Assembly: GCF_900108505.1 (NCBI RefSeq)
Contig: NZ_FNWU01000007.1
Span: forward strand, 1-64,000
Length of the DNA stretch: 64,000 bases
Direction of reading: 5' to 3'
DNA from: Halopenitus malekzadehii
GTDB taxonomy: Archaea > Halobacteriota > Halobacteria > Halobacteriales > Haloferacaceae
Shown here piece by piece: positions 1 to 64,000 of the stretch. Numbering within the stretch: position 1 is the first letter of the stretch; each line of letters opens with the position of its first letter. Both the position numbers and the translations under genes were made by a program. Below the pieces are notes generated by a model. It had not been told where the DNA came from, searched no databases, and worked only from the letters and a program-made list of their open reading frames with translations.

Positions 1-84
1 TTCGATTCACTCGACGAACTTACAACGGCAATCGATACCGCTCTTGACCAAATTTCTATCCCAAAAGTGAGCAACTATTTCTAA
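1..84 (+). CDS. Transposase C-terminus (partial, IS630-like)
   Basis: An open frame enters from the left edge and stops at 82-84, giving 27 residues that end in IPKVSNYF. This tail resembles the C-terminus of haloarchaeal IS630-type transposases as I remember them. The DDE core would lie outside the window, so neither its integrity nor its family can be confirmed. It sits at the head of a stretch of other transposon debris. Confidence 0.5.
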   Translation, partial: FDSLDELTTAIDTALDQISIPKVSNYF

Positions 85-204
85 CGTCTACTATACTCTG
101 ATTACCGAGATCCCATCGCCGACTCTCGGTAAAGTCAGAGTCAGAACACATCTTATAGACATCAACGAAGCAGCGCATGTGACCTCCTCCTCGCCGTAAA
201 CGGA

Positions 205-245
205 GAGGGATCGAAGATCCCTCAGGCAGCCGGCCGTAGGCCGGC
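205..245. repeat. Two perfect triloop hairpins, IS605-type end debris
   Basis: Two perfect hairpins lie side by side: 205-223 (8-bp stem GAGGGATC, loop GAA) and 229-245 (7-bp stem GCCGGCC, loop GTA). Compact triloop hairpins of this kind mark the ends of IS200/IS605-family elements. The flanking stretches 85-204 and 246-568 hold no convincing gene. The phrase GTTGGGATATTTACTGG at about 282 resembles the debris near 11468. I read this as the remains of an IS200/IS605/IS1341 element without its orfA or tnpB. Confidence 0.5.
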
Positions 246-568
246 GACGGCGAGGCTTCCCACGGCACCGCGCCGCTGAGTTGGGATATTTACTGGTTGA
301 CGACCTGTCGGCATGACGGGCCGATGGCGGGGCCACACCGCCGTTACTCCTATCCCGGCGGGGGACTCGGAGTTATCTTCACCGAGACACCACAGCGGTT
401 CGAGAGGGTATCTCGAACGTTTTGAGCCTCGGAGTCCCGATATTGTGCATTTGAGTGGGCGGTAAGACCGCCTCGGCGTACGTTATGTTACGACACGCTG
501 TCACTTAAATACCCGTATTGCTGCTGAACGTGGGTTGTGGAGGCGTTGTCGGATTCACGCCCGTCCTC

Positions 569-685
569 AGAACGCGTTGCGTTCTGGTGTGCGAACGAGA
601 CGCTTTGCGTCTCGTCAACGCCGTGAACGGCGGGATTCTCCCCTCGAAGAAAGATAGCGACTTCCACAGCGGAAGCTGTGTCGCT
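569..685 (+). ncRNA. Tandem hairpins, possible TnpB omega-RNA / right-end remnant
   Basis: Four hairpins follow one another: 569-585 (AGAACGC, loop GTT), 595-615 (9-bp stem ACGAGACGC, loop TTT), 620-631 (GCCGT, loop GA) and 656-685 (outer stem AGCGAC, bulge TTCC, inner stem ACAGC, GNRA-type loop GGAA). The TTCC bulge could pair with the GGAA loop. In IS1341/IS605 elements the tnpB 3' end and right end encode a structured guide RNA (omegaRNA). No tnpB frame remains here, so it would be a decayed or orphan end. Assignment as RNA is inference; the hairpins are seen. Confidence 0.4.
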
Positions 686-715
686 CCGGTCGGTTCAGTG
701 CGTCGTTCGATTCCG

Positions 716-1903
716 TCAACCGCCTCCGCCACCCGGTACCGGGCCTCGTTCGTGAGACGTGATCTTCCAGACGGCTCTGGATGTAACAGTGGCGATTGCG
801 ATCTCCAGCCCGCCGGCGGCGACAAACGCCGGTAGATACCCGTATAGCTCCGTGACGGTCCCACCAATGATGAACCCGCTCAGCATCCCGAGGCTTCCAA
901 ACACGTTGAAGCCACCCATCGCAGCGCCCCGTTCTGTCGCCGGCACTATGTCGGTGACGAGGGCCATCGTCGTCGGAGAGACCAACGCGCCGCAGATACC
1001 GACAAGAACCATCAGTCCCGCCGCAATCCCGTACGTAGGAGCGAGGACGACAGCGATGATTGTGACCCCGTACAGCACCGATCCGACGACAACGGGGACG
1101 AAGCGACCAATCCGATCAGAAAGCGAGCCGACCGGATACTGCAACACTGCGAACGGTACGAAGAACAACGCCAGTGTGAGCCCCGCCTGTGCGGCGTCAA
1201 CGCCGAACGCTTCTCTGAAGTAAGCGACACCGGTCAGCGCGAAGAACCCCGCAGTTAACCGGTCAATGTAGCCGAACGCGAACGGGACGAGTAACGTCGG
1301 GCGAGTTCGCACGCGGTCAACGACCGTACCCACGGGAAGCCCGCCACCGGAACCCCGGTCGGGAACCGTCGCAGCGAGGACAGCTGCACCAGCGAGGAGC
1401 GCTGCACCGCCGTACAGGGGCGCGAGCGGGTCGACGCTCGTCAGTTGACCGCCGACGACCGAGCCGAGCGCCGCACCGAGTCCGATAGCCGTCCCGGCCG
1501 CGCCCATATTTCGGCCGTGACCGCCCGAGAGATCCATCAGCATCGTGATCGACAGCGAGAACGCACCGATCGTGAACGCACCGCCAATAACGCGCACTAG
1601 TAGTACGACGCCGAACCCGAACCCGAGGGTGGGTGCGGACGCGACTACCAGATAACTTGCTGCACCGCCCACAGCGCCAAGTACGATAAGTGGGGACCGT
1701 GTGCCGAGTGAATCACTCACGATACCCCACAAGACGGCACAGACGACGAACGCGGCGAACTCGGCGATCAGGAACCACGTCCCCGCGAGAATGCTCTCAC
1801 TGCCTCCAAGCACCGAGACGATCTCGTCGAGTCCCGGATAGAGAAAGACCTGTGAAACGAGGACACTCCACACGACGAGCGCAAGTCTGGATCGGTCACT
1901 CAT
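716..1903 (-). CDS. MFS transporter
   Basis: A 395-residue, very hydrophobic protein with about twelve predicted membrane helices, matching the usual length and pattern of major facilitator transporters. The loop after helix 2 reads WGIVSDSLGTRSP and the one after helix 8 reads YPVGSLSDRIGRFVP, both forms of the G-x3-D-x2-G-R MFS loop signature, so the two homologous halves are both present. It ends in a Gly/Pro-rich tail. The substrate cannot be read from the sequence; drug or metabolite efflux is the usual guess. Its 3' end lies about 30 bp from the hairpin cluster at 569-685, so a transposon end abuts it. It faces away from the oxidoreductase genes to its right. Confidence 0.85.
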   Translation of the reverse strand: MSDRSRLALVVWSVLVSQVFLYPGLDEIVSVLGGSESILAGTWFLIAEFAAFVVCAVLWGIVSDSLGTRSPLIVLGAVGGAASYLVVASAPTLGFGFGVVLLVRVIGGAFTIGAFSLSITMLMDLSGGHGRNMGAAGTAIGLGAALGSVVGGQLTSVDPLAPLYGGAALLAGAAVLAATVPDRGSGGGLPVGTVVDRVRTRPTLLVPFAFGYIDRLTAGFFALTGVAYFREAFGVDAAQAGLTLALFFVPFAVLQYPVGSLSDRIGRFVPVVVGSVLYGVTIIAVVLAPTYGIAAGLMVLVGICGALVSPTTMALVTDIVPATERGAAMGGFNVFGSLGMLSGFIIGGTVTELYGYLPAFVAAGGLEIAIATVTSRAVWKITSHERGPVPGGGGG

Positions 1904-2035
1904 AGGGATGAATTCCTCGCAGCGGCTGCGGTCCGATTGTTGGTATCGCTCTCTCGGGTTCGGCTACACCGGTACGGGGAGCCACCCTCAGACGGGAAGT
2001 AGCGAATGAGACGAGCGAACACCGAAGGGCCCTGA

Positions 2036-2623
2036 TTACTCGGTATCGACTAACGACCCGAACAGTTCTTCGGCGTCCGCTGGCACGTCGAAGTCGTGGA
2101 AGTGCTCGCCTTTCTCTTTCGTGAGAATGTTGAGCGCGGCTGCTGCACCGTCACCTGCCGAGATGACCGCCTGCCACTCTTCGGCTCGGACCATCGCGCC
2201 GGTCGCGTACGCGTCTTCGACTGACGTTTCCATCGTCACGTCCACGTCAACGACGTCCGCATCGGTGAACGAGCAGCCTAAGTTATCCGCGAGATCGCGG
2301 TTCGCCCCCGTCGCTAACACGACATAGTTCGCAGTGTACTCATCATCGCTTGTGGTGACGCGGAACCCATCGTCGGTTGTCGAAACGGACGTGACCTCGG
2401 TGGCTTGGTGTCGGGTGACGCCGAAATCATCGACCTGGTCGCGGAGCGTGGCCATATAGTTCGTTCCGTCGATCGACCCGATGCCAGGGTAATTGAACAG
2501 GTGGGCCTTGTGCATCCACGTCTCGTCGGTGTCGAAAACAGTCGTTTCGAGGGCGTTCTTCGCCGTGAACAGCGCGGTACTGAGACCAGCCGGACCACCA
2601 CCGATAACAAGTACGTCTGCCAT
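2036..2623 (-). CDS. Short FAD/NAD(P)-binding oxidoreductase, thioredoxin-reductase-like
   Basis: 195 residues. The N-terminus has the Rossmann FAD motif GGGPAGLS (residues 8-15); ATGAN at about 104-108 and a C-terminal AGDGAAAA segment match the FAD-domain signatures of thioredoxin reductases. The protein is far shorter than TrxR (about 310 residues), apparently lacks the inserted NADPH domain, and has no CxxC redox pair, so it is unlikely to reduce thioredoxin. Similar short forms occur in haloarchaea with unknown electron partners. It is divergent from the LLM monooxygenase gene. Cytoplasmic; FAD binding is likely and the reaction is unknown. Confidence 0.75.
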   Translation of the reverse strand: MADVLVIGGGPAGLSTALFTAKNALETTVFDTDETWMHKAHLFNYPGIGSIDGTNYMATLRDQVDDFGVTRHQATEVTSVSTTDDGFRVTTSDDEYTANYVVLATGANRDLADNLGCSFTDADVVDVDVTMETSVEDAYATGAMVRAEEWQAVISAGDGAAAALNILTKEKGEHFHDFDVPADAEELFGSLVDTE

Positions 2624-2799
2624 AGTAGCTAATTATTCAGTCAGTGCGAAAAACCTTCTCAATCCCATCGACACACGACCGTAAGCAGGGTCGTTTCGGG
2701 AGTTTATCTCTGAGCGTGTCCCATCGACGGTCTGGCAATTGGTGCGAAAAAGAGACGGACTAACCAAACCGTTAACTCTCGCAGTCTCCGAGTCCGCAC

Positions 2800-3828
2800 A
2801 TGGATCTCTCTATCGTCGACCTGTCCCCCGTCCCCGACGACGGCACCGCTAGTGATGCGTATGCGAACACCGTCGAGGCTGCCCAGCAGGCCGAACGGCT
2901 TGGCTATTCTCGATTCTGGGTGGCCGAACACCACGGTATGGCAGACTCGATCGCCGGCACGACGCCCGAAGTGCTGCTCGGGCACCTTGCCGCCGAAACG
3001 GAATCGATTCGGCTGGGGTCGGGAGCGGTGCTGCTCAACCACTACAGCCCGTTCAAGGTCGCCGAACAGTTTAGCGTGCTGGACGCGCTTGCTCCAGGCC
3101 GTATCGATGCGGGCCTTGGTCGGGCGAACGGGTCGCCAGCGGCCGACCGTGCACTCGGAACGGACCGGCGCGTACAGAACCCCGATAAGGACCACTCAGA
3201 GAAGATCGAAGCCGTCGTCAACCATCTTTACGACGACTATCCCGACGAACACCCGTACAGTGACCTGCAGATCCCACGTTCCGAGGCGGGAACTCCGGAT
3301 CCATGGGTGCTCGGGTCCAGTCCGTCGAGTGCGGCGATCGCTGCCAAACTCGGGCTCCCGTACTGCTTCGCAGCGTTCATCCGACCACAGCTCGCCACTC
3401 AATCATTCGAGGCGTACCGCGAACAGTTCCAACCCTCATCACTGGCCGGTGGCGTCGACGAACCAGAGGGGATGATTGCGGTGAATGCGGTCTGTGCAGA
3501 GACTGACGACGAGGCAGCACGGCTCCGGGCCGTGGCCGAGGCGTCGTATAAACGTATGCAACGCGGTGTCGTCGGAACGAGGCCCTCCATCGAAGAAGCC
3601 ATCGACGAACTCGGTAGTGTTCCCGAACCGACGCCCGCAACACTCGATGCTGGCGACTGGCCACGAGCGATTTCCGGCAGTCCAGAGACGGTCGCGTCAC
3701 TTCTCGAACAATTCGCGGAACGCGTCGGCATCGACGAAGTGATGATTCAGCATATCCACGCAACCCACGACGACGCACTCCGATCGCACGAACTGATTGC
3801 CGACGGAGTTGGACTCAATTACCAATAG
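2800..3828 (+). CDS. LLM-class flavin-dependent oxidoreductase (luciferase-like)
   Basis: 342 residues with the bacterial-luciferase TIM-barrel pattern: an N-terminal strand LSIVDLSPVP, the early motif RFWVAEHHG (about residues 39-47), GSGAVLLNHYSPFKVAEQF and GRIDAGLGRANG, and the later VLGSSPSSAAIAAKLGLPY phosphate-loop segment. Family members use reduced FMN and oxygen to oxidise varied organic substrates. The closest pattern is the MsnO8/YhbW-like group. It is followed after 5 bp by a flavoprotein gene on the same strand, so the two probably share a transcript. Substrate unknown. Confidence 0.85.
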   Translation: MDLSIVDLSPVPDDGTASDAYANTVEAAQQAERLGYSRFWVAEHHGMADSIAGTTPEVLLGHLAAETESIRLGSGAVLLNHYSPFKVAEQFSVLDALAPGRIDAGLGRANGSPAADRALGTDRRVQNPDKDHSEKIEAVVNHLYDDYPDEHPYSDLQIPRSEAGTPDPWVLGSSPSSAAIAAKLGLPYCFAAFIRPQLATQSFEAYREQFQPSSLAGGVDEPEGMIAVNAVCAETDDEAARLRAVAEASYKRMQRGVVGTRPSIEEAIDELGSVPEPTPATLDAGDWPRAISGSPETVASLLEQFAERVGIDEVMIQHIHATHDDALRSHELIADGVGLNYQ

Positions 3829-3833
3829 TTCCA

Positions 3834-5069
3834 ATGTCTGACAACAATCATTACGATATAGTGATCGCTGGTGCAGGACCTGCAGGGGCTCAGTGCGCAC
3901 GCGACCTCGCCGGCCGTGGATATGACGTGGTGGTTCTGGAGATAGAAACAGAAGAAGAGTTCCCGGCACAAAGCAACAAGTCTACGGGTGGCACATTCGC
4001 ATCGATGATGGCTTCATTCGGCATTCCAGATGACGTAGTCATGCATGAGACCAGCTTAGTAGTTCTCGAGTCCCCTAATAATTACCTCACCCAGGATCAA
4101 CCAGGATTTATTCTTGACTTTGCAGCTTTCAAAGAGTTCCTGGTCGAAGATGGTCGTAAAAAAGGGGCAGAATACCGGTTTAACGCTCGCGTTAGGGATC
4201 CGATCGTCAAAGGTGGGGATGTTGTTGGCGTCCGGTACAATGGTGACGAGGAAATCTACGCAGAGATAATTATCGATGCTACAGGACCAGCTGCACCGTT
4301 AGCCAAAAGTTTGAGCATCGTTGATCTTGAGCGGAAAAACCACGCGGTTGGCATTGAGTACCAGTTTGAGGGCATCAACACCAATCCTCCCGGGTATGCC
4401 GACCTCACTGACGCGATGATGCTGCGGCTAGATCACGAGTACGCTCCCGGAGGCTATTCCTGGCTCTTCCACACCGGCGAAGACGAGGCAAAAGTCGGTG
4501 TTTGCTTCATCCAAAACGAACGATATCGAGAGAATGACACCCACGATCGAACTATAGATGGCTTCCTTGAACACTGGCTTGAGACTGACCCACGCTTTGA
4601 GAATGCCAGTCGAATCCCTGATACCCAGGTTCGCGGTTCCGCACACGTACAATCCCCCGGGTCAATGAGTACGACGTCGTTCATGGCTATTGGCGATACG
4701 GTCCCTTCGATCGATCCCGTATGGGGTGAAGGTGTGTACAAGTGTATGAAATCAGCTCGTATGGCAGCGCTGACTGCTGATCGCTGTCTCACAGGTTCGG
4801 TGGATACGTCTACAAGAGAAATGGCGGTCTACGACGATCTCTGGCACAAGCAGGTCGCACCTCAACAAGATCGTCGTCTGATGATGACCAAGATGCTGTA
4901 TCTCGCATCGAATGAACGGTACGATCAGCTTATGAAGGATCTAAACAAGATTGACCGGGACACTCTCTCAGCGATCAACAACGGGAACAAGCGCGAGATC
5001 GCCAAATTATTGCACCCAAGTGACTTGTCCCTACTCTGGAGATTCTGGCGAGAAACACAGGCTCAGTAG
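3834..5069 (+). CDS. FAD-dependent oxidoreductase, geranylgeranyl-reductase family
   Basis: 411 residues. The N-terminal dinucleotide-binding motif GAGPAGAQCARDLAGRGYDVVVLE and the second FAD motif IGDTVPSIDPVWGEGVYKCM (about residue 285) are the hallmarks of the GGR/p-hydroxybenzoate hydroxylase fold. Archaeal members saturate the isoprenoid chains of membrane lipids, but many paralogues have other roles, and this one sits in an oxidoreductase cluster rather than with lipid genes. Probably co-transcribed with the LLM enzyme upstream (5-bp gap). Its codons are less GC-rich than its neighbours, which may point to a separate origin. Confidence 0.8.
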   Translation: MSDNNHYDIVIAGAGPAGAQCARDLAGRGYDVVVLEIETEEEFPAQSNKSTGGTFASMMASFGIPDDVVMHETSLVVLESPNNYLTQDQPGFILDFAAFKEFLVEDGRKKGAEYRFNARVRDPIVKGGDVVGVRYNGDEEIYAEIIIDATGPAAPLAKSLSIVDLERKNHAVGIEYQFEGINTNPPGYADLTDAMMLRLDHEYAPGGYSWLFHTGEDEAKVGVCFIQNERYRENDTHDRTIDGFLEHWLETDPRFENASRIPDTQVRGSAHVQSPGSMSTTSFMAIGDTVPSIDPVWGEGVYKCMKSARMAALTADRCLTGSVDTSTREMAVYDDLWHKQVAPQQDRRLMMTKMLYLASNERYDQLMKDLNKIDRDTLSAINNGNKREIAKLLHPSDLSLLWRFWRETQAQ

Positions 5070-5099
5070 CGGAACCACCAGCAATCCGACAACAATCGT

Positions 5100-5338
5100 A
5101 TCAGCACAACGTCTCCGATGCTATGTTTCTCGTCGATGACGCCACCGATCTCGCCGGTACGCTCCGTCGAAAAGGACTTGAGTACCGCGTCGAGATCCAC
5201 GGCTATACAAACCAAGTTGAACGTGTATTTCGTGGGGTACAACGTACTTCTTCATTATCAAAGTGCTTCAGCAACTCCGGTCCCCTGACCGCAGGAACGT
5301 GGTTACAAGCCCACGCAGTCTGGTGGGATCATGCTTAA
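5100..5338 (+). pseudogene. IS6-family transposase C-terminal remnant
   Basis: The frame through 5100-5338 encodes NVSDAMFLVDDATDLAGTL, then LEYRVEIHGYTNQVERVFRG and a C-terminal WLQAHAVWWDH. This follows the end of haloarchaeal IS6-type transposases: the last catalytic Asp region, the NxVERVFRE helix with the catalytic Glu, and the terminal W-L-Q-x-F-A-x-W-W motif. The N-terminal two thirds are missing, and the typical arginine-rich RRTSSFSN segment is altered. The rest of the gap to 5495 shows no gene. Confidence 0.65.
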
Positions 5339-5495
5339 GTCAACACGACGACCACCAGCGTCGTTGCAGTGTAAATCCATCTGACTCCGGTTTACTTAGA
5401 ACGAAATCCAAGATCAAGACGCTGTATCAGGTGTTGGATTGCCTCTTGTTTACGATAACAAATCACCGACAATGATGGCGTCCGCCATCAGTGAT

Positions 5496-6767
5496 TTAGT
5501 CTCGCTCGTTGATTTCGAGGACCTTCCCAGCCGCGATTGTCTGGCCCATATCGCGGATGGCGAAGCTCCCTAGCTCGGGGATTTCGCTCGATGGTTCGAT
5601 GCTGAGGGGCTTCTGTGGTCGGATCGTGACGACTGCAGCATCGCCGGATTTGATAAAGTCAGGTTCCTCTTCGGCAACTTCGCCGGAGGAGGGATCGATC
5701 TTCTGGTCGATGGATTCGATGGTGCCGGCGACCTGCGCCGTATGTGCGTGGAGAACCGGCGTGTATCCGGCAGTAATCACGCTCGGGTGCTGCATAACGA
5801 CGATCTGTGCCTGGAAGGTCTCGGCGACCGTTGGCGGGTCGTCAGCAGGACCGACGACGTCGCCTCGGCGGATGTCGTCCTTGCCGATACCGCGAACGTT
5901 GAACCCGACGTTGTCACCGGGATCGGCCTTCGGAACTTCCTCGTGGTGCATCTCGATGGTCTTCACTTCGCCGCTGACATCCGATGGCTGGAACGAGACA
6001 TTGTCGCCGGTGTTGACGACGCCCGTCTCGACGCGGCCGACCGGGACCGTACCGATGCCGTCGATTGTGTAGACATCCTGGATCGGCAGTCGAAGGGGCG
6101 CATCCGACGGCGGTTCCGGTTCAGGTAAGTCGTTCAGCGCCTCCAGTAGCGTCTCACCGCCGTACCAGTCCGTGTTTTCGGAGGGCTCGGCAACGTTGTC
6201 GCCCTCGAAGGCGGATACGGGGATAAACGAGGCATCGCCGGTATCGAACTGAACTTGCTGTAGCAACTGGGTTACTTCGTTGACGACCTCGTCGTATGTG
6301 GATTCCTTGTAGTCGACGAGATCCATCTTGTTTACCGCGATGATCAGTTCGTTAATGCCGAGCGTGCGGCCCAGAAAGACGTGTTCTTGGGTCTGGGGAG
6401 CGACGCCGTCGTCAGCGGCGACGACAAGGACGGCGTGGTCAGCCTGGGACGCGCCCGTGATCATGTTCTTGACGAAGTCTCGGTGGCCGGGTGTATCGAC
6501 GATAGTAAAGTCGTACGTCTCCGTCGAGAACTCTTGGTGGGCGATGTCTATCGTGACACCTCGCTCGCGCTCTTCGGCGAGGTTGTCCATGACATAGGCG
6601 AATTCGAACCCGCCTTTACCCTTCTCCACAGCTTCCTCGCGGTGCTGTTTGATGACGTGCTCGGGGACGCTCCCTGTCTCGTAGAGAAGTCGCCCCACGA
6701 GTGTACTCTTGCCGTGGTCGACGTGGCCAATGATGGCCAGGTTCTGGTGGGGTTTGTCAGTACTCAC
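5496..6767 (-). CDS. Cysteine-free EF-1alpha (EF-Tu-like) paralogue
   Basis: 423 residues, full length for archaeal EF-1alpha, which delivers aminoacyl-tRNA to the ribosome using GTP. All GTPase motifs are present: GHVDHGKST (G1), ERGVTID (switch I), DTPGH (G3) and NKMD (G4), followed by both beta-barrel domains. The start is GTG at 6765-6767. The protein contains no cysteine at all. Housekeeping haloarchaeal copies, as I recall them, have DCPGH at G3 and further Cys in RRGDVCGP and QVACTVE; here these read [13 protein letters not shown] and QVAGTIE. It stands alone, away from the ribosomal-protein genes that normally accompany it. A 77-bp sequence upstream (6796-6872) recurs before the HalOD1 gene. 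Likely an inducible substitute elongation factor. Confidence 0.93.
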
Positions 6768-6795
6768 TGTATCCCAAACTACGAATTTAGAAGTT

Positions 6796-6872
6796 AAAAG
6801 CTACTAAGTTAGAAGTACGGTAGGAACTACCAGATATGGAAGTGTTGGAGCATACTCGCACAGTTTGGGTAT
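6796..6872 (-). promoter_or_regulatory. Copy 1 of a 77-bp repeat, upstream of EF-1alpha paralogue
   Basis: This 77-bp stretch is 29-105 bp upstream of the EF-1alpha paralogue and matches 7673-7749 at 65 of 77 positions without gaps. It includes a small inverted repeat GGTAG-GAA-CTACC (6819-6831). The same half-site, CTAC/GTAG, recurs in the operator next to the HxlR gene at 6930. Both copies lie upstream of minus-strand genes, so this looks like a duplicated promoter/operator. Confidence 0.6.
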
Positions 6873-6902
6873 GGGAATGTAGACTTGGTTTCTCACAACA
6901 TA

Positions 6903-6927
6903 CATTACTACTGAAATCGTAGTAATG
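6903..6927. promoter_or_regulatory. Perfect inverted repeat, probable HxlR auto-operator
   Basis: CATTACTAC-N7-GTAGTAATG is a perfect 9-bp inverted repeat that ends two bases before the ATG of the HxlR gene at 6930. Regulators of this family bind as dimers to such palindromes, usually at their own promoter. Its position over the likely transcription start fits repression of this gene. Confidence 0.6.
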
Positions 6928-6929
6928 CT

Positions 6930-7265
6930 ATGAGCAAATCCGACCGGGCGGAAACGCAACATAACCATAGGATGAGTACGGTTTTTTCCTTACTCGGGAA
7001 GGCTCACACGCTGGCGATTCTCAAGGAATTCGTCTTGGACGACGATGCACCGATTCGGTTTGGGGAACTCGAAGATGAGCTCGATATCTCCCCGAATACG
7101 CTGTCTCGGCGGCTTGATGAACTCGTCGAAGCTGGATTCTTGGAACGCACACAATACGACGAGATCCCTCCCCGCGTGGAATACGAGATGACACAGATGT
7201 TAAACGACCTCGAACCGATGTTCCGAGAACTGGATGAGTGGATGGATCGTTACTGCTCAGAGTAA
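6930..7265 (+). CDS. HxlR-family winged-helix regulator
   Basis: 111 residues, normal length for the HxlR family of dimeric winged-helix DNA-binding proteins. FSLLGKAHTLAILKEF matches the family's G-x-K-W/H-x3-I-L helix, RFGELEDELDISPNTLSRRLDELVEAGFLER is the helix-turn-helix plus recognition helix, and YEMTQMLNDLEPMFRELDEWM is the wing and dimer helix. Bacterial relatives (HypR, YodB, HxlR) sense hypochlorite, quinones or aldehydes through an N-terminal Cys. That Cys is absent here; the only Cys is third from the C-terminus. Divergent from the EF-1alpha paralogue and preceded by a perfect inverted repeat, so it probably represses itself and perhaps that gene. Confidence 0.85.
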   Translation: MSKSDRAETQHNHRMSTVFSLLGKAHTLAILKEFVLDDDAPIRFGELEDELDISPNTLSRRLDELVEAGFLERTQYDEIPPRVEYEMTQMLNDLEPMFRELDEWMDRYCSE

Positions 7266-7310
7266 AGTGAGTATCTTGAGTCCGAGGGTGTATCGCTCGC
7301 TGTATCCGGT

Positions 7311-7610
7311 TTAGTTTCGTTCGGAAACGCGAACTGTATCCGGGGTCACGCTCACCTGGCAGCCGTTATAGTGGAATACAACTGTACTCTCGGGTAAGAT
7401 GTTCTCATCGAACAGGCCATCAAGGTGTTCCGGATCAATGGCCTCGTATAGCAGTTCAAGGTTCGTTCCGGACGTGTTCATAACGGAGGCGACAGCCCGG
7501 ATGACAGCCTGGCTGTGTGATTCATCCGCCCGGATCTCGTAGACGTAAGTATCATTATGTGGCGGTCCGGAGGTGTCGTTCCCGTTCTCGTCGGGGGGAT
7601 GGTCAGTCAT
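7311..7610 (-). CDS. HalOD1-domain protein
   Basis: 99 residues. After an acidic linker, residues 25-95 match the HalOD1 output domain found in haloarchaea, with YEIRADESHSQAVIRAVASVMN at its start and VVFHYNGCQVSVTPDTVRV at its end. HalOD1 is often attached to sensor or response-regulator proteins and is thought to be an output or interaction module; alone, its role is unknown. Its upstream region holds the second copy of the 77-bp repeat that also precedes the EF-1alpha paralogue, so the two genes may respond to the same regulator. Confidence 0.75.
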   Translation of the reverse strand: MTDHPPDENGNDTSGPPHNDTYVYEIRADESHSQAVIRAVASVMNTSGTNLELLYEAIDPEHLDGLFDENILPESTVVFHYNGCQVSVTPDTVRVSERN

Positions 7611-7672
7611 TGCGTATTGGAGGAGTTTGTTCTGTCTTTCACCAGGAATCCGTTACTACGGTACTGAGAGTG

Positions 7673-7749
7673 AAAAGCTACTAAGTTAGAAGTGGAGTAG
7701 TAACTACGAGATATGGAAGTGTTGAGGTGTCCTCACACAGTTCGGGTAT
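7673..7749 (-). promoter_or_regulatory. Copy 2 of the 77-bp repeat, upstream of HalOD1 gene
   Basis: Matches 6796-6872 at 65 of 77 positions. It carries GTAG-TAA-CTAC (7697-7707) at the place where copy 1 has GGTAG-GAA-CTACC, so the inverted repeat is kept although the bases around it differ. That pattern suggests a protein-binding site rather than a chance duplication. Confidence 0.55.
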
Positions 7750-7762
7750 TGGTGTAAGGGAT

Positions 7763-8617
7763 TCACCCTTGGAATCGAACTTCGATCTCATCTGGCCCGG
7801 TAACAGCTATTCCGTTATCCCTTGCAGTGACCGTATACTGACTGTCGGAGATTCGCTCTCGGATCACGTCGAGTGCCTCTGTTTCTGGGAGGACGACCTC
7901 GAACCAGGACAGTCCTCTACCGCCGACTGGTTTTGATCGATGATTCCACGTGTTCGCTCCGATGTGGTGGTGATATCCACCCGCCGAGACGAAGGATGCG
8001 GCGGGCACGGTCGTCTGCACTTCGAACCCGAGCGTGTCCACGTAGAAGCCCCTGAACGCGTCGAGCGAAGAGACCTCGAGGTGGACGTGCCCGACGTCCG
8101 TTCCCGACGGGGCCTGATTACCACCTGTGGCAGCAGATTTGATACTGGCGAGGTCGAGCGGTTCGGTGCTGATCCGAACACGACCGTCGTCGGCGATTGG
8201 CCAGTCCTCACGGGGGTAGTCGCGGTAGATCTCAATACTGTTCCCTTCCGGGTCAGTGAGATACAGCGCCTCGCTGACCCAGTGATCGGAGGCACCACCG
8301 AGTTGCCACTGGTCCCGTATCCGAGCCAGTGCGTCACCGAGAGCCGCACGCGAAGGGACTCTGAACGCGTTGTGATACAGCCCGGCCGCTGATCGGTGAC
8401 GCTGGAGGGTATCTTCAGTTCCCTCCAGAACGAGGAGTGGTGTGTCGTCAACCCCGAGAACCGACGTAGTATCGGCTGTACGGAGCACACTGAGGCCAAC
8501 GACGTCCCGGTAGAACTGGGACATCTCCTCGAGGTCACCGACGCGAAGCGCGGTCCGGCCGATACGTGTCCCCTGCGGAAGCGTGTCTGAATTTGCTGAC
8601 GTCGATTGCGTGGTCAT
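7763..8617 (-). CDS. Two-domain VOC protein (catechol 2,3-dioxygenase/CatE-like)
   Basis: About 284 residues from the Met at 8617; an upstream Met at 8668 would overlap the DoxX gene and is less likely. Two vicinal-oxygen-chelate modules are visible: IGRTALRVGDLEEMSQFYRDVVGLSV with a closing YLTDPEGNSIEIY, and VGHVHLEVSSLDAFRGFYVDTLGFEV with HHHIGANTW. Metal-binding His and Glu are present (GLYHNAF, NSIEIY, VGHVHLEV). CatE-type enzymes cleave catechols with Fe(II); other VOC members detoxify electrophiles. Last gene of the SDR-DoxX-VOC operon, with a 10-bp gap. Confidence 0.8.
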   Translation of the reverse strand: MTTQSTSANSDTLPQGTRIGRTALRVGDLEEMSQFYRDVVGLSVLRTADTTSVLGVDDTPLLVLEGTEDTLQRHRSAAGLYHNAFRVPSRAALGDALARIRDQWQLGGASDHWVSEALYLTDPEGNSIEIYRDYPREDWPIADDGRVRISTEPLDLASIKSAATGGNQAPSGTDVGHVHLEVSSLDAFRGFYVDTLGFEVQTTVPAASFVSAGGYHHHIGANTWNHRSKPVGGRGLSWFEVVLPETEALDVIRERISDSQYTVTARDNGIAVTGPDEIEVRFQG

Positions 8618-8627
8618 TCTTGTGTGT

Positions 8628-9047
8628 CTAAAGGCCGATGTTGAGGGCGTACGGCCATGCGGTGCCACTGAGTGCAGCGACTACGAGCGCAGCACCGAAG
8701 AGCGTGGCGTTTTTCAGGAAATCCGTCATTTCAGACTGACGCTGTTCGGGATCGTCGACCGTCCAAAAGTCGTGCATCACCGGCGTCACCACGAGGAAGA
8801 ACAGCGCAATCGCTGCTGCCCCGAGAAGTGGGTAGACACCGAGCGCGATGGCAAGTCCGCCCATGATGAGCATGAGGCCGGACACGATGACGGCCAGTCG
8901 TGGGGCGGGCACGCCCTTGGCGTCGGCATAGCCACTCATCCCGTCGAGGCCCGTGAAGTGACTCAGGCCCATAAACGCGAGCAGAATACCGAAGACAAGG
9001 CGGCCGACCAGGAAGGCGAGACCACCAGCTGCAGTTTCCAGCGCCAT
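8628..9047 (-). CDS. DoxX-family membrane protein
   Basis: 139 residues with four predicted membrane helices and the DoxX pattern LVGRLVFGILLAFMGLSHFTGL near the N-terminus. DoxX-like proteins form membrane complexes linked to quinones or thiol-stress enzymes. It overlaps the SDR stop by one base (9047) and leads into the VOC gene, so the three are certainly one transcript. The partner SDR and VOC enzymes hint at membrane-linked handling of quinones or carbonyl compounds; that is inference. Confidence 0.8.
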   Translation of the reverse strand: MALETAAGGLAFLVGRLVFGILLAFMGLSHFTGLDGMSGYADAKGVPAPRLAVIVSGLMLIMGGLAIALGVYPLLGAAAIALFFLVVTPVMHDFWTVDDPEQRQSEMTDFLKNATLFGAALVVAALSGTAWPYALNIGL

Positions 9048-9748
9048 TAGTTTGCCACCTCCGGCTGGCCACCGGTCATCTGAACGATCTGTCCCCTCAC
9101 GCCCTGGTTCGAGAGCAGGTGGATCACTTCATCGACGATGACCTCTGGGGCCGTCCACTCCGAGAAGTCGGCGTCGGGCATTGCCTCGCGGTTGCCCGGC
9201 ACGTCGATGAGGAACGGAGCGACGGCGTTGACGCGGGCATCGAGTTCGATATCGAGTGATTCGGTCAACGTCCGGACCGCGCCCTTCCCAACGTCGTATG
9301 CAAGCGTTCCGCCGACAGGGTCAATGGCGCGGTCGGAACTGAACAGGACGACACCACTCTGCTCGCCGAGGTGGTTCGCGAAGGCCTTGACAGTCAGGAA
9401 CGCCGTCGTCGCGTGACGATTCAGAGTAGCCTGGAATGCATCACCGTCGGTATCACTGACGCTGCCCATCGAGAAACCGCCGGCGAGGCCGACGATGTGA
9501 TCGACTGAGCCGTGTTCGTCGGCCACAGTCTCAGCGAAGTCTTCGGCTGCCGTCTGATCGGTCAGATCTACTTGGTAGTACGACACTGCGTCAGCGTACT
9601 CAGCACGATCCTCGACATCAGCTCTCGCAGTTTCGGTAACGTAGGTGCCGACGACATCGGCGCCTTGGTCAACGAGTTGGTCCGTCACGTACGGGCCTAT
9701 GTTGCCGGTCGCACCGGTCACGAGCACCGTCGCGTTCTGTAGTTCCAT
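9047..9748 (-). CDS. SDR-family NAD(P)-dependent oxidoreductase
   Basis: 233 residues, a classical short-chain dehydrogenase. TGATGNIG (residues 11-18) is the cofactor-binding glycine motif and YDVGKGA the catalytic Tyr-x3-Lys. It ends with VRGQIVQMTGGQPEVAN, the usual C-terminal segment. The class reduces aldehydes, ketones or quinones, or oxidises alcohols. First gene of the SDR-DoxX-VOC operon, divergent from an HxlR gene across a 62-bp symmetrical promoter, a standard layout for a regulator and its target. Confidence 0.88.
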   Translation of the reverse strand: MELQNATVLVTGATGNIGPYVTDQLVDQGADVVGTYVTETARADVEDRAEYADAVSYYQVDLTDQTAAEDFAETVADEHGSVDHIVGLAGGFSMGSVSDTDGDAFQATLNRHATTAFLTVKAFANHLGEQSGVVLFSSDRAIDPVGGTLAYDVGKGAVRTLTESLDIELDARVNAVAPFLIDVPGNREAMPDADFSEWTAPEVIVDEVIHLLSNQGVRGQIVQMTGGQPEVAN

Positions 9749-9753
9749 TACAA

Positions 9754-9810
9754 TACCTAGTTTGGTTCCAAACCTATTTATAGCTCAGGCAATAATTGTG
9801 TAACTAGGTA
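9754..9810. promoter_or_regulatory. Symmetrical bidirectional promoter with paired operators
   Basis: Between the divergent SDR (9748) and HxlR (9811) starts, TACCTAGTT (9754-9762) and its exact reverse complement AACTAGGTA (9802-9810) each abut a start codon. A near-palindromic TATA element, CTATTTATAG (about 9774-9783), lies about 30 nt from both starts. GTTTGG-TT-CCAAAC (9760-9773) is a further inverted repeat. Both transcripts would be leaderless, and one TATA box could serve both directions. The paired 9-mers are good candidates for HxlR binding. Confidence 0.65.
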
Positions 9811-10164
9811 ATGGCGACCCAACCCCAAACGGCCGACTCCGACCACGAATCCGACGTCGAACAGCGGAATGCAGATGTCTGCAACGTCGTCGGGGCTGTC
9901 GAGGAGATGGGGGCGAAGTGGAAGCTCATCGTCCTCAACGACCTGCGAGACGGTGAAAAGCGGTTCAACGAACTCAAGCGCTCAACCGGGGCCAGTTCTT
10001 ACACACTCTCGCGTGTGCTCGACGACTTGGAGGCGGAGGGATTCGTCGACAATCACAAGGAGTTCGAATCGCCGGTCGCGAGCTATTACGCGCTGACCGA
10101 GAAGGGTGATGCCCTCTGTCCAGTGTTCGACGCACTCGACGACTGGGGAGAGGACTGGCTGTAA
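9811..10164 (+). CDS. HxlR-family regulator with N-terminal Cys
   Basis: 117 residues. CNVVGAVEEMGAKWKLIVLNDLRDGEKRFNELKR is the typical HxlR start: a Cys ahead of the G-x-K-W-x3-I motif, the position used for redox or electrophile sensing in YodB and HypR. SYTLSRVLDDLEAEGFV is the recognition helix. Divergent from the SDR operon and followed after 16 bp by a SUI1-family gene on the same strand, so it is likely to control both. This copy keeps the sensor Cys that the regulator at 6930 lacks. Confidence 0.87.
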   Translation: MATQPQTADSDHESDVEQRNADVCNVVGAVEEMGAKWKLIVLNDLRDGEKRFNELKRSTGASSYTLSRVLDDLEAEGFVDNHKEFESPVASYYALTEKGDALCPVFDALDDWGEDWL

Positions 10165-10180
10165 ATTCGGTGAGCCACTC

Positions 10181-10474
10181 GTGCCAGACGACGATCCATT
10201 CGACGATCTCGATGTGCCCGAGGATCCGCTCGCTGACCTCGGCCGTGCGACAGAACAGCTGACCGTCCGGAGTGAAGAGCGTCGATATCGCAAGACAATG
10301 GTCATCATCGAAGGGTTCGAAGGTGACACCGATCTCGAATCGCTCGCCTCGGAGCTGAAATCTACACTCGGAACTGGAGGCACCGTCAAAGAAGGACACA
10401 TTGAGATCCAGGGCGACCACGAGGGGCGCGTCCGCGAACTCCTCGAAGAAAGCGGGTACTCCGTCAAGGGATGA
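10181..10474 (+). CDS. SUI1/aIF1-like translation factor, cysteine-free
   Basis: 97 residues from the GTG at 10181, preceded by GGTGA at 10169-10173. The SUI1 fold is clear: RRYRKTMVIIEGFEGDTDLESLASELKSTLGTGGTVKEGHIEIQGDH, ending LLEESGYSVKG. SUI1/aIF1 binds the small ribosomal subunit and checks start-codon selection; YciH-type relatives act under stress. Canonical archaeal aIF1, as I recall, has an N-terminal Cys cluster and ACGGT; here the N-terminus is acidic and the core reads GTGGT, with no Cys. Same strand as the HxlR gene 16 bp upstream, so probably one operon. Confidence 0.82.
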   Translation: MPDDDPFDDLDVPEDPLADLGRATEQLTVRSEERRYRKTMVIIEGFEGDTDLESLASELKSTLGTGGTVKEGHIEIQGDHEGRVRELLEESGYSVKG

Positions 10475-10625
10475 CTCGAGTGCTGAACACGGTAGATGTC
10501 GAACACCCGCAAGGAGAGGAGACAACTGGCTATTTTTCACTGTCGAACTGAAGGTCCAGCGGGCTCTCACGAAAACGCCAATCATTTCCGGAAAATATGA
10601 TGTCTATCTAGAATCGATCTCTTAG

Positions 10626-11270
10626 CTATTCTAAATTCTGTACCGTCGGGAGATGCCAGTCGTACGTAACTGCAGCTAACCGAGTCGCAACGGTCACGAT
10701 CGCACACACCGCGGCAGCCGTACTCCCAGCGGCCCCAAGAGCTCCCACTATCCAGTATGCACTCCCACCCAGGACTGCACAGCTAGCATAGAAGTCTTCG
10801 AAGAGAATGAACGGGGACCGATCGAGAAGAATATCTGCGACCGCACCACCACCGACGGCGTTGATCGTCGCAACAGCAATAATACCGAATTCTGATACAC
10901 CGGCCTCAGTTGCGACGATAGCACCAGTTGTCGCAAAGGCAGCGAGCCCGATCGCATCCGCAACAAGCGCGATTGGGTGCGTTTCTGGAGCTGTAAGGAC
11001 GACACTCAGTACGATTGCTAACCCAACGCCAAGCAGTCCCAGGCAGATTTCGATTGGGGACTGAAGTGCTAATGGAACCCGTGTCACGAGGAGATCGCGT
11101 GTCACACCACCAGCAAATGCCATTGCCAACCCAACGATAGTAATCCCAAGCACGTCGAATTCTTCACGGATTGCCTTCGATGAACCGACGAGCGCGAACG
11201 CGATCAAACCGATCGTATTCATCACCGCAAATGGATCACCAAACAAGACTGCAAGAAGATCCTGATCCAT
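10626..11270 (-). CDS. TRIC-like (UPF0126) membrane channel
   Basis: 214 residues with about seven membrane helices. The two internal repeats each carry a glycine-rich turn: AGGVTRDLL near residue 54 and GGGAVADIL near residue 140, the signature of trimeric intracellular cation channels and the UPF0126/YadS proteins. Prokaryotic members conduct monovalent cations; one haloarchaeal copy is not enough to assign a role. Convergent with the SUI1 gene and not linked to a neighbour. Confidence 0.8.
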   Translation of the reverse strand: MDQDLLAVLFGDPFAVMNTIGLIAFALVGSSKAIREEFDVLGITIVGLAMAFAGGVTRDLLVTRVPLALQSPIEICLGLLGVGLAIVLSVVLTAPETHPIALVADAIGLAAFATTGAIVATEAGVSEFGIIAVATINAVGGGAVADILLDRSPFILFEDFYASCAVLGGSAYWIVGALGAAGSTAAAVCAIVTVATRLAAVTYDWHLPTVQNLE

Positions 11271-11434
11271 TTACTCGACCTACGAGAACGAGTCCCTTGA
11301 GTGCTCTGAGACGACGTTCTCTAGATCCACAAACCCCTCACGTATAGTCACTACACAACCTGTATCGAGCAATCCGAAACTTGAAGCGCTAACGTATGTG
11401 GCCTGTTCTATGACACCTCGATACTACCGGTTGA

Positions 11435-11480
11435 CCCCCTCCCCGCGAACGCGGAGGATTCCCGAACGTTGGGATAATTA
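11435..11480. repeat. IS1341/IS605-type end debris
   Basis: CCCCGCGAACGCGGAGG followed by GATTCCCGAACGTTGGGAT forms two short inverted repeats, in the style of the right-end hairpins of haloarchaeal IS200/IS605/IS1341 elements. No tnpB frame is nearby. The remaining gene-free DNA at 11271-11605 shows nothing else I can assign. Confidence 0.4.
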
Positions 11481-11605
11481 ACGCTAACTGGTTAATCAGC
11501 TGTATTCGAATCCTGTGTACAAATTATGGGTTCAAGCTGCTATAAGCCATTCAAAGCCACTAATCGAACAGTTAGTTTTTGGTGTGGGAGTGCATAGTAT
11601 CGTGT

Positions 11606-11761
11606 ATGACGAGATCAGTGAGCCGTCCCCGGACAGACCGTTCGAGCACTGAAATGAGTATGATTGGGTATCTAGTCGCTGCTCCGTTGGTTATCCTGCT
11701 CCTCCCTCTTCTTCCCTTCCTGGTACTCCTCTGGATCGGGGACAAAATTACGACGGGATGA
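11606..11761 (+). CDS. DUF7535-like small membrane protein
   Basis: 51 residues from the ATG at 11606; an earlier Met at 11579 is possible but less typical. A short basic N-terminus is followed by MSMIGYLVAAPLVILLLPLLPFLVLLWIGDK, one long membrane helix with the LLPLLPF centre typical of the haloarchaeal DUF7535 family. Function unknown. Stands alone between transposon debris and a broken MFS gene. Confidence 0.6.
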   Translation: MTRSVSRPRTDRSSTEMSMIGYLVAAPLVILLLPLLPFLVLLWIGDKITTG

Positions 11762-11830
11762 GGAACGGATCAGTCATCAAATCAGGAATCTTAGCAGCCT
11801 AGACAAACTATCGGTAGAGAACACATCTAG

Positions 11831-12740
11831 CTACGATCTCGATTCTAGTGCGACCCATGCGACTGCAATCGCGAAGATAGCGAGGATTCCAGCGAGTAAG
11901 AATGCAGTATCGAATCCGGCTTGGTCAACAACAATACCGCCTGCAATCGGGGCAAGGAACGCGCCTGTCAACCCAATACTCGTCTGGAACGCAACCGCTG
12001 TCGCGGCGACCCGCGAATCAACCACCTCGCTGACGTACGTAAAGGACAGGCTGAGCGTCAACTGGACCGCAAATCCAGTGAGGAGTAGGAGCACGACGAG
12101 CAGGGGCAGCGACCGAAACCGAGTAAAGACGAGCACGAGCGGCGCCGCGACTGCGAAGGATCCGAGGACAATGGGTTGACGACGGCCACCGAAGACACGA
12201 GCAGACAGGAGGCCACTACCGATCCGGGAGACGACCCGGATCGTCGGGAACACCGCCACCAAGAGGCCACTCACTGCGAGTGATAGGCTAAGTTCGGCGG
12301 TGAGATACGACGCGCCCCAGCTATTATGAATAGCCGAGAAAGCCGAGCAGCCCAACCGACCAGACACTCCGGTTCCGGAGGACCGCGCCGAAGTCCTCGA
12401 GAGAGGGAGCGTCCCCCTGGTTCGTTCCGAGTCCGCGACTGGCCGGCCAGAACAGGACGGGGCCGACGACTGTGAGGCCTGTGAATGCGACAAAGATGGC
12501 GGGCCACCCGAACTGATAAGCGATCAGTGGCCCGGCCCCCTGCCCGAGCGCGAATCCGATTGGGCCACTCGCGGTGAAGATGCCGACAGCTGTCGCTCGA
12601 TTCTCGCTGGTCGCTGCCCGACTCACGATGTCGATGCCAGCGTTCCATACGACGACGTAGGCGACCCCACCAAGCGCTCGTGATGCGATTACAGATCGAT
12701 AATCCCCTGGCTGTAGTAGCTCGAATCCAGATGCAAGTGA
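11831..12740 (-). pseudogene. MFS transporter, frameshifted and N-terminally truncated
   Basis: Two minus-strand frames together make one MFS protein. The upstream frame carries YRSVIASRALGGVAYVVVW and GIFTASGPIGFALGQGAGP and runs to GLLGFLGYS* at 12324. The downstream frame resumes at SWGASYLTAELSLS and continues through six helices to 11831. Joining the two needs one frameshift near 12324-12345. The first helices are missing, and the gene collides with a halocyanin fragment near 12700-12740. Not functional as read. Confidence 0.8.
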
Positions 12741-13183
12741 TGCGACGGATACACCTTCGAACGGGGGAGACGAACACGGTCCTGATGGTCACGGAGGGAA
12801 GCGACAATTACTTCGCTCCGATTGGGCTCTTCGTCGAATCCGGCGAAACGGTCACGTTTGAGATCGATAGTGGAAGCCACTCTGCAACAGCATACAAGGA
12901 AGGGACTGGACAGGCGTCAGTGACACAAATCCCAGACAGGGCTTAGACCTTCGACAGTGGGATCCTCAGTGACCAAGGCGCAACGTTCGAACACACCTTC
13001 GAGACCACGGGAACGTACGATTACTTCTGTATCCCGCACAAGAGTCTCGATATGGTCGGCCGCATCGTCGTCGGCGAGCCTGGTGGTCCAGCAGAGGGGA
13101 GTATGCCACCGGACGGGGACGTCCCCGAGAGCCAGACGATTGTCGATCAAAGAGCAGTTTCGTCCAGCGATTTTTCTGGGTGA
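12740..13183 (+). pseudogene. Halocyanin-like copper protein with internal stop
   Basis: The frame reads VTEGSDNYFAPIGLFVESGETVTF, then a TAG at 12944-12946, then continues in the same frame with TFDSGILSDQGATFEHTF and TYDYFCIPHKSLDMVGRIVVG to a stop at 13181-13183. The Cys-x2-P-H-x4-M pattern is the type-1 copper site of plastocyanin/halocyanin electron carriers, with the first His in SGSHSATAY. The signal and lipobox end is missing. A point nonsense mutation and a truncation make it a pseudogene. Confidence 0.8.
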
Positions 13184-13270
13184 CACCCTATACACTAACT
13201 GCACGTTTGCGAAGAGACCGATAAGAATTTTCAATCCACTACGTTTTATTTGGTTCTAGCAAATAGCATT

Positions 13271-13297
13271 GCGGATTCCCAAAGTTTGGGATTCCGC
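13271..13297. repeat. 27-nt near-perfect hairpin upstream of TFB
   Basis: GCGGATTCCCAAA-G-TTTGGGATTCCGC pairs over 12 of 13 positions with a single T-T mismatch and a one-base centre. It lies 87 bp before the TFB start. It could be an operator, a terminator for upstream DNA, or a REP-like relic of an IS605-type end; its inner ATTCCC/GGGAT echoes the debris at 11460. Confidence 0.45.
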
Positions 13298-13383
13298 CAC
13301 ATACTCATCGGCTGTCGATCACACCATTGCTAGAGAGACCCATTCAGAGTGAGCGAACGTCGGTACTGAATCCACCAGCATTC

Positions 13384-14358
13384 ATGACTAAAACGCAACT
13401 CGATATCGAAGACGGCCGTACAGATGACAGGAAGTCGGTTACTGAATCCCAGCCGCCTTCATCGTGTCCGGAGTGCGACGGGCAGATTGTGCATGACGAT
13501 GAGCGCGGAGAAACGACCTGCGAAGAGTGTGGCTTGGTCCTTGACGAGGATTTCATCGACCGTGGGCCGGAGTGGCGGGCATTCACTACCGACGAAAAAG
13601 ACGATAAAAGCCGCGTCGGCGCACCGACCACGCAACTCATGCACGATAAGGGGCTTAGTACGACGATTAGCTGGCAAGACAAGGATGCGTACGGCCAATC
13701 TGTATCCGGTCGGAAGCGAGCTCGCCTCCAGCGCCTTCGCACGTGGGACGAACGGTTTCGGACGAAAGACGCCCACGAACGGAATCTCAAACAGGCACTC
13801 GGTGAGATCAGTCGGATGGCATCCGCCCTCGATGTTCCGGACCCAGTTCGAGAGACAGCAGGAGCGATCTATCGACGGGCAGTCGAAGAAGATCTCCTGC
13901 CGGGACGGTCCATCGAAGGCATGGCAACAGCCGCACTGTACGCCGCGGCCAGACAACATGGGACACCTCGACAGTTGGCTGAATTCGCTGAGGTCAGTAG
14001 AGTCGCAGAAATCCGGATTCAGCGAGCCTATCGGTATGTCTCCAGGGAGCTCGGACTAGAGATCAAACCAGCGGATCCGCTGGAATACGTCCCCCAATTC
14101 GCGTCAGCACTCGATGTGAGCGACGAGGCCGTTCGTCAAGCGCGCGATCTCCTCACCACGGCAAAGGCAGAAGGGGCACATAGTGGGAAAAGTCCTGCCG
14201 GTCTCGCCGCGGCCGCACTCTACGCGGCAACGCACCTCACGAACGAACAACTGACACAAGAGACGGTGAGCGACGCGGCTCTCGTGAGCATGGTAACGAT
14301 TCGGAATCGCTACCAGGAACTGCTGGAGGTCTACGCAGAGAGCGGAGGCGATACGTAA
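13384..14358 (+). CDS. Transcription initiation factor TFB paralogue
   Basis: 324 residues from the ATG at 13384; the frame opens earlier, but this start gives the normal N-terminus. The zinc ribbon CPECDGQIVHDDERGETTCEEC (two CxxC pairs), the B-reader region GPEWRAF and two cyclin-like repeats (about 120-210 and 215-305) are all present. TFB bridges TBP-DNA and RNA polymerase. Haloarchaea carry many TFBs that switch gene sets, and accessory copies on plasmids are common. A wHTH gene overlaps its stop (TAATG) and is probably co-expressed. Confidence 0.92.
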   Translation: MTKTQLDIEDGRTDDRKSVTESQPPSSCPECDGQIVHDDERGETTCEECGLVLDEDFIDRGPEWRAFTTDEKDDKSRVGAPTTQLMHDKGLSTTISWQDKDAYGQSVSGRKRARLQRLRTWDERFRTKDAHERNLKQALGEISRMASALDVPDPVRETAGAIYRRAVEEDLLPGRSIEGMATAALYAAARQHGTPRQLAEFAEVSRVAEIRIQRAYRYVSRELGLEIKPADPLEYVPQFASALDVSDEAVRQARDLLTTAKAEGAHSGKSPAGLAAAALYAATHLTNEQLTQETVSDAALVSMVTIRNRYQELLEVYAESGGDT

Positions 14359-14648
14359 TGACCGAGCAGAGAGAATCGCGTCACGATGAGGGAGCAACCG
14401 CTGACCGAGCAACAGATGTATTGAGTGAACTCGGTCACGAAACCGACCGGGAAATCCTCATGATACTCGTCGCGGAGTCGCCGCTCCATATCATGGACAT
14501 CGCCCGCACTGCAGATCGCCATCCGATCACGATTGACCAAACGTGTGCCCGGCTCTATGAGCACGGCCAGATCCATCCAGTCGGTCGAGGACTCTACGAG
14601 ATTACTGATGACGGAAAACGGCGAATTGGAGACGACTCCGAGACGTAA
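14358..14648 (+). CDS. Winged-helix DNA-binding protein
   Basis: 96 residues starting at the ATG that overlaps the TFB stop by one base. ATDVLSELGHETDREILMILVAESPLHIMDIARTADRHPITIDQTCARLYEHGQI is a winged-helix fold, followed by GRGLYEITDDGKRRIGDD as wing and tail. No sensor domain. The translational coupling to TFB suggests the two act together, for example a regulator that steers or limits that TFB. Target unknown. Confidence 0.7.
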   Translation: MTEQRESRHDEGATADRATDVLSELGHETDREILMILVAESPLHIMDIARTADRHPITIDQTCARLYEHGQIHPVGRGLYEITDDGKRRIGDDSET

Positions 14649-14744
14649 TCCCTGTGGGATGACAGCGTTCGCAGGCTGCTTCCACTCCCCGCCTGAGACA
14701 TCGTAATCGGTTAGCATATCCCGAGTACCTGCCAAATTCAGACA

Positions 14745-15122
14745 ATGGTTCGTGATTCAGCGTCATTTGAGGACGCTCCATCGCTGCAGACTGTCCTTGA
14801 TGCGCTGAACGACGCCGACTGTCGGGCCATCCTCCGCGAAACAGCTGAACCCATGACCGCAACCGAACTCATCGATACCTGTGACATCCCCAAATCAACG
14901 TTGTACCGGAAACTCGAACTCCTTAGCGACGCCTTGCTCGTCCGCGAGCAGGATACGATCAACCCCGGCGGCGGTCGGACCACGAAATACGAACGCGATT
15001 TTGACGACGTGATGATCTCTATGGACGAGGACAACGACTTCTCGGTAACGGTTGAGCGACCGCCACGGAACGCCGACGAACGGCTTGCGGACCTCTGGTC
15101 GAAGATGGGGGATGAACTATGA
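14745..15122 (+). CDS. HTH regulator paired with DUF7521 protein
   Basis: 125 residues with an ArsR-like helix-turn-helix: LNDADCRAILRETAEPMTATELIDTCDIPKSTLYRKLELLSDALLV, then a charged wing GGGRTTKYERDFDDV. The stop overlaps the start of the DUF7521 membrane gene (ATGA at 15119-15122). The same pair occurs again, inverted, at 19194-19823, so the regulator and the small membrane protein clearly belong together. Signal unknown. Confidence 0.75.
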   Translation: MVRDSASFEDAPSLQTVLDALNDADCRAILRETAEPMTATELIDTCDIPKSTLYRKLELLSDALLVREQDTINPGGGRTTKYERDFDDVMISMDEDNDFSVTVERPPRNADERLADLWSKMGDEL

Positions 15123-15400
15123 TTTGGGTGGAAACAGCCATCGTCGTCGTCAAGACGGTGATTCTACTCCTCGGAAGCGGGATCACGTATATCGCGTTCA
15201 GAGCCTATCGCAACACGGGAACGCCATCACTTCGAGTGCTCGGCATCGGGTTCGGTGTCATCACATTCGGCGTGCTGCTCGCAGGCATCGCCCATCAAAT
15301 TCTCTCGGTCTCCCTGGAGATGGGTATCCTGATCAACAGCATCCTCTTGGCAATTGGCCTGGCGATCGTCTTGTACTCGCTCTATCTCGAACGTGGTTGA
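15119..15400 (+). CDS. DUF7521-family membrane protein
   Basis: 93 residues with three predicted membrane helices: VETAIVVVKTVILLLGSGITYIAFRAYRNT, LRVLGIGFGVITFGVLLAGIAHQIL and ILINSILLAIGLAIVLYSLYL. The FRAYRNT motif after helix 1 and the YSLY near the end fit haloarchaeal DUF7521. Translationally coupled to the HTH gene. It may act as a membrane sensor or anchor for that regulator; this is inference from conserved pairing. Confidence 0.75.
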   Translation: MIWVETAIVVVKTVILLLGSGITYIAFRAYRNTGTPSLRVLGIGFGVITFGVLLAGIAHQILSVSLEMGILINSILLAIGLAIVLYSLYLERG

Positions 15401-15619
15401 ATCCCTGAGGGGCGACGCGATTCGGTTCCTTGTTTCCATCCTATGCATCCCATCGATTCAACTGAGTATCTGTCTCATCTCTGTACGAGATTGAGGATAC
15501 ATATCGTATCGTGAACAACCCTCGAATCGGGGCGCGCTACCGCGTGCACGAAACCACGTTCTCAAGCCGTTACCGAGAAGGATTTCATCGAGGTCCGGGA
15601 ATCGGTCCACTGACGGATG

Positions 15620-15890
15620 TGGATCTAACTGCGGACCCGTGGAGGGAGATATTCCAATCGTAATCATCTGCGATCTGCTCGACGATCGTGAGGCCGAAAC
15701 CAGTCTCATCCGGCGCTGCCGAATAGCACGATTTACTAACGGATGGTATACTTCCTCGGGGATCTCAGGCCATCGTCTGCGGATCAGTACCTGTGTCCAG
15801 CATGCTGACCATCACCGTCACATCGACGTCGCCGTGCTCAACGGCATTACGGAACCGGGTTTTCGAACAGTTCTGCACCCTCAACTGAAA
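15620..15890 (-). pseudogene. Histidine kinase ATPase-domain remnant
   Basis: Reading the minus strand with several frame changes gives RNAVEHGDVDVTV (N box), DDG-PEIPEEVY (G1 box) and SAAPDETGFGLTIVEQIADDYDW (G2 box), in the right order for a HATPase domain. No sensor or His-phosphotransfer part remains. It is a decayed haloarchaeal sensor kinase. The stretch 15401-15619 holds nothing else I recognise. Confidence 0.7.
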
Positions 15891-15901
15891 GGCAGAGATG
15901 C

Positions 15902-18184
15902 TTAGTCTGCAGCCTGAGCGCTATCGGGTGGTGAGATCCCAGGGAGATCCGGAAGCGAAAGGTCGACACGCCGAAGCAATTGTGCGTTGATCGCGACGAT
16001 CACCGTACTGAGTGACATCAACAATGCACCGACAGCCGGAGACAGCAGAATCCCGATCGGAGCCAATACGCCCGCTGCAAGCGGGAGTGCGAAGACGTTG
16101 TATCCGGCGGCCCACACGATGTTCTCCTGCATCTTCCGGTAGCTCGCCTTGCTGAGTTTCACGAGCCGGACCACGTCCATCGGGTTGTTCTGGACGAGGA
16201 TGACGTCCGCCGACTGGACGGCAACGTCCGTGCCGCTACCAATAGCGATGCCGATATCGGCCCGCGTCAGCGCCGGTGCGTCGTTGACGCCGTCACCGAC
16301 CATTCCCACGAGCTTCCCCTGGTCTTGGAGTTCCTGCACTTTCTTGTCTTTGTCTTCGGGGAGGACCTCCGCGAACACTGTATCGATGCCTAGTTCGTCA
16401 GCAACAGCTTCGGCGACGTCCTGGGAGTCACCGGTCAGCATCGCCACCTCGATGCCTAGATCTTTGAGGGCGTCGACGACGCGGAAACTCTCCTCGCGGA
16501 TCACGTCGGCCATCGCGAACGCGGCGATCAACTCTCCGTCGCGAATGAGATACACCACGGTCTGGGCGTCCTCGCCGGCCTCGTCAGCGAATTGTTGAAA
16601 GTTGTCTGGAATCTCGCTATCGAGTTGGGTTAACAGGTTCGGCCCGCCGACGTACACCTCGTTTCCGTCGACGCTCGCGCGGACACCCTTGCCTTTAATC
16701 GCCTCGAAGTCACTCGCATCAGATGCGCTAAGACCACGCTCGTCGGCTGCCTCGCGAATGGCTCGCGCGATCATATGCTCGGAGTCACTCTCGACGGCTG
16801 CCGCCAAGGCGAGTGCGTCGTCCTCGTCGACGCCATCGCCGGTCGCCATATCGACGACGCCGTGCTCGCCCTCGGTGAGCGTCCCGGTCTTGTCAAAGAT
16901 GATGGCGTCCAGATTCCGAGCGTCCTCCATCGCGATCCGATCACGGACGAGGATCCCGTTGCGAGCCGCGAGTGACGTATTGATCGCGACGACCAACGGG
17001 ATGGCGAGTCCGAGGGCGTGTGGGCAGGCGATGACGAGTACCGTGACGACACGTTCGATCACGGTCGCATCGAACGAGACTGCGACTGTCCACGCGAGTG
17101 CCGTCACGACTGCCGTCCCGAGCGCGACGTAAAACAGCCACCCCGCCGCTCTGTCAGCCAACACCTGAGTCTTGGATTTGCTCTGCTGGGCTTCCTCGAC
17201 CAGTCGCATGATGCCCGCGAGCGTGGTCTCCTCGCCGGTCGCACCGACGCGCACGCGGAGACTGCCGTCGCCGTTGATGGTACCGCCGATGACCTCGTCG
17301 CCAGGTTCTTTCGAAACCGGTTTCGACTCACCCGTGATCATCGACTCGTTGACGTCCGAATCACCTTCCTCGACGGTGCCGTCAGCAGGGACACTTGCGC
17401 CCGGCCGGACGAGCACGAGATCGCCTTCCGAGAGCTCCCTGACGGGAACCTCCTCGGTTTCTCCGTCGTCGGTAATACGCTCGGCGGTGTCTGGCATCAG
17501 TTTCGCCAGTTCGTCGACCGCGCTGGAGGCCCGCCGGACCGACCGCATCTCGATCCAGTGGCCCAGCAGCATGATGTCGATCAGCGTGACGAGTTCCCAG
17601 AAAAACGCAGACTGCGTCGGGAAGACCACGCTCGCGAGACTGTAGACGAACGCGACGGTGATCGCCATCGAGATCAACGTCATCATCCCCGGCGACCGGT
17701 CTTTCAGCTCCGGCACCGCCATCTGGAGGAACGGCATCCCACCGTACGCGAAGACGATGACCGCGAAGACGGGGTTGATCCACTCGCTGCCCGGGAACGC
17801 GGGGACGGAGAACCCGAGCCACTCCTGCAGCATTTCGCTGTATAGCAGGACTGGGATCGACAGGAGCGTCGAGACGAAGAAGCGCCGGCGGAACATCTGC
17901 TCGTGGCCCTCGTGCATCCCGCCATGCCCCTCACCGTGGCCCTCATGGGAACCGTGGTCGTGTCCTTCGCCCTCGTGTCCAGCGTGCTCGTGCTGCTCGT
18001 CGAGCACCGTCTCACTCTCCGCAGCAGGGTGTGCCTCTTCTTCCAGTAGCTCCTGTTCTACCCGCTGCTCGTCCGACTCGGCGTCCGATTCATCCTGCTC
18101 GCCGTGTTCGTGCTGGTGACTGCTGTCGTCCTGCTGGTGTTCCCCTCCAGGGGGATTCTCATTTGTATCTTTGTGGTCGTCCAT
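15902..18184 (-). CDS. P1B-type ATPase, CopB-like (CPH motif)
   Basis: About 760 residues from the Met at 18184; a Met at 18280 would add an untypical leader. The first about 110 residues are His/Glu-rich with many [11 protein letters not shown] repeats and serve as a metal-binding tail in place of an HMA domain. Catalytic parts: TGES, intramembrane CPH ([13 protein letters not shown]), DKTGTLTEG phosphorylation site, SEHM at the HP position, MLTGDS and [13 protein letters not shown] ATPases (P1B-3) export copper or silver from the cytoplasm. Downstream of a small HMA gene on the same strand, with a hairpin between them. Confidence 0.93.
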
Positions 18185-18274
18185 AGCCCATATTCTCTGT
18201 AGAGGTGGATCCGCTGGCCCCCTGAATCTTCCCCACTGAAACTGTACAGCAGGACCAGCGTAGCGAAGCTTCAA

Positions 18275-18296
18275 AGACAACGGTTGGCCGTTGTCT
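18275..18296. terminator. Hairpin between HMA gene and copB-like ATPase
   Basis: AGACAACGG-TTGG-CCGTTGTCT is a perfect 9-bp stem with a four-base loop, 21 bp after the HMA stop and 91 bp before the ATPase start on the minus strand. Read on the minus strand it is followed by TTGAAG, a weak T-run. It may end or attenuate the HMA transcript so the chaperone is made in excess of the pump. Confidence 0.45.
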
Positions 18297-18316
18297 CGGA
18301 GTGGTCCGCGCGATTC

Positions 18317-18514
18317 TCAGGCGTAAGCGGTGTACCCGGCGTCTTCGACGGCCTCCACGAGAGCTGTGACATTTGCCTCACCATCGACGCTCGCCTGTTC
18401 GCTCTCCCTGTCGACGGTCACGTCAGTCACGCCGGATACCTCTTCGAGGGCCTCTTCGACCGTCTGCTCACAGTGACCGCACGTCATGCCTTCCACGATG
18501 ATCGTCGTCGTCAT
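18317..18514 (-). CDS. Small HMA-domain copper chaperone (CopZ-like)
   Basis: 65 residues from the Met at 18514, the length of a single HMA domain. GMTCGHCEQTVEEALEEVSGV carries the metal-binding C-x2-C loop; the beta-alpha-beta-beta-alpha-beta order is complete to the AGYTAYA end. Such proteins carry Cu(I) to P1B ATPases. Same strand and directly upstream of the CPH ATPase, its likely client. Confidence 0.87.
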   Translation of the reverse strand: MTTTIIVEGMTCGHCEQTVEEALEEVSGVTDVTVDRESEQASVDGEANVTALVEAVEDAGYTAYA

Positions 18515-18660
18515 ACAGGGATACACACGGCCTCCTCTCTTTAGCGGATTTCCCCTTCGATCATACTGATATCGTGGGGCTCAAACTTTAGATTCAAAGT
18601 GATACCTGCGGCCGTAACGAACTAGACATCGGATGCGCCAGGTGTCAATAGCGAGGTGGC

Positions 18661-19056
18661 TCAAGTATCGTTGTGACGCTCTCTGTACGTCTTCGCCGCT
18701 AAAAAGACATAGAGTGCGCCGATAGCCCGAATGCCCAAGCGGAATCGCTCGTTCCATTCTATCGACTCTGGACGCTCGTACAGGAACGCGGTGGCAAATC
18801 TCTGATACAGGTCGGGAAATAAGAGGACTATCGCACCGAACACGCCGGTAAGATTCATCAGCAATGCGTATGCTCGCCCGTTAAAGAGTGAAAGCGCAGC
18901 TATCAGAACACCCTCCGACCGGACTGCTGGACGTATCCACCCTCTCACTGTTCCCTCGTCTGGATTCGAAATGGCGAGTTTCTCGAAGAGCTCGACGATT
19001 TCGTCCGGGAACAGCGCTGAGATAGCGCCGAGGACACCGACGAGTGTTCGAATCAT
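18661..19056 (-). CDS. Hypothetical membrane protein
   Basis: 131 residues from the Met at 19056 (an upstream Met at 19092 is possible). Four hydrophobic segments are visible: MIRTLVGVLGAISALFP, GVLIAALSLFNGRAYALLM, LTGVFGAIVLLFP and IRAIGALYVFLAA. I do not recognise a family. It lies between the HMA gene and the DUF7521/HTH pair, all on the minus strand, but gaps of 137-147 bp argue against tight coupling. Confidence 0.6.
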   Translation of the reverse strand: MIRTLVGVLGAISALFPDEIVELFEKLAISNPDEGTVRGWIRPAVRSEGVLIAALSLFNGRAYALLMNLTGVFGAIVLLFPDLYQRFATAFLYERPESIEWNERFRLGIRAIGALYVFLAAKTYRERHNDT

Positions 19057-19193
19057 ACGATATGGTACGACCGATATGGATATAACTCCCACTGCGACGC
19101 TACACTATCGAGAACGAGGGGAGTCCGAACAGTAGCGGCTTCGAACCGGGCACGACGCGCAGAGGCCGCTTGTCGAATGGGCGTCCTGAATCC

Positions 19194-19469
19194 TTATGGA
19201 TTCGGGGCATACAGGGCGTAGAGGATAGACAGCATCCCGGCTGCGGTGACGAGTGCTGCGACGAATCCTGCTTCGAAGATCGACACCTGGAGGAGTTCGA
19301 AGAGGACGCCTTCAAGGAGGCCGCCAAGCCCGACCAATGCGAAGCCGGCGGCGACGTACAGGAGTAACTGCGTGTGATGTCGTTGGTACCCGCGATAGGC
19401 CTGATATGCGATGACCAGTGCTAACGCGGTCGTGAACAGTTTGCCGATGACGAATAGCGTGTGGTCCAT
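19194..19469 (-). CDS. DUF7521-family membrane protein, second copy
   Basis: 91 residues with three helices and the same landmarks as the protein at 15119-15400: AYQAYRGYQRHHTQ after helix 1, AAGFALVGLGGLLEG in helix 2 and AGMLSILYALYAP at the end. It starts 3 bp after the stop of the HTH gene 19473-19823, repeating the paired layout. The two copies differ enough to be old paralogues rather than a recent duplication. Confidence 0.75.
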   Translation of the reverse strand: MDHTLFVIGKLFTTALALVIAYQAYRGYQRHHTQLLLYVAAGFALVGLGGLLEGVLFELLQVSIFEAGFVAALVTAAGMLSILYALYAPNP

Positions 19470-19472
19470 GAT

Positions 19473-19823
19473 TCAGTCTCCCCGCATTTCCTCGAAGATG
19501 GTCGTAATCCGGTCGGCGGGGTCAGGCTGGATGTCGATGTTGACGTCGAAGCCCTCCGCCTGCAGGAGGATTTCGATGCGTTCGAGGCGCGCCTCATACT
19601 CGCTGTAGTGCCGTCCCCCGGGGTCGACGTGCGTATACTCCTCGAGGAGGCCCTGCTCGACGAGGCGGGTGACACGGCGCGAGACGGTCGGGCGTGACAT
19701 GTCACATTCCTCGCTGAGCTCCTTCGCAGACAGGCGGTCGGTCTTCGTCGCCACGAGGATGTCGCGGGCGTACTCGTCGTCGAGTGTCGCGAAGATTTCC
19801 GACGGGTCGGCCTCCTCAGTCAC
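19473..19823 (-). CDS. Winged-helix regulator paired with DUF7521
   Basis: 116 residues. EIFATLDDEYARDILVATKTDRLSAKELSEECDMSRPTVSRRVTRLVEQGLLEE is an ArsR-type winged helix; HVDPGGRHYSEYEARLERIEILLQ is the wing. Followed within 3 bp by DUF7521. It points away from the DoxX gene at 19938 and the 115-bp intergenic region could serve both. Ligand unknown; no Cys cluster beyond a single Cys in the recognition region. Confidence 0.78.
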   Translation of the reverse strand: MTEEADPSEIFATLDDEYARDILVATKTDRLSAKELSEECDMSRPTVSRRVTRLVEQGLLEEYTHVDPGGRHYSEYEARLERIEILLQAEGFDVNIDIQPDPADRITTIFEEMRGD

Positions 19824-19937
19824 ACGTCTCTACTCGCGACAGGAGCGTAATATAGCCCGCCGATTTTCTGACCCAGAACGCCGGCTCGCCGTTATATCGT
19901 CTCTGCCTCCGTACTGATAGTTGAAGGTGCAATAACT

Positions 19938-20498
19938 ATGTCCACACTCGACTCCGGCATGAATCAGCTCGAGAGCAGAGTCGGCGGTCTGACCGTCGGC
20001 GGGAAAGTTCACAGTCTCAGTGCGTGGTTCGTGCTCGCGCTCCGTCTCATGATGGGCTACGCGTTCGCGTACTCCGGGTTCACGAAGATCACCGGCGAGT
20101 TCGCCGCGGGCGGTTACCTCACGAACGTCGCGGCGACGAACGGCAACCCGCTCGCGGGGATGTTCGCGTGGATGGGGAGTACGCCGTGGTTCGTCGAGTT
20201 CGCGAACGTGGCCGTCCCGTGGGGCGAGCTGTTCATCGGCCTCGGCCTGCTCGTCGGCGCGTTCGTCCGCCTCGCGGCGTTCTTCGGCGCGCTCATGATG
20301 CTCATGTTCTACTTCGGGAACTGGGACATGAGCCACGGGTTCATCAACGGGGACTTCGCGTACATGCTCGTGTTCCTCGCGGTCGCCGCGTTCGCCGCGG
20401 GCCGCATCCTGGGCCTCGACCAGTACATCGAGAACTACGACGTCGGTGGCGAGACGCTCGTTGAGCGCTACCCCGCCCTCGAATACATCCTCGGCTAA
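19938..20498 (+). CDS. DoxX-family membrane protein, very GC-rich
   Basis: 186 residues with four membrane helices: ALRLMMGYAFAYSGFTKITGEF opens the DoxX domain, then VPWGELFIGLGLLVGAFVRLAAFFGALMMLMFYFGNW. Family members include the small subunit of archaeal terminal quinol oxidase and thiosulfate:quinone oxidoreductases. Its codons use C/G at third positions almost without exception, more than either neighbour, which suggests a separate transfer. Followed by the SHOCT protein on the same strand. Confidence 0.82.
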   Translation: MSTLDSGMNQLESRVGGLTVGGKVHSLSAWFVLALRLMMGYAFAYSGFTKITGEFAAGGYLTNVAATNGNPLAGMFAWMGSTPWFVEFANVAVPWGELFIGLGLLVGAFVRLAAFFGALMMLMFYFGNWDMSHGFINGDFAYMLVFLAVAAFAAGRILGLDQYIENYDVGGETLVERYPALEYILG

Positions 20499-20528
20499 CC
20501 ACGCCGAACTCTCTTCAGGAGTACAATA

Positions 20529-20927
20529 ATGCAAAATCCAATTCAAGCACGCGGGATTCGTTCTCTGGGACTCATCGTCATCGGAGCACTGACGCTAGCC
20601 GTCATCATTGGAATGACTCTGACGCACGCTGCTGTTCCAGATACAGTGATGTGGGACTGGCATGACGGGATGTGGAATGATGGTCACATGGCCGGGTGGG
20701 GAATATGGAGCTGGGGGATGATGTTGATCGGTTTGCTGTGGATGGCACTTCTGATCGCCCTTCCCGTCTACATCGTCTACTGGCTGACAACGCGGTCGCC
20801 ATCGGACGGCCCCACCGAGGATAGCGCACTCGCTGTCCTCCAGGAACGGTACGCTCGCGGCGAAATCGACGACGAGGAGTTCGAACGCCGGCGCGCCCGA
20901 CTCACGCCTGACGGCGGCCGTTACTGA
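20529..20927 (+). CDS. SHOCT-domain membrane protein
   Basis: 132 residues. Two membrane helices (LIVIGALTLAVIIGMTL and MMLIGLLWMALLIALPVYIVYWL) enclose a loop rich in Trp, Met, His and Asp (MWDWHDGMWNDGHMAGWGIW). The C-terminus LAVLQERYARGEIDDEEFERRRARL is a SHOCT oligomerisation motif. The loop could bind metal; in the copper-rich context that is plausible but unproven. Likely co-transcribed with DoxX (30-bp gap). Confidence 0.75.
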   Translation: MQNPIQARGIRSLGLIVIGALTLAVIIGMTLTHAAVPDTVMWDWHDGMWNDGHMAGWGIWSWGMMLIGLLWMALLIALPVYIVYWLTTRSPSDGPTEDSALAVLQERYARGEIDDEEFERRRARLTPDGGRY

Positions 20928-20938
20928 CTGTTCTTCCC

Positions 20939-21388
20939 CTATTCGTCGACTTCCGTCTTCACGACGGTCGCTGGGCGGGTCGTCAATCGAAGGACGCGGT
21001 CGGTCACGCTTCCGAGCAAGGCCCGGTATTCTTCCGGCCGGTGTTTCGTTCCAAGTACAAGTAGATCCATATCTTCGGCATCAGCATACCGTACAATCGT
21101 CTCAGCCGGTCGGCCGTGCTCAATTGCTTTGACAACATTGACACCGACCTCCTTCGCTTTATATTGGATGTCTGCGATTGTTTCCGTTCCAAGTTCTTCG
21201 AGGCCATGTTCTGGGCCTTCGGCTTCATCAACGTACTCGTCACCGCTGTATGCTGTTACGACGTCCTCATCGACTACATACAGAACATGAAGATCGGCAT
21301 TATGGGCCTCTGCTAGCGCGATAGCATGGGATTCAGCTTCCTCAGAAGCAACTGTCCCGTCAGTCGAGAGCAAAACCGTATCGTACAT
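20939..21388 (-). CDS. Universal stress protein (UspA family)
   Basis: 149 residues, standard length. MYDTVLLSTDGTVASEEAESHAIALA is the first strand and helix; the nucleotide loop LVLGTKHRPEEYRALLGSVTDRVLRLTTRPATVV keeps the G-x2-x9-G-S pattern with small changes. Cytoplasmic, ATP-binding, expressed under stress in many archaea. Convergent with the SHOCT gene. Confidence 0.88.
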   Translation of the reverse strand: MYDTVLLSTDGTVASEEAESHAIALAEAHNADLHVLYVVDEDVVTAYSGDEYVDEAEGPEHGLEELGTETIADIQYKAKEVGVNVVKAIEHGRPAETIVRYADAEDMDLLVLGTKHRPEEYRALLGSVTDRVLRLTTRPATVVKTEVDE

Positions 21389-21572
21389 TTCTCTTTACAT
21401 ATTGAGACTAGATTATAAAAGCCAGCGCTCTTGGATAGTGGCGTAGCTGGTAACACTTTTTGTAACTTCACAAAGTTTGGAGATTGTCGTCTCTCAGGGT
21501 TGAAGAGTGGAGGATTTCTATGACGACCAGCTGATGCTAAGCTATTTCCTGTTATGAGTCGTACTGATTAGC

Positions 21573-22073
21573 ATGGGTACCAGACCAACTGACCTCCGGA
21601 TGGACATTGGTCGTATTGCTGATGAGTCGGTCGCCCGTGTCACGCCTGACGCCACGGTTGCCGAGATCGCTCACACGATGATCTCCCAATCGCGGTGTGC
21701 CAGGTACGTGGTCGTCGAAGAATCCGATCAGATCTCTGGTATCATCACCGACCGAGACCTGATTGCTAACCTGCTCACCGAGGAAAGCGAGTTAAGTGTG
21801 CTCACAGCCGAGACTAGTGGAGACGACGTACGAGCTGCTGACGTGATGACGCGTGACCCACTTACTGTGCCAGCAGATGCTGAGATTCCAAAAGTCCTGA
21901 GACAAATGAACGAAGCGGGTGCTCGACACGTCCCGGTTGTTGAAGACGGGAGCGTTATCGGGATGATCACTCTGGACGATTTAATTACGCATGTTGCTGG
22001 TGAGAGTGCACACGTTTCAGCTCAGATGGATAACGTAGCGGGCATCATCCGAACAGAGTCTACGCACGATTGA
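21573..22073 (+). CDS. Two-CBS-domain protein
   Basis: 166 residues (a Met at 21600 is an alternative start). First CBS: ESVARVTPDATVAEIAHTMI to GIITDRDLIANLL; second: MTRDPLTVPADAEIPKVLRQM to GMITLDDLITHVAGE. CBS pairs bind adenine nucleotides and sense energy state or control another protein. With no fused enzyme it is probably a free-standing regulator. No operon partner is evident. Confidence 0.85.
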   Translation: MGTRPTDLRMDIGRIADESVARVTPDATVAEIAHTMISQSRCARYVVVEESDQISGIITDRDLIANLLTEESELSVLTAETSGDDVRAADVMTRDPLTVPADAEIPKVLRQMNEAGARHVPVVEDGSVIGMITLDDLITHVAGESAHVSAQMDNVAGIIRTESTHD

Positions 22074-22141
22074 AACGCTAATTTGGACTCAAAGTTATTC
22101 GTGTTGCTTGTGCTTCCAGAAATAGAGTCAGTTGAGAGAGA

Positions 22142-24925
22142 TTATCGCGTGAGGAGCCGTCTAAGGACGTAGTGGAGGATGCCGCCGTGTTCGATATAGG
22201 TCACGGCGGCCGGCGTGCCGACCTGTGCTGTGACCGGGAACTCGACAGTCGACCCGTCCGCGCGCTCGGCGATAACGGTCAGTTCGTCCATCACATCGAG
22301 CCCGTCATCGAGGCCGTGGATCGTGAAGATCTCAGACCCATCCAGACCGAGAGATTCCCACGAGTCGCCATCATCGAACTGCAGGGGGAGCACACCCATG
22401 CCGACGAGGTTGTCGCGGTAGATGCGCTCGTAACTCTCGGCGATGGTTGCGCGAACACCGAGTAGGTCCGTTCCTTTCGCCGCCCAGTCCCGGCTGGAGC
22501 CGGTACCGAACTCTTCGCCTGCCATCACGACGAGCGGGACTCCCTCCTCGCGGTAGCGCTGGCTGGCTTCGAACACGGTCGTCTGCTCGTCGGTTGGGTG
22601 GTGGATCGTATAGCCACCCTCGACATCGTCGAGCATCTCGTTCTCGATGCGGACATTGGCGAACGTTCCCCGCATCATCACCTCGTGGTTGCCCCGGCGC
22701 GCGCCGTAGGTGTTGAACTCGTGCGGCTCAACGCCGTTATCGAGCAGCCACTGGCCGGCAGGGAGGTCAGATCCGAAGGGGCCAGCAGGGCTGATGTGGT
22801 CGGTCGTAACGGTATCGCCGAGTGTCAGCAGGCAGCGTGCATCCTCAATATCGGCGACGCCGGGTTTCTCTACCGGGAAGTCCTGGAAGAACGGCGGCTC
22901 TCGGATGTATGTCGAGTTGTCGTCCCACTCGTAGACGTCACCTGTGGGCGCGTCGAGAGCAGCCCACCGCTCGTCACCCTCGAACACAGAGGCATACTTC
23001 TCCTCGAACATCTCAGGAGAGACGTTCTCGTGGATTGCTGCCTGCACGTCCGCTGCGTCGGGCCAGATGTCCGCCAGATACACCGATCCCCCCTCCTCGT
23101 CGGTGCCTAGCGGCTCGTTCTCGAGGTCGACGTCCATCCGCCCTGCGAGGCCGTAGGCGACGACGAGCGGCGGGCTCGCGAGGTAGTTCGCGCGGATCTT
23201 CGGGTGAATACGCGCCTCGAAGTTCCGATTTCCGGAGAGGACGCTCGTCGTCCAGAGGTCGTGGTCGTCGATCGCTTGCTCGATGGGATCGGGAAGTGGT
23301 CCGGCGTTCCCGATACAAGTGGTACAGCCGTAGCCGACGACCGCGTACCCGAGCTCTTCGAGATACGGAAGCAGGCCCGATTCCTCGAGGTACTGCGTGA
23401 CGACGCGACTGCCGGGTGCGAGACTCGTCTTGACGTACGGCGGGACATCTAAACCTTTCTCGACGGCGTTCTGGGCAAGCAGACCAGCAGCGATCATCAC
23501 CGACGGGTTCGAAGTGTTCGTACAGCTCGTGATGGCGCTGACGAGGACGTCTCCGTGTCCAATTTCCACTGTCTCACCGTCGAGGTCGACCTCGACGCGT
23601 TTGGTTAACGGGTGCAGTTCCGATTCGGGTTCGACCTGAACACCGCCGTCGGTCTCCGCACCAGCTGCATCACCTTCGCCGAGCCACCGCTGTAGGGCGT
23701 CTTCGTCGACATCATCGAGGTCGTCTTCGAACTCCCCGTGGAGAAGTCCCCGGAAGCTCTGTTTCACGTCCCCCATCGGAATCCGGTCCTGTGGCCGCTT
23801 ATGTCCGGCGAGACTCGGCTCAACAGTCGAAAGATCGAACTCGACCACCTCGGTGTATTCCGGTTCCTGTTCTCCGAATAGCCCTTGCGCTTCGAGGTAC
23901 TCGCGAACAAGGTCGATGTGGGCGGGGTCACGCCCGGTGAGTTCGAGATACTCGAGCGTCTGCTCGTCGACCGGGAACATACTGATCGTCGAGCCCTGTT
24001 CGGGCGCCATATTGGCGATCGTGGCCCGGTCGGGGACTGTGAGATTCTCCACACCAGGACCGAAGAATTCGACGAACCGGTCGACGACGCCGACCTCGCG
24101 GAGCCGTTCGGTGATGTGGAGCACGAGATCCGTCGCCGTCGCGCCCTCGGGTAATTCGCCTTCGAGGCGGACGCCGACGACCTCGGGAAGTTTCATCGTG
24201 ACCGGCTGACCGAGCATTGCCGCTTCCGCTTCAATGCCGCCGACGCCCCAGCCGACCACACCGATGCCACCGATCATCGGGGTGTGGCTGTCCGTACCGA
24301 CGAGTGTGTCCGGTAGGAGCCAGTTCTCACCGTCTCGCTCGCGGGCGTGGACGACCCGGCCCAGATGCTCGAGATTCACCTGGTGGACGATGCCGGTCCC
24401 CGGCGGGACGACGTTGAAGTTCTCGAAGGCGTTCTGCGCCCACTTGATCGCGCGATACCGTTCGGCGTTGCGCTCGTACTCCAGTTCGACGTTCTTCTCG
24501 TAGGCGTCCTCGGAGTCGAAGTAGTCGACTTGGACGCTGTGGTCGATTACGAGATCAATAGGGATCTCTGGTTCGACCAGGGTCGGGTCCCGATCTTTGC
24601 GGTCGACTTCGGATCGAAGGGCCGCCAGGTCGACAACTGCGGGCACGCCAGTGAGATCCTGTAGGACGACTCGTGATGGAGAGAACGGAACCTCTGCGTC
24701 CGGTACGTCTGGCTTCCAGCCAGCAGCATTCTTGACATCCGCTGCAGTAACAGTTTCGCCGTCGGCGTTCCGGAGCACCGACTCAAGCAGAATACGGATG
24801 CTCACAGGGAGCGTGTCGAGGTCACAGAGCCCCTGCTCTTCGAGTGCTCGAAGATCGGCCATCTTGTACGTCGTCCCGTCGACGTCGAGCTCGCGGACGG
24901 CATCGAACGGAAGTGTATCAGTCAT
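22142..24925 (-). CDS. acnA: Aconitate hydratase, AcnA/IRP1 type
   Basis: 927 residues from the Met at 24925. It converts citrate to isocitrate in the TCA cycle and needs a [4Fe-4S] cluster. The cluster ligands are seen in SCTNTSNP (about residue 470) and GCTTCIGN (about 535). GTDSHTPMIGGIGVVGWGVGG marks the active site and GTGSSRDWAAKG the C-terminal swivel domain. Many haloarchaea have a shorter main aconitase; this long bacterial-type form may be an extra. It lies between copper genes, and solvent-exposed Fe-S clusters of dehydratases are known copper targets, so it may serve as a backup. Confidence 0.93.
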   Translation of the reverse strand: MTDTLPFDAVRELDVDGTTYKMADLRALEEQGLCDLDTLPVSIRILLESVLRNADGETVTAADVKNAAGWKPDVPDAEVPFSPSRVVLQDLTGVPAVVDLAALRSEVDRKDRDPTLVEPEIPIDLVIDHSVQVDYFDSEDAYEKNVELEYERNAERYRAIKWAQNAFENFNVVPPGTGIVHQVNLEHLGRVVHARERDGENWLLPDTLVGTDSHTPMIGGIGVVGWGVGGIEAEAAMLGQPVTMKLPEVVGVRLEGELPEGATATDLVLHITERLREVGVVDRFVEFFGPGVENLTVPDRATIANMAPEQGSTISMFPVDEQTLEYLELTGRDPAHIDLVREYLEAQGLFGEQEPEYTEVVEFDLSTVEPSLAGHKRPQDRIPMGDVKQSFRGLLHGEFEDDLDDVDEDALQRWLGEGDAAGAETDGGVQVEPESELHPLTKRVEVDLDGETVEIGHGDVLVSAITSCTNTSNPSVMIAAGLLAQNAVEKGLDVPPYVKTSLAPGSRVVTQYLEESGLLPYLEELGYAVVGYGCTTCIGNAGPLPDPIEQAIDDHDLWTTSVLSGNRNFEARIHPKIRANYLASPPLVVAYGLAGRMDVDLENEPLGTDEEGGSVYLADIWPDAADVQAAIHENVSPEMFEEKYASVFEGDERWAALDAPTGDVYEWDDNSTYIREPPFFQDFPVEKPGVADIEDARCLLTLGDTVTTDHISPAGPFGSDLPAGQWLLDNGVEPHEFNTYGARRGNHEVMMRGTFANVRIENEMLDDVEGGYTIHHPTDEQTTVFEASQRYREEGVPLVVMAGEEFGTGSSRDWAAKGTDLLGVRATIAESYERIYRDNLVGMGVLPLQFDDGDSWESLGLDGSEIFTIHGLDDGLDVMDELTVIAERADGSTVEFPVTAQVGTPAAVTYIEHGGILHYVLRRLLTR

Positions 24926-24971
24926 AGTATCTACACCTGGGATTGGCAGTCGTATCAATCCCTCTCCGAAT

Positions 24972-24990
24972 CCGATTCGACGAGAATCGG
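24972..24990. terminator. Hairpin downstream of HMA gene
   Basis: CCGATTC-GACGA-GAATCGG is a perfect 7-bp stem 7 bases past the stop of the minus-strand HMA gene and 47 bp before the aconitase start. It probably limits read-through from the HMA gene into aconitase. No T-run follows. Confidence 0.45.
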
Positions 24991-24996
24991 GATTTG

Positions 24997-25200
24997 TTAC
25001 GCAGAGGCATCGTATCCAGCGTCTTCGACCACAGTCACAAGCTCATCCCGTTCAGCGGACCCCTCGACCGTCGCGGATTCTGAGTCACGATCCGCAGTAG
25101 CAGACGTAACCCCCTCAACTTCTTCGAGTGCCTCTTCGACGGTCTGCTCGCAATGTTCACAGGTCATTCCTTCGACGGTGATTGTCTGAGTCATATCCAT
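24997..25200 (-). CDS. Small HMA-domain copper chaperone
   Basis: 67 residues (start at 25200, or at 25194). ITVEGMTCEHCEQTVEEALEEVEGV contains the C-x2-C metal loop; the domain is complete to AGYDASA. Very similar to the HMA protein at 18317-18514. It is divergent from the Lrp-TRASH regulator that begins 129 bp away and so probably belongs to the same copper regulon, delivering Cu(I) to the CopA-type ATPase at 26014. Confidence 0.85.
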   Translation of the reverse strand: MDMTQTITVEGMTCEHCEQTVEEALEEVEGVTSATADRDSESATVEGSAERDELVTVVEDAGYDASA

Positions 25201-25284
25201 TCGTAGATAGGGGCGAGTATTCTATGTGGTTTTCTGCTTAGAATCCAATGTTGTCGCAGCCCTGGATCACCGATTTCGAAGGTG

Positions 25285-25298
25285 TGTTGTGGGCAACA
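25285..25298. promoter_or_regulatory. Inverted repeat upstream of Lrp-TRASH gene
   Basis: TGTTG-TGGG-CAACA lies 31-44 bp before the Lrp-TRASH start and next to an AT-rich ATAATGTAT element that could be the TATA box. The place and symmetry suit auto-regulation by a dimeric Lrp protein. Confidence 0.4.
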
Positions 25299-25328
25299 AT
25301 AATGTATCCTGCGAGACGAAGCGGTCGT

Positions 25329-25919
25329 ATGCGCAATTTGGATGAAACCGACTTAGAAATCCTCTCGTTACTCGCTGATGACGCCCGCCGCCCGTTCAGC
25401 GATATTGGCGAGGAGGTCGACTTGTCGGGGCCAGCCGTGTCTGACCGGGTAAAGCGATTACAGGAAGCTGGCATCATTAACAACTTCACGATTGACGTCA
25501 ACCGGGCTCATCTCCGAGCTGGTGTACCGGTATTTATTCAGGCCGAAATCGGCTCAGCGTCGTTGGAGGCCGCCCGCGAGCGGGCTCGAGAGTCAGATGG
25601 CGTTGAACACGTCTTCACGACCTCCGAAGGAGATCTTTGGTTCTATGCCCGTGTTGAAGCCCAGAACGTACGTCAGTGGGTAGATGGACTCTTTAACGAG
25701 ATCGATGTAGCAGATTACACCGTCACGCTAATTGACGAGCTTGAATGGACGCCGTCCGTTGATGGCGTCGAATTTGCACTCACCTGTGCTGAATGTAACA
25801 ATACCGTTGATAATCAAGGTGAAACGACGAGAATCGACGGAGAGATCTATCACTTCTGTTGTCCGTCCTGTCTCACACGGTTCGACGATCGGTATCAGCG
25901 ACTCGAAGAGGGAGCGTAA
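25329..25919 (+). CDS. Lrp/AsnC regulator with C-terminal TRASH domain (copper sensor)
   Basis: 196 residues from the Met at 25329. An Lrp-type helix-turn-helix (LDETDLEILSLLADDARRPFSDIGEEVDLSGPAVSDRVKRLQEAGII) is followed by an AsnC-like middle (about 60-145) and a C-terminal TRASH zinc-finger-like domain with LTCAEC and HFCCPSC. This domain order is that of the haloarchaeal copper regulator studied in Halobacterium (VNG1179C type), which activates a copper P1 ATPase. The CopA-type ATPase follows 94 bp downstream, which agrees. Likely binds Cu(I) at the Cys cluster. Confidence 0.88.
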   Translation: MRNLDETDLEILSLLADDARRPFSDIGEEVDLSGPAVSDRVKRLQEAGIINNFTIDVNRAHLRAGVPVFIQAEIGSASLEAARERARESDGVEHVFTTSEGDLWFYARVEAQNVRQWVDGLFNEIDVADYTVTLIDELEWTPSVDGVEFALTCAECNNTVDNQGETTRIDGEIYHFCCPSCLTRFDDRYQRLEEGA

Positions 25920-25926
25920 CGCTGTC

Positions 25927-25939
25927 TTTGGAATCCAAA
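25927..25939. promoter_or_regulatory. Inverted repeat TTTGG-AAT-CCAAA before copA-like gene
   Basis: A perfect 5-bp inverted repeat between the regulator stop and the ATPase start, about 75 bp before that start. A related TTGGAAT-ATTCCAA palindrome precedes the Zn/Cd-type ATPase at 40728. It may be an operator of the copper regulator. Confidence 0.4.
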
Positions 25940-26013
25940 TTTTCCTGCAGTCGAAACCCCGCCTCTCGAAGCAGTAAATCGCCTAAACCTAGACCCCGTA
26001 TAGTAGAACAAGC

Positions 26014-28620
26014 ATGACAAGCCAAACAATCCATCTTGATATCACGGGAATGTCCTGCGCCAACTGTTCGGCGACGATCCAGGACACTCTCGAATCGCTC
26101 GACGGGGTATCGGAGGCGGATGCGAACTTCGCCACCGACGAGGGTTCCGTCACCTACGACCCTGAAGAGGTATCGCTCAAAGAAATCTACGACGCGATCG
26201 ACGAGGCCGGGTACGGCGCAGTCTCTGAGACGGTAACGATTGCCATCTCCGATATGACCTGTGCCAACTGCGCCGAGACCAACCAAACCGCTCTTGAAAA
26301 TATTCCGGGCGTCGTTAATGCGGAGGTCAATTACGCAACCGACGAAGCACAGGTCACCTACAATCCTGCGGAAGTATCTATTGGTGCGCTGTACGATGCT
26401 ATCGAGGAGGCTGGCTACTCGCCCGTCCGCGAAGATGGTGCCGACGAAGAGTCGGGCCAGGACGCACGAGATGCCGCCCGTCAAGCCGAAACTCGGAAGC
26501 AACTCAGGTTGACCCTCTTTGGGGCAGTGTTATCGGCACCGTTGCTCTTCTTCCTCATCGACAATTATCTGCTCGGTGGCGCGATCGTCCCTGAAGCCGT
26601 CTTCGGTGTGGAACTTGGCTGGGTTGAGTTCCTCCTCGCCACGCCGGTACAGGCGATCCTCGGCTGGCCGTTCTATAAGAACTCGTACAAGGCGATCGTG
26701 AAGAACGGCCGCGCCAATATGGACGTGCTGATTGCGATCGGTTCAACAACGGCCTATCTATACTCTGTGGCAGTCCTTGCTGAACTCATTGCAGGTGGAC
26801 TTTATTTCGACACGGCAGCCCTCATCCTCGTGTTCATCACGTTGGGTAACTATCTCGAAGCTCGGTCGAAGGGCCAAGCGGGTGAGGCCCTCCGAAAGCT
26901 CCTCGAAATGGAAGCCGAAACGGCGACCATTGTCCGCGAGGACGGCAGTGAAGAAGAAGTTCCGCTTGAAGAGGTCACAACTGGTGACCGGATGAAAATT
27001 CGTCCAGGTGAGAAGATTCCCACAGACGGTGTCGTTGTCGACGGTCAGTCTGCCGTCGACGAGTCAATGGTCACTGGCGAATCTGTGCCTGTCGAGAAAG
27101 AGGAGGGCGATGAGGTCGTCGGCTCGACGATTAACGAGAACGGCGTCCTTGTCGTGGAGGCGACGAAGGTTGGAGAAGACACGGCCCTCCAACAGATCGT
27201 CCAGACAGTCAAGGAGGCCCAGTCGCGCCAGCCCGACATCCAGAATCTCGCCGACCGCATCTCCGCGTACTTCGTGCCTGCGGTCATCGCGAACGCCCTT
27301 CTCTGGGGTGTCGTCTGGTTCCTGTTCCCCGAGGCTCTCGCTGGCTTCGTCGACTGGCTCCCGCTGTGGGGTCAGGTTGCTGGCGGCCCGGCCCCGGTCG
27401 GTGGGACCGTTTCAGTCTTCGAGTTCGCGATAATTGTCTTCGCGTCCTCGATCCTCATCGCCTGTCCCTGTGCGCTGGGGCTGGCGACGCCCGCAGCGAC
27501 GATGGTCGGGACGACGATTGGTGCCCAGAACGGCGTCCTGTTCAAGGGCGGTGACATCCTCGAACGAGCGAAAGACGTCGATACAGTCGTCTTCGACAAG
27601 ACGGGCACACTCACCGAAGGGGAAATGGAACTCACCGACGTGGTCGTCTTTGATAGCGATGGAAATGTGGTGACTGACGGTGGCGAGCCGACCCCAGATG
27701 GTGGACAGCTCAGCACCCGTGAGCGCCTCTCAGAGGATGATGTGCTTCGACTGGCGGCGATAGCTGAAAGCGGCAGCGAACACCCGCTCGCCCGTGCAAT
27801 CGTCGAAGGGGCCGAAGAACGCGGCCTGGACGTGACTGAGCCTGACGACTTCGAGAACGTTCCGGGCCACGGGATCAAAGCAGTCATTGGTGACAGCGAG
27901 GTGCTGGTCGGCAACCGCAAGCTGCTGCGGGACAACGGGATCGACCCCTCTCCCGCTGAGGAGACGATGGAACGCCTCGAGAACGAGGGGAAGACGGCGA
28001 TGCTGGTCGCCTACGAGGGGGAGCTCGTGGGTGTGGTCGCCGACGCCGACACAGTGAAGGAAAGCTCCAAGCAGGCTGTCACAGCACTCCAGGAGCGGGG
28101 AGTTGACGTGATGATGATTACGGGCGACAACGAGCGAACTGCCCGTGCGGTCGCTAAACAGGTGGGTATCGACCCGAAGAACGTCCGCGCAGGAGTCCTT
28201 CCTGAGGACAAGTCCAACGCGGTCGACAGTATTCAAGACGAGGGCCGGCAGGCGATGATGGTCGGTGACGGCGTCAACGACGCTCCGGCACTCGCGGTCG
28301 CACACGTCGGGACAGCAATCGGCTCCGGCACCGACGTCGCCATCGAAGCTGCAGACGTCACGCTGATGCGAGACGACCCGCTCGACGTGGTAAAGGCGAT
28401 CCGAATCTCAGACGCGACACTCCAGAAGATCAAACAGAACCTCGTGTGGGCGCTCGGTTACAACACGGCGATGATTCCGTTAGCGTCGCTCGGCCTCCTC
28501 CAGCCCGTGCTCGCTGCAGCAGCAATGGCGTTCTCGTCGGTGTCGGTGCTGACGAACAGTCTCCTGTTCCGGCGGTACACCCCCGATCACGACTACAAGC
28601 TCTTCGGATTTCTTCGCTAA
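26014..28620 (+). CDS. copA: Copper-exporting P1B-1 ATPase with two HMA domains
   Basis: 868 residues. Two N-terminal HMA domains carry GMSCANC (residue 13-19) and DMTCANC (about 82-88). Eight membrane helices follow, with TGES, the transport motif CPC ([13 protein letters not shown]), [29 protein letters not shown] and [10 protein letters not shown]. Together these define a Cu(I)-exporting ATPase in the cytoplasmic membrane. The ATP-binding region has a short acidic insert near 550-565. Downstream of its Lrp-TRASH regulator and upstream of DUF7123 and DUF63 genes, all on the plus strand. Confidence 0.95.
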
Positions 28621-28637
28621 CCGTCACCTCTAGATCA

Positions 28638-28862
28638 ATGTCGAATATTTCCCGGCACACGGTTCGAAGGTACCTCGTCGAGACAGCCAGTAGCGAACCG
28701 ACATACCTCCGGGCTCGCGAGATTGCCAGCGACCTCGACGGATCTCCCAAGGCAGTCGCGCAGTACCTCAGCCAGCTCCAGGACGAACTCACAATCGTTT
28801 CACTCGAACAGTGGGGGCGCTCGAAAAGCACGACGTGGCGATTGGAGGTGAACGGGTCGTGA
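28638..28862 (+). CDS. DUF7123-like small winged-helix protein
   Basis: 74 residues from the ATG at 28638, 17 bp after copA. HTVRRYLVETASSEPTYLRAREIASDLDGSPKAVAQYLSQLQ is helix-turn-helix-like and the end SLEQWGRSKSTTWRLEV matches the S-I-E-K-W-x-T-T-W-R end of haloarchaeal DUF7123 proteins. Function unknown; a nucleic-acid-binding role is likely. Its stop overlaps the DUF63 start (GTGA). Confidence 0.72.
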   Translation: MSNISRHTVRRYLVETASSEPTYLRAREIASDLDGSPKAVAQYLSQLQDELTIVSLEQWGRSKSTTWRLEVNGS

Positions 28863-29860
28863 GTACTGTCACCCGCCGCGTCGAGACTGTCCTTCCGGAG
28901 ACCGGCTCACGCGAGTGGTGGGCGCTGTACCTGCTGGCCCCGCTCGTCCTTCTCGGTGGGGGCATCCTCGTGTTTCCGACGTTGGTCTACGACCGGTTCA
29001 TCTGGCAGTATCTCTGGGGACCAGTCGTCGCCGATGCGGCCGGTCAGCCAGTCACGCACGAGGGGATTCGTGCTGTCCAGGGCTACAACGCGGTGAACAC
29101 GGTAATCTACCTCGCGGCAGTCGTATACAGCCTCCCCGGACTACGTGCGTATCTCGACCAACTCGACGTCACGTTCGACGCACGACTGGCCTACGGGTTC
29201 GCTCCGATCATCATCGCAGGTGGGGCGATGCGCGCCCTCGAGGATCTCGGGCTGCTCGGGGACTACGCGGTGTGGTTCATCACGCCATCGATTTACATCG
29301 TCGTCACCGCTGTCACCATCCTCGCGCTCGGTGTCGGTGCACTCTTGCGTGACCAAAATATCGGATCTATCCCGCTAACAGTCGGGCTCGTCGGGTCGGT
29401 GTGGGCTGTCGGGGCCGTCTGGTGGGCTGTTTGGCACGGCCTCTCGACATCGACCCCACTCCGCCTATGGGTTCCTGTCGCGACGACGGGGATAGCGCTC
29501 GGCGTAACCGCACTCTACTACTGGGGCACGAGTTTCGCCAATATCACCCACCTTCGACACCCGCTAATTCTGCTGGCCGTTTTCGGCCAGTTGTGGGACG
29601 CTGCGCAGAATCTCATCGGTGTGACGTTCCTCGGCTACTCCCCAAAGCTGGTCGTGACGAATCTCGTGTACCAGGCGACTGGATTCTCCGGATCGACGTT
29701 CGTGCTGAAACTCGTCGTGACTGTCGGCATCGTGTGGTATCTCGCCGATGCGAAAGAGGAGATGAATCACACGTGGTGGTGGCTTATGACGTTCTTCATC
29801 GGAGCGATCGGACTCCCGATGGGCGTTCGTGGGTCACTTCGGATGCTGTTGGGAGCTTAA
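28859..29860 (+). CDS. DUF63-family membrane protein
   Basis: 333 residues from the GTG at 28859, which overlaps the DUF7123 stop. It has about ten membrane helices; LYLLAPLVLLGGGILVFPTLVYDRFIWQYLWGPVVADA and the later APIIIAGGAMRALEDLG are typical of archaeal DUF63. Function unknown in all archaea. The end of an apparent four-gene copper operon (regulator, copA, DUF7123, DUF63), although DUF63 is usually found elsewhere. Confidence 0.83.
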   Translation: MSTVTRRVETVLPETGSREWWALYLLAPLVLLGGGILVFPTLVYDRFIWQYLWGPVVADAAGQPVTHEGIRAVQGYNAVNTVIYLAAVVYSLPGLRAYLDQLDVTFDARLAYGFAPIIIAGGAMRALEDLGLLGDYAVWFITPSIYIVVTAVTILALGVGALLRDQNIGSIPLTVGLVGSVWAVGAVWWAVWHGLSTSTPLRLWVPVATTGIALGVTALYYWGTSFANITHLRHPLILLAVFGQLWDAAQNLIGVTFLGYSPKLVVTNLVYQATGFSGSTFVLKLVVTVGIVWYLADAKEEMNHTWWWLMTFFIGAIGLPMGVRGSLRMLLGA

Positions 29861-29888
29861 CGATGGCCTCAAAGATTGGCAAAAACCG

Positions 29889-30002
29889 ATGACTCGAACG
29901 TCCAAAATTGCGGTAATAGGTGGAGGGATGGCCGGGCTTGCAGCAGCTGCTGGATTCGACGAGTCGTCCGCCCGAGAGTGTTGGTGTAGTGTGTCATTGT
30001 GA
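29889..30002 (+). pseudogene. Truncated FAD-binding N-terminus
   Basis: A 37-codon frame begins MTRTSKIAVIGGGMAGLAAAAG, the beta-alpha-beta FAD fold of amine-oxidase or pyridine-nucleotide disulphide oxidoreductases, then loses sense and stops. The remaining more than 300 residues of such an enzyme are missing. It seems to be a relic cut off when the next block was inserted. Confidence 0.6.
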
Positions 30003-30060
30003 TCGTTGAGTCAGTAAGTCGAATATCTATCGTGTCAGACGAGGATCCGAACAGGGATCG

Positions 30061-30378
30061 TTAGCAGCCGTACCCCTGTCCGTTCATCCCCGTCGCGGTG
30101 TGATTGTCGTCCGCCATATCTTGGGCCATCTCGTCGACGGTCACGCCCATGTGCGCTTCCATCTCGTCAACGGCATTCGGGCCCATGTAGTCGGTCATGT
30201 GACCTTCCATCCAGGCCGCCCAGTCTGCTGCACTACCATCGGCTGGCGTCCCTTCAGCTGCCGTCTCGTTCCCCTGGATCGGTTCGTCACCGTGTGCGCT
30301 AACTACCGGGGCGGCAAACGCGAGTCCGACAATCGCGAGCACCACGAGCAGCCATCGTCCGAGGTTTCGGTTGGTCAT
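30061..30378 (-). CDS. Secreted Met/His-rich small protein
   Basis: 105 residues from the Met at 30378. A signal peptide is clear: basic MTNRNLGRW, a hydrophobic core LLVVLAIVGLAFAAPVV and a likely cut after VSA. The mature part has MEGHMTDYM, MEAHMGV, MAQDMADDNH and MNGQGYGC, with Met and His spaced as in extracellular copper-binding peptides. I do not recognise a family. It ends a minus-strand block with a DUF7546 protein, a membrane regulator and a YHS permease, and so is probably an external metal-binding partner. Confidence 0.65.
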   Translation of the reverse strand: MTNRNLGRWLLVVLAIVGLAFAAPVVSAHGDEPIQGNETAAEGTPADGSAADWAAWMEGHMTDYMGPNAVDEMEAHMGVTVDEMAQDMADDNHTATGMNGQGYGC

Positions 30379-30650
30379 TGTTTTTCGCCTCAAGTAGTCA
30401 TACGGTGGGTTCGGAGTTATCTTCGTGGGAGTGAACTCAAACAGGAGAGCGTTCAAGAACGTCTATAACGCCATCTAAACGTTTTCTACTGACGGGATCG
30501 TTCATACCTGCCGAATTCGAAAGGATCAGAGGAATGGTGAGAGCAAAGGGGATCCGTCGAGACTGTTCACCTCATTGCGGCGATCCAGACAATAACCACG
30601 GTTCAGGCGGCGAGGGAGGCTCGGGTATTGCTGACCACGAACGAGATGGA

Positions 30651-31355
30651 TCAGTTCCCTCGGAACTGGTGATACTGCCTCGTGAGTGCCTGACGATGGT
30701 AGAGGATTCCAATTGTCATGAGGAACAGAACGGTCGCAATTTCGTAGCCATACGCACCAAGCAATAACATCGTTGAAGAACCACTCAGTCCGCCTGCAAG
30801 TAGTACGGCAAACAACGGGCTAACGCAGGCAGGGCACGCCACAATCCCGACTATTCCTCCGACTGCCGACTGCGAGAAATCAAGCAATGCATCATAGACG
30901 AGATACGCCAGCGCGAACAGGCCAACCGCTTGGTAAGGAATGAGCGAGACCGTGATCAGGTCACCTGTATAGACGAAGACCGGACTCCATCCCAAAGATC
31001 GACCCCACGTTATTCCGAAGCCGCTTGGTCCAGTGAGCTGCCCGAAATGAGAGGTGCTCGGTCCAAGTAATCCTGAAAAATAAAACATCACGATGAGATA
31101 TAGAGCAACGACAAGTGCGGCACCAATACGATACACTCGACGTTTCGTTACAGGTCGAGTGTGCCAGATCACCCAGACTGAGGCGGTGAACCAAATAAAT
31201 GGAAGGACGAAATGGGTCCACCGGCTCCCCATATCTCCTGTGAAATATGCGTACACCAACCCGGCGATCAACTGTGCGGCGAGGAGGAGATTGAGCCACG
31301 TGCTTGACTTGAGAACCCGGCTAATGCGATCAGTTTCGAGTGTTGCTTGTGACAT
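30651..31355 (-). CDS. DUF7546-like polytopic membrane protein
   Basis: 234 residues with about seven membrane helices. Near helix 6, GIVGIVACPACVSPLFAVLLAGG holds a CPAC pair inside or beside the membrane, which in this setting might bind copper or cycle as a thiol pair. It fits a haloarchaeal family found near copper genes (DUF7546, from memory). Followed by the secreted Met/His-rich protein after 273 bp and preceded by the membrane regulator. Confidence 0.68.
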   Translation of the reverse strand: MSQATLETDRISRVLKSSTWLNLLLAAQLIAGLVYAYFTGDMGSRWTHFVLPFIWFTASVWVIWHTRPVTKRRVYRIGAALVVALYLIVMFYFSGLLGPSTSHFGQLTGPSGFGITWGRSLGWSPVFVYTGDLITVSLIPYQAVGLFALAYLVYDALLDFSQSAVGGIVGIVACPACVSPLFAVLLAGGLSGSSTMLLLGAYGYEIATVLFLMTIGILYHRQALTRQYHQFRGN

Positions 31356-31388
31356 GATGGGTAGTGTTAGTATGAATTTCTACGTCTG

Positions 31389-31970
31389 TTAGTTCTGCAG
31401 GTCATCACTCGGATACACGCGGTAGGTTCGACCCTGTCGTTCCCGATACAGCAGCCCGCGCTCCTCGAGTGAACTCACGGTCTGGCTCACTTTACTCTTT
31501 GAGAACTCAGATCGATCCCGAAGTTCGATCTGCGTGATTCCAGGCGAGTTCAGGACGGGTTCAAGGACGCGTCGTTCATCATCCGGTAAGAGATCGAGAA
31601 CGCGCGCTTGCGGATCCGATTCAGGATTGATAGGCGTCGCCGGCGAGGCGTCATCGTCTATCGATGTAGGCGTTGCCTCCGATACCTGATCGGGGTCGAT
31701 GTGATCCGCTGAGTCGGTTGTCGAATCGATGAGATTCCCTCGAACCACGTAATAGATGCCACCGATACTGCCTGCGACCAGAAGGGTTCCAACCACGTAC
31801 CAGAGAGGATCTGGACCGTGAATCGCCCCCATAGACGAGTCCATCATCGGCCCCATCGACTGCTCGATAGCGCGACGCTGTTGATAGGCCCGCCAACTGA
31901 GTAGTCCGCCAGCCAAGAGGACGAACCCAAGGAGCACACCAACGACGGTATCCGCTGGACGTTGGTTCAT
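31389..31970 (-). CDS. Membrane-anchored winged-helix regulator with Met-rich loop
   Basis: 193 residues from the Met at 31970. Two N-terminal membrane helices (VVGVLLGFVLLAGGLLSW and LWYVVGTLLVAGSIGGIYYVV) flank a loop with SMGPMMDSSMGAIHG. After an acidic linker the C-terminal winged helix VLEPVLNSPGITQIELRDRSEFSKSKVSQTVSSLEERGLL binds DNA. It resembles haloarchaeal DUF7343 regulators. The loop may sense metal outside the cell and signal through the membrane. It sits between the permease and the DUF7546 gene, its likely targets. Confidence 0.78.
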   Translation of the reverse strand: MNQRPADTVVGVLLGFVLLAGGLLSWRAYQQRRAIEQSMGPMMDSSMGAIHGPDPLWYVVGTLLVAGSIGGIYYVVRGNLIDSTTDSADHIDPDQVSEATPTSIDDDASPATPINPESDPQARVLDLLPDDERRVLEPVLNSPGITQIELRDRSEFSKSKVSQTVSSLEERGLLYRERQGRTYRVYPSDDLQN

Positions 31971-32095
31971 ATGACATCCCCTTGTTTCGATATCTGACTG
32001 CTCATACAATCAATTTTGGCGCGACAGGTGTGACAATTGCGGATTGAAGGTGCGATGATGAAGTGCTTCACAGCGGATGAACCACAGTACATCTA

Positions 32096-33484
32096 TCAGT
32101 GATCGTGATCGTGGTTTGTTATCTGCGGGCTTTGATCAGCAAATTCCGTGGGCTCTTCCTCGAATGCCCGCTTACAGGTCTTCGAGCAAAAATAGTACGT
32201 CATCCCATCATTGGACGCACTCGGCCCCTCATCGTCGGTCCGCATGCCACACACCGGATCACGATACTGACCTGGTGCGCCGATTCCACGTCGGTAGACA
32301 TACAGGAGGAACCCGGAGAGCGCGAAGGCGATAATATTGAGGTAGAACGTGTAGTTGAGCTCGAAGTACGTCTGTTCGGTCGCCGTCTCGCCACCGGCCA
32401 GATCTGGTACGATGCCGAGGGCGTCGAACAGCAACTCCATGAGGAAGCCAGTGAACGCCATCGTCACGAAGAAGACGCCAAGGATGTACAGCATGATCTT
32501 CCAGCCGTAGTACTTCCGGTAGACGTTCAGCACGGGCACGGTGATGAGGTCGGCGTAGACGAACGCGATGATCCCGGCGAAGCTGACGCCACCGCCCCAC
32601 AGCGCGACGGCGAACGGGACGTTGCCCATACTGCCGACGAAACTGAGGACGGCGATGATGACGCCCATGACGGCGTTCTCGGCAGTCACGAGCAGGCCGT
32701 CGCCCTGAATGAACAGCGTGTTCCACACCCACTGCGGGACGAAGACGATGACGAACCCAGAAATAAGGAAGCCGGCGACGATGTCTTTCCAGATCATCGA
32801 CCACTCCTTGCGGTACTGATTCCCGACCTTGTACCAGCCACCCCACGACAGCAACTCGTCACGCCACCCGCCGCTACTCGACGTCTCCTGGCGATAGGTC
32901 TCCATACAGCCCTCCGAGCAGAATTTGAGCGTCTCACCGCCGTCGGTCGTGAGCGTGTACTCGTCTTTCCCCTCCATCCCGCAGGTGGGATCTTCCGTGA
33001 CGCCCGCCTGGCGGTCGCGCTCGTTGAGCTTCTCGCGGACTTCGTTAAACAGGTTTTCGGGAAGCGTGAGGTGGACGATGGCGGCCATGACGGCGATGAG
33101 AATCAGGCCGCCGAGCAGTTCCGCGACGAGGAACTCCCAGCCAAGCAGGATGAGAATCATCAGCCCTAGTTCGACGATGAGGTTCGTCGACGCGAACATG
33201 AACGCGAGGAAGTTCACCGCGTGCGCCCCCTTCTTGAACAGGCCCTTCCCGATGGCGACGGCGCCGAAACTACAGCCACTGCTTGCTGCTCCGAACACAG
33301 TCGCCTTGGTAAGTCCAGTTAGATCGCCCTCACCCAGCACCTGTGCCATCCGCTCCTTCGAGACGTAGACCTGGACGAGACTCGTAATCGTGAGGCCCAT
33401 GATGATCGCCCACGCCGCCGTCCAGAGAAATCCGACACCGATACGAAGGGATTCAAGAACTCCGTCGATTATCGTCGCCTGCAT
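32096..33484 (-). CDS. Permease (DUF318/SO_0444-like) with two YHS/TRASH domains
   Basis: 462 residues. Permease half 1 (about 1-150) has AASSGCSFGAVAIGKGLFKKGAH; half 2 (about 215-400) has GSMGNVPFAVALWGGGVSFAG. A YHS/TRASH domain lies between the halves (DPTCGMEG...KFCSEGC) and a second follows half 2 (DPVCGMRT...YFCSKTC), and the tail ends in HDHDH. SO_0444-type permeases export copper or zinc; YHS domains bind copper through Cys. Fusing two YHS domains at the cytoplasmic entrance would make a built-in metal receiver. First gene of the minus-strand copper block. Confidence 0.85.
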   Translation of the reverse strand: MQATIIDGVLESLRIGVGFLWTAAWAIIMGLTITSLVQVYVSKERMAQVLGEGDLTGLTKATVFGAASSGCSFGAVAIGKGLFKKGAHAVNFLAFMFASTNLIVELGLMILILLGWEFLVAELLGGLILIAVMAAIVHLTLPENLFNEVREKLNERDRQAGVTEDPTCGMEGKDEYTLTTDGGETLKFCSEGCMETYRQETSSSGGWRDELLSWGGWYKVGNQYRKEWSMIWKDIVAGFLISGFVIVFVPQWVWNTLFIQGDGLLVTAENAVMGVIIAVLSFVGSMGNVPFAVALWGGGVSFAGIIAFVYADLITVPVLNVYRKYYGWKIMLYILGVFFVTMAFTGFLMELLFDALGIVPDLAGGETATEQTYFELNYTFYLNIIAFALSGFLLYVYRRGIGAPGQYRDPVCGMRTDDEGPSASNDGMTYYFCSKTCKRAFEEEPTEFADQSPQITNHDHDH

Positions 33485-33812
33485 AGGTGTATCATTGTAG
33501 GGATCATCTATTGCGGTTTTGGTTAGAATATACTGCCTATGAGGGTATCAGTACTATGGCATCGTAACCGTCGGCCATAGATGATCTATCGTGAAGAGGG
33601 GAAAACATTGCAAACCTCCACAAGCTCCACGGAATCCGACTTCAGATTCAAAAGGGGAATCTGATTAAATCACGCCGACGTATTAGAGGCTAATGGGACC
33701 AGTAGAGACCGATGATATCCCAAATGAGGGGAACACCACCTGGAAGAACAGCCTTCGCCGGCCTGCTCGGTTGTCCAGTACGGTAACTGTCACATCCACT
33801 TCCTAATTTACG
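33485..33812. other. Gene-free region with a hairpin at 33642-33664
   Basis: This region separates the divergent permease and amidohydrolase genes. TCAGATTC-N7-GAATCTGA (33642-33664) is a perfect 8-bp inverted repeat that could be an operator or a hairpin. No gene or IS end is seen in the rest. Confidence 0.4.
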
Positions 33813-35279
33813 ATGGCTGTCGATCTGGCAATCCATGATGCACTCGTTCTCACAGCCGACGAGCGGAACCGCCTGTACGAGCGCGGCACAGTATGCATCA
33901 CCGATGGCTGTATCGAAGAAGTCCGACCATCACGTGCAGGAGACGGAGAATTAGAAGCATCCACCGTTATCGACGGGAACGGGAAACTGGTGATGCCGGG
34001 GTTGGTGAACGCCCACACGCACCTGGAGATGACACCGCTCATCGGTGCGTTTAGCGAACTCGAGCTGACGGAGATGCTCGGGAGTGGGACGGCCTTGTTT
34101 AACAGACTAGGGAACGGCGAATTCGAGTACCTCGTCGAGGCAGGCGTCGAGCTCGCAGCGCTCAATTTCCTCCTGGGCGGTGTCACGACCGTGAACTCCA
34201 TGGACGCACGGCCTGCCGCAGGTGCGGAGACGTTCGGGGAAGCAGGGCTCCGCGGATTTTTCGGCCCGGCGATCTCGGACCTCTTCTGGGACCAACCAGT
34301 CGATCAGCAGTTCGCCCGTGCTCGCGAGTTCGTCGAAACGTACCACGACACGTACGACGGCCGAATCAGGGCGACGATCTGCCCGCACGACGACTGGTCG
34401 TGTACCCGGCAGCTGTGGGAACGGACCGCATCCCTCGCCGCAGAGTATCCGGACCTGCTCGTCCACACGCACTTGCTCGAACTCGAGGAGAGTAACACGA
34501 TGGCACGAGCGAACGGTGGCGAGGACTCGGTAGGATTGCTCGACGACGTTGGACTCCTGGACGACCGACTGGTCGCTGCTCACTTCCGCCTCGGCGACGA
34601 AGAGGACATCCAGCGAACCGCCGAGGCGGACGCGGCTGTTGCGCACTGCCCGTCCGTCTTCTGTTACTGGAATCCGGACGGGGAGACGCAGTGGACGCCC
34701 GTTCCCGAGCTTCGAGCCGCCGGCGTCGACGTCGGAGTAGGGATTGACGACCACTACTGGCACGACTCGTACAGCATGTTCGGTGAAGCGCGGCAAGCTC
34801 GGCTGGCGGCAAATCTCAAGCGTTCAGCCGGGCAGTTCGACTCGATGGAACTGATACGAATGCTCACTATCGAGGGCGCACGCGCGCTGGGGATGGGCGA
34901 CGAGATCGGCAGTATCGAAGCGGGAAAGCGCGCGGATATTATCCTCCTCGACGTCGACAAACCGAAGTTCACGCCACTGACCAACGTTCCCGCACACGTC
35001 GTGAACAACGCGGTCCCGGCCGACGTCGAGACAGTGATCGTTGACGGCGACGTCGTCCTCCGGAATGGTGTGCCCGAGACAATGGACTCGGACGACGTGC
35101 GACAGCGAGTAAATCAGGCTGTCGAACGCTTCATGGACGAGACAGGCTGGGAGTTAGACATTGGTGGTAGTGAACCGCCGACCAGCATCGAGACTGTACG
35201 GGACCTCCCAAAGCGTGGCCCTGCGCGACTCCTGACTCGCCTCGCGATGCAATCCGCGCGTGATCGGTTCTCCTTCTAA
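33813..35279 (+). CDS. Amidohydrolase, TRZ/ATZ (SAH/guanine deaminase-like)
   Basis: 488 residues. The metal motif VNAHTHLEM (about 65-73), HTHLLELEE (about 215-223), AHFRLGDEEDIQ and GIDDHYWHDSYSM are the metal ligands of the cytosine-deaminase-like amidohydrolase superfamily; the C-terminus GSIEAGKRADIILLDVDKPKFTPL is typical of the TRZ/ATZ group, which includes S-adenosylhomocysteine deaminase and chlorohydrolases. It removes an amino group or a halide from a ring or nucleoside; the substrate is not readable. No clear link to the metal genes. Confidence 0.85.
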   Translation: MAVDLAIHDALVLTADERNRLYERGTVCITDGCIEEVRPSRAGDGELEASTVIDGNGKLVMPGLVNAHTHLEMTPLIGAFSELELTEMLGSGTALFNRLGNGEFEYLVEAGVELAALNFLLGGVTTVNSMDARPAAGAETFGEAGLRGFFGPAISDLFWDQPVDQQFARAREFVETYHDTYDGRIRATICPHDDWSCTRQLWERTASLAAEYPDLLVHTHLLELEESNTMARANGGEDSVGLLDDVGLLDDRLVAAHFRLGDEEDIQRTAEADAAVAHCPSVFCYWNPDGETQWTPVPELRAAGVDVGVGIDDHYWHDSYSMFGEARQARLAANLKRSAGQFDSMELIRMLTIEGARALGMGDEIGSIEAGKRADIILLDVDKPKFTPLTNVPAHVVNNAVPADVETVIVDGDVVLRNGVPETMDSDDVRQRVNQAVERFMDETGWELDIGGSEPPTSIETVRDLPKRGPARLLTRLAMQSARDRFSF

Positions 35280-35308
35280 GACCCTGCCAGCGTAGGGGTG
35301 GTTCCCCC

Positions 35309-35833
35309 TCAGGAATTTCTGTGGGCGCGAACGAACGCACGTCGCAGGACGGTCAGAAGAACGTACGTCTCGTACTTCTGGGTCTGGCAGTGCTCGCAGG
35401 GCTGCATATCCTCGACGATCTCCTCAATAGCGTCGTCGTACTCGTCGGTGAGCGTAGTGAGCGCGTCCGTGATCTGGGGCTGGGCAGCGTCGATCATCTC
35501 CTCGACGGCGGCGTCGGCCGAATCTGGTAGTGAGTACGAGAGGACGATCGTGTTCGCGTGGTAGTACTTCGTCGTCCCACCACGCCCCTCCTCGAAGCGA
35601 ACGACGTCGACGAGGCCCGCATCCCGGAGCTCGTTGATGTGATGGCGGACCGTGTTCTCCGTCCGGTCGATGCCGCGATCGTCGAGGCGTTCGTGGACCT
35701 CGGTCGCAGTTAGGGCTTCCTCGGACAGAATGTCGAGGACCATCGCCCGCATCGGCTCGTCGATGGCGTCCGAAATCCGAGTGTCTCGCACCGCGATGTC
35801 GTCGAGACGGTGGTCGGTATCGGAATCACTCAT
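35309..35833 (-). CDS. ArsR-like regulator with C-terminal CxxC tail
   Basis: 174 residues from the Met at 35833. Winged helix: ISDAIDEPMRAMVLDILSEEALTATEVHERLDDRGIDRTENTVRHHINELRDAGLVDVV, then GRGGTTKYYHANTIVLSYSL. Near the C-terminus IVEDMQPCEHCQTQKY holds Cys-x2-Cys with a His between, a probable metal site. Divergent from the HMA-ATPase pair that starts 201 bp away, so it most likely represses that pair until it binds metal. Confidence 0.82.
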   Translation of the reverse strand: MSDSDTDHRLDDIAVRDTRISDAIDEPMRAMVLDILSEEALTATEVHERLDDRGIDRTENTVRHHINELRDAGLVDVVRFEEGRGGTTKYYHANTIVLSYSLPDSADAAVEEMIDAAQPQITDALTTLTDEYDDAIEEIVEDMQPCEHCQTQKYETYVLLTVLRRAFVRAHRNS

Positions 35834-35982
35834 ACGAGGACTGAGCGCGAGCACGCGGGAAAAGGTAGCGGGGCAGGAGTCGGGTAGGTGTCTGTCGAGG
35901 TATCCAGTACAGGATGGACCCGCGATAGCGAAAGCCCTAGACGACCCGTTTGACTGTTCCAACGACTCGTATCCGAATTCAA

Positions 35983-36002
35983 ACATATCATATAAAAAAT
36001 AC
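35983..36002 (+). promoter_or_regulatory. Probable TATA element for HMA/CPG-ATPase operon
   Basis: CATATCATATAAAAAATACT lies about 35-52 nt before the HMA start at 36035, is by far the most AT-rich stretch nearby, and fits an archaeal TATA box. A half-palindrome GTTCCAAC lies upstream at about 35957. Confidence 0.45.
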
Positions 36003-36034
36003 TTATTGAGGTACGGGCACTATCTCAAACTGTA

Positions 36035-36250
36035 ATGAGCGACACAACCCAATTCCGCGTCCTCGACTTCGACTGCCCGACCTGCGCGAGTACCGTCGAA
36101 CGCGCCCTGTCGAACGTCGACGGCGTCCAGCACGTCGAAGTCCACTACGCGACCGGCCGCGTCGAGATCGAGTACGACGACAGCGTCGCTGACCCCGACG
36201 CCTTCGCAGAGACCATCGAAAACCAGGGGTACACTCCCCAGCCCGCCTAA
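36035..36250 (+). CDS. Small HMA-domain protein
   Basis: 71 residues. FRVLDFDCPTCASTVERALSNVDGV carries the C-x2-C metal loop in the DCPTC form, closer to Zn/Cd-type HMA domains than the GMTC copper chaperones elsewhere in this window. It ends four bases before the ATPase at 36255, which has no HMA domain of its own, so it acts as that pump's detached metal-binding subunit. Confidence 0.87.
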   Translation: MSDTTQFRVLDFDCPTCASTVERALSNVDGVQHVEVHYATGRVEIEYDDSVADPDAFAETIENQGYTPQPA

Positions 36251-36254
36251 CACT

Positions 36255-38174
36255 ATGAACAAACAATCGATCACGCAGTACTACCGGAACCACCGGAAGG
36301 CCATCGTCACGGCGACAAGCGGCCTGCTGTACGGCGGTGGCTGGAGTCTCGGCTACCTCACGAGTTTCGAGATGGCAAGCGCCGCCATCCTCGTCCTCGC
36401 GACGGTCGTGGGTGGCTACGACATCGCCAAGACCGCTTACCACGAGGTCACCAACCGGACGCTCGGCATCAAGACGCTGGTGACGCTGGCCGCCATCGGT
36501 GCTATCGTCATCGGGGAGTACTGGGAAGCCGCCGCCGTCGTCTTCCTGTTCAGCCTTGGCAGCTACCTCGAAGGCCGGACGATGCGGAAGACCCGGACGG
36601 CACTTCAGGAGCTACTGGAGATGACGCCCGACACGGCGACCGTCCGTCGCGACGGGACACTCCAAAAGGTCTCCGCCCGCGATGTCGAAGAGGGCGAAGT
36701 CGTCGTCGTAAAGCCGGGCGGGAAGATCCCGGTCGACGGAACCGTCGTCGACGGCGAGAGCGCAGTCAACCAGGCGCCGGTCACCGGCGAGAGCGCGCCC
36801 GTCCACAAGGCCGACAGCGACGAGGTGTACGCCGGGACGGTCAACCAGGAGGGCGCGCTAGAAATCCGGACGACGGGAGCGGGATCGGATACGACTCTCG
36901 AACGGATCATCCGTCGCGTCGAGGAGGCCCAGGAGGCTCAGTCGCCCACGGAGAGTCTCATCGACCGGTTCGCGAAGTACTACACGCCGGCCGTCATTGC
37001 CCTGGCTATCGGCGCGTACGCGGTCACGCAGAACGCGATCCTGTCGCTGACGCTGCTGGTCATCGGCTGTCCGGGCGCGCTGGTCATCGGGCCACCGGTC
37101 AGCATCGTCTCGGCCATCGGTAACGCCGCCCGGTCGGGCGTGCTGATGAAGGGCGGCGAACACCTCGAACGCGCCGGCAAGATCGATCTCGTCGCCTTCG
37201 ACAAGACGGGGACGCTCACGAAGGGCGAGACCACCGTCTCCGGTATCGAGGGGTTCGGCGTCGCCGCCGCCGACGTCCTCTCGCTCGCAGCGACCGCCGA
37301 GAAGAAGAGCGAACACCACCTCGCGGACGCCATCGTCGACATGGCCCGCGAACGCCAGACGGCTGCGACGGACGGTGGAGCGACGGTCGCCCAAGCGGAC
37401 GATACGGACGTGGGGCGCAGGTCGGTCCCCGATCCCGACGACTTCGACGTGGTCGCCGGCAAGGGCGTCATCGCCCATGCCGATGGCCAGGAAGTCGTCG
37501 TCGGCAACCGCGCGCTGCTGGACGACCGCGACGTCGATGTCCCCGATCGGGTCGCCGACTACGTCCGCGAGCGTGAGGGGCGCGGCGAGACAGTCGTCCA
37601 CGTCGTTCGGGACGGGGACATCATCGGCGCGATTGCGATGCGGGACGAGCTCCGGGAGGCCGCTCCTGGGGTCGTCGCGGCGCTCCAAGACGCTGGCATC
37701 GAGACGGTGATGCTCACCGGCGACAACGAGCGGACGGCCGCTGCCGTTGCCGAGGAGGTCGGTATCGACGAGTACCGTGCCGAACTCCTCCCCGAGGACA
37801 AGCAGTCCGTCATCGAGGGCTACCAGGCCGACGGCCACGTCGTCGCGATGGTCGGCGACGGCATCAACGACGCGCCATCGCTGGCCACTGCCGATGTCGG
37901 CATCGCGATGGGTGCTGCGGGAACGGACACCGCTATCGAAACGGCTGACATGGCGTTGATGGCCGACGACCTCGAACGCATCCCGTACGCGGTCAAACTC
38001 AGCAAGGCGACGCGCTGGAACGTCCTCGAGAACGTCGGGCTCGCGGTGCTGACCGTGACCGTCCTCCTCACGGGCGTGCTCACCAGCTACGTCACCCTCG
38101 CGTCGGGAATGCTGGTCCACGAGGCCAGCGTCCTCCTCGTCATCCTCAACGGGATGCGACTGCTCCGCTACTGA
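36255..38174 (+). CDS. P1B-type ATPase with unusual CPG transport motif
   Basis: 639 residues without an N-terminal HMA domain. Seen in order: TGES (TGESAPV), transport motif CPG (VIGCPGALVIGPPVSI), DKTGTLTKGE, SEHH where other P1B ATPases have SEHP, MLTGDN and GDGINDAP. CPC, CPH, SPC or TPC are usual at the transport site; a glycine after CP removes one thiol ligand. That implies a different metal or coordination. Preceded by a detached HMA gene and followed by an FmdE-like gene, all on one strand. Confidence 0.9.
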   Translation: MNKQSITQYYRNHRKAIVTATSGLLYGGGWSLGYLTSFEMASAAILVLATVVGGYDIAKTAYHEVTNRTLGIKTLVTLAAIGAIVIGEYWEAAAVVFLFSLGSYLEGRTMRKTRTALQELLEMTPDTATVRRDGTLQKVSARDVEEGEVVVVKPGGKIPVDGTVVDGESAVNQAPVTGESAPVHKADSDEVYAGTVNQEGALEIRTTGAGSDTTLERIIRRVEEAQEAQSPTESLIDRFAKYYTPAVIALAIGAYAVTQNAILSLTLLVIGCPGALVIGPPVSIVSAIGNAARSGVLMKGGEHLERAGKIDLVAFDKTGTLTKGETTVSGIEGFGVAAADVLSLAATAEKKSEHHLADAIVDMARERQTAATDGGATVAQADDTDVGRRSVPDPDDFDVVAGKGVIAHADGQEVVVGNRALLDDRDVDVPDRVADYVREREGRGETVVHVVRDGDIIGAIAMRDELREAAPGVVAALQDAGIETVMLTGDNERTAAAVAEEVGIDEYRAELLPEDKQSVIEGYQADGHVVAMVGDGINDAPSLATADVGIAMGAAGTDTAIETADMALMADDLERIPYAVKLSKATRWNVLENVGLAVLTVTVLLTGVLTSYVTLASGMLVHEASVLLVILNGMRLLRY

Positions 38175-38202
38175 CCACGAGACACGATCACAACCACAAC
38201 TC

Positions 38203-38856
38203 ATGACATCGAATTCGACTGCGACTGACACGACCCAGACGAGAACCAATTGGCAGGTCGACTACGACGCCGACCCGATCGAAATCCGCGACCCCGTCGC
38301 GGAGGCCCTCGGCGTCCTCGAACCGGGCGAGCCGTTCGTCGTCACCTACCGGGACGCGGTGAAAGAGGCAGGACACTCCTGTCCGACTGCCTCGGGCGCC
38401 TACCGGATCGTCCAGCTCGGGCTCGACGCCCTGTATCCCGACGACTATCCAGTCCGGAGCGAAATCGAGGTCCAGACGGCCGGCCCGCAGGAGGATGCTG
38501 CGTACGGCGTGATGAGCCGTATCATCTCGTACGTGACTGGCGCGACCGGCGATGACGGATTCAGCGGGCTCGCCGGCGGCTATGGCGGCCGCCGCGACCT
38601 CCTGTGCTTCGACGGGTTCGACCCGGACACGGCGGACCCGACGTTCCGGTTCCGGCGAACCGACACGGACGAGACCGTCGAAGTGGCCTACCACGTCAGC
38701 GACGTTCCTAGCGGTGGACCCGCAATCGGGAACCTCCAGAGGATTCTCGACGGATCGGCAAGCGACCAGCAACGGGAGGCCTTCGCTGACGCTTGGCACC
38801 GCCGCGTGCAGGCTGTTCTCAGAGACGCCACCCTATTCTCCGTCGAAGGGGTATGA
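38203..38856 (+). CDS. FmdE-like protein
   Basis: 217 residues. VVTYRDAVKEAGHSCPTASGAYRIVQLGLDALYPDDYPVRSEIEV follows the start of FmdE domains, in which H-x-C-P and A-x-G line a metal-binding pocket. A later LLCFDGFDPD adds another Cys. FmdE was named from formylmethanofuran dehydrogenase operons, but this organism type makes no methane, so another role is likely, perhaps metal or cofactor handling. It starts 28 bp after the CPG ATPase and is probably in its operon. Confidence 0.65.
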   Translation: MTSNSTATDTTQTRTNWQVDYDADPIEIRDPVAEALGVLEPGEPFVVTYRDAVKEAGHSCPTASGAYRIVQLGLDALYPDDYPVRSEIEVQTAGPQEDAAYGVMSRIISYVTGATGDDGFSGLAGGYGGRRDLLCFDGFDPDTADPTFRFRRTDTDETVEVAYHVSDVPSGGPAIGNLQRILDGSASDQQREAFADAWHRRVQAVLRDATLFSVEGV

Positions 38857-39565
38857 ACGCGGCGGTGTACCCCTCACACTCGTAATGAGAGTTACCGCGA
38901 TATACTGTTGGGCTCCTTGGGTACCTTGGTAGCGCCATCACCTAACTCGCCGACATCGATATGAGAGTACCCCACGCAAACCATCCCCTCAGAGTTGTCC
39001 AAGTATCGAGCTACAACCGCCAACCCAAATACTCAAACAAGAATCTCGCCCATCCCGCGTCAACTGCCATATGGAGCAAGGTAATCGTGTTTCCAATGGT
39101 CGATATCGATCTCCACAGCCTCTGAAGTCGTTGGAGAACCGACCGTGACCCATCAGTCATAATCTGCGGCAACGTCTACGGACACATCTATGCCGTTGTA
39201 TGAGTCGTCGGAGCGCCCTGTCGGTGCCGTCGATATTGACGGGGTACAAGAGGTCAACTATGATTTATTTCCAGTTCATTTCGAACTGATTCGAAGGCAC
39301 GCATCAAATCTATCCTCCGAGGTTGTGGGGGAGTTCACAGTATCGGAAAGTAGAACGCTACCAATCGCTTGGTTTCCACCTCTATCGGCTCGAATCCATC
39401 CTCTCGTCTCTGTTCGGCACTTTTCATACTTGATCTGACGCCTGTATTCGGGACAATATGAGGGAGTCGCGTCTATGACAAAGATATGGGATTTTCAGCA
39501 AGCGAGTCACTGTCGACCACATTTCCAACACTACCCCTTTCCGACCCGGAAGAGAACGAACAGCC
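38857..39565. other. Gene-poor stretch
   Basis: No supported gene over about 700 bp. A short frame at 39190-39438 encodes 82 residues with a mixed hydrophilic sequence I do not recognise. Base composition is lower in GC than the flanking ATPase operons. It may be degraded or regulatory DNA. Confidence 0.4.
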
Positions 39566-39853
39566 ATGCCCAGCGATTCCGACTCGAACGGTGTCCGCGT
39601 CTGGCTCGTCGAGCGGACGTACTCCGACGACGAGCAGAATCTCATCATCCTCACCTATGCAACCCCAGACGGTGAACGATACTTCCGGAAAGAACGGGCG
39701 CTCACTTCCTTCACCGACGTCCGCGACACGACGGCCGCCGTCGACGCCGACCCGGACAATCTCGGCTCGGTCAATGACGCCGATCTGCAGGAGCAGTACG
39801 CCGCCGAGGCCCAGCGAATGCGGGAGGAACACGACCCCGACGACGTGATCTGA
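39566..39853 (+). CDS. Conserved-looking hypothetical protein
   Basis: 95 residues. Two beta-rich segments (GVRVWLVERTYSDDEQNLIILTYATPDGERYFRKERALTSF) are followed by an acidic, Gln/Glu-rich helix (ADLQEQYAAEAQRMREEHDPDD). It looks like a small single-domain cytoplasmic protein. I recognise no family. On the same strand as the HTH regulator that starts 65 bp downstream. Confidence 0.6.
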   Translation: MPSDSDSNGVRVWLVERTYSDDEQNLIILTYATPDGERYFRKERALTSFTDVRDTTAAVDADPDNLGSVNDADLQEQYAAEAQRMREEHDPDDVI

Positions 39854-39918
39854 CTCCAGTCGACACGATGGCAGCACCGAGCCCACGTGTTATATCCAGC
39901 CGCCCTCTACGCGTGGGT

Positions 39919-40668
39919 ATGCGCGAACTCGTCTTCGCCCTCGAATACGAGCCGGGGTGTAACAGGGTGGCGGACGCCCTCGCTGACCACCCCGACGCCC
40001 GCGTCCGCTCGCTCTCGCTGCACGCCACTGCGGAGCAGCTCTGGCGAGTCGACCACGCGACCGGCATTCCGGACGCACTCGACGCCATCGAGGACGCCTT
40101 TCTCACCAGCGACTACTACGCCGACTGTCTGGCTACCGAGGACTGCGGCGCCACACAGACCACTCGCGTCCTCGACCGCACGGACGACACGCTCGTCCTG
40201 TACTCCGACTGGGAGCGCACCCCCTCCTGCGCGTCCGTCCCCCACATCGCCCGCGACCATCTCGGCAAGAGCGTGTTGTTCGAGACCCGTCACGAGGGCC
40301 GCCACTACACGTGGCGACTCATCCACTCCGGAGAGGGCGACGTGGCCGCGTTCTTCGACGCCCTCGAAGTCGCCGTCGGGGACTGCGCCCGGATGGAGAT
40401 GCTCCGAACCGCGGACACGACTGCGTCGGTGGGGGGAAGCGACGAGACGCAAAGTGGTCTGTCGCCGGAGCAGGAGGCCGCACTCCGGGCAGCCGTCGAA
40501 CACGGGTACTACGAGTCCCCACGCGAAGTCGACGTCGGCGAACTGGCCGAGCATCTCGACGTGCCGCGGTCGACGCTCACCTACCGACTCCGCCGGGCGG
40601 AGGAACACTTGGCGAAGCAGCACGTCGCCGACGAACGGTTGCCCGAAGATCCCCCGGCAACACGCTGA
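39919..40668 (+). CDS. Bat-type HTH_10 regulator, Cys-rich
   Basis: 249 residues from the Met at 39919. The N-terminal about 180 residues are a sensor-like domain with Cys in EYEPGCN, ADCLATEDCG, TPSCAS and GDCARM. The C-terminus LSPEQEAALRAAVEHGYYESPREVDVGELAEHLDVPRSTLTYRLRRAEEHL is the HTH_10 domain of the bacterio-opsin activator family. It lies 59 bp before the Zn/Cd-type ATPase, with a palindrome between. It is likely to sense a thiophilic metal through its cysteines and control that pump. Confidence 0.83.
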   Translation: MRELVFALEYEPGCNRVADALADHPDARVRSLSLHATAEQLWRVDHATGIPDALDAIEDAFLTSDYYADCLATEDCGATQTTRVLDRTDDTLVLYSDWERTPSCASVPHIARDHLGKSVLFETRHEGRHYTWRLIHSGEGDVAAFFDALEVAVGDCARMEMLRTADTTASVGGSDETQSGLSPEQEAALRAAVEHGYYESPREVDVGELAEHLDVPRSTLTYRLRRAEEHLAKQHVADERLPEDPPATR

Positions 40669-40676
40669 ACCTCGAT

Positions 40677-40690
40677 TTGGAATATTCCAA
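40677..40690. promoter_or_regulatory. Perfect 14-bp palindrome before Zn/Cd-type ATPase
   Basis: TTGGAATATTCCAA is an uninterrupted palindrome nine bases after the regulator's stop. A likely TATA box (GGCTTATCG, about 40696) follows, then the ATG at 40728. Placed just upstream of the TATA box, it suits an activator site for the HTH_10 regulator. Confidence 0.6.
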
Positions 40691-40727
40691 CAAAGGCTTA
40701 TCGAACTGACGCCCCTACTGTGAGGTG

Positions 40728-43097
40728 ATGACAGAGAATCCGGACGCAGCGGGGGAGACGAGCGGGGGCGGGCAGCGACGGGAGCTGACCGCCCGCCTCG
40801 TCGTCCCCGAGATGGACTGTCCATCCTGCGCCCAGAAAGTCGACAAGAGCCTCCAGCGCGTCGACGGCGTCGTTGACGCCACGCTCCAGCCGACCACCGG
40901 TACGGCCAACGTCACGTACGACTCAGACCGCATCAGCGAGGCCGATGTGGTCGACGCAATCGAAGGCGCCGGCTACGAGGTCGTCAGAGAGTCGGATTCC
41001 GACCACGATGAGTCAGAGGATGCGGCCGGTGGCGCCGACATCGCGCCACCGTCGGAGGTCTGGACGAGTCCTCGCGCGAAGAAGACGTGGCTCGGCGCGG
41101 CGTTCGTCACGCTCGGCCTCCTCTTCGAGTTCCTCCTCACCGGGCAGAACGTCACGGTGGCGAGCGTCCTCGAGTACCCGCTCCACATCGCCGACGTCCT
41201 GTTCCTCGGCGCTGTCGCCGCCAGCGGCATCCCCGTCGTCCGCAGCGGGTACTACTCCGCGAAGAACCGAAGCCTCGACATCGACCTGCTGATGGGGACG
41301 GCGATCATCGCGGCGACCGGTATCGGCTACTTCGTCGAGGCGGCGACGCTGGCCGTCCTGTTCAGCATCGCCGAGCTGCTCGAGGATTACGCGATGGACA
41401 GGGCGCGGGACTCCCTGCGCGAGCTGATGGAACTCTCGCCCGACGAGGCCACCGTCGTGCGCGACGGCGAGGAAGTCACGGTGCCCGCCGACGAAGTGGA
41501 GGTGGGTGAGACCGTGGTCGTTCGCCCCGGTGACAAGATTCCGTTGGACGGCACGGTCGTCGAGGGCGAGAGCGCGGTCGACCAGTCGCCGATTACCGGC
41601 GAGAGCGTCCCCGTCGACAAGACCGCCGGCGACGAGGTGTACGCGGGCGCGATCAACGAGGAGGGCTACCTCGAAGTCGAAGTCACGTCGACGGCGGGCG
41701 ACTCGACGCTCTCGCGCATCATCGAGATGGTGCAGGGCGCACAGGCGAAGAAGACCGACACCGAGCAGTTCGTCGACCGCTTCTCGGGCTACTACACGCC
41801 GGTCGTGGTCGTGTTGGCAATCCTGACCGCCGCCATTCCACCGTTGGTCATCGCCGACCCCGTCTCGGTGGACGTGGCCGGGTACGGGTTCACCTTCGCC
41901 GGCGACTGGCAGACGTGGTTCATCCGCGGACTCACCCTGCTGGTGATTGCCTGCCCGTGCGCGTTCGTCATCTCGACGCCCGTCTCCGTGGTGTCGGGGA
42001 TCACCAGCGCCGCGAAGAACGGCGTGCTGATCAAGGGCGGCAACTACCTCGAAGCGATGGGCGAAGTCGATGCCGTCGCGCTCGACAAGACGGGGACGCT
42101 CACGAAGGGCGAACTCGCCGTCACCGACGTCGTCCCGGTCGGCGACACCACTGAGGACGATCTGCTCCGTCGCGCCGCCGGGCTGGAGCGGCGCAGTGAG
42201 CATCCCATCGCCGCAGCGATTCTCGCCCGTGCCGACGAGGCGGGCGTGGGCAACCTGCCCGACCCGACTGGCTTCGAGAGCCTCACCGGGAAGGGCATCC
42301 GCGGGGAGATCGACGGCGAGACGTACTACGCGGGCAAGCCCGCACTCTTCGAGGAGTTGGGCTTCGACCTCGCTCGGGCACGCCGCGAGACGGACGGCGG
42401 CGTCGTGGCGGAAGAGGCGGCCGAGTCCGACGACGGGGCGTTCGCCGAGGACGCGCTCGCCGCGCTGGAGCGGGAGGGCAAGACGGTCGTTATCGTCGGA
42501 ACGGAGTCGGAGTTGCTGGGTGCCATCGCCATCGCCGACGAGGTGCGCCCGGCCTCGAAGCGGGCCGTCCAGCGCCTGCAGGAGCTTGGTGTCGAGCGCG
42601 TCGTGATGCTGACGGGCGACAACGAGGGCACCGCCCGCGCCATCGCCGAGCAGGTCGGCGTCGACGAGTACCGCGCCGAACTCTTGCCGGAGGAGAAGGT
42701 CGACGCCGTCGAGGAGTTGCAGGCGGAGTACGGCGAGGTGGCGATGGTCGGCGATGGCATCAACGACGCGCCCGCGCTCGCCACCGCGGAGGTCGGTATT
42801 GCGATGGGAGCCGCCGGCACCGACACCGCGCTCGAGACCGCCGACATCGCGCTGATGGGCGACGACGTCGGGAAGCTGCCGTACCTCTACGAACTGTCGC
42901 ACACGGCCAACGGCGTCATCCGGCAGAACATCTGGACGAGCCTCGGCGTGAAGGCGCTGCTTGCCGTCGGCGTGCCGATTGGGCTCGTCAGCGTCGCCGT
43001 CGCTGTCGTCGTCGGCGACATGGGGATGAGTCTCGGCGTCACCGGGAACGCGATGCGGCTGTCACGGATCGAGCCCGACCGGTTCTCCGACACCTGA
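40728..43097 (+). CDS. zntA: P1B-2-type Zn/Cd/Pb-exporting ATPase
   Basis: 789 residues from the ATG at 40728. One HMA domain with EMDCPSCAQKVDKSL; a His/Asp/Glu stretch (DSDHDESEDAAGG) follows. Then TGES, transport motif CPC in VIACPCAFVISTPVSVVSG, DKTGTLTKGE, SEHPIAAAI, MLTGDNEGTARAI and GDGINDAPAL. The AFVISTP after CPC is typical of the Zn/Cd/Pb group rather than copper pumps (ALGLATP). Its own regulator lies directly upstream and a winged-helix gene converges from downstream. Confidence 0.93.
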   Translation: MTENPDAAGETSGGGQRRELTARLVVPEMDCPSCAQKVDKSLQRVDGVVDATLQPTTGTANVTYDSDRISEADVVDAIEGAGYEVVRESDSDHDESEDAAGGADIAPPSEVWTSPRAKKTWLGAAFVTLGLLFEFLLTGQNVTVASVLEYPLHIADVLFLGAVAASGIPVVRSGYYSAKNRSLDIDLLMGTAIIAATGIGYFVEAATLAVLFSIAELLEDYAMDRARDSLRELMELSPDEATVVRDGEEVTVPADEVEVGETVVVRPGDKIPLDGTVVEGESAVDQSPITGESVPVDKTAGDEVYAGAINEEGYLEVEVTSTAGDSTLSRIIEMVQGAQAKKTDTEQFVDRFSGYYTPVVVVLAILTAAIPPLVIADPVSVDVAGYGFTFAGDWQTWFIRGLTLLVIACPCAFVISTPVSVVSGITSAAKNGVLIKGGNYLEAMGEVDAVALDKTGTLTKGELAVTDVVPVGDTTEDDLLRRAAGLERRSEHPIAAAILARADEAGVGNLPDPTGFESLTGKGIRGEIDGETYYAGKPALFEELGFDLARARRETDGGVVAEEAAESDDGAFAEDALAALEREGKTVVIVGTESELLGAIAIADEVRPASKRAVQRLQELGVERVVMLTGDNEGTARAIAEQVGVDEYRAELLPEEKVDAVEELQAEYGEVAMVGDGINDAPALATAEVGIAMGAAGTDTALETADIALMGDDVGKLPYLYELSHTANGVIRQNIWTSLGVKALLAVGVPIGLVSVAVAVVVGDMGMSLGVTGNAMRLSRIEPDRFSDT

Positions 43098-43106
43098 CGG
43101 CCTCCT

Positions 43107-43547
43107 TCACTCTCCAAGTCTGCTGTACTCCCGGAGCTGTTCCCGGAGGCCGTCTTCCTCGACTGGAGGATCGAACTCTCCCTCGTTCTCTCGTGCCCAC
43201 TCCGTCAGCTCCCCGACGTCTTCGTCGAAGTGCCGGCGTAACGCTTTGATCGTGCGGTACCGCTCCGTGAGACCTGTGTGGTCGAGGTAGAGGCGGAGCT
43301 TTGCGCCCGCCTCGGTCAGGCGGTATGCGTGGGAGGTGCCGCGCCCCTCGATTTCTCGGCGCTCGTACAGTCCGAGTTCCTCGCCCTCCCGCAGGCGGGT
43401 CGAGACCGTCGACCGGCTGACCGTCGATTCCTCCACTAACCGTGTGAACTGGCTCCCGTTTGGTTCGATTTCACAGAGCAGTTCGACCGCGCCCTTGGCC
43501 TCGAGGTAGGCCGACAGGGGTGCGTCCGAGCCGTCTTCACCACTCAT
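43107..43547 (-). CDS. Winged-helix regulator (MarR/HxlR-like)
   Basis: 146 residues from the Met at 43547 (an upstream Met at 43568 is possible). KGAVELLCEIEPNGSQFTRLVEESTVSRSTVSTRLREGEELGLYERREI is the helix-turn-helix; GRGTSHAYRLTEAGAKLRLYLDHTG is the wing. One Cys only. Convergent with the Zn/Cd ATPase and next to the left end of a transposon. Target unknown. Confidence 0.77.
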   Translation of the reverse strand: MSGEDGSDAPLSAYLEAKGAVELLCEIEPNGSQFTRLVEESTVSRSTVSTRLREGEELGLYERREIEGRGTSHAYRLTEAGAKLRLYLDHTGLTERYRTIKALRRHFDEDVGELTEWARENEGEFDPPVEEDGLREQLREYSRLGE

Positions 43548-43587
43548 GGCACCAATAGTACAGTACATACTATACTAATACTTGGGG

Positions 43588-45747
43588 ATTGTGCCGCCGC
43601 TGAACGGTGCAGAGCGGATAGAATACCGACACGCGTTTACGCGTCCCTCCACTTCACAGGCATCAGTCACCGACGGGGTCTGCTTCCCGGAAACACGGAA
43701 ACGACACGCCCTCAGTTTAGTACAAATCATACCATTGATCGGCAAAATGATGCTCGCGAACGCGGCGGACGCGGCGACAGCCGACCCGAGGAGACACCGA
43801 GTCGTCACCGTCTCGAACCCTCCATAGATGCCGCTGGACGACTCCCTCCGAGACGCCGTGAACGACGTGCGGCTGCAGGCGGAGGAACTCTTCCCCGAAC
43901 ACGGCAATCTCACGTACGTCATCGGAAAGATCGTCCTCCCGACCCACCTCCTCGCGGACGGACACGACCACCAGACCAACACCCCCTTCGACTTCGAGGG
44001 GATGCTCAAACTGGCCATCTACAGGCGCGTGACCGGGATGAGTCAGGAGGCCATCTCCGACCAGCTCGAAAGCTGGCCCTACCTCCAGCAGCGGTTCGGC
44101 TTGGACGGTGCCCCGTCGCAGGAGACCATCTCCTACACGAAGCGACACCGGTTCGAGGATCTGGACACGCGCCATTTCCTGCGGGCGGTCGCCGACGAGT
44201 TTGCCGAGTTGACCGAGGAACACGACTCCACGTACAGCCCCGACCAGCCGCCAGACAGCGATCCGTCACCGGAGGAGGTCGCGGCGAGCGGCGAGCCGAT
44301 TCACCACTACGTGGATCGGCACGCCAAGCACGTCATCACCGGGGCGCAAAACGAGGTCTGGCCGGTGCTTGACACCGGCCGCGCCGACAACACCAAGCAC
44401 GCCGACAGGCGGGTGTGGGAACACCAGACCGCGATGAGCCTCTCGAAACGCGCGGGGACGCACAGCGTGTTCCGGACGTTCAACAAGTTCCGCCGGGACG
44501 CACTCCACCACGACACCCACCTGTACGCAGTCCAGATGCTCGGCCTCCCCGACGATCACGACTACGACCTCTCCGAGTACCCCGGAGCCCGCCTCCCCAC
44601 GCCCGACTGGCGAGACGTCGCCTCCTCTGTCACGAACCAGTTCAACGCCGCCGTCGACAGGCAGATGGCCAACATCGCGCCGACCGCGCTGTTCACAGAG
44701 CCGGTGGTGGCCGCCCTCGACACGACCCACGACCCGTTCAACGTCTCCCCGTGGAAGGACGAAGAGGACATCGAGCCGGAGGACGACCGGATCGCGGTCG
44801 GCAGAGACACGGGAAGGACGAAGGTGCCAAAGGACGACTACCCCGAGATGGTGAACGGCGGCGAGGACAGCCACACCTACCAGTACGAGTACGCGACGCT
44901 CACGGTCGTCGGTCGGAACGCACCCATCGTGCTGGCGGTCGAACCCGTCCGTCACGACTCGACGTGGGAAGGGGAGGAGGGGGAGACCGTCAGCTGGGCC
45001 GAAGTGGTCGACCGCTTGCTCACACAGGCGCGGAAGCACGTCGACATCCAGCTCGTGATGGCCGACCGGGCGTTCGACGGACACGCCGTCGGCCACGTCA
45101 TCGACCAGTACCACGGCGTGAACTACCTGATTCCCAAAAAGAAGAACGCGACCGTCGGGGGCGAGAACGTCGCCGACAAGTTGGGCGACGTGAAGGAAGA
45201 CATGACGCTGCGGAGTCGCGTCGAACGGGACGCGTCCCTGTACCTGACCTCGGACACCCCGTACGTGGACGTGGCGGACGACCCGACCGTGGGCGAGGAC
45301 GGCTACAGCCACGACGCGAGCTTTCTGTACGTGCCGGCGGAGGACGAGGACTGGGCCGTGGACGAGGACAACGAGTACGCCGTGTTCGTGACGAACGCGG
45401 ACGACGTGTCGCCGATGGAGGCCATCGGGCTCTCTGACGAGTACTCCAAGCGGTGGGACATCGAAATCGAGTACAAGATGGTCAAGCCGCTGCTGCCGTC
45501 GATCCGGTCGACGGACTACCGGATGCGGTTCTTCACGTTCGCGTACAGCCTGCTGCTGTACAATCTGTGGCGGATGGTGGATCACTCGCTGAAGACGTTG
45601 GTGTCGGAGGTGTACGACGAGTACGGCCGAGGGCCGCACGAGGAGCGGTTGGATCCGTTGCTGACGCTGGCCGACCTCCACATGACCGTGGTGGCGTTGA
45701 TGCTGTTGCCGGACGGGGTCGACCCGCCGTTCTGACGGGGGCAACTT
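43588..45747 (+). mobile_element. DDE insertion sequence with short imperfect terminal repeats
   Basis: The transposase gene at 43828-45735 is flanked by similar ends: TGCCGCCGCTGAACGG at about 43592-43607 and, in reverse complement, TGCCCCCGTCAGAACGG ending at about 45743. The right end would overlap the last codons and stop of the transposase. No target duplication is obvious. The 240 bp between the left end and the start codon hold no gene. Boundaries are tentative. Confidence 0.5.
43828..45735 (+). CDS. DDE transposase (IS4-like, 635 aa)
   Basis: 635 residues, intact. Likely DDE positions are VVAALDTTHDPF (about 303), VMADRAFDGH (about 411) and the Glu in YSKRWDIEIEYKMVKPLLPS (about 540), the Y-x2-R-W-x-I-E-x3-K box seen in IS4-like and ISH transposases. 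The long acidic N-terminus and an insert around 140-210 make it larger than most ISH transposases. No frameshift, so the element may be active. The ISfinder family cannot be fixed by reading alone. Confidence 0.82.
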   Translation: MPLDDSLRDAVNDVRLQAEELFPEHGNLTYVIGKIVLPTHLLADGHDHQTNTPFDFEGMLKLAIYRRVTGMSQEAISDQLESWPYLQQRFGLDGAPSQETISYTKRHRFEDLDTRHFLRAVADEFAELTEEHDSTYSPDQPPDSDPSPEEVAASGEPIHHYVDRHAKHVITGAQNEVWPVLDTGRADNTKHADRRVWEHQTAMSLSKRAGTHSVFRTFNKFRRDALHHDTHLYAVQMLGLPDDHDYDLSEYPGARLPTPDWRDVASSVTNQFNAAVDRQMANIAPTALFTEPVVAALDTTHDPFNVSPWKDEEDIEPEDDRIAVGRDTGRTKVPKDDYPEMVNGGEDSHTYQYEYATLTVVGRNAPIVLAVEPVRHDSTWEGEEGETVSWAEVVDRLLTQARKHVDIQLVMADRAFDGHAVGHVIDQYHGVNYLIPKKKNATVGGENVADKLGDVKEDMTLRSRVERDASLYLTSDTPYVDVADDPTVGEDGYSHDASFLYVPAEDEDWAVDEDNEYAVFVTNADDVSPMEAIGLSDEYSKRWDIEIEYKMVKPLLPSIRSTDYRMRFFTFAYSLLLYNLWRMVDHSLKTLVSEVYDEYGRGPHEERLDPLLTLADLHMTVVALMLLPDGVDPPF

Positions 45748-46127
45748 TCTAGTAATTATTCTGACCGATTAGCGACTCGTAGCTCTGCCACACTCCGTTT
45801 TCGCCGGTATTTATCGGAAAGAGTATGTTTTCGTCGGTGGTGGCCGGAGCAAGTCCCGACTGACCTCCCAAATACCGATTCACCCCCGATAATCGGTTGA
45901 TTCGGTTGGTAGCTACCCCTACTTTCCGAAACTATGGGGGAGTTGAGACTACAACGGTTTTAGAGGGACTGTGATGCGTGGTTTCGGACGAATAGATGAG
46001 CAGAAACTGATTCAGATCGCTTTCTGACCGAGCGTTATTGTTGGATAGTCAACTAAGCCAGCGTGTTTCCGAGACCGTGGGTAGTGTAGCCACTCAGACG
46101 CCATGCTACCACGGGTAGAGGGCCTTA

Positions 46128-46420
46128 CTATCCGATTCCGGTTTCCTTCTTCAGCAGCGTCAGCGTATTGTCGGCTGTTACGATCGGCGAATGTTCGTAC
46201 TCACCAGTCAACTGTACCTGCACGAGTAGATCGACCGCTCGCCAGATCGAGTACAGGAGACAGGCGAACGCGAAGTAGAAGAATCGCAGTCCAAAATGCT
46301 TCGAGGTCGTCGCACCCATGAACCGCTTGATCGACTTGTACCCACTCTCGATCTCCCATCTGTACCCGTACTCTGTGAGATGCCCGGTTCCCGTATTCGT
46401 CATGAACAGGGGCCCACATA
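46128..46420 (-). pseudogene. Transposase C-terminal remnant, second type
   Basis: The frame encodes YGYRWEIESGYKSIKRFMGATTSKHFGLRFFYFAFACLLYSIWRAVDLLVQ, ending LTLLKKETGIG. This is the last third of a DDE transposase (catalytic Glu and the Y/R/K box) that differs from the intact one at 43828. Upstream residues lose homology, so the N-terminal two thirds are lost. The gap 45748-46127 shows nothing else. Confidence 0.68.
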
Positions 46421-46656
46421 TCGCTCTACTCGCGGAAGTACTCACCAGCTGCCAAGAATACCGTGCGAGATATGTGGGTGAATTCATCAGTGGGGTCAGA
46501 CCATATTCTGCGACCATTTCAACGACTATGCCCTCTGGAATCACGAATCCATCTTGTTCTTCCACATTCAGTGAACTTATTACATACGTGAGGCTCTGAA
46601 GAGCGCTACCCTCGATTCACCACAGAGATAATATATGATTGCCTGAAAATAAGGCT

Positions 46657-48228
46657 ATGCGAAATGACGACCCAGATGAAGTTGGCAACACAGTCTACCA
46701 ACTTCTAACAAAATTCGACCACACATCACTTACTTATTTAATTGAAAATCTGTGTCAACTTCAAGGGCTAGTGACGGAAATGACAAAAGGAGACCCATCT
46801 ACAGGCGGAGACTTAGTCGTCCGTAACGTGCTCCCATACCCTCAGTCGATTATTATTTCAAATCAAATTGATACACGAGTTGATGAAGCGTCGCTGCAGG
46901 ACCTACTCGCAGAGTCTACACAGAACTACGAGACAAAGTATACTGTGGTCACTACACAGCAGCCTACTGAGAGTGCGCTTGCTTTTGCGAGCGACCACGA
47001 TATTGGGATAATTGGTGTTGGGGATCTTGTCGAAGTGGTTCTCACACAGGGTGCAATTGAGTTGGTTGTCGAGTATGCTAAGGAAGATGACCATATCGTA
47101 TCGACGCACGAAGACCTGCTTTTGGCGCTTGATGATGTTTCACAGGGATTTACTGACGAACAAGGTCCAGAAGAGACAGCCACTGGTGAAGAGTCGGCTA
47201 AACGCCCCCGAAATCGTCCGATTTCGGAGAATGACCGGCTAAGCCTTGGTCTGGTCGGCTATGATATGTACGCGCCAGATGGCACTGTCGAGGGAGTGCT
47301 GATTGCCGTCAAACTTACAGCCAAGGAAGAAACCGAGATCAACGCATCAGCGTTCTCGCTTACATTCGCTGACGGAACAACCGTAGAAACCATCAGTGAA
47401 GCAGAATCGCCGCTGGTCAGCAAACTAGAGGGTATACTTCAGCCGGAATGGGCGGTGGGAAGTGTGTCAATCGGTGAGAACGAAAGTCGCCGATATATCC
47501 TGTATGTACCTACTACTACTGAATCACCGCCAGAGACGCTTTCATTCAAGGATCTTCAGTTACCTATGCAGCCACCGATTAGTGCACAGACATTCCGAGG
47601 TCTTCCCGGCTCTGTCGTTGGTATTTTCAATGATATATTGGGAAGTTCACTAACAGAAGGGCACGAAGAGAGTTACGTCAGCTACGGACTCGACGACCAA
47701 ACGGGCCATACGAATCGAGAAGAACAGAGTATAATGGCTCAGAACGACATTCTCAGCATTTCGCTTATCGGATATAAATATGTAGAGGATGATGAATTCA
47801 AAGGCGTTCTTGTCGGTATCGAATTGAAATCAGAGGACTATAACTTGAGAGTGACACCCGACGACTTCGAATTTCACTCTGCCGACCAGTTCACGTATTC
47901 GGGGACAGGCCCATCGGGTGTTGACGTGACCGCAAGTATCGCAGATGAACTGCCGCAGAAGTGGCGAACAAGTAAGGCCAGTATCTCTGGTGGCGGACGA
48001 ATCAACTACTTGGTGCTCTTTCCGACGGAAGAGCGACCTGATTTTTCAAAGCTCAGCTATTCCAACGAGGTTTATGACCTGGTGAATATTCCAAATAGGG
48101 ATATGAAAGAAGCGACTGGCTACGAGTGGGACGATATGATCAGTCTTGAATTACCCCTCTCCGAGGAATCTCGAATGCAATACCACGGTGCATTGCCGGA
48201 AGCAGTCATAGACAACATACCCACATAG
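46657..48228 (+). CDS. Degenerate Mrr-like protein with two tandem beta-rich domains
   Basis: 523 residues from the ATG at 46657; an AT-rich element about 25-30 nt before it fits a leaderless start. Residues 10-130 follow the Mrr restriction-endonuclease fold: LTYLIENLC helix, GGDLVV with the catalytic Asp, and VVTTQQPTESALAFASDHDIGIIGVGDLV. The usual Q-x-K after the Asp is replaced by ISN, so cleavage is doubtful. Two copies of one domain follow (about 195-300 and 365-470): each starts LS-x-x-L-x-GY, continues F/VxGVLxxxxL, and ends W...SI...YxLxxPTxExP...LSY/F. I know no named family with this order. The DNA has lower GC than the metal island. Confidence 0.7.
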   Translation: MRNDDPDEVGNTVYQLLTKFDHTSLTYLIENLCQLQGLVTEMTKGDPSTGGDLVVRNVLPYPQSIIISNQIDTRVDEASLQDLLAESTQNYETKYTVVTTQQPTESALAFASDHDIGIIGVGDLVEVVLTQGAIELVVEYAKEDDHIVSTHEDLLLALDDVSQGFTDEQGPEETATGEESAKRPRNRPISENDRLSLGLVGYDMYAPDGTVEGVLIAVKLTAKEETEINASAFSLTFADGTTVETISEAESPLVSKLEGILQPEWAVGSVSIGENESRRYILYVPTTTESPPETLSFKDLQLPMQPPISAQTFRGLPGSVVGIFNDILGSSLTEGHEESYVSYGLDDQTGHTNREEQSIMAQNDILSISLIGYKYVEDDEFKGVLVGIELKSEDYNLRVTPDDFEFHSADQFTYSGTGPSGVDVTASIADELPQKWRTSKASISGGGRINYLVLFPTEERPDFSKLSYSNEVYDLVNIPNRDMKEATGYEWDDMISLELPLSEESRMQYHGALPEAVIDNIPT

Positions 48229-49019
48229 TTACGACGAGTCGCTCCCCACTTCTAAGACCGGTAGTGGGTATTCATCTATCGGTTTATGAAGTAACTGTTT
48301 GATTTCAGGGTCGTTCAGGGGAGATCAACTGACTGGTCTCTGGTATCGGTGTGTTATGGGTTGTTTCACCCCATATAAATTTTCACCTGTCTTTTCTCTT
48401 TGGTGTCCGTTAGGTCCAAGAAATGTGTATTCTGCGTAAACAATTCATATTCGCTGAATGAGAATCAACCCAGTTGCGAGATACGCGATGTGTATGCAGC
48501 ACGAGGTCACTCATTTTATTCATATCTGACAAATTATGTAGCAATAGCTACGCAGTCCTTCCTAGCGGGTGTTTCATACACAAAGTAGTGAATAGAATGT
48601 GTGGGTCAAATCTATCCTCAGAGATTCTGAGTAGTTGTGACAGTGCAATCACCCACTCTACTATTTTGATTTAGCACCAAAAATGCCAATAGTGGCCAGC
48701 GTATTTGTTGGAATGCCACTAATGGAGCGAGATAACTTCGACGAGACGGCTCCCGGTGAAATCGTTCCCACGACGACACCGAAGGGATGATGGGATACTT
48801 GAAGAACTCACCGGGAAAAAGCGTAATCGGTTCTATCGGGCGATCGAAGCCTTCAAAATAATCAACAAGCCGATCGACCAACTCTAGATATTTGACCTGA
48901 TCAGAGCGGGCCATATGCATTGAGAAGGCCGGCCTCAACTACTGTTGAGAAAGACTACGAAGACGGTTGATCGGTTGGACACCCAAATTCCCTTTAGTCA
49001 GCCCATCATACAGCCGGTA
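48229..49019. other. Gene-poor, AT-rich stretch
   Basis: No convincing gene. A minus-strand frame at 48618-48938 (with MARSDQVKYLELVDRLVDYFEGFDRPI) may be a fragment of a lost protein but I cannot place it. The GC content is lower than on either side. Confidence 0.4.
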
Positions 49020-49448
49020 ATGACAGAGATACCTAATTCACTACGCCTTCTCTATGAAACAACACTTGAAAAGCACGATGACAAGTACACGATTTCGATC
49101 CCGAAGGAGATAGTCGACGGAAGCTCACTTACCACTGATGATGTCTACCGAGTGGCGTTGCTCGCCTCAACAAACGGAGCTCAGGATGAAGCGGCCTCAG
49201 ACCTCGCGACCAACGACAGTGATCCGGATCGCCACGACACCGGGGCACCGCCGGTAGAAGAGGGAGAAGTACGGTCAGTGACCATTGATACGCTAGGTGA
49301 CCAAGGTGATGGAATCGCGAAAGTCGAACGAGGGTTCATCGTAATTGTTCCCGGGACTCAACCCGGCGATAAGGCTGACGTCGAGATCACGGACGTGAAG
49401 AATTCGGTCGCTTTCGCCGAGCCGGTGACCGAGCCCGAGGTTAGATAA
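49020..49448 (+). CDS. TRAM-domain protein
   Basis: 142 residues from the ATG at 49020. The C-terminal about 60 residues (EGEVRSVTIDTLGDQGDGIAKVERGFIVIVPGTQPGDKADVEI) are a complete TRAM beta-barrel, an RNA-binding module found in small archaeal proteins proposed to act like cold-shock RNA chaperones. The N-terminus LYETTLEKHDDKYTISIPKEIVDG resembles an AbrB-type swapped-hairpin strand pair. Stands alone upstream of the par cassette. Confidence 0.78.
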   Translation: MTEIPNSLRLLYETTLEKHDDKYTISIPKEIVDGSSLTTDDVYRVALLASTNGAQDEAASDLATNDSDPDRHDTGAPPVEEGEVRSVTIDTLGDQGDGIAKVERGFIVIVPGTQPGDKADVEITDVKNSVAFAEPVTEPEVR

Positions 49449-49528
49449 CGACATCGATCCCTACGACGCCCCCGAATTCACTAGTATCGACTGGTAAATG
49501 AATCCATTGTTTACTCCCAATATATACA

Positions 49529-49573
49529 TTCATTAGATATGTTCATTGTATGTATTCATTAGTTGTGTTCATT
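49529..49573 (+). repeat. Four TTCATT iterons at exact 13-bp spacing (parS/operator candidate)
   Basis: TTCATT occurs at 49529, 49542, 49555 and 49568, each exactly 13 bp after the last, inside two 25-bp direct repeats (49528-49552 and 49554-49578, 21 of 25 identical). Two reverse copies, AATGAA, follow at 49596 and 49613. All lie within about 130 bp of the ParA start. Arrays like this are centromere or operator sites of plasmid partition systems. Confidence 0.65.
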
Positions 49574-49659
49574 GATTGTTCTAGGCACACGATATAATGA
49601 ACAACAAAGATGAATGAATACACAGAACTTTAAAGATGAATTGGGTCTATTACGTGAGT

Positions 49660-50535
49660 ATGCTAGCGTACTCAACGTACAGTGAAGCTGGTGGGGTAGG
49701 CAAGACGACGACGGCCGCAAACTTGGCAGTGGCACACGCACGGGCTGGTCTGAGACCGCTCGTCGTGCCGCTTGATCCCCAAGATGGGGACCTATCCCGG
49801 TTATTCGGTGTCGACACTGACCGCACGGAATCTGTCGACAACCTTGTCCGGCATATGATTCGTCGACCAAGCGGAGATTTCGACGATCTCGTCCGGACCG
49901 TCGAAGGCGTCGATATCATTCCGGAACATAATATGCTCTCAGACCTCGCCGAGTATCTCCAGCGAGAGAAGGATCAGGCAGAGGCGATGGGAGAGGCATT
50001 CGGAATGCACGCACAGTTACTCCGCGTTCTCCGTGAAGCCGGTGTCCCTGACAAATATGATGTGCTCATTTGTGATCCGCCAGCGACAGAGGGACCCCAC
50101 CTCTACAATGCGATCCATGCCACTCGATCACTCATAATTCCCGTTGAACCGAGCGCGAAGGGGAGAGCTGCCGTTGAAGGCCTTGAATCGCTTGTTGCAG
50201 GTCTTGAGGATCAATTGGATGTCGAAGTTGGCGTTCTTGCTGCGGTCCCAATTGGATTCAAAAATACACGAGATCAGCGGACGATTCTGGATGAGATCGA
50301 CTATCCAATTCCAGAAGTTATCGGGGAGCGTGCGTCGTTGATGGAAGGCTGTTGGATGCAGCAGTGTTCGGCATTTGAGTACGTTCGCGAACACCGAGAC
50401 CGGCAGCGAGAGTACGAAATTGAGACGCTTGCACAATTCGACCGTATCGCGCGTCATATCGAACAGCAGGGAGGGATTGAAGCGCCGAATCCACCGGAAC
50501 CTGGAGACCTCGAACACGAGGTGCTATCCGTATGA
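49660..50535 (+). CDS. parA: ParA-family partition ATPase
   Basis: 291 residues from the Met at 49660; the frame opens at 49636. The deviant Walker A is SEAGGVGKTTTAANLA; VVPLDPQDGDL corresponds to the Walker A' Asp, and VLICDPPATEGPHLYNAI is Walker B. ParA ATPases position plasmid copies on the nucleoid. TTCATT iterons lie just upstream, and a small acidic partner overlaps its stop (ATGA at 50532-50535), the standard par operon. The usual Lys before GGVGKT is replaced by Ala, as in several haloarchaeal ParA proteins. Confidence 0.9.
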   Translation: MLAYSTYSEAGGVGKTTTAANLAVAHARAGLRPLVVPLDPQDGDLSRLFGVDTDRTESVDNLVRHMIRRPSGDFDDLVRTVEGVDIIPEHNMLSDLAEYLQREKDQAEAMGEAFGMHAQLLRVLREAGVPDKYDVLICDPPATEGPHLYNAIHATRSLIIPVEPSAKGRAAVEGLESLVAGLEDQLDVEVGVLAAVPIGFKNTRDQRTILDEIDYPIPEVIGERASLMEGCWMQQCSAFEYVREHRDRQREYEIETLAQFDRIARHIEQQGGIEAPNPPEPGDLEHEVLSV

Positions 50536-50933
50536 CGGGTATGAAAGAGGGTGCCGGCGAAGATCCCTTCACATCAAGCGATGAAGATACAGATAAAACC
50601 GGTGAATCAACGTCGGCTGAAACGTCCACGAACGAGTTGGAAACCGAGACAGCTGAGTCTACCCAGTCGTCTCAACAGCAGCGATCAGTACAGATCCCGT
50701 ACAAATTTCGTCGAGACGGTGTTCAAGATGGCCGTGAGCGCGTTCCATTGTTCCTCCAGAGTGAAACCAAGAGTGCCGAACGCGACGCCCAGCGAGAACT
50801 CGAAGATCGTTTCAACGACGACGTCTCGATCACCGACCTTCGGGAAGCTCTGATGAAGGCTGGTCTGGACCATCTTGATGAGGTCGAAGCACATCTTGAA
50901 GAGTGGGGATACGGGATGACGTTCGAAGAGTAG
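50532..50933 (+). CDS. ParA partner protein (probable centromere binder)
   Basis: 133 residues overlapping parA by four bases. A long acidic, Ser/Thr/Glu-rich N-terminus (about 55 residues) is followed by QIPYKFRRDGVQDGRERVPLFLQ and a helical region FNDDVSITDLREALMKAGLDHLDEVEAHLEEWGYG. No ParB-CTPase or HTH signature is visible, but the position fits the DNA-binding adaptor of a type Ib-like par system. The basic/aromatic patch near residue 57 may bind the TTCATT repeats or RNA. Confidence 0.65.
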   Translation: MTGMKEGAGEDPFTSSDEDTDKTGESTSAETSTNELETETAESTQSSQQQRSVQIPYKFRRDGVQDGRERVPLFLQSETKSAERDAQRELEDRFNDDVSITDLREALMKAGLDHLDEVEAHLEEWGYGMTFEE

Positions 50934-51029
50934 ACCAGACATAGGATGAGATTGCGTCGGGAAGAACAACCTACAAACTAGAGAGGATGGCACATATGAG
51001 GAAGGATCCGATCTAAACTTTCTCACCGT

Positions 51030-51190
51030 AAAGCACGTCGTCATCGAGTTAACAAAGACCGATATCCCGAACGCCAGACCGATGTGCGCGTGAACGCCGT
51101 CCATCCTGGGTCTATCGAAAAACTCTCCTTCGAGGAAGACGGAATCACCGGGATCCCAAAGTTCGTAAGCAGATCGAGAGCTACAACGTG
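51030..51190 (+). pseudogene. SDR dehydrogenase fragment
   Basis: Two frames give KHVVIELTKT and DVRVNAVHPGSIE, which fit the region after the catalytic Lys of a short-chain dehydrogenase (A-x-K-H-x-V-I-G-L-T-K-T ... R-V-N-A-V-x-P-G). A frameshift separates them and all the rest is lost. The remainder of the gap 50934-51390 shows no gene. Confidence 0.6.
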
Positions 51191-51390
51191 GTGAAGCGGC
51201 TGAGAACACCGAAGGGCGCAAGGTGAGGCATTAGCCTGTGACGTCAGATAGTCCTTCCACCAACAGTCTACACGCCGTATTCCAGGGAGAGGTGGTGATC
51301 AATATGTGACATCCCTATAACTGAAAAAATACGTTCAGAGTGGCTACTGGCGGTATATTCAATTATATGTAGTCTCAATAATAGAGTGAA

Positions 51391-51798
51391 ATGGCGGAAT
51401 TCCGCCGAGCAGGTGACGAACGGGTCAACGTCTTCGTCGTCGACGATGTCCATCTCTTCAAGCATTTCTTCGATGACGACGAGGTATTCGATCGGCTGAA
51501 GCAGTACTACAACAACCACCAGTATCGGTTCGAAGTTCCTGCGAACGAGTTTGAAGAACTCCGGGAATTTCTCGAGGAGCACGGATATGGACTCGTGGAC
51601 GTCGACGTGACCGAGGAGTTCGTCGTGGTGGTGAAGAAATATACCGATCATCCAGACAATATCTTCAAAGAATCCGTCGTCCAGCGGACAATCAATGGCT
51701 ACAACTGTTTTCTAATGACCGATCAGTCGGCTGTCGAAAACGCAGTCCAACAAGGGGCCATTCGACTAACGCAAACAGATCTAGCGAACCCGTTTTGA
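51391..51798 (+). CDS. Hypothetical protein, acidic
   Basis: 135 residues. FKHFFDDDEVFDRLKQYYNNHQYRFEVPANEFEELREFLEEHGYGLVDVDVTEEFVVVVKKYTDHPDNIFKESVVQRTINGYNCFLMTDQ looks like a compact alpha/beta fold. I recognise no family. It converges on the helicase gene and lies next to the par cassette, which suggests a plasmid function. Its codon use matches its neighbours. Confidence 0.65.
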   Translation: MAEFRRAGDERVNVFVVDDVHLFKHFFDDDEVFDRLKQYYNNHQYRFEVPANEFEELREFLEEHGYGLVDVDVTEEFVVVVKKYTDHPDNIFKESVVQRTINGYNCFLMTDQSAVENAVQQGAIRLTQTDLANPF

Positions 51799-51825
51799 AG
51801 GAACACTATCGTGCCAGACGACTGT

Positions 51826-54225
51826 CTAGAGCTGGTTGATCAGATTGTCCAGTACAAGCAGTGTGGCGTCAGTATGGAGGAACCGGTTCTGGTTCCCACA
51901 TTGAGAGTCCATTATACAAGCGGGACAACCACTCGTTCCGTTACAGTCACACTGGCTCACTCGCTCGCGAGTCCGTTCAGCGATCGTCGCTGTTTGGTCA
52001 AAGATTCGTTTGGTAAAGCCGAGCCCTCCTTCGACGGCGTCGTGGATGAACCACGTTGGAACGCCCGTCTCCGGGTGCGCGATAGTACTCAAGCCGCCAA
52101 GGTCGGATTTGTCCATCCGCAGTTCGAGGGGTGTGAGCTTGATCATTCCGTGTTCGGCGCCGTGGAGGCCACCACCAAAGACTTCCATTACGTCGCTGTC
52201 CGTTAGCGTCGAAGAATCTTCACCCGTGATCTCGCGAAGGACGTCATCCTGCAGTGACGGTGGAGTTTCGATCCACATCAACTGTGTATTGAGTTCGATC
52301 GGCGGAAGGCCCGTGGGTCGTAACGGTTGGGTCGCTGAGCCAGAATTGATGTCCTTCCGCCGAAAGTGGGTATAATGGATCTCGACGGTACCCGTTCCCC
52401 AAGAGAGCTGGTATCCGTTCCCGAGCTCTCGGGTCGCCTCCGGATCGATATTACGAACGGTCTTTTCGGAGATCGTCTCGGTATACTCGTTTGTCCGAAC
52501 CTCTTCGACGGTGATGGAGGGGTTCGGAACGTCTTCGACGAAGTCAACGACCTCGTACTGGACCCCGTTGTGGAGAAAGAGCGCGCCTTCGTGATGGTCT
52601 CGATATGCTCGTTCACGGTCGATCGGCTCCATATCGATGTCCCGATCCTGACAGCGGACGTCGAACTGGATATCTGAGGACGTATACATCGAGATGTCGG
52701 ATTGCGGTCGCGGAGAGCCGGTATAGCGGACGCTTCGCGACAGATCTCCTGCGAGTTTTCCGGCATCGATCCACATCTCGACGGCACGATCGAGGCGATC
52801 TCCATCGAACCACTCCCGATCGGCGGCCGTCAGCGGGTGTTCTTGTGCAGCGCACAGGATATGCTGTGCGTAGACAGGGTTGTTCTCGAGCCCAATGACG
52901 GCATCCTCGATCGCATCGCCGAGAACGTACGCAGGATCATCGAGGATGTACTGGTCGATCGCGTCTGCACGAGCAACGAACACCGAGAGGGCATCAGAAT
53001 CGCCACGGCCGGATCGTCCGATCTGCTGCCAGAACGACTGTCGGGTACCCGGATATCCCGTGAGTATCGTTGCATCCATCGAACCGATGTCGATCCCGAG
53101 CTCGAGGGCATTCGTCGACGTGACGCCGTCAAGTTGCTCGCTCTTGAACTGGTATTCGGTTCCACGACGTGTCTCCTTCCCCAGGCCGGCGTGGTACGGT
53201 TCGACGCTTAGATAGCCGGAGTTTGGGTGAGAACTCGCCGCGTTACTGGCGTATTTCGCTCCGAGCTCCGCGTTCTTCCGACTCCGAGTGAACATCAGCG
53301 TCTGGGTGCCGTTGAGTCCAAGATGCGCAAGAACGGAACTCGCTTCGCGAACAGGATTCGTTTGCGCCTGTTGAAACTCCTCGAAGTCGGCATCAGGACC
53401 CAACAGCCCGTCGTCGACGGGTGGCTTCCAGAACGCGATGTCACGCTTGCCTCGAGGCGAGCCGTCTTCATCAACGACGGTAAACGATTTCCCGGTCAGT
53501 CGCCGCGAGTGTTCAGAGGGATTCCCGATCGTTGCGGAGGTACAGACGATCTGCGGGTCACTGTCGTAGTGTTCCAGGATCCGTCGTAATCGGCGGATCG
53601 TCCACGCAACGTGCATCCCGTGGACGCCCGTGTACGTGTGGGATTCGTCGATCGCGAGAAGGTCGCAGTTTGCCCAGAACGTGTGCCATCGCGTGTGGTG
53701 TGCCAAGTAGACGTTGATCCCGACGAAGTTCGTGATGATAACGTCGGCCGTTTCCCGAATCTGCTTTCGGCGATTCTGGGGAGTATCGCCGTCGTATACT
53801 CGAACGGAAATGTTCAATCCCAGCGTGCTGAAGAACTCGTTGAGTTCCTGTTCCTGATCTCGAGATAACGCCTTCGTCGGGTAGACGAGAAGTGCCGTCG
53901 AATCCGGATCCGCGAGATAGTTCCGAGCAATTTGAAGGGCATAGACGTAGGTTTTTCCCGATGACGTCGAGGTTGCGACACAGACATCATCACCATCTGC
54001 TAAGTGACGGAGGGCAGATGCCTGGTGGGTGTAGAGATCCCCCACAGACTCACTGATCGAATCAGCGAGCCCAGCACCGAGTACTTCGTGCGGATCAACG
54101 TATGCACCGGCTTGTGCAGATACGGATTCGGCGTGTTGTAACTGACCCTCGTACTGGGGAAACGTTCGTTCGAGTCCTCGAGCAGTAATTGGGGCGTACT
54201 CCGGTGGGTCTGGATCTGAGCTCAT
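51826..54225 (-). CDS. DEAD/DEAH helicase with C-terminal DUF1998/MZB domain (MrfA/Hrq1-like)
   Basis: 799 residues from the Met at 54225. Helicase motifs: VATSTSSGKTY (Walker A), LAIDESHTY (motif II), VCTSATIGNP (III), and in the second RecA domain TSTNALELGIDIGSMD and GRSGRGD (V, VI). The C-terminus CDCNGTSGCPACIMDSQCG is the four-Cys metal site of the MZB/DUF1998 domain. B. subtilis MrfA (YprA) with this layout unwinds DNA in mitomycin repair; eukaryotic Hrq1 is related. Starts 2 bp after a DEDD nuclease gene, matching the MrfA-MrfB partnership. Confidence 0.88.
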   Translation of the reverse strand: MSSDPDPPEYAPITARGLERTFPQYEGQLQHAESVSAQAGAYVDPHEVLGAGLADSISESVGDLYTHQASALRHLADGDDVCVATSTSSGKTYVYALQIARNYLADPDSTALLVYPTKALSRDQEQELNEFFSTLGLNISVRVYDGDTPQNRRKQIRETADVIITNFVGINVYLAHHTRWHTFWANCDLLAIDESHTYTGVHGMHVAWTIRRLRRILEHYDSDPQIVCTSATIGNPSEHSRRLTGKSFTVVDEDGSPRGKRDIAFWKPPVDDGLLGPDADFEEFQQAQTNPVREASSVLAHLGLNGTQTLMFTRSRKNAELGAKYASNAASSHPNSGYLSVEPYHAGLGKETRRGTEYQFKSEQLDGVTSTNALELGIDIGSMDATILTGYPGTRQSFWQQIGRSGRGDSDALSVFVARADAIDQYILDDPAYVLGDAIEDAVIGLENNPVYAQHILCAAQEHPLTAADREWFDGDRLDRAVEMWIDAGKLAGDLSRSVRYTGSPRPQSDISMYTSSDIQFDVRCQDRDIDMEPIDRERAYRDHHEGALFLHNGVQYEVVDFVEDVPNPSITVEEVRTNEYTETISEKTVRNIDPEATRELGNGYQLSWGTGTVEIHYTHFRRKDINSGSATQPLRPTGLPPIELNTQLMWIETPPSLQDDVLREITGEDSSTLTDSDVMEVFGGGLHGAEHGMIKLTPLELRMDKSDLGGLSTIAHPETGVPTWFIHDAVEGGLGFTKRIFDQTATIAERTRERVSQCDCNGTSGCPACIMDSQCGNQNRFLHTDATLLVLDNLINQL

Positions 54226-54227
54226 AG

Positions 54228-55667
54228 TTACCAATCAGAGAGACGTTGCTGTGTGGTTGTTTCCGTGATATCGCGAGATGGTTCGTTGGTCGATACGATA
54301 CGGTTACTCTTCGCGAGTGACTCATAGATCACAGCGAGTCCGCGGACATCGTCTTCACAGTAGGACTCGAATCGGTCCCAATCCGGCTCCGTCGACGGGG
54401 ATCGGTCCGCCATCCATTGTTGATATGTCCTGGCAACTGCAGCTCCAGTCAATCCGGTCTCGTCACGTTCGTAACCAAGCGCTGCGGCGACATCTTCGAG
54501 TTTATTCGTGCGGCCAGGAAGGATCGCGTTCTGCTTCTCAACTGCCCACTGGTAGGGATCGAAGCGATAGGTACTGTTCCAGTCGTCCTCGTAGTGTGGG
54601 CAATACTCGATGATGTGATCAAGAATAACGCTGAAGTCGAACTTCCAACCACGGTACGCGACGAGAGGACGATGGCTCGCATTCGCTGTATACCACGCTA
54701 GAAAGTCCTCGATCGCCCGGCCTGGCTCGTCAGGGTTCGTCTGGATAAACGACAGATATCGGCCATCCGTTGCTGTGCCGTCCAAGACACCGATAAGCCA
54801 CGTGATCGTGGGAGAGAGTCCATCCGTTTCGATGTCGATGTACACAGGATCTCCGTTTGGAAGCGGGTCGTCAGATTTGCGTACGATCTCGTCGTGAGCG
54901 ATCGCCGTTGCGCTTTGCTGGATGCGGTCGGCGATCGTCTGCCCGAGCCCAGGAAGATCGGACAGCGAACTCGTGGAGGTGCTGGCAATATCTTCACGAC
55001 TCGTGAAACCTGCTTCTCGGAGCTGTTGTGCACGTTTTCCTCCAACCTGATCCAACGCTCGAAGCCCGAGTTGCGATCGTGTTACTGAACGCGTGAGTAC
55101 ACGTCCGTCATCGCGACAGTCAAGTGCAACCAGAGGAGTGCCGGCATATCCCGAATCGATCCCCCCACCAATAACGGAGAGCCCATCCCACTCACGGCGG
55201 TAGTCAGCCGGAAGGGACGCCGAGATGTGGACGTACTCACCCTCAAGTTGGTTCGTTTGAAGGGACGAGACATACTCTTCGCGACCGACAAGTGTGGTCG
55301 AAAGTGATGTTGTATCCACATCCAGTTCGAGGAGTCCACTAAGGACGAACGATGGCCGATCGACATTGAGATCTCGGTGTTCATACTCACGGAGTTTGCA
55401 AAGGGTCTGTTCAGTGGGAGAGAGTACGAACTGAACACCATCGATACGACGTGGACCACTCGCTGGTGCGTCACTCGCAGGATGATACAGAAGAGTTTCT
55501 GAATCGAGTTGTCGTCGAAGATGACTTGCAGCACGCGGTTCGGGAGAGCGGCCCGTTAAGAGGACGATCGACGGATCGTAGTAGGTGAGCCAGTCATCCA
55601 GTAGCGATGGCTCAGCCTGGTCAACAAATTGTGGAGATGCACACGCGATACGAGCTGAAGCAGACAT
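54228..55667 (-). CDS. DEDD exonuclease with HhH domain (MrfB/YprB-like)
   Basis: 479 residues from the Met at 55667 (55673 also possible). A central helix-hairpin-helix region (about 201-251, QVGGKRAQQLREAGF and LPGLGQTIADRIQQ) precedes a DEDD RNase H-like fold: YIDIETDGL (Asp278, Glu280), KFDFSVILDHI (Asp344) and ESYCEDDVRGLAVIYE (Asp440). YprB/MrfB has the same fold and cuts DNA in mitomycin-adduct repair. The N-terminal 200 residues are unlike the bacterial protein and unassigned. Transcribed with the helicase gene. Confidence 0.83.
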   Translation of the reverse strand: MSASARIACASPQFVDQAEPSLLDDWLTYYDPSIVLLTGRSPEPRAASHLRRQLDSETLLYHPASDAPASGPRRIDGVQFVLSPTEQTLCKLREYEHRDLNVDRPSFVLSGLLELDVDTTSLSTTLVGREEYVSSLQTNQLEGEYVHISASLPADYRREWDGLSVIGGGIDSGYAGTPLVALDCRDDGRVLTRSVTRSQLGLRALDQVGGKRAQQLREAGFTSREDIASTSTSSLSDLPGLGQTIADRIQQSATAIAHDEIVRKSDDPLPNGDPVYIDIETDGLSPTITWLIGVLDGTATDGRYLSFIQTNPDEPGRAIEDFLAWYTANASHRPLVAYRGWKFDFSVILDHIIEYCPHYEDDWNSTYRFDPYQWAVEKQNAILPGRTNKLEDVAAALGYERDETGLTGAAVARTYQQWMADRSPSTEPDWDRFESYCEDDVRGLAVIYESLAKSNRIVSTNEPSRDITETTTQQRLSDW

Positions 55668-55984
55668 CGACATTGCTAGAGAGGGAGTGGGTATTGATAC
55701 GGGATCCACGGTCTTGAGTGTCTGGTTCAACGAAAATAGCAACCATACGTGAAATCGGCAGTGCTGTCGAGCGAGGTGAGTGAAGTACCTCGGGGTCAAG
55801 CCCAGTGCTTTCTCCTTGAATTCTGTTAACTCAACAGATTAGGACAGAACATATCTGCTAGTCACTGGGTCACCAATCTTCAACTGACATATACAGAAAA
55901 ACCAGTGTGTTCAACTCATTCTTATTGAAATTTTCCCCTCAATGTTGCATAATAGTTATCAACAATCGCGGTGTGTGTTCACAT

Positions 55985-56971
55985 ATGAAGAGCATTGCGA
56001 GAGAAGACGCAACTAAATACGAGTTTGGTCGTGACATGGAACCCCTTCTGGAAGTAAGTCCAGGTGAGTCATTCAGAGTTGAAACGTGGGATGCATTTGA
56101 AGGAGTACTCTTTGACCACGGATTCGGAGAGTTCACAGCCGAAGATGTACCCAATATGCAGGCACCACCGCCAGTGTTCGATGCCAATCCCCTAGCTGGC
56201 CCCATCTACGTGGATGGTGCCGAACGAGGCGACACCCTAGCAGTAACTGTAGAAGAGATTCGCCCCCAACGAGGCGTAACAACGACAATGGAAGGATTTG
56301 GAAGTCTCGCAGGAAGGAGTGGTTGGGAAGAATGCCCAGTTAACCACGCCCACGAGGTGACGCTCAAGCCAGGTCCAAGTGGAACAACAGCTGATGGAAC
56401 TGCTCATCTTGAAATAGAAGATCACGAATGGGCCTGGGATCTGAATCCGCACATCGGAACGATCACCACTGCACCGGGACGAACCGTTCAAGAGTCAGTT
56501 ACCTCCCAAGGTCCCTGGGGTGGTAATATGGACGTCCGGGATCTCAACCAGGGAAGTACTGTCTATCTCACATCGTTTAACGATGGTGGGCTACTCTTTG
56601 TCGGAGATGTACACGCTTCGCAGAGTGATTCCGAATATACCGGGATTGCAGTTGAGTCAACTGCCGAGATTGTACTTAGTATCGACATCGTCGAGACACC
56701 TGTCCCCGGTGTCTTTCGAATTGAAGACGACGAATCAATAATCCACGTTGATTCTGCGTTGAATGCTGGAACAGTTGAAGAAGCGGTTAACGGTTGTTTT
56801 GTTGCTATGATGGAGGAGCTAGTCTCAGAACACGGGTTGAGCAAACGCGAGGCATATGTTCAGATGAGTGTGAATCCTGCAGTTACTGTTCGTCTCTACC
56901 AGTTTGTTTATCCCGGGTTTGCAACATTTGGAGTCAAGCTAGACAAGTCGTTCCTCGATCAATTTGCGTGA
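55985..56971 (+). CDS. Acetamidase/formamidase family enzyme
   Basis: 328 residues from the ATG at 55985. NPLAGPIYVDGAERGDTLAVTVEEI is the family's hallmark near the N-terminus; PHIGTITTAPG, GPWGGNMDVRDLNQGSTVYL and GDVHASQSDSEYTGIAVESTAEI follow in order. Family members hydrolyse formamide or acetamide to ammonia and the acid with a metal at the active site. It stands alone between repair and origin genes, so a plasmid-borne nitrogen-scavenging gene is plausible. Promoter: AATAGTTAT at about 55950. Confidence 0.85.
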   Translation: MKSIAREDATKYEFGRDMEPLLEVSPGESFRVETWDAFEGVLFDHGFGEFTAEDVPNMQAPPPVFDANPLAGPIYVDGAERGDTLAVTVEEIRPQRGVTTTMEGFGSLAGRSGWEECPVNHAHEVTLKPGPSGTTADGTAHLEIEDHEWAWDLNPHIGTITTAPGRTVQESVTSQGPWGGNMDVRDLNQGSTVYLTSFNDGGLLFVGDVHASQSDSEYTGIAVESTAEIVLSIDIVETPVPGVFRIEDDESIIHVDSALNAGTVEEAVNGCFVAMMEELVSEHGLSKREAYVQMSVNPAVTVRLYQFVYPGFATFGVKLDKSFLDQFA

Positions 56972-57010
56972 ACAAATCGGAGGGTTTGCTAACTTTTGAA
57001 GAAGAAAATT

Positions 57011-57349
57011 TCACTCAGAGACTGCCCCCTTGTATTCCCAGTCAAGACTTCCTCCCTGTCGACGGACGATGTACTTGTAAGGACCGTGTAAATTGCCTTG
57101 TTGGCATTTACAACCATCTTTGCCACAGCTGACTTTCTTGATCACGACTGTCCCGTCGCTTGAGTCCTCAACTGCTTCGATCGATTCATTCTCGGTAACG
57201 TCGATCTCGTCAGCATTGACATCGTGGCGGTATGCGAGAAGATCGTCGATCCATTCCTGGAGGTCGTGGAGAGTGGGATTGTCCTGTTTGGGGATTCCCT
57301 CAGCGAGATAGTTCGGTAATGAATCGGGCGCCGGTGGTTGAGTAGACAT
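57011..57349 (-). CDS. DUF6788-like Cys-rich small protein
   Basis: 112 residues from the Met at 57349. The C-terminus VVIKKVSCGKDGCKCQQGNLHGPYKYIVRRQGG has C-G-x-x-G-C-x-C and H-G-P-Y, the pattern of DUF6788, which is found next to replication and transposition genes and may bind zinc or nucleic acid. The helical N-terminus (LHDLQEWIDDLLAYRHDV) is unassigned. It borders the left end of the origin repeats. Confidence 0.7.
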   Translation of the reverse strand: MSTQPPAPDSLPNYLAEGIPKQDNPTLHDLQEWIDDLLAYRHDVNADEIDVTENESIEAVEDSSDGTVVIKKVSCGKDGCKCQQGNLHGPYKYIVRRQGGSLDWEYKGAVSE

Positions 57350-57409
57350 TATCTTACCAAACAAACAGACGTAATCGTAATTAAACGTTAGGTAAGACTA
57401 GAGGTTAAG

Positions 57410-57778
57410 CACTCCGCAGTTTCCGAAGCTTATCTGGTTAAGAAGACCTATATCGAGGAATAGACAACGATCAGGTTGCTACGGATACAATGGTACTCCG
57501 GAGCGACTCAATACGCGAAGAGTTGCAAATATCCTCGAAAGACGGCGAGACACACCACTGTTTCCGAAGCTCTGGAGTTTGGTATGAGCTGCATCTTCGG
57601 TCAACGTGTGTGAAAACGAACGATTAGACGTGTTGAGCGTTTCTTTGAACAGGTACTCTTTGCCGAGAACTTCTCTGGGACGTGATTCTCGTATCGAATT
57701 ATGAGTTACCCTCCACTGTTTCCTAAGCTTTTCTTGACGAAAGACGACTAAGACCCTCACTCCACTGTTTCCGAAGCT
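57410..57778 (-). repeat. ORB-like repeats, minus orientation (4 copies)
   Basis: Four copies of AGCTTCGGAAACAGTGGAG or close variants on the minus strand at 57410-57428, 57553-57571, 57711-57729 and 57760-57778. A weaker copy may lie at 57908-57923. Such repeats bind Orc1/Cdc6 in haloarchaeal origins. Short frames across this stretch reflect the repeats and are not genes. Confidence 0.8.
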
Positions 57779-57852
57779 ATCGTCTAGAGAAAGAGGGTGA
57801 GGGCGTAGGATACAGAAGATATTGCCGGAGAACGTTGAATCATCTCGGATCC

Positions 57853-57885
57853 TAATATAATAAAATAAATATATTTTATTTATTA
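57853..57885. other. AT-rich DNA unwinding element
   Basis: Thirty-three consecutive A/T bases (TAATATAATAAAATAAATAT and onwards), very unusual in this GC-rich DNA. It lies between the minus-facing and plus-facing ORB-like repeats and is the likely duplex-opening site. Confidence 0.8.
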
Positions 57886-57989
57886 CTGTTCTTTTCTAGG
57901 GTACTACGGACACTGTTTCTAGCATAGTATCTTAATACTTTCCCTTATTAACTGAGTTCGTCAGAGGGGTGGGTGCGTTTCAACAATAG

Positions 57990-58107
57990 CTTCGGAAATA
58001 GTGGAGTGAGTGTGTTATAAAAAGAAAGGTATCTTAGGAAACGGTGGTGGGTGTTTGTTTATATACTACCGAGCTTGGGACGCTTCGGAAACTAAGGAAG
58101 CGGTGGT
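57990..58107 (+). repeat. ORB-like repeats, plus orientation (3 copies)
   Basis: AGCTTCGGAAATAGTGGAG at 57990-58008, ATCTTAGGAAACGGTGGTG at 58031-58049 and a compound copy at 58081-58107 just before the orc1/cdc6 start. Together with the minus copies they face away from the AT-rich element, as in known haloarchaeal origins. The last copy lies close enough to the gene to allow self-regulation. Confidence 0.75.
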
Positions 58108-58138
58108 TTTATAGCATCGTGGTGTGAGGCCACCTTTC

Positions 58139-59395
58139 ATGGGGATGTTTCAGCGAGATCGTCAGGTGTTTGCGGATGCTGAACCCCTTGACGACTCCTA
58201 CGAGCCGGAAGACATCCGTGAACGCGACGAGGAACTCGAGAAGTACAAGCGTGCCCTCCAACCGATCATCGACAATCGCCCGACATCGAACATCTTTCTC
58301 TACGGGAAGACGGGGACGGGAAAGACTGTCGCGACGAAGTTTATGCTCTCCCACCTCGAGAACGATGCGACCGAGTATGACGATGTCGAGCTCTCGACTG
58401 TCTGGGTCAGCTGCGAGAATCTCTCCTCATCCTACCAGGTGGCGGTTACTCTCGTTAATGAACTCCGAGAGAGCAAGGACAAAGACCGCATCAGTACAAC
58501 AGGGTATTCGCAACAACGAGTCTTCGATATTCTATACGAAGAACTCGATGAATTCGGTGGAACTGTCGTGATCGTCCTCGACGAGATCGACAATATCGGT
58601 CACTCCGACGATATCCTCTATGGTCTCCCCCGAGCACGATCGAACGGCTACGTCGAGGATGTCCGACCGGTGATCGTCGGAATCAGTAACGATTTCCAGT
58701 TCCGAGAAAATCTCTCACCGAAAGTTAAGGACACATTAGCTGAAAAGGAGATTCTCTTCCCACCGTATGACGCGAATCAGCTTCGATCGATCCTTAACCC
58801 GCGTGCCGAGAAAGCTTTTCACGACGATGTCCTCAATGACGATGTCGTTCCACTTTGTGCGGCGTTTGCTGCACAGGATACTGGGTCCGCCCGGCAAGCG
58901 ATCCGGCTTCTTCGCGAAGCCGGCGAGCTAGCCCAAGCAGACGATACTGAAACTGTTTCTGAAGAGCATGTCCGGAATGCCCAGGACGAACTCGAAAAGA
59001 ACCAACTCTACGAGGGGATGCAGGAACTCACGACGCAAGGCCATGCAGTGCTTTGTGCGCTCGCATACCATCAGGCGATTGGTGAGGTTCCAGTGCGATC
59101 TCGTGACCTGTACCAACGATATGTGAAAATCTGTGAACGTCTCGACGCTGATAACGTCAGTGAACGCCGTGTTCGCGATCACCTCTCCGATATGAACATG
59201 CTTGGTCTCATCAGCGTGTATGAACGGAATGAAGGACTCTCCGCTGGTCGCTATCATGAATACGATCTGGATGTTCCATTGAAGGCCGTTCTGGAGGTTC
59301 TTCTCTCGACGAACCGTTTTGAAGGACCTGCAAAGATCATCCGGTCGACAGCTGATGAAAACAACCTCCTGCAGTCCGATATTTCCGATTATTGA
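58139..59395 (+). CDS. orc1/cdc6: Orc1/Cdc6 replication initiator
   Basis: 418 residues from the Met at 58139 (a GTG at 58124 also fits). Walker A is LYGKTGTGKTVATK (about 60-70), Walker B VIVLDEIDNIG, sensor 1 VIVGISNDF, and arginine finger/sensor 2 regions ARQAIRLLREAGELA. The C-terminal winged helix (about 300-418) binds ORB repeats. Length is normal. Flanked on both sides by ORB-like repeats, so it serves this origin. Confidence 0.95.
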   Translation: MGMFQRDRQVFADAEPLDDSYEPEDIRERDEELEKYKRALQPIIDNRPTSNIFLYGKTGTGKTVATKFMLSHLENDATEYDDVELSTVWVSCENLSSSYQVAVTLVNELRESKDKDRISTTGYSQQRVFDILYEELDEFGGTVVIVLDEIDNIGHSDDILYGLPRARSNGYVEDVRPVIVGISNDFQFRENLSPKVKDTLAEKEILFPPYDANQLRSILNPRAEKAFHDDVLNDDVVPLCAAFAAQDTGSARQAIRLLREAGELAQADDTETVSEEHVRNAQDELEKNQLYEGMQELTTQGHAVLCALAYHQAIGEVPVRSRDLYQRYVKICERLDADNVSERRVRDHLSDMNMLGLISVYERNEGLSAGRYHEYDLDVPLKAVLEVLLSTNRFEGPAKIIRSTADENNLLQSDISDY

Positions 59396-59460
59396 ATCTT
59401 ATCCATGGATTAATGTTGTTGTTAGGATATCAATTTTAATTGACTGTTTAATCTGGAAAA

Positions 59461-59636
59461 AGCTCCGGAAACGGTGGAGGGGGTTGGTTCTCTCGAAGCT
59501 TCGGAAACAGTGGAGGAGACGGATGTTGTGACTTGAGGATCTCTCTAAGTTGGAGTTCTCGGTCTGCGATTGAGTTAAGCAAAGCTCCGGAAATAGTGGA
59601 GTGTTCCAACCTCCGAAAGCTCCGGAAACAGTGCTG
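59461..59636 (+). repeat. ORB-like repeats downstream of orc1/cdc6 (4 copies)
   Basis: AGCTCCGGAAACGGTGGAG at 59461-59479, AGCTTCGGAAACAGTGGAG at 59497-59515, AGCTCCGGAAATAGTGGAG at 59583-59601 and AGCTCCGGAAACAGTGCTG at 59618-59636, all in plus orientation. Frames that appear across this stretch are made of the repeats. Confidence 0.78.
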
Positions 59637-59908
59637 TAGTTCGGTGGAGCAGATCTTTCGGATGAACGAATATCCATTTACGATTTTTGAGTGCCACCAC
59701 ACCACTACGTCGAGTGAAGAACAGGCTGTGAACTGCTCTACTAGCCGATTTCTGATTCAAACCGCAAAAATATGATCGGTTCTTATCTAACAAATCTAAT
59801 CAAATAACCAGGCGTTGTTTGGTAAGAAATTCTCTTCATAGACGTCGAGATCTTGGCTCTCTGTGAGTATCACGCATACCCGGGTCCTCCGATAATCACA
59901 TCGCGAAA

Positions 59909-59927
59909 AGCTTCGGAAACAGTGGAG
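59909..59927 (+). repeat. Outlying ORB-like repeat
   Basis: A perfect copy of AGCTTCGGAAACAGTGGAG, about 270 bp beyond the cluster at 59461-59636. It marks the right boundary of the origin region. Confidence 0.75.
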
Positions 59928-60394
59928 GGTGTCTACAGAGATTCAGCGAGAGTGCCGCGGGGTTTGCTTCCTCGGTATTTCACGCAAGACGTTGACGTCT
60001 GGGGGCGTTCAGTATGTGGATTGACCTTCGGTATTTGTGATTATCCTCTATGGAAATGTAACCAATCGGTGCCCGGCCATCCTGATGGTAGCTTAAGTAG
60101 TCAACAAGCCGTGACAGATTGAGCTGAAATCACTCAGTAGTAACTGCCAAGATACGCAGTTCTCCGTTGCCGTGATCCTCAATACTTCGATCGACACCAA
60201 TATTTTCAAGTTTTACTTCAAATGCCCGTTGGGATATGTCCGTTCCCGCTTCACACACACCAAGTCGATTCAGTTGAGATTACCTCTGTGGCGGCCGAAT
60301 ATAGAGCATCCGACCACACGACTACCTTATTCCTACTTAACACGGCTCACCGCAGTCAAATATTTATTATACACTAGATACTCAACCCGTAATC
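59928..60394. other. Gene-free stretch right of the origin
   Basis: No supported gene or repeat over about 470 bp. The last 60 bp before 60395 are AT-rich (AAATATTTATTATACACT) and probably hold the promoter of the GIY-YIG gene. Confidence 0.4.
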
Positions 60395-60919
60395 GTGGAT
60401 CTTAGCTCAATCCCAACCGATCCAGGTGTTTATTGTATGTTTGACCTAGACGATACGCCAGCATACGCGGGTCAAACTAGTAACCTTCGCAACCGACTAC
60501 GCCAACATTTCGTTCGCCAAGATTCGAGTGTCTCAAGCTATGGCCGACTCGATCCCTGGGACATTGCTACAGTCGCTTGGTGGATCACGGACCAGACTGA
60601 CCGCGCAGAACAAAAGTTGCTAGCCGATTTCGAACCGTATCTGAACTTTGCGGATGGGAACAATATCACGGTTCAGATAGATACGATCGATACTGGAACA
60701 CCAAATGGTACTTTCGCACTTATGTCTAAGGATGAGCAATCGTTCCGCCGTCAGCCCTACAATCGCGTCAAGCAAAAGATCGAGCATATCAATCGAATGG
60801 TAGACAAGATTAAATATGCAAATCACAGCGACGATACTCGGCGAACTCTGTACGAACACAAAAGGATCTTAGAGCAGAACCTTGAGGAATTTCTTGGAGT
60901 TGAGGAATCTGACAACTAA
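60395..60919 (+). CDS. GIY-YIG nuclease domain protein
   Basis: 174 residues from the GTG at 60395. DPGVYCMFDLDDTPAYAGQTSNLRNRLRQHF is the GIY-YIG core (here GVY and YAG) with the catalytic Arg in NLRNRLRQH, and AEQKLLADFEPYLN carries the catalytic Glu. The C-terminal 80 residues are helical and charged. Stand-alone GIY-YIG proteins act in repair, restriction or mobility. Near a TGT-like gene it might belong to a DNA-modification or defence set, which is speculative. Confidence 0.82.
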   Translation: MDLSSIPTDPGVYCMFDLDDTPAYAGQTSNLRNRLRQHFVRQDSSVSSYGRLDPWDIATVAWWITDQTDRAEQKLLADFEPYLNFADGNNITVQIDTIDTGTPNGTFALMSKDEQSFRRQPYNRVKQKIEHINRMVDKIKYANHSDDTRRTLYEHKRILEQNLEEFLGVEESDN

Positions 60920-61302
60920 AAGTGGGATCTATTTTTTGAGAATCTATATTTTATTTAGTTTAACCAAGAGGCTCGAGTTCTTCTCCTGTGCTTGTCTAAG
61001 TGTATTGGGCTGCATTATTCAGAGGCTTAATGTTCGTTTGAGGTTCCAGTGATTTCTCCTAGTATAGACTCTCGAAATGTTTGAACATACTTTGTTGAAT
61101 CCGATGAATGCGTCGAGATTATTGTTTGACGTTGAAGACGGCGGCACGTCAACACCGTTCACAGAATTCGCGATACCACCTACGAAGATGGACCGTCTAA
61201 ATTGATGCTTGATAGACGGAAATGGAAGCAACACAGATTACGTGTCAGCCGGAAAGAGGTAATGAGAATACGTTTATTTAAATCGATCGCTTTACACGAT
61301 TT
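60920..61302. other. Gene-free stretch
   Basis: I see no gene, repeat or IS end here. AT content is raised. It separates the GIY-YIG gene from the convergent hypothetical gene and may hold terminators for both. Confidence 0.4.
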
Positions 61303-61773
61303 TTACTCTAATTCCCCCTCATCATACAGGGACTTCATATCCTCCCACCATTCATCCAGAATTATTTCTGGACGCATATTCCCGTCTAAATACTCAGTAG
61401 CCCATTCGGCTGCATCTACTCTATTGAGGTCGTACACCTTCTTTTCCGTCAGCTTTCCACCATCAGTAGAAATGTCTGATTCTAAAAGCTCATAGAAGGT
61501 TTTATTCTTAATTTTTTTCCCGAGAGAGCCATTCTCGGACATCTTCTGGAGATCGTTGCTATGGAATAGCTCGTCTTTGTAGTAGTAATCTGAACCCTCG
61601 GCGAAGGTACCATCAATATGTCCTATCTTCCAGTCAACTCGACGATTTCCTTCCATCACAGTCTGAACAGCGTAGACAGTTCCTTTACCCTTATGAGAAA
61701 CATTGGTATTGATCTCAGTTTGGATCTCCTCGGTCTTTGATTCGTCTTGATCGTCGGTCGGCAGTTCTGTCAT
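61303..61773 (-). CDS. Hypothetical protein
   Basis: 156 residues, charged, with a central beta-rich part (GKGTVYAVQTVMEGNRRVDWKIGHIDG) and a helical C-terminus (AAEWATEYLDGNMRPEIILDEWWEDMKSLYDEGELE). No motif I recognise. It lies 304 bp downstream of the TGT-like gene on the same strand. Low GC suggests recent transfer. Confidence 0.6.
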   Translation of the reverse strand: MTELPTDDQDESKTEEIQTEINTNVSHKGKGTVYAVQTVMEGNRRVDWKIGHIDGTFAEGSDYYYKDELFHSNDLQKMSENGSLGKKIKNKTFYELLESDISTDGGKLTEKKVYDLNRVDAAEWATEYLDGNMRPEIILDEWWEDMKSLYDEGELE

Positions 61774-62077
61774 ACTAACTTGGATTGGCAGATAGGTAAT
61801 AATACTTGTTGCACTATATGGACGCTTGTTCCAGCTTTTAATTCATCAAACCGCGGATAAACAAAATTTTGAATCAACAGCTCAATTGAAATCCTCAATA
61901 GTTGATAGTCTTCTACACCCTCGATTGCTGAGAAGGAACAGATGCTATATTATTTTAGCATCCTTGCGAAGTGTGGATCTGATTCAAGTAACCTTGAACT
62001 GCCGGAGAGCAATTGGCGATTGGATCAACCGATATGATATATTAGAGCCTCGAAGATATCAATAATGGGCCCAGCGA
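61774..62077. other. Gene-free stretch
   Basis: About 300 bp between two minus-strand genes with no recognisable feature. It is AT-rich and likely holds the promoter of the hypothetical gene at 61303-61773. Confidence 0.4.
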
Positions 62078-64000
62078 TTACTGGGGTGGTGTCGATGGGA
62101 GCACGTCATTTAGGTGCTCAGATAGCTCTTCAAGATTAGTTGCTCTGAAGTGTTCAGTGAGCGCGCGCATTTTCGGATCTTTTGGAAGGACAACGCCATT
62201 TCCGTACTCGGAGAACGCTTGCTCTATTATGGTGCGGTAGGTTTTGCTGGTCGCATAGCCAACAATGGCATCGAACTGTGAGCCGTATTCCTCGAGGTAG
62301 GAGACCAAACGGTCCGCGACGAGTTGTTTGCGCTGTTTCTCAGCGTTTGTCAGCACGTACTCGTATGATTTAATCTGCGAGAGACTCTCGTACTGCTCGG
62401 GTACGGGGCCGTACATACCGGAGACAGTTACTTTGTGAATCTTACTGCTCCACTCAGCGGTTGCGTCTGCCACGACACGGTGTGTTCGGGAATTAGAATA
62501 CGGCTTAGTTTGGCTACACGGGAGAACGAGTAGTACGCGCTCATCACCGACCTGGTAGTCCTTCCGTTGAAGAATGTTGAAGTCTTCCGGTGTGTGTTCA
62601 AGCGAGATCTCTTGGTCATCGACTGGAATATCCAAATCAAGCCGTTCCTGCTCTGCATCACTTTGATCGGCGGTTAGTCGATTGTAGCCGCGCTCACGGA
62701 GCTGCTGTGCCAATTCACGGTCTCGGACTGTTGCCCGTTTTAATGCCCGCTTGATGTTCCCCACATCGTTGCGAGCCATCTTGGCAACGTATTCAAGCAA
62801 CTTGCCGTCACCGTCGTTGATCAGCTCCCGCACATAATTCATTTCATCTTGGTAAACACAGAAGTTATGATAACTCATTAGTGCATAAAAATCGCTCTTC
62901 ATATACTTTCCATCTGGATCATACGACTCGCTGTCGTACATCGTGACCTGTAGTTGCTCGAAACCTATCCGCCGTAGATGCTCACATGCGGGACATTGAC
63001 AGCCCCAGTCGTCGGGAATCTGATCCGCAGTGAATTTCGACCAGTCCGCTACCCATCGTGCGTCGGCTGTCCGGTCGACATCGACACCAAAATCACCCAA
63101 GTCGTGTGTCGAAGCGTTCGGATTCCGGACGAATTTCTCATCTGAAACTCCAATCTCTCGATTGATGAATTTCTTGAACTGTGCTGCTTGCATATAGCTT
63201 GACGAGTCAAATGAATCCGCGCCAAGAAGCGTCAGGAGCGCCGTGAACTTCCCACTAATCCCGAATAAATGAAGCCCGAGATCATTTTTTCTATCCGCAG
63301 GAATCGCATCCTTCGCACCTTGCACGATGTCAACCAGCATTTCGACGTTCGTTCGGAGTGGGACGAGTGACCCGATTGCAAATCCCTCAAATGACTTGTC
63401 AATGTGCGTCGCACGGTCAAGGAATGTCCCAACGTACCAATTGATCGTTTCGTAGTCGTGACCATGAATAGCGACATATACCGCGGGCGGATCTGACTGA
63501 TCCTCCAAGAGTTCAAGACAGCGTATGGCGCTGTCAATACTGTCTTCCATTCGTTGAGTCGTCTCCTCATCGTTCAGATTCGGTGGGATCGGGTAGTCTA
63601 GGGTAGCGATAATGTCAGCGCCATAATCGAGCTGTAAGTCTAGAATACTCTCTGGATTCGTGTAGATGGCCCACTCATTGTCATCGCCTCCCTCCGTTGG
63701 CGGGTCACCGAACGTGTCGGAGTTTAGAAGCTTGAATCCGCCTGAGTCTACAAACAACGGCTTGGTGAAATTCTCCGGCTGTGAGTGATACGGCTTGACC
63801 GGTTTATGATCAGTGAAGTGATTATGGATCGGTTTCGAGCGCCAGTTCTCAAGCGATTCGGGAGTGATATTGAAATCCAAAAAACTCATCGCTTGGAACA
63901 TCGCACCTTGAAACTCGGGTTCTCCGAAGAGATGATTCCTCAATCGACTCCAAATTCCGCCGGACTTTTCGTTGGGTCCACCGATGAAATTGACTACGGG
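62078..64000 (-). CDS. TGT-like transglycosylase with ArcS/DUF5591-like domain (partial, DpdA candidate)
   Basis: At least 640 residues; the frame is open to the right edge, so the start lies outside. Numbered from the codon at 63943, the TGT parts are FVDSGGFKLL (Asp66), IATLDYP (Asp116), GADSFDSSSY (likely nucleophile Asp246) and the zinc site C-x-C-x2-C (315, 317, 320) with His359 a possible fourth ligand. The C-terminus LLVLPCSQTKPYS to KTYRTIIEQAF resembles the ArcS/DUF5591 domain. TGT enzymes swap guanine for preQ0; DpdA relatives do so in DNA. An archaeosine-type tRNA role is the alternative. Very different from housekeeping ArcTGT in spacing. Confidence 0.8.
   Translation of the reverse strand, partial: PVVNFIGGPNEKSGGIWSRLRNHLFGEPEFQGAMFQAMSFLDFNITPESLENWRSKPIHNHFTDHKPVKPYHSQPENFTKPLFVDSGGFKLLNSDTFGDPPTEGGDDNEWAIYTNPESILDLQLDYGADIIATLDYPIPPNLNDEETTQRMEDSIDSAIRCLELLEDQSDPPAVYVAIHGHDYETINWYVGTFLDRATHIDKSFEGFAIGSLVPLRTNVEMLVDIVQGAKDAIPADRKNDLGLHLFGISGKFTALLTLLGADSFDSSSYMQAAQFKKFINREIGVSDEKFVRNPNASTHDLGDFGVDVDRTADARWVADWSKFTADQIPDDWGCQCPACEHLRRIGFEQLQVTMYDSESYDPDGKYMKSDFYALMSYHNFCVYQDEMNYVRELINDGDGKLLEYVAKMARNDVGNIKRALKRATVRDRELAQQLRERGYNRLTADQSDAEQERLDLDIPVDDQEISLEHTPEDFNILQRKDYQVGDERVLLVLPCSQTKPYSNSRTHRVVADATAEWSSKIHKVTVSGMYGPVPEQYESLSQIKSYEYVLTNAEKQRKQLVADRLVSYLEEYGSQFDAIVGYATSKTYRTIIEQAFSEYGNGVVLPKDPKMRALTEHFRATNLEELSEHLNDVLPSTPPQ

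Follow-up and report, generated by a model that had tools for sequence, protein, structure and literature searches.

The right-hand end of the DNA analysed here, a window of 64,000 bases that opens a contig of 98,086 bases (C11; bases 1-64000) in a 99.6% complete, 3.14-Mb haloarchaeal genome, leads into a gene island that probably serves a haloarchaeal restriction-modification system, the Dpd-like BRIGADE Type I, as its modification arm. The earlier note had seen at this edge a candidate 7-deazaguanine modification locus on a plasmid-like replicon, with a TGT-like gene running past the window and further partners (dpd or que genes) to be sought to the right. Inspection of that DNA revealed DpdJ-, DpdK- and DpdH-like genes, a second TGT gene, a DUF6884 gene and QueD-QueE-QueC, and this gene content, along with the position of the TGT-like protein in a phylogenetic tree (see below), supports the candidate at the level of sequence. 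In a congeneric two-contig genome, the second contig (138,020 bases) is piecewise collinear with 18.9-60.0 kb of the window, which likewise supports the description of the replicon. The collinearity ends at 59,961, directly before a GIY-YIG nuclease gene that is the first gene of the island, and the GC content is lower at 60-64 kb (0.43-0.50) than in the leading 46 kb (~0.53-0.67). All core genes of the island are full-length and open in the present genome.

The TGT-like gene (A) lies on the minus strand at 62078-64099 of the contig (62078-64000 in the window), its frame being open to the window edge and its ATG start codon falling 99 bases past the window end. The predicted protein of 673 aa matches Pfam TGT (7.1e-23) and DUF5591 (2.3e-16), bearing out the proposal of a TGT with an ArcS/DUF5591-like C-terminus, and its ArcS motif reads PCSQTKPYSNSRTH. 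ArcS and ArcTGT are its best-known nearest relatives, but its matches to the NCBIfam tRNA models are far under the cut-offs (TgtA, 70 of 350 bits; ArcS, 74 of 440 bits) and A is thus unlike housekeeping ArcTGT, as had been noticed from the letters. AlphaFold modelling from six closely related sequences gave a mean pLDDT of 38, too low to be informative. A scan of viral contigs returned no relatives of A, and phage records yielded weak Tgt-like matches for A and none for the second TGT, leaving a viral origin of the two genes unsupported.

A is the final gene of a four-gene operon that reads D-C-B-A from right to left on the minus strand and whose other three members lie outside the window: D (66965-67504), a DUF6884/YaaA-like protein, C (TGT2; 65724-66965), the second TGT with 413 aa, and B (64173-65723), a GHKL ATPase. 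A vWA protein is encoded beyond D (67898-68530). C scores 24 of 200 bits against the NCBIfam DpdA equivalog, which A does not match, and hhalign gave 78% for C versus DpdA. Near the contig end are a YhhQ-type transporter gene (93683-94345, minus strand) and, on the plus strand ~10 kb to the right of the PLD nuclease gene M (see below), the genes for QueD, QueE and QueC (94532-96571). Since the island QueC is the sole full-length QueC detected in the genome, a single preQ0 supply would serve both tRNA and the island. Two near relatives (G009 and G152) have the operon on 3-Mb contigs, indicating that it travels between replicons.

Between operon and que genes, a plus-strand block encodes G (69649-74379), a YprA-family helicase of 1576 aa, H (74376-75308) and I (75305-76144), both without family assignment, J (76146-79016), a DpdH-like ATPase, K (79006-79686), a 226-aa protein, L (79767-83843), a DpdJ-like helicase of 1358 aa, and M (83815-84258), a DpdK-like PLD nuclease with PLDc_2 and DpdK matches. 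By profile ranking, rather than by a YprA tree, G is best against Druantia DruE and classed as Druantia/ARMADA-like (DruE1, 139 bits; DpdJ, 96 bits; DrmA, 60 bits), and L as DpdJ-like (DpdJ, 155 bits; DruE, 39 bits). G also retains the MrfA Zn-binding domain. The likeness to the DpdJ helicase and the DpdK nuclease reached 99.9% and 96-98%, respectively, in hhalign, while the matches of island proteins to NCBIfam Dpd models, DpdJ and DpdK included, stay far under the equivalog cut-offs.

BRIGADE is a haloarchaeal Dpd-like 7-deazaguanine restriction-modification class that was described computationally in a 2025 preprint by Bell et al. (PMC12458937), according to whose main text it usually comprises two YprA helicases, a PLD or PD-(D/E)xK nuclease and predicted 7-deazaguanine genes. 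In Type I, the helicases are an ARMADA-like one, for which an inserted BrxA-like domain is a further criterion, and one of the Dpd branch. Judged by gene content, our locus matches Type I in every defining feature checked: there are two YprA-like helicases (G and L), which the profile ranking places as an ARMADA/Druantia-like and Dpd-branch pair, a PLD nuclease (M) in the neighbourhood and a predicted 7-deazaguanine gene cluster with two TGTs, DUF6884, DUF5591 and QueD-QueE-QueC, and the restriction of Type I to halophilic archaea holds as well, with near homologues in Halorubrum and Natronocalculus and in the class-wide sample analysed below; cultured carriers include Halorubrum coriense DSM 10284 and H. 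lipolyticum DSM 21995. The main text of the preprint contains no occurrence of transglycosylase, DpdA, GHKL or GIY, and no ArcS-type fusion or TGT count, so the paired TGT modules, the ArcS-motif fusion and the GIY-YIG partner go beyond that main text. With the bacterial Dpd system (S. Montevideo type; E. cloacae pPOL9A cluster, L089) the locus shares a DpdA-like TGT, the DpdJ helicase, the DpdK PLD nuclease, a weak likeness to DpdH and DpdC and the QueDEC supply, but it differs in having two TGTs, a Druantia-like helicase and an ArcS-type domain. In place of the bacterial DpdA-DpdB-DpdC modification set we found the DpdA-like TGTs, a weakly DpdC-like protein and a GHKL ATPase instead of DpdB, whose model has no match among the island proteins scanned. 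No counterparts of DpdD, E, F or G were recognised in the island either, and comparison of H, I and K with DpdG, DpdI and others by hhalign detected none. We reject a plain bacterial-type Dpd cluster.

In a survey of 391 haloarchaeal genomes, we found C in 42 and A in 38 of them. A is accompanied by C in 37 of its 38 genomes, with a p of 3e-45 that overstates independence because the sampled genomes are related. The five genomes that have C without A (G028, G142, G290, G295 and G370) all harbour a 310-aa relative of the DpdA of Halorubrum virus HRTV-29 (E 2e-15) upstream of D-C-B, in most cases adjoined by a second DUF6884 gene. All 42 genomes with C therefore have a second TGT module, by one of two routes, and two TGT modules are the rule. 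The DpdA of HRTV-29 itself also adjoins a YaaA/DUF6884-type gene, but its sequence is highly diverged and the viral genes stand alone without restriction partners. The D-C-B order is conserved in ~20 loci and the G-H-I-J-K order in about ten; A and the gene blocks, by contrast, shift place and strand between genomes. The vWA gene and F, a protein of 263 aa, are variable.

The GIY-YIG nuclease (174 aa; 60395-60919, plus strand; Pfam GIY-YIG, 6.6e-7), which had been reported as a neighbour of the TGT-like gene, is encoded in 13 of the 391 genomes, all 13 of which also have C at a distance of ~2-20 kb (hypergeometric p 4e-14). As the gene is present solely with the system, we reject the notion of an unrelated neighbour and consider the nuclease a candidate effector or accessory nuclease. 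The 156-aa protein encoded between it and A (61303-61773, minus strand) has no match in Pfam, NCBIfam, PHROGs or PADLOC, and its membership in the system is uncertain.

Both TGTs are apparently catalytically active, judging from an alignment of 18 A, 22 C, 29 ArcTGT and 3 bacterial Tgt sequences: every one has the Asp residues that act as general base and nucleophile, and the zinc ligands are almost fully conserved. The A and C proteins without exception (40/40) show the DSGGF base and FD[SC]S nucleophile motifs and carry His at the TGT Gln position, where 29/29 ArcTGT and 3/3 bacterial Tgt sequences have Gln; in bacterial DpdA a His at this position is not universal. In a tree of 90 TGT sequences, from which ArcS was left out because its TGT-like part is degenerate and in which the long branch of miscut 969-aa haloarchaeal N-fused proteins was disregarded, A (99/100), C (82/85) and ArcTGT (100/99) fall into a clade each, that of ArcTGT grouping with bacterial Tgt (99/97). 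The earlier note had named a grouping with the tRNA enzymes as the outcome that would speak against its proposal; with A and C in their own clades and ArcTGT in a separate one, that outcome did not occur.

The two modules also differ in the nitrile-type domain that goes with each TGT. The DUF5591 domain has the full PCSxxKPYSxSxTH motif in 16 of 18 A proteins; the 20 compared ArcS proteins all have PCSxxKPY, while D has SCSxxK only and is nearer to DUF6884/YaaA. The C-terminal domain of A shares a mean identity of 26% with ArcS and 16% with D; by motif and identity it is ArcS-related, with the ArcS motif kept. Thermococcus ArcS transfers lysine onto preQ0 even in a nucleoside (PMC11298593), which makes a tRNA-free reaction of A's DUF5591 domain plausible, and in A this domain may act on DNA. 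The ArcS-motif fusion predicts preQ0-lysine or archaeosine in DNA.

In the mechanism that we propose, QueD-QueE-QueC would make preQ0, and A and C, as DNA-directed TGTs, would replace guanines of cellular DNA with it. Their partner nitrile-acting domains, DUF5591 (ArcS type) within A and DUF6884 (DpdC/YaaA type) beside C, would then act on the DNA-bound preQ0, the former probably yielding an ArcS-type amidine (preQ0-lysine or archaeosine) and the latter probably an amide (ADG); the two modules may serve two marks or two strands. The GHKL ATPase would drive or gate modification as the stand-in of DpdB. Unmarked DNA would be degraded by the two YprA helicases, the DpdH-like ATPase and the PLD nuclease, joined by the GIY-YIG nuclease in a subset of genomes. 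Such an attack on unmarked DNA is described for bacterial dpd, whose cluster restricts unmodified plasmid >1,000-fold (PMC5567051).

That two different 7-deazaguanine marks are laid down in the same genome, dADG through TGT2 and the DUF6884 amide reaction and preQ0-lysine or archaeosine through A, is a tentative reading that we put forward as possible rather than probable; if true, it would amount to a dual-mark restriction-modification code, perhaps strand- or site-asymmetric. Its main rival is a heterodimer with one TGT as partner subunit, so that a single site would receive a single mark. TGTs act as dimers, the eukaryotic QTRT1/QTRT2 enzyme being a TGT heterodimer with one partner subunit, and the near-constant company of A and C would suit such an arrangement. 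However, both proteins retain the catalytic Asp residues (general base and nucleophile) and almost every zinc ligand, and each TGT has a separate nitrile-type domain. Moreover, the replacement of A in five genomes by a highly diverged viral-type DpdA, mostly with its own DUF6884, does not easily fit a fixed A-C interface, and we consider the heterodimer unlikely.

The proposal that the locus is a BRIGADE modification arm also has to be weighed against a role of A and C as extra enzymes for tRNA or another RNA, i.e. a second archaeosine pathway on an accessory replicon. The ArcS-like domain of A could hint at RNA work and is a point against the modification-arm reading, as are the lack of detectable Dpd counterparts for H, I and K, the low scores with NCBIfam Dpd models, the non-universal His in bacterial DpdA and the uninformative structure model of A; its ArcS motif, and the fact that ArcS and ArcTGT are the nearest well-known relatives of A, would fit an RNA substrate. 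A indeed shares the TGT-DUF5591 domain order and the motif with ArcS, and the TGT catalytic residues with ArcTGT. Yet ArcS has a PUA domain and a degenerate TGT-like domain, whereas A has an active-looking TGT domain, and Pfam detected no PUA domain in A or C. Both proteins fall outside the ArcTGT clade, and His replaces the Gln of ArcTGT in A as it does in C. The genome already encodes a housekeeping ArcTGT and ArcS on another contig, and A and C are strictly linked to Dpd-like helicases and nucleases. We therefore reject a housekeeping tRNA paralogue and hold an RNA-directed pathway in general to be very unlikely.

Decay of the island, or its origin as a chance collection of defence genes with GIY-YIG as a bystander, would account for the gene blocks being reordered and inverted between genomes and for the variability of F and the vWA gene, but it is harder still to credit given the intact reading frames of all core genes, the preserved D-C-B order and the exclusive association of GIY-YIG with the system. 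Least probable of all, and only barely credible, is a transfer of 7-deazaguanine by the TGT paralogues to protein instead of DNA, in the manner of Cap10 in type IV CBASS, a remodelled TGT-family defence enzyme (PMC11996544) whose PDB sequence TGT2 weakly matches (E 0.39), as the linked DpdJ, DpdK and DpdH homologues belong to DNA restriction, no CBASS genes were seen at the locus and the viral HRTV-29 DpdA also adjoins a nitrile-type gene.

Favouring, then, the modification arm of a BRIGADE Type I system, we note that BRIGADE is known from computation alone and that the locus supplies it with a concrete anatomy, namely two transglycosylase modules with nitrile-type domains of their own, paired in 42/42 TGT2 genomes despite the viral-type swap. 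It also supplies a chemical prediction open to test, namely that cellular DNA of archaea contains archaeosine or a preQ0-lysine adduct as well as dADG, and would bear on the fate of haloarchaeal viruses with or without 7-deazaguanine-modified DNA in their hosts. Our literature search found no description of dpd systems with two TGTs. A long DpdA with an extra domain and a short second TGT do occur together in Paenibacillus sp. 37 (L125) and on cyanobacterial plasmids (L084 and L085), but the extra domain is N-terminal there and C-terminal in A, the TGTs fall in other clades, and no GHKL-TGT2 operon was seen in these three clusters. The Paenibacillus cluster also has DpdJ, DpdK, QueDEC and a VUT transporter.

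The pairing of two tRNA-guanine transglycosylase (TGT) genes seen in the island, a probable BRIGADE Type I (Dpd-like) locus, is not confined to archaea, as bacterial dpd-like clusters also carry two TGTs: a long DpdA is accompanied by a short second TGT on a plasmid of Paenibacillus sp. 37 (L125:11992-15966) and likewise on cyanobacterial plasmids (L084 and L085). Other haloarchaeal plasmid loci (L087:7945-13026; genomes G010, G222, G130 and G364) also encode two TGTs, but in an arrangement unlike that of the island, with a long protein (967-969 aa) comprising DUF6884 and TGT parts and a second TGT of 341-344 aa. On the Haloarcula plasmid, the locus adjoins a gene for a BREX-type ATP-binding protein and lies near BREX-related capture systems (PMC12839542).

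In the variant islands in which a viral-type DpdA replaces the TGT-DUF5591 fusion, an 829-aa nuclease of the modification-dependent GmrSD type adjoins the GHKL ATPase gene (L075:12888-15377; equivalents in G142, G290, G295 and G370; ~94% identical where compared), a puzzling neighbour for a modifying system. Viral-type DpdA and YaaA also occur as stand-alone pairs in G346 (L163:9392-10757) and G361 (L164:9335-10796), with no adjoining BRIGADE partners; these pairs are probably proviral, and the Halorubrum virus HRTV-29 has the same layout.

QueE was not found in G017, a congeneric two-contig genome (99% complete), so preQ0 supply may vary within the genus or rely on import.

In the window, a 156-aa gene of no known family (61303-61773) lies between the GIY-YIG and TGT genes. 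Further along the contig (89149-93579; L003:7149-11579), a 1476-aa helicase with weak likeness to MkoA and the DpdJ profile, possibly an additional defence module, recurs next to such islands in G321, G099, G361 and G146.
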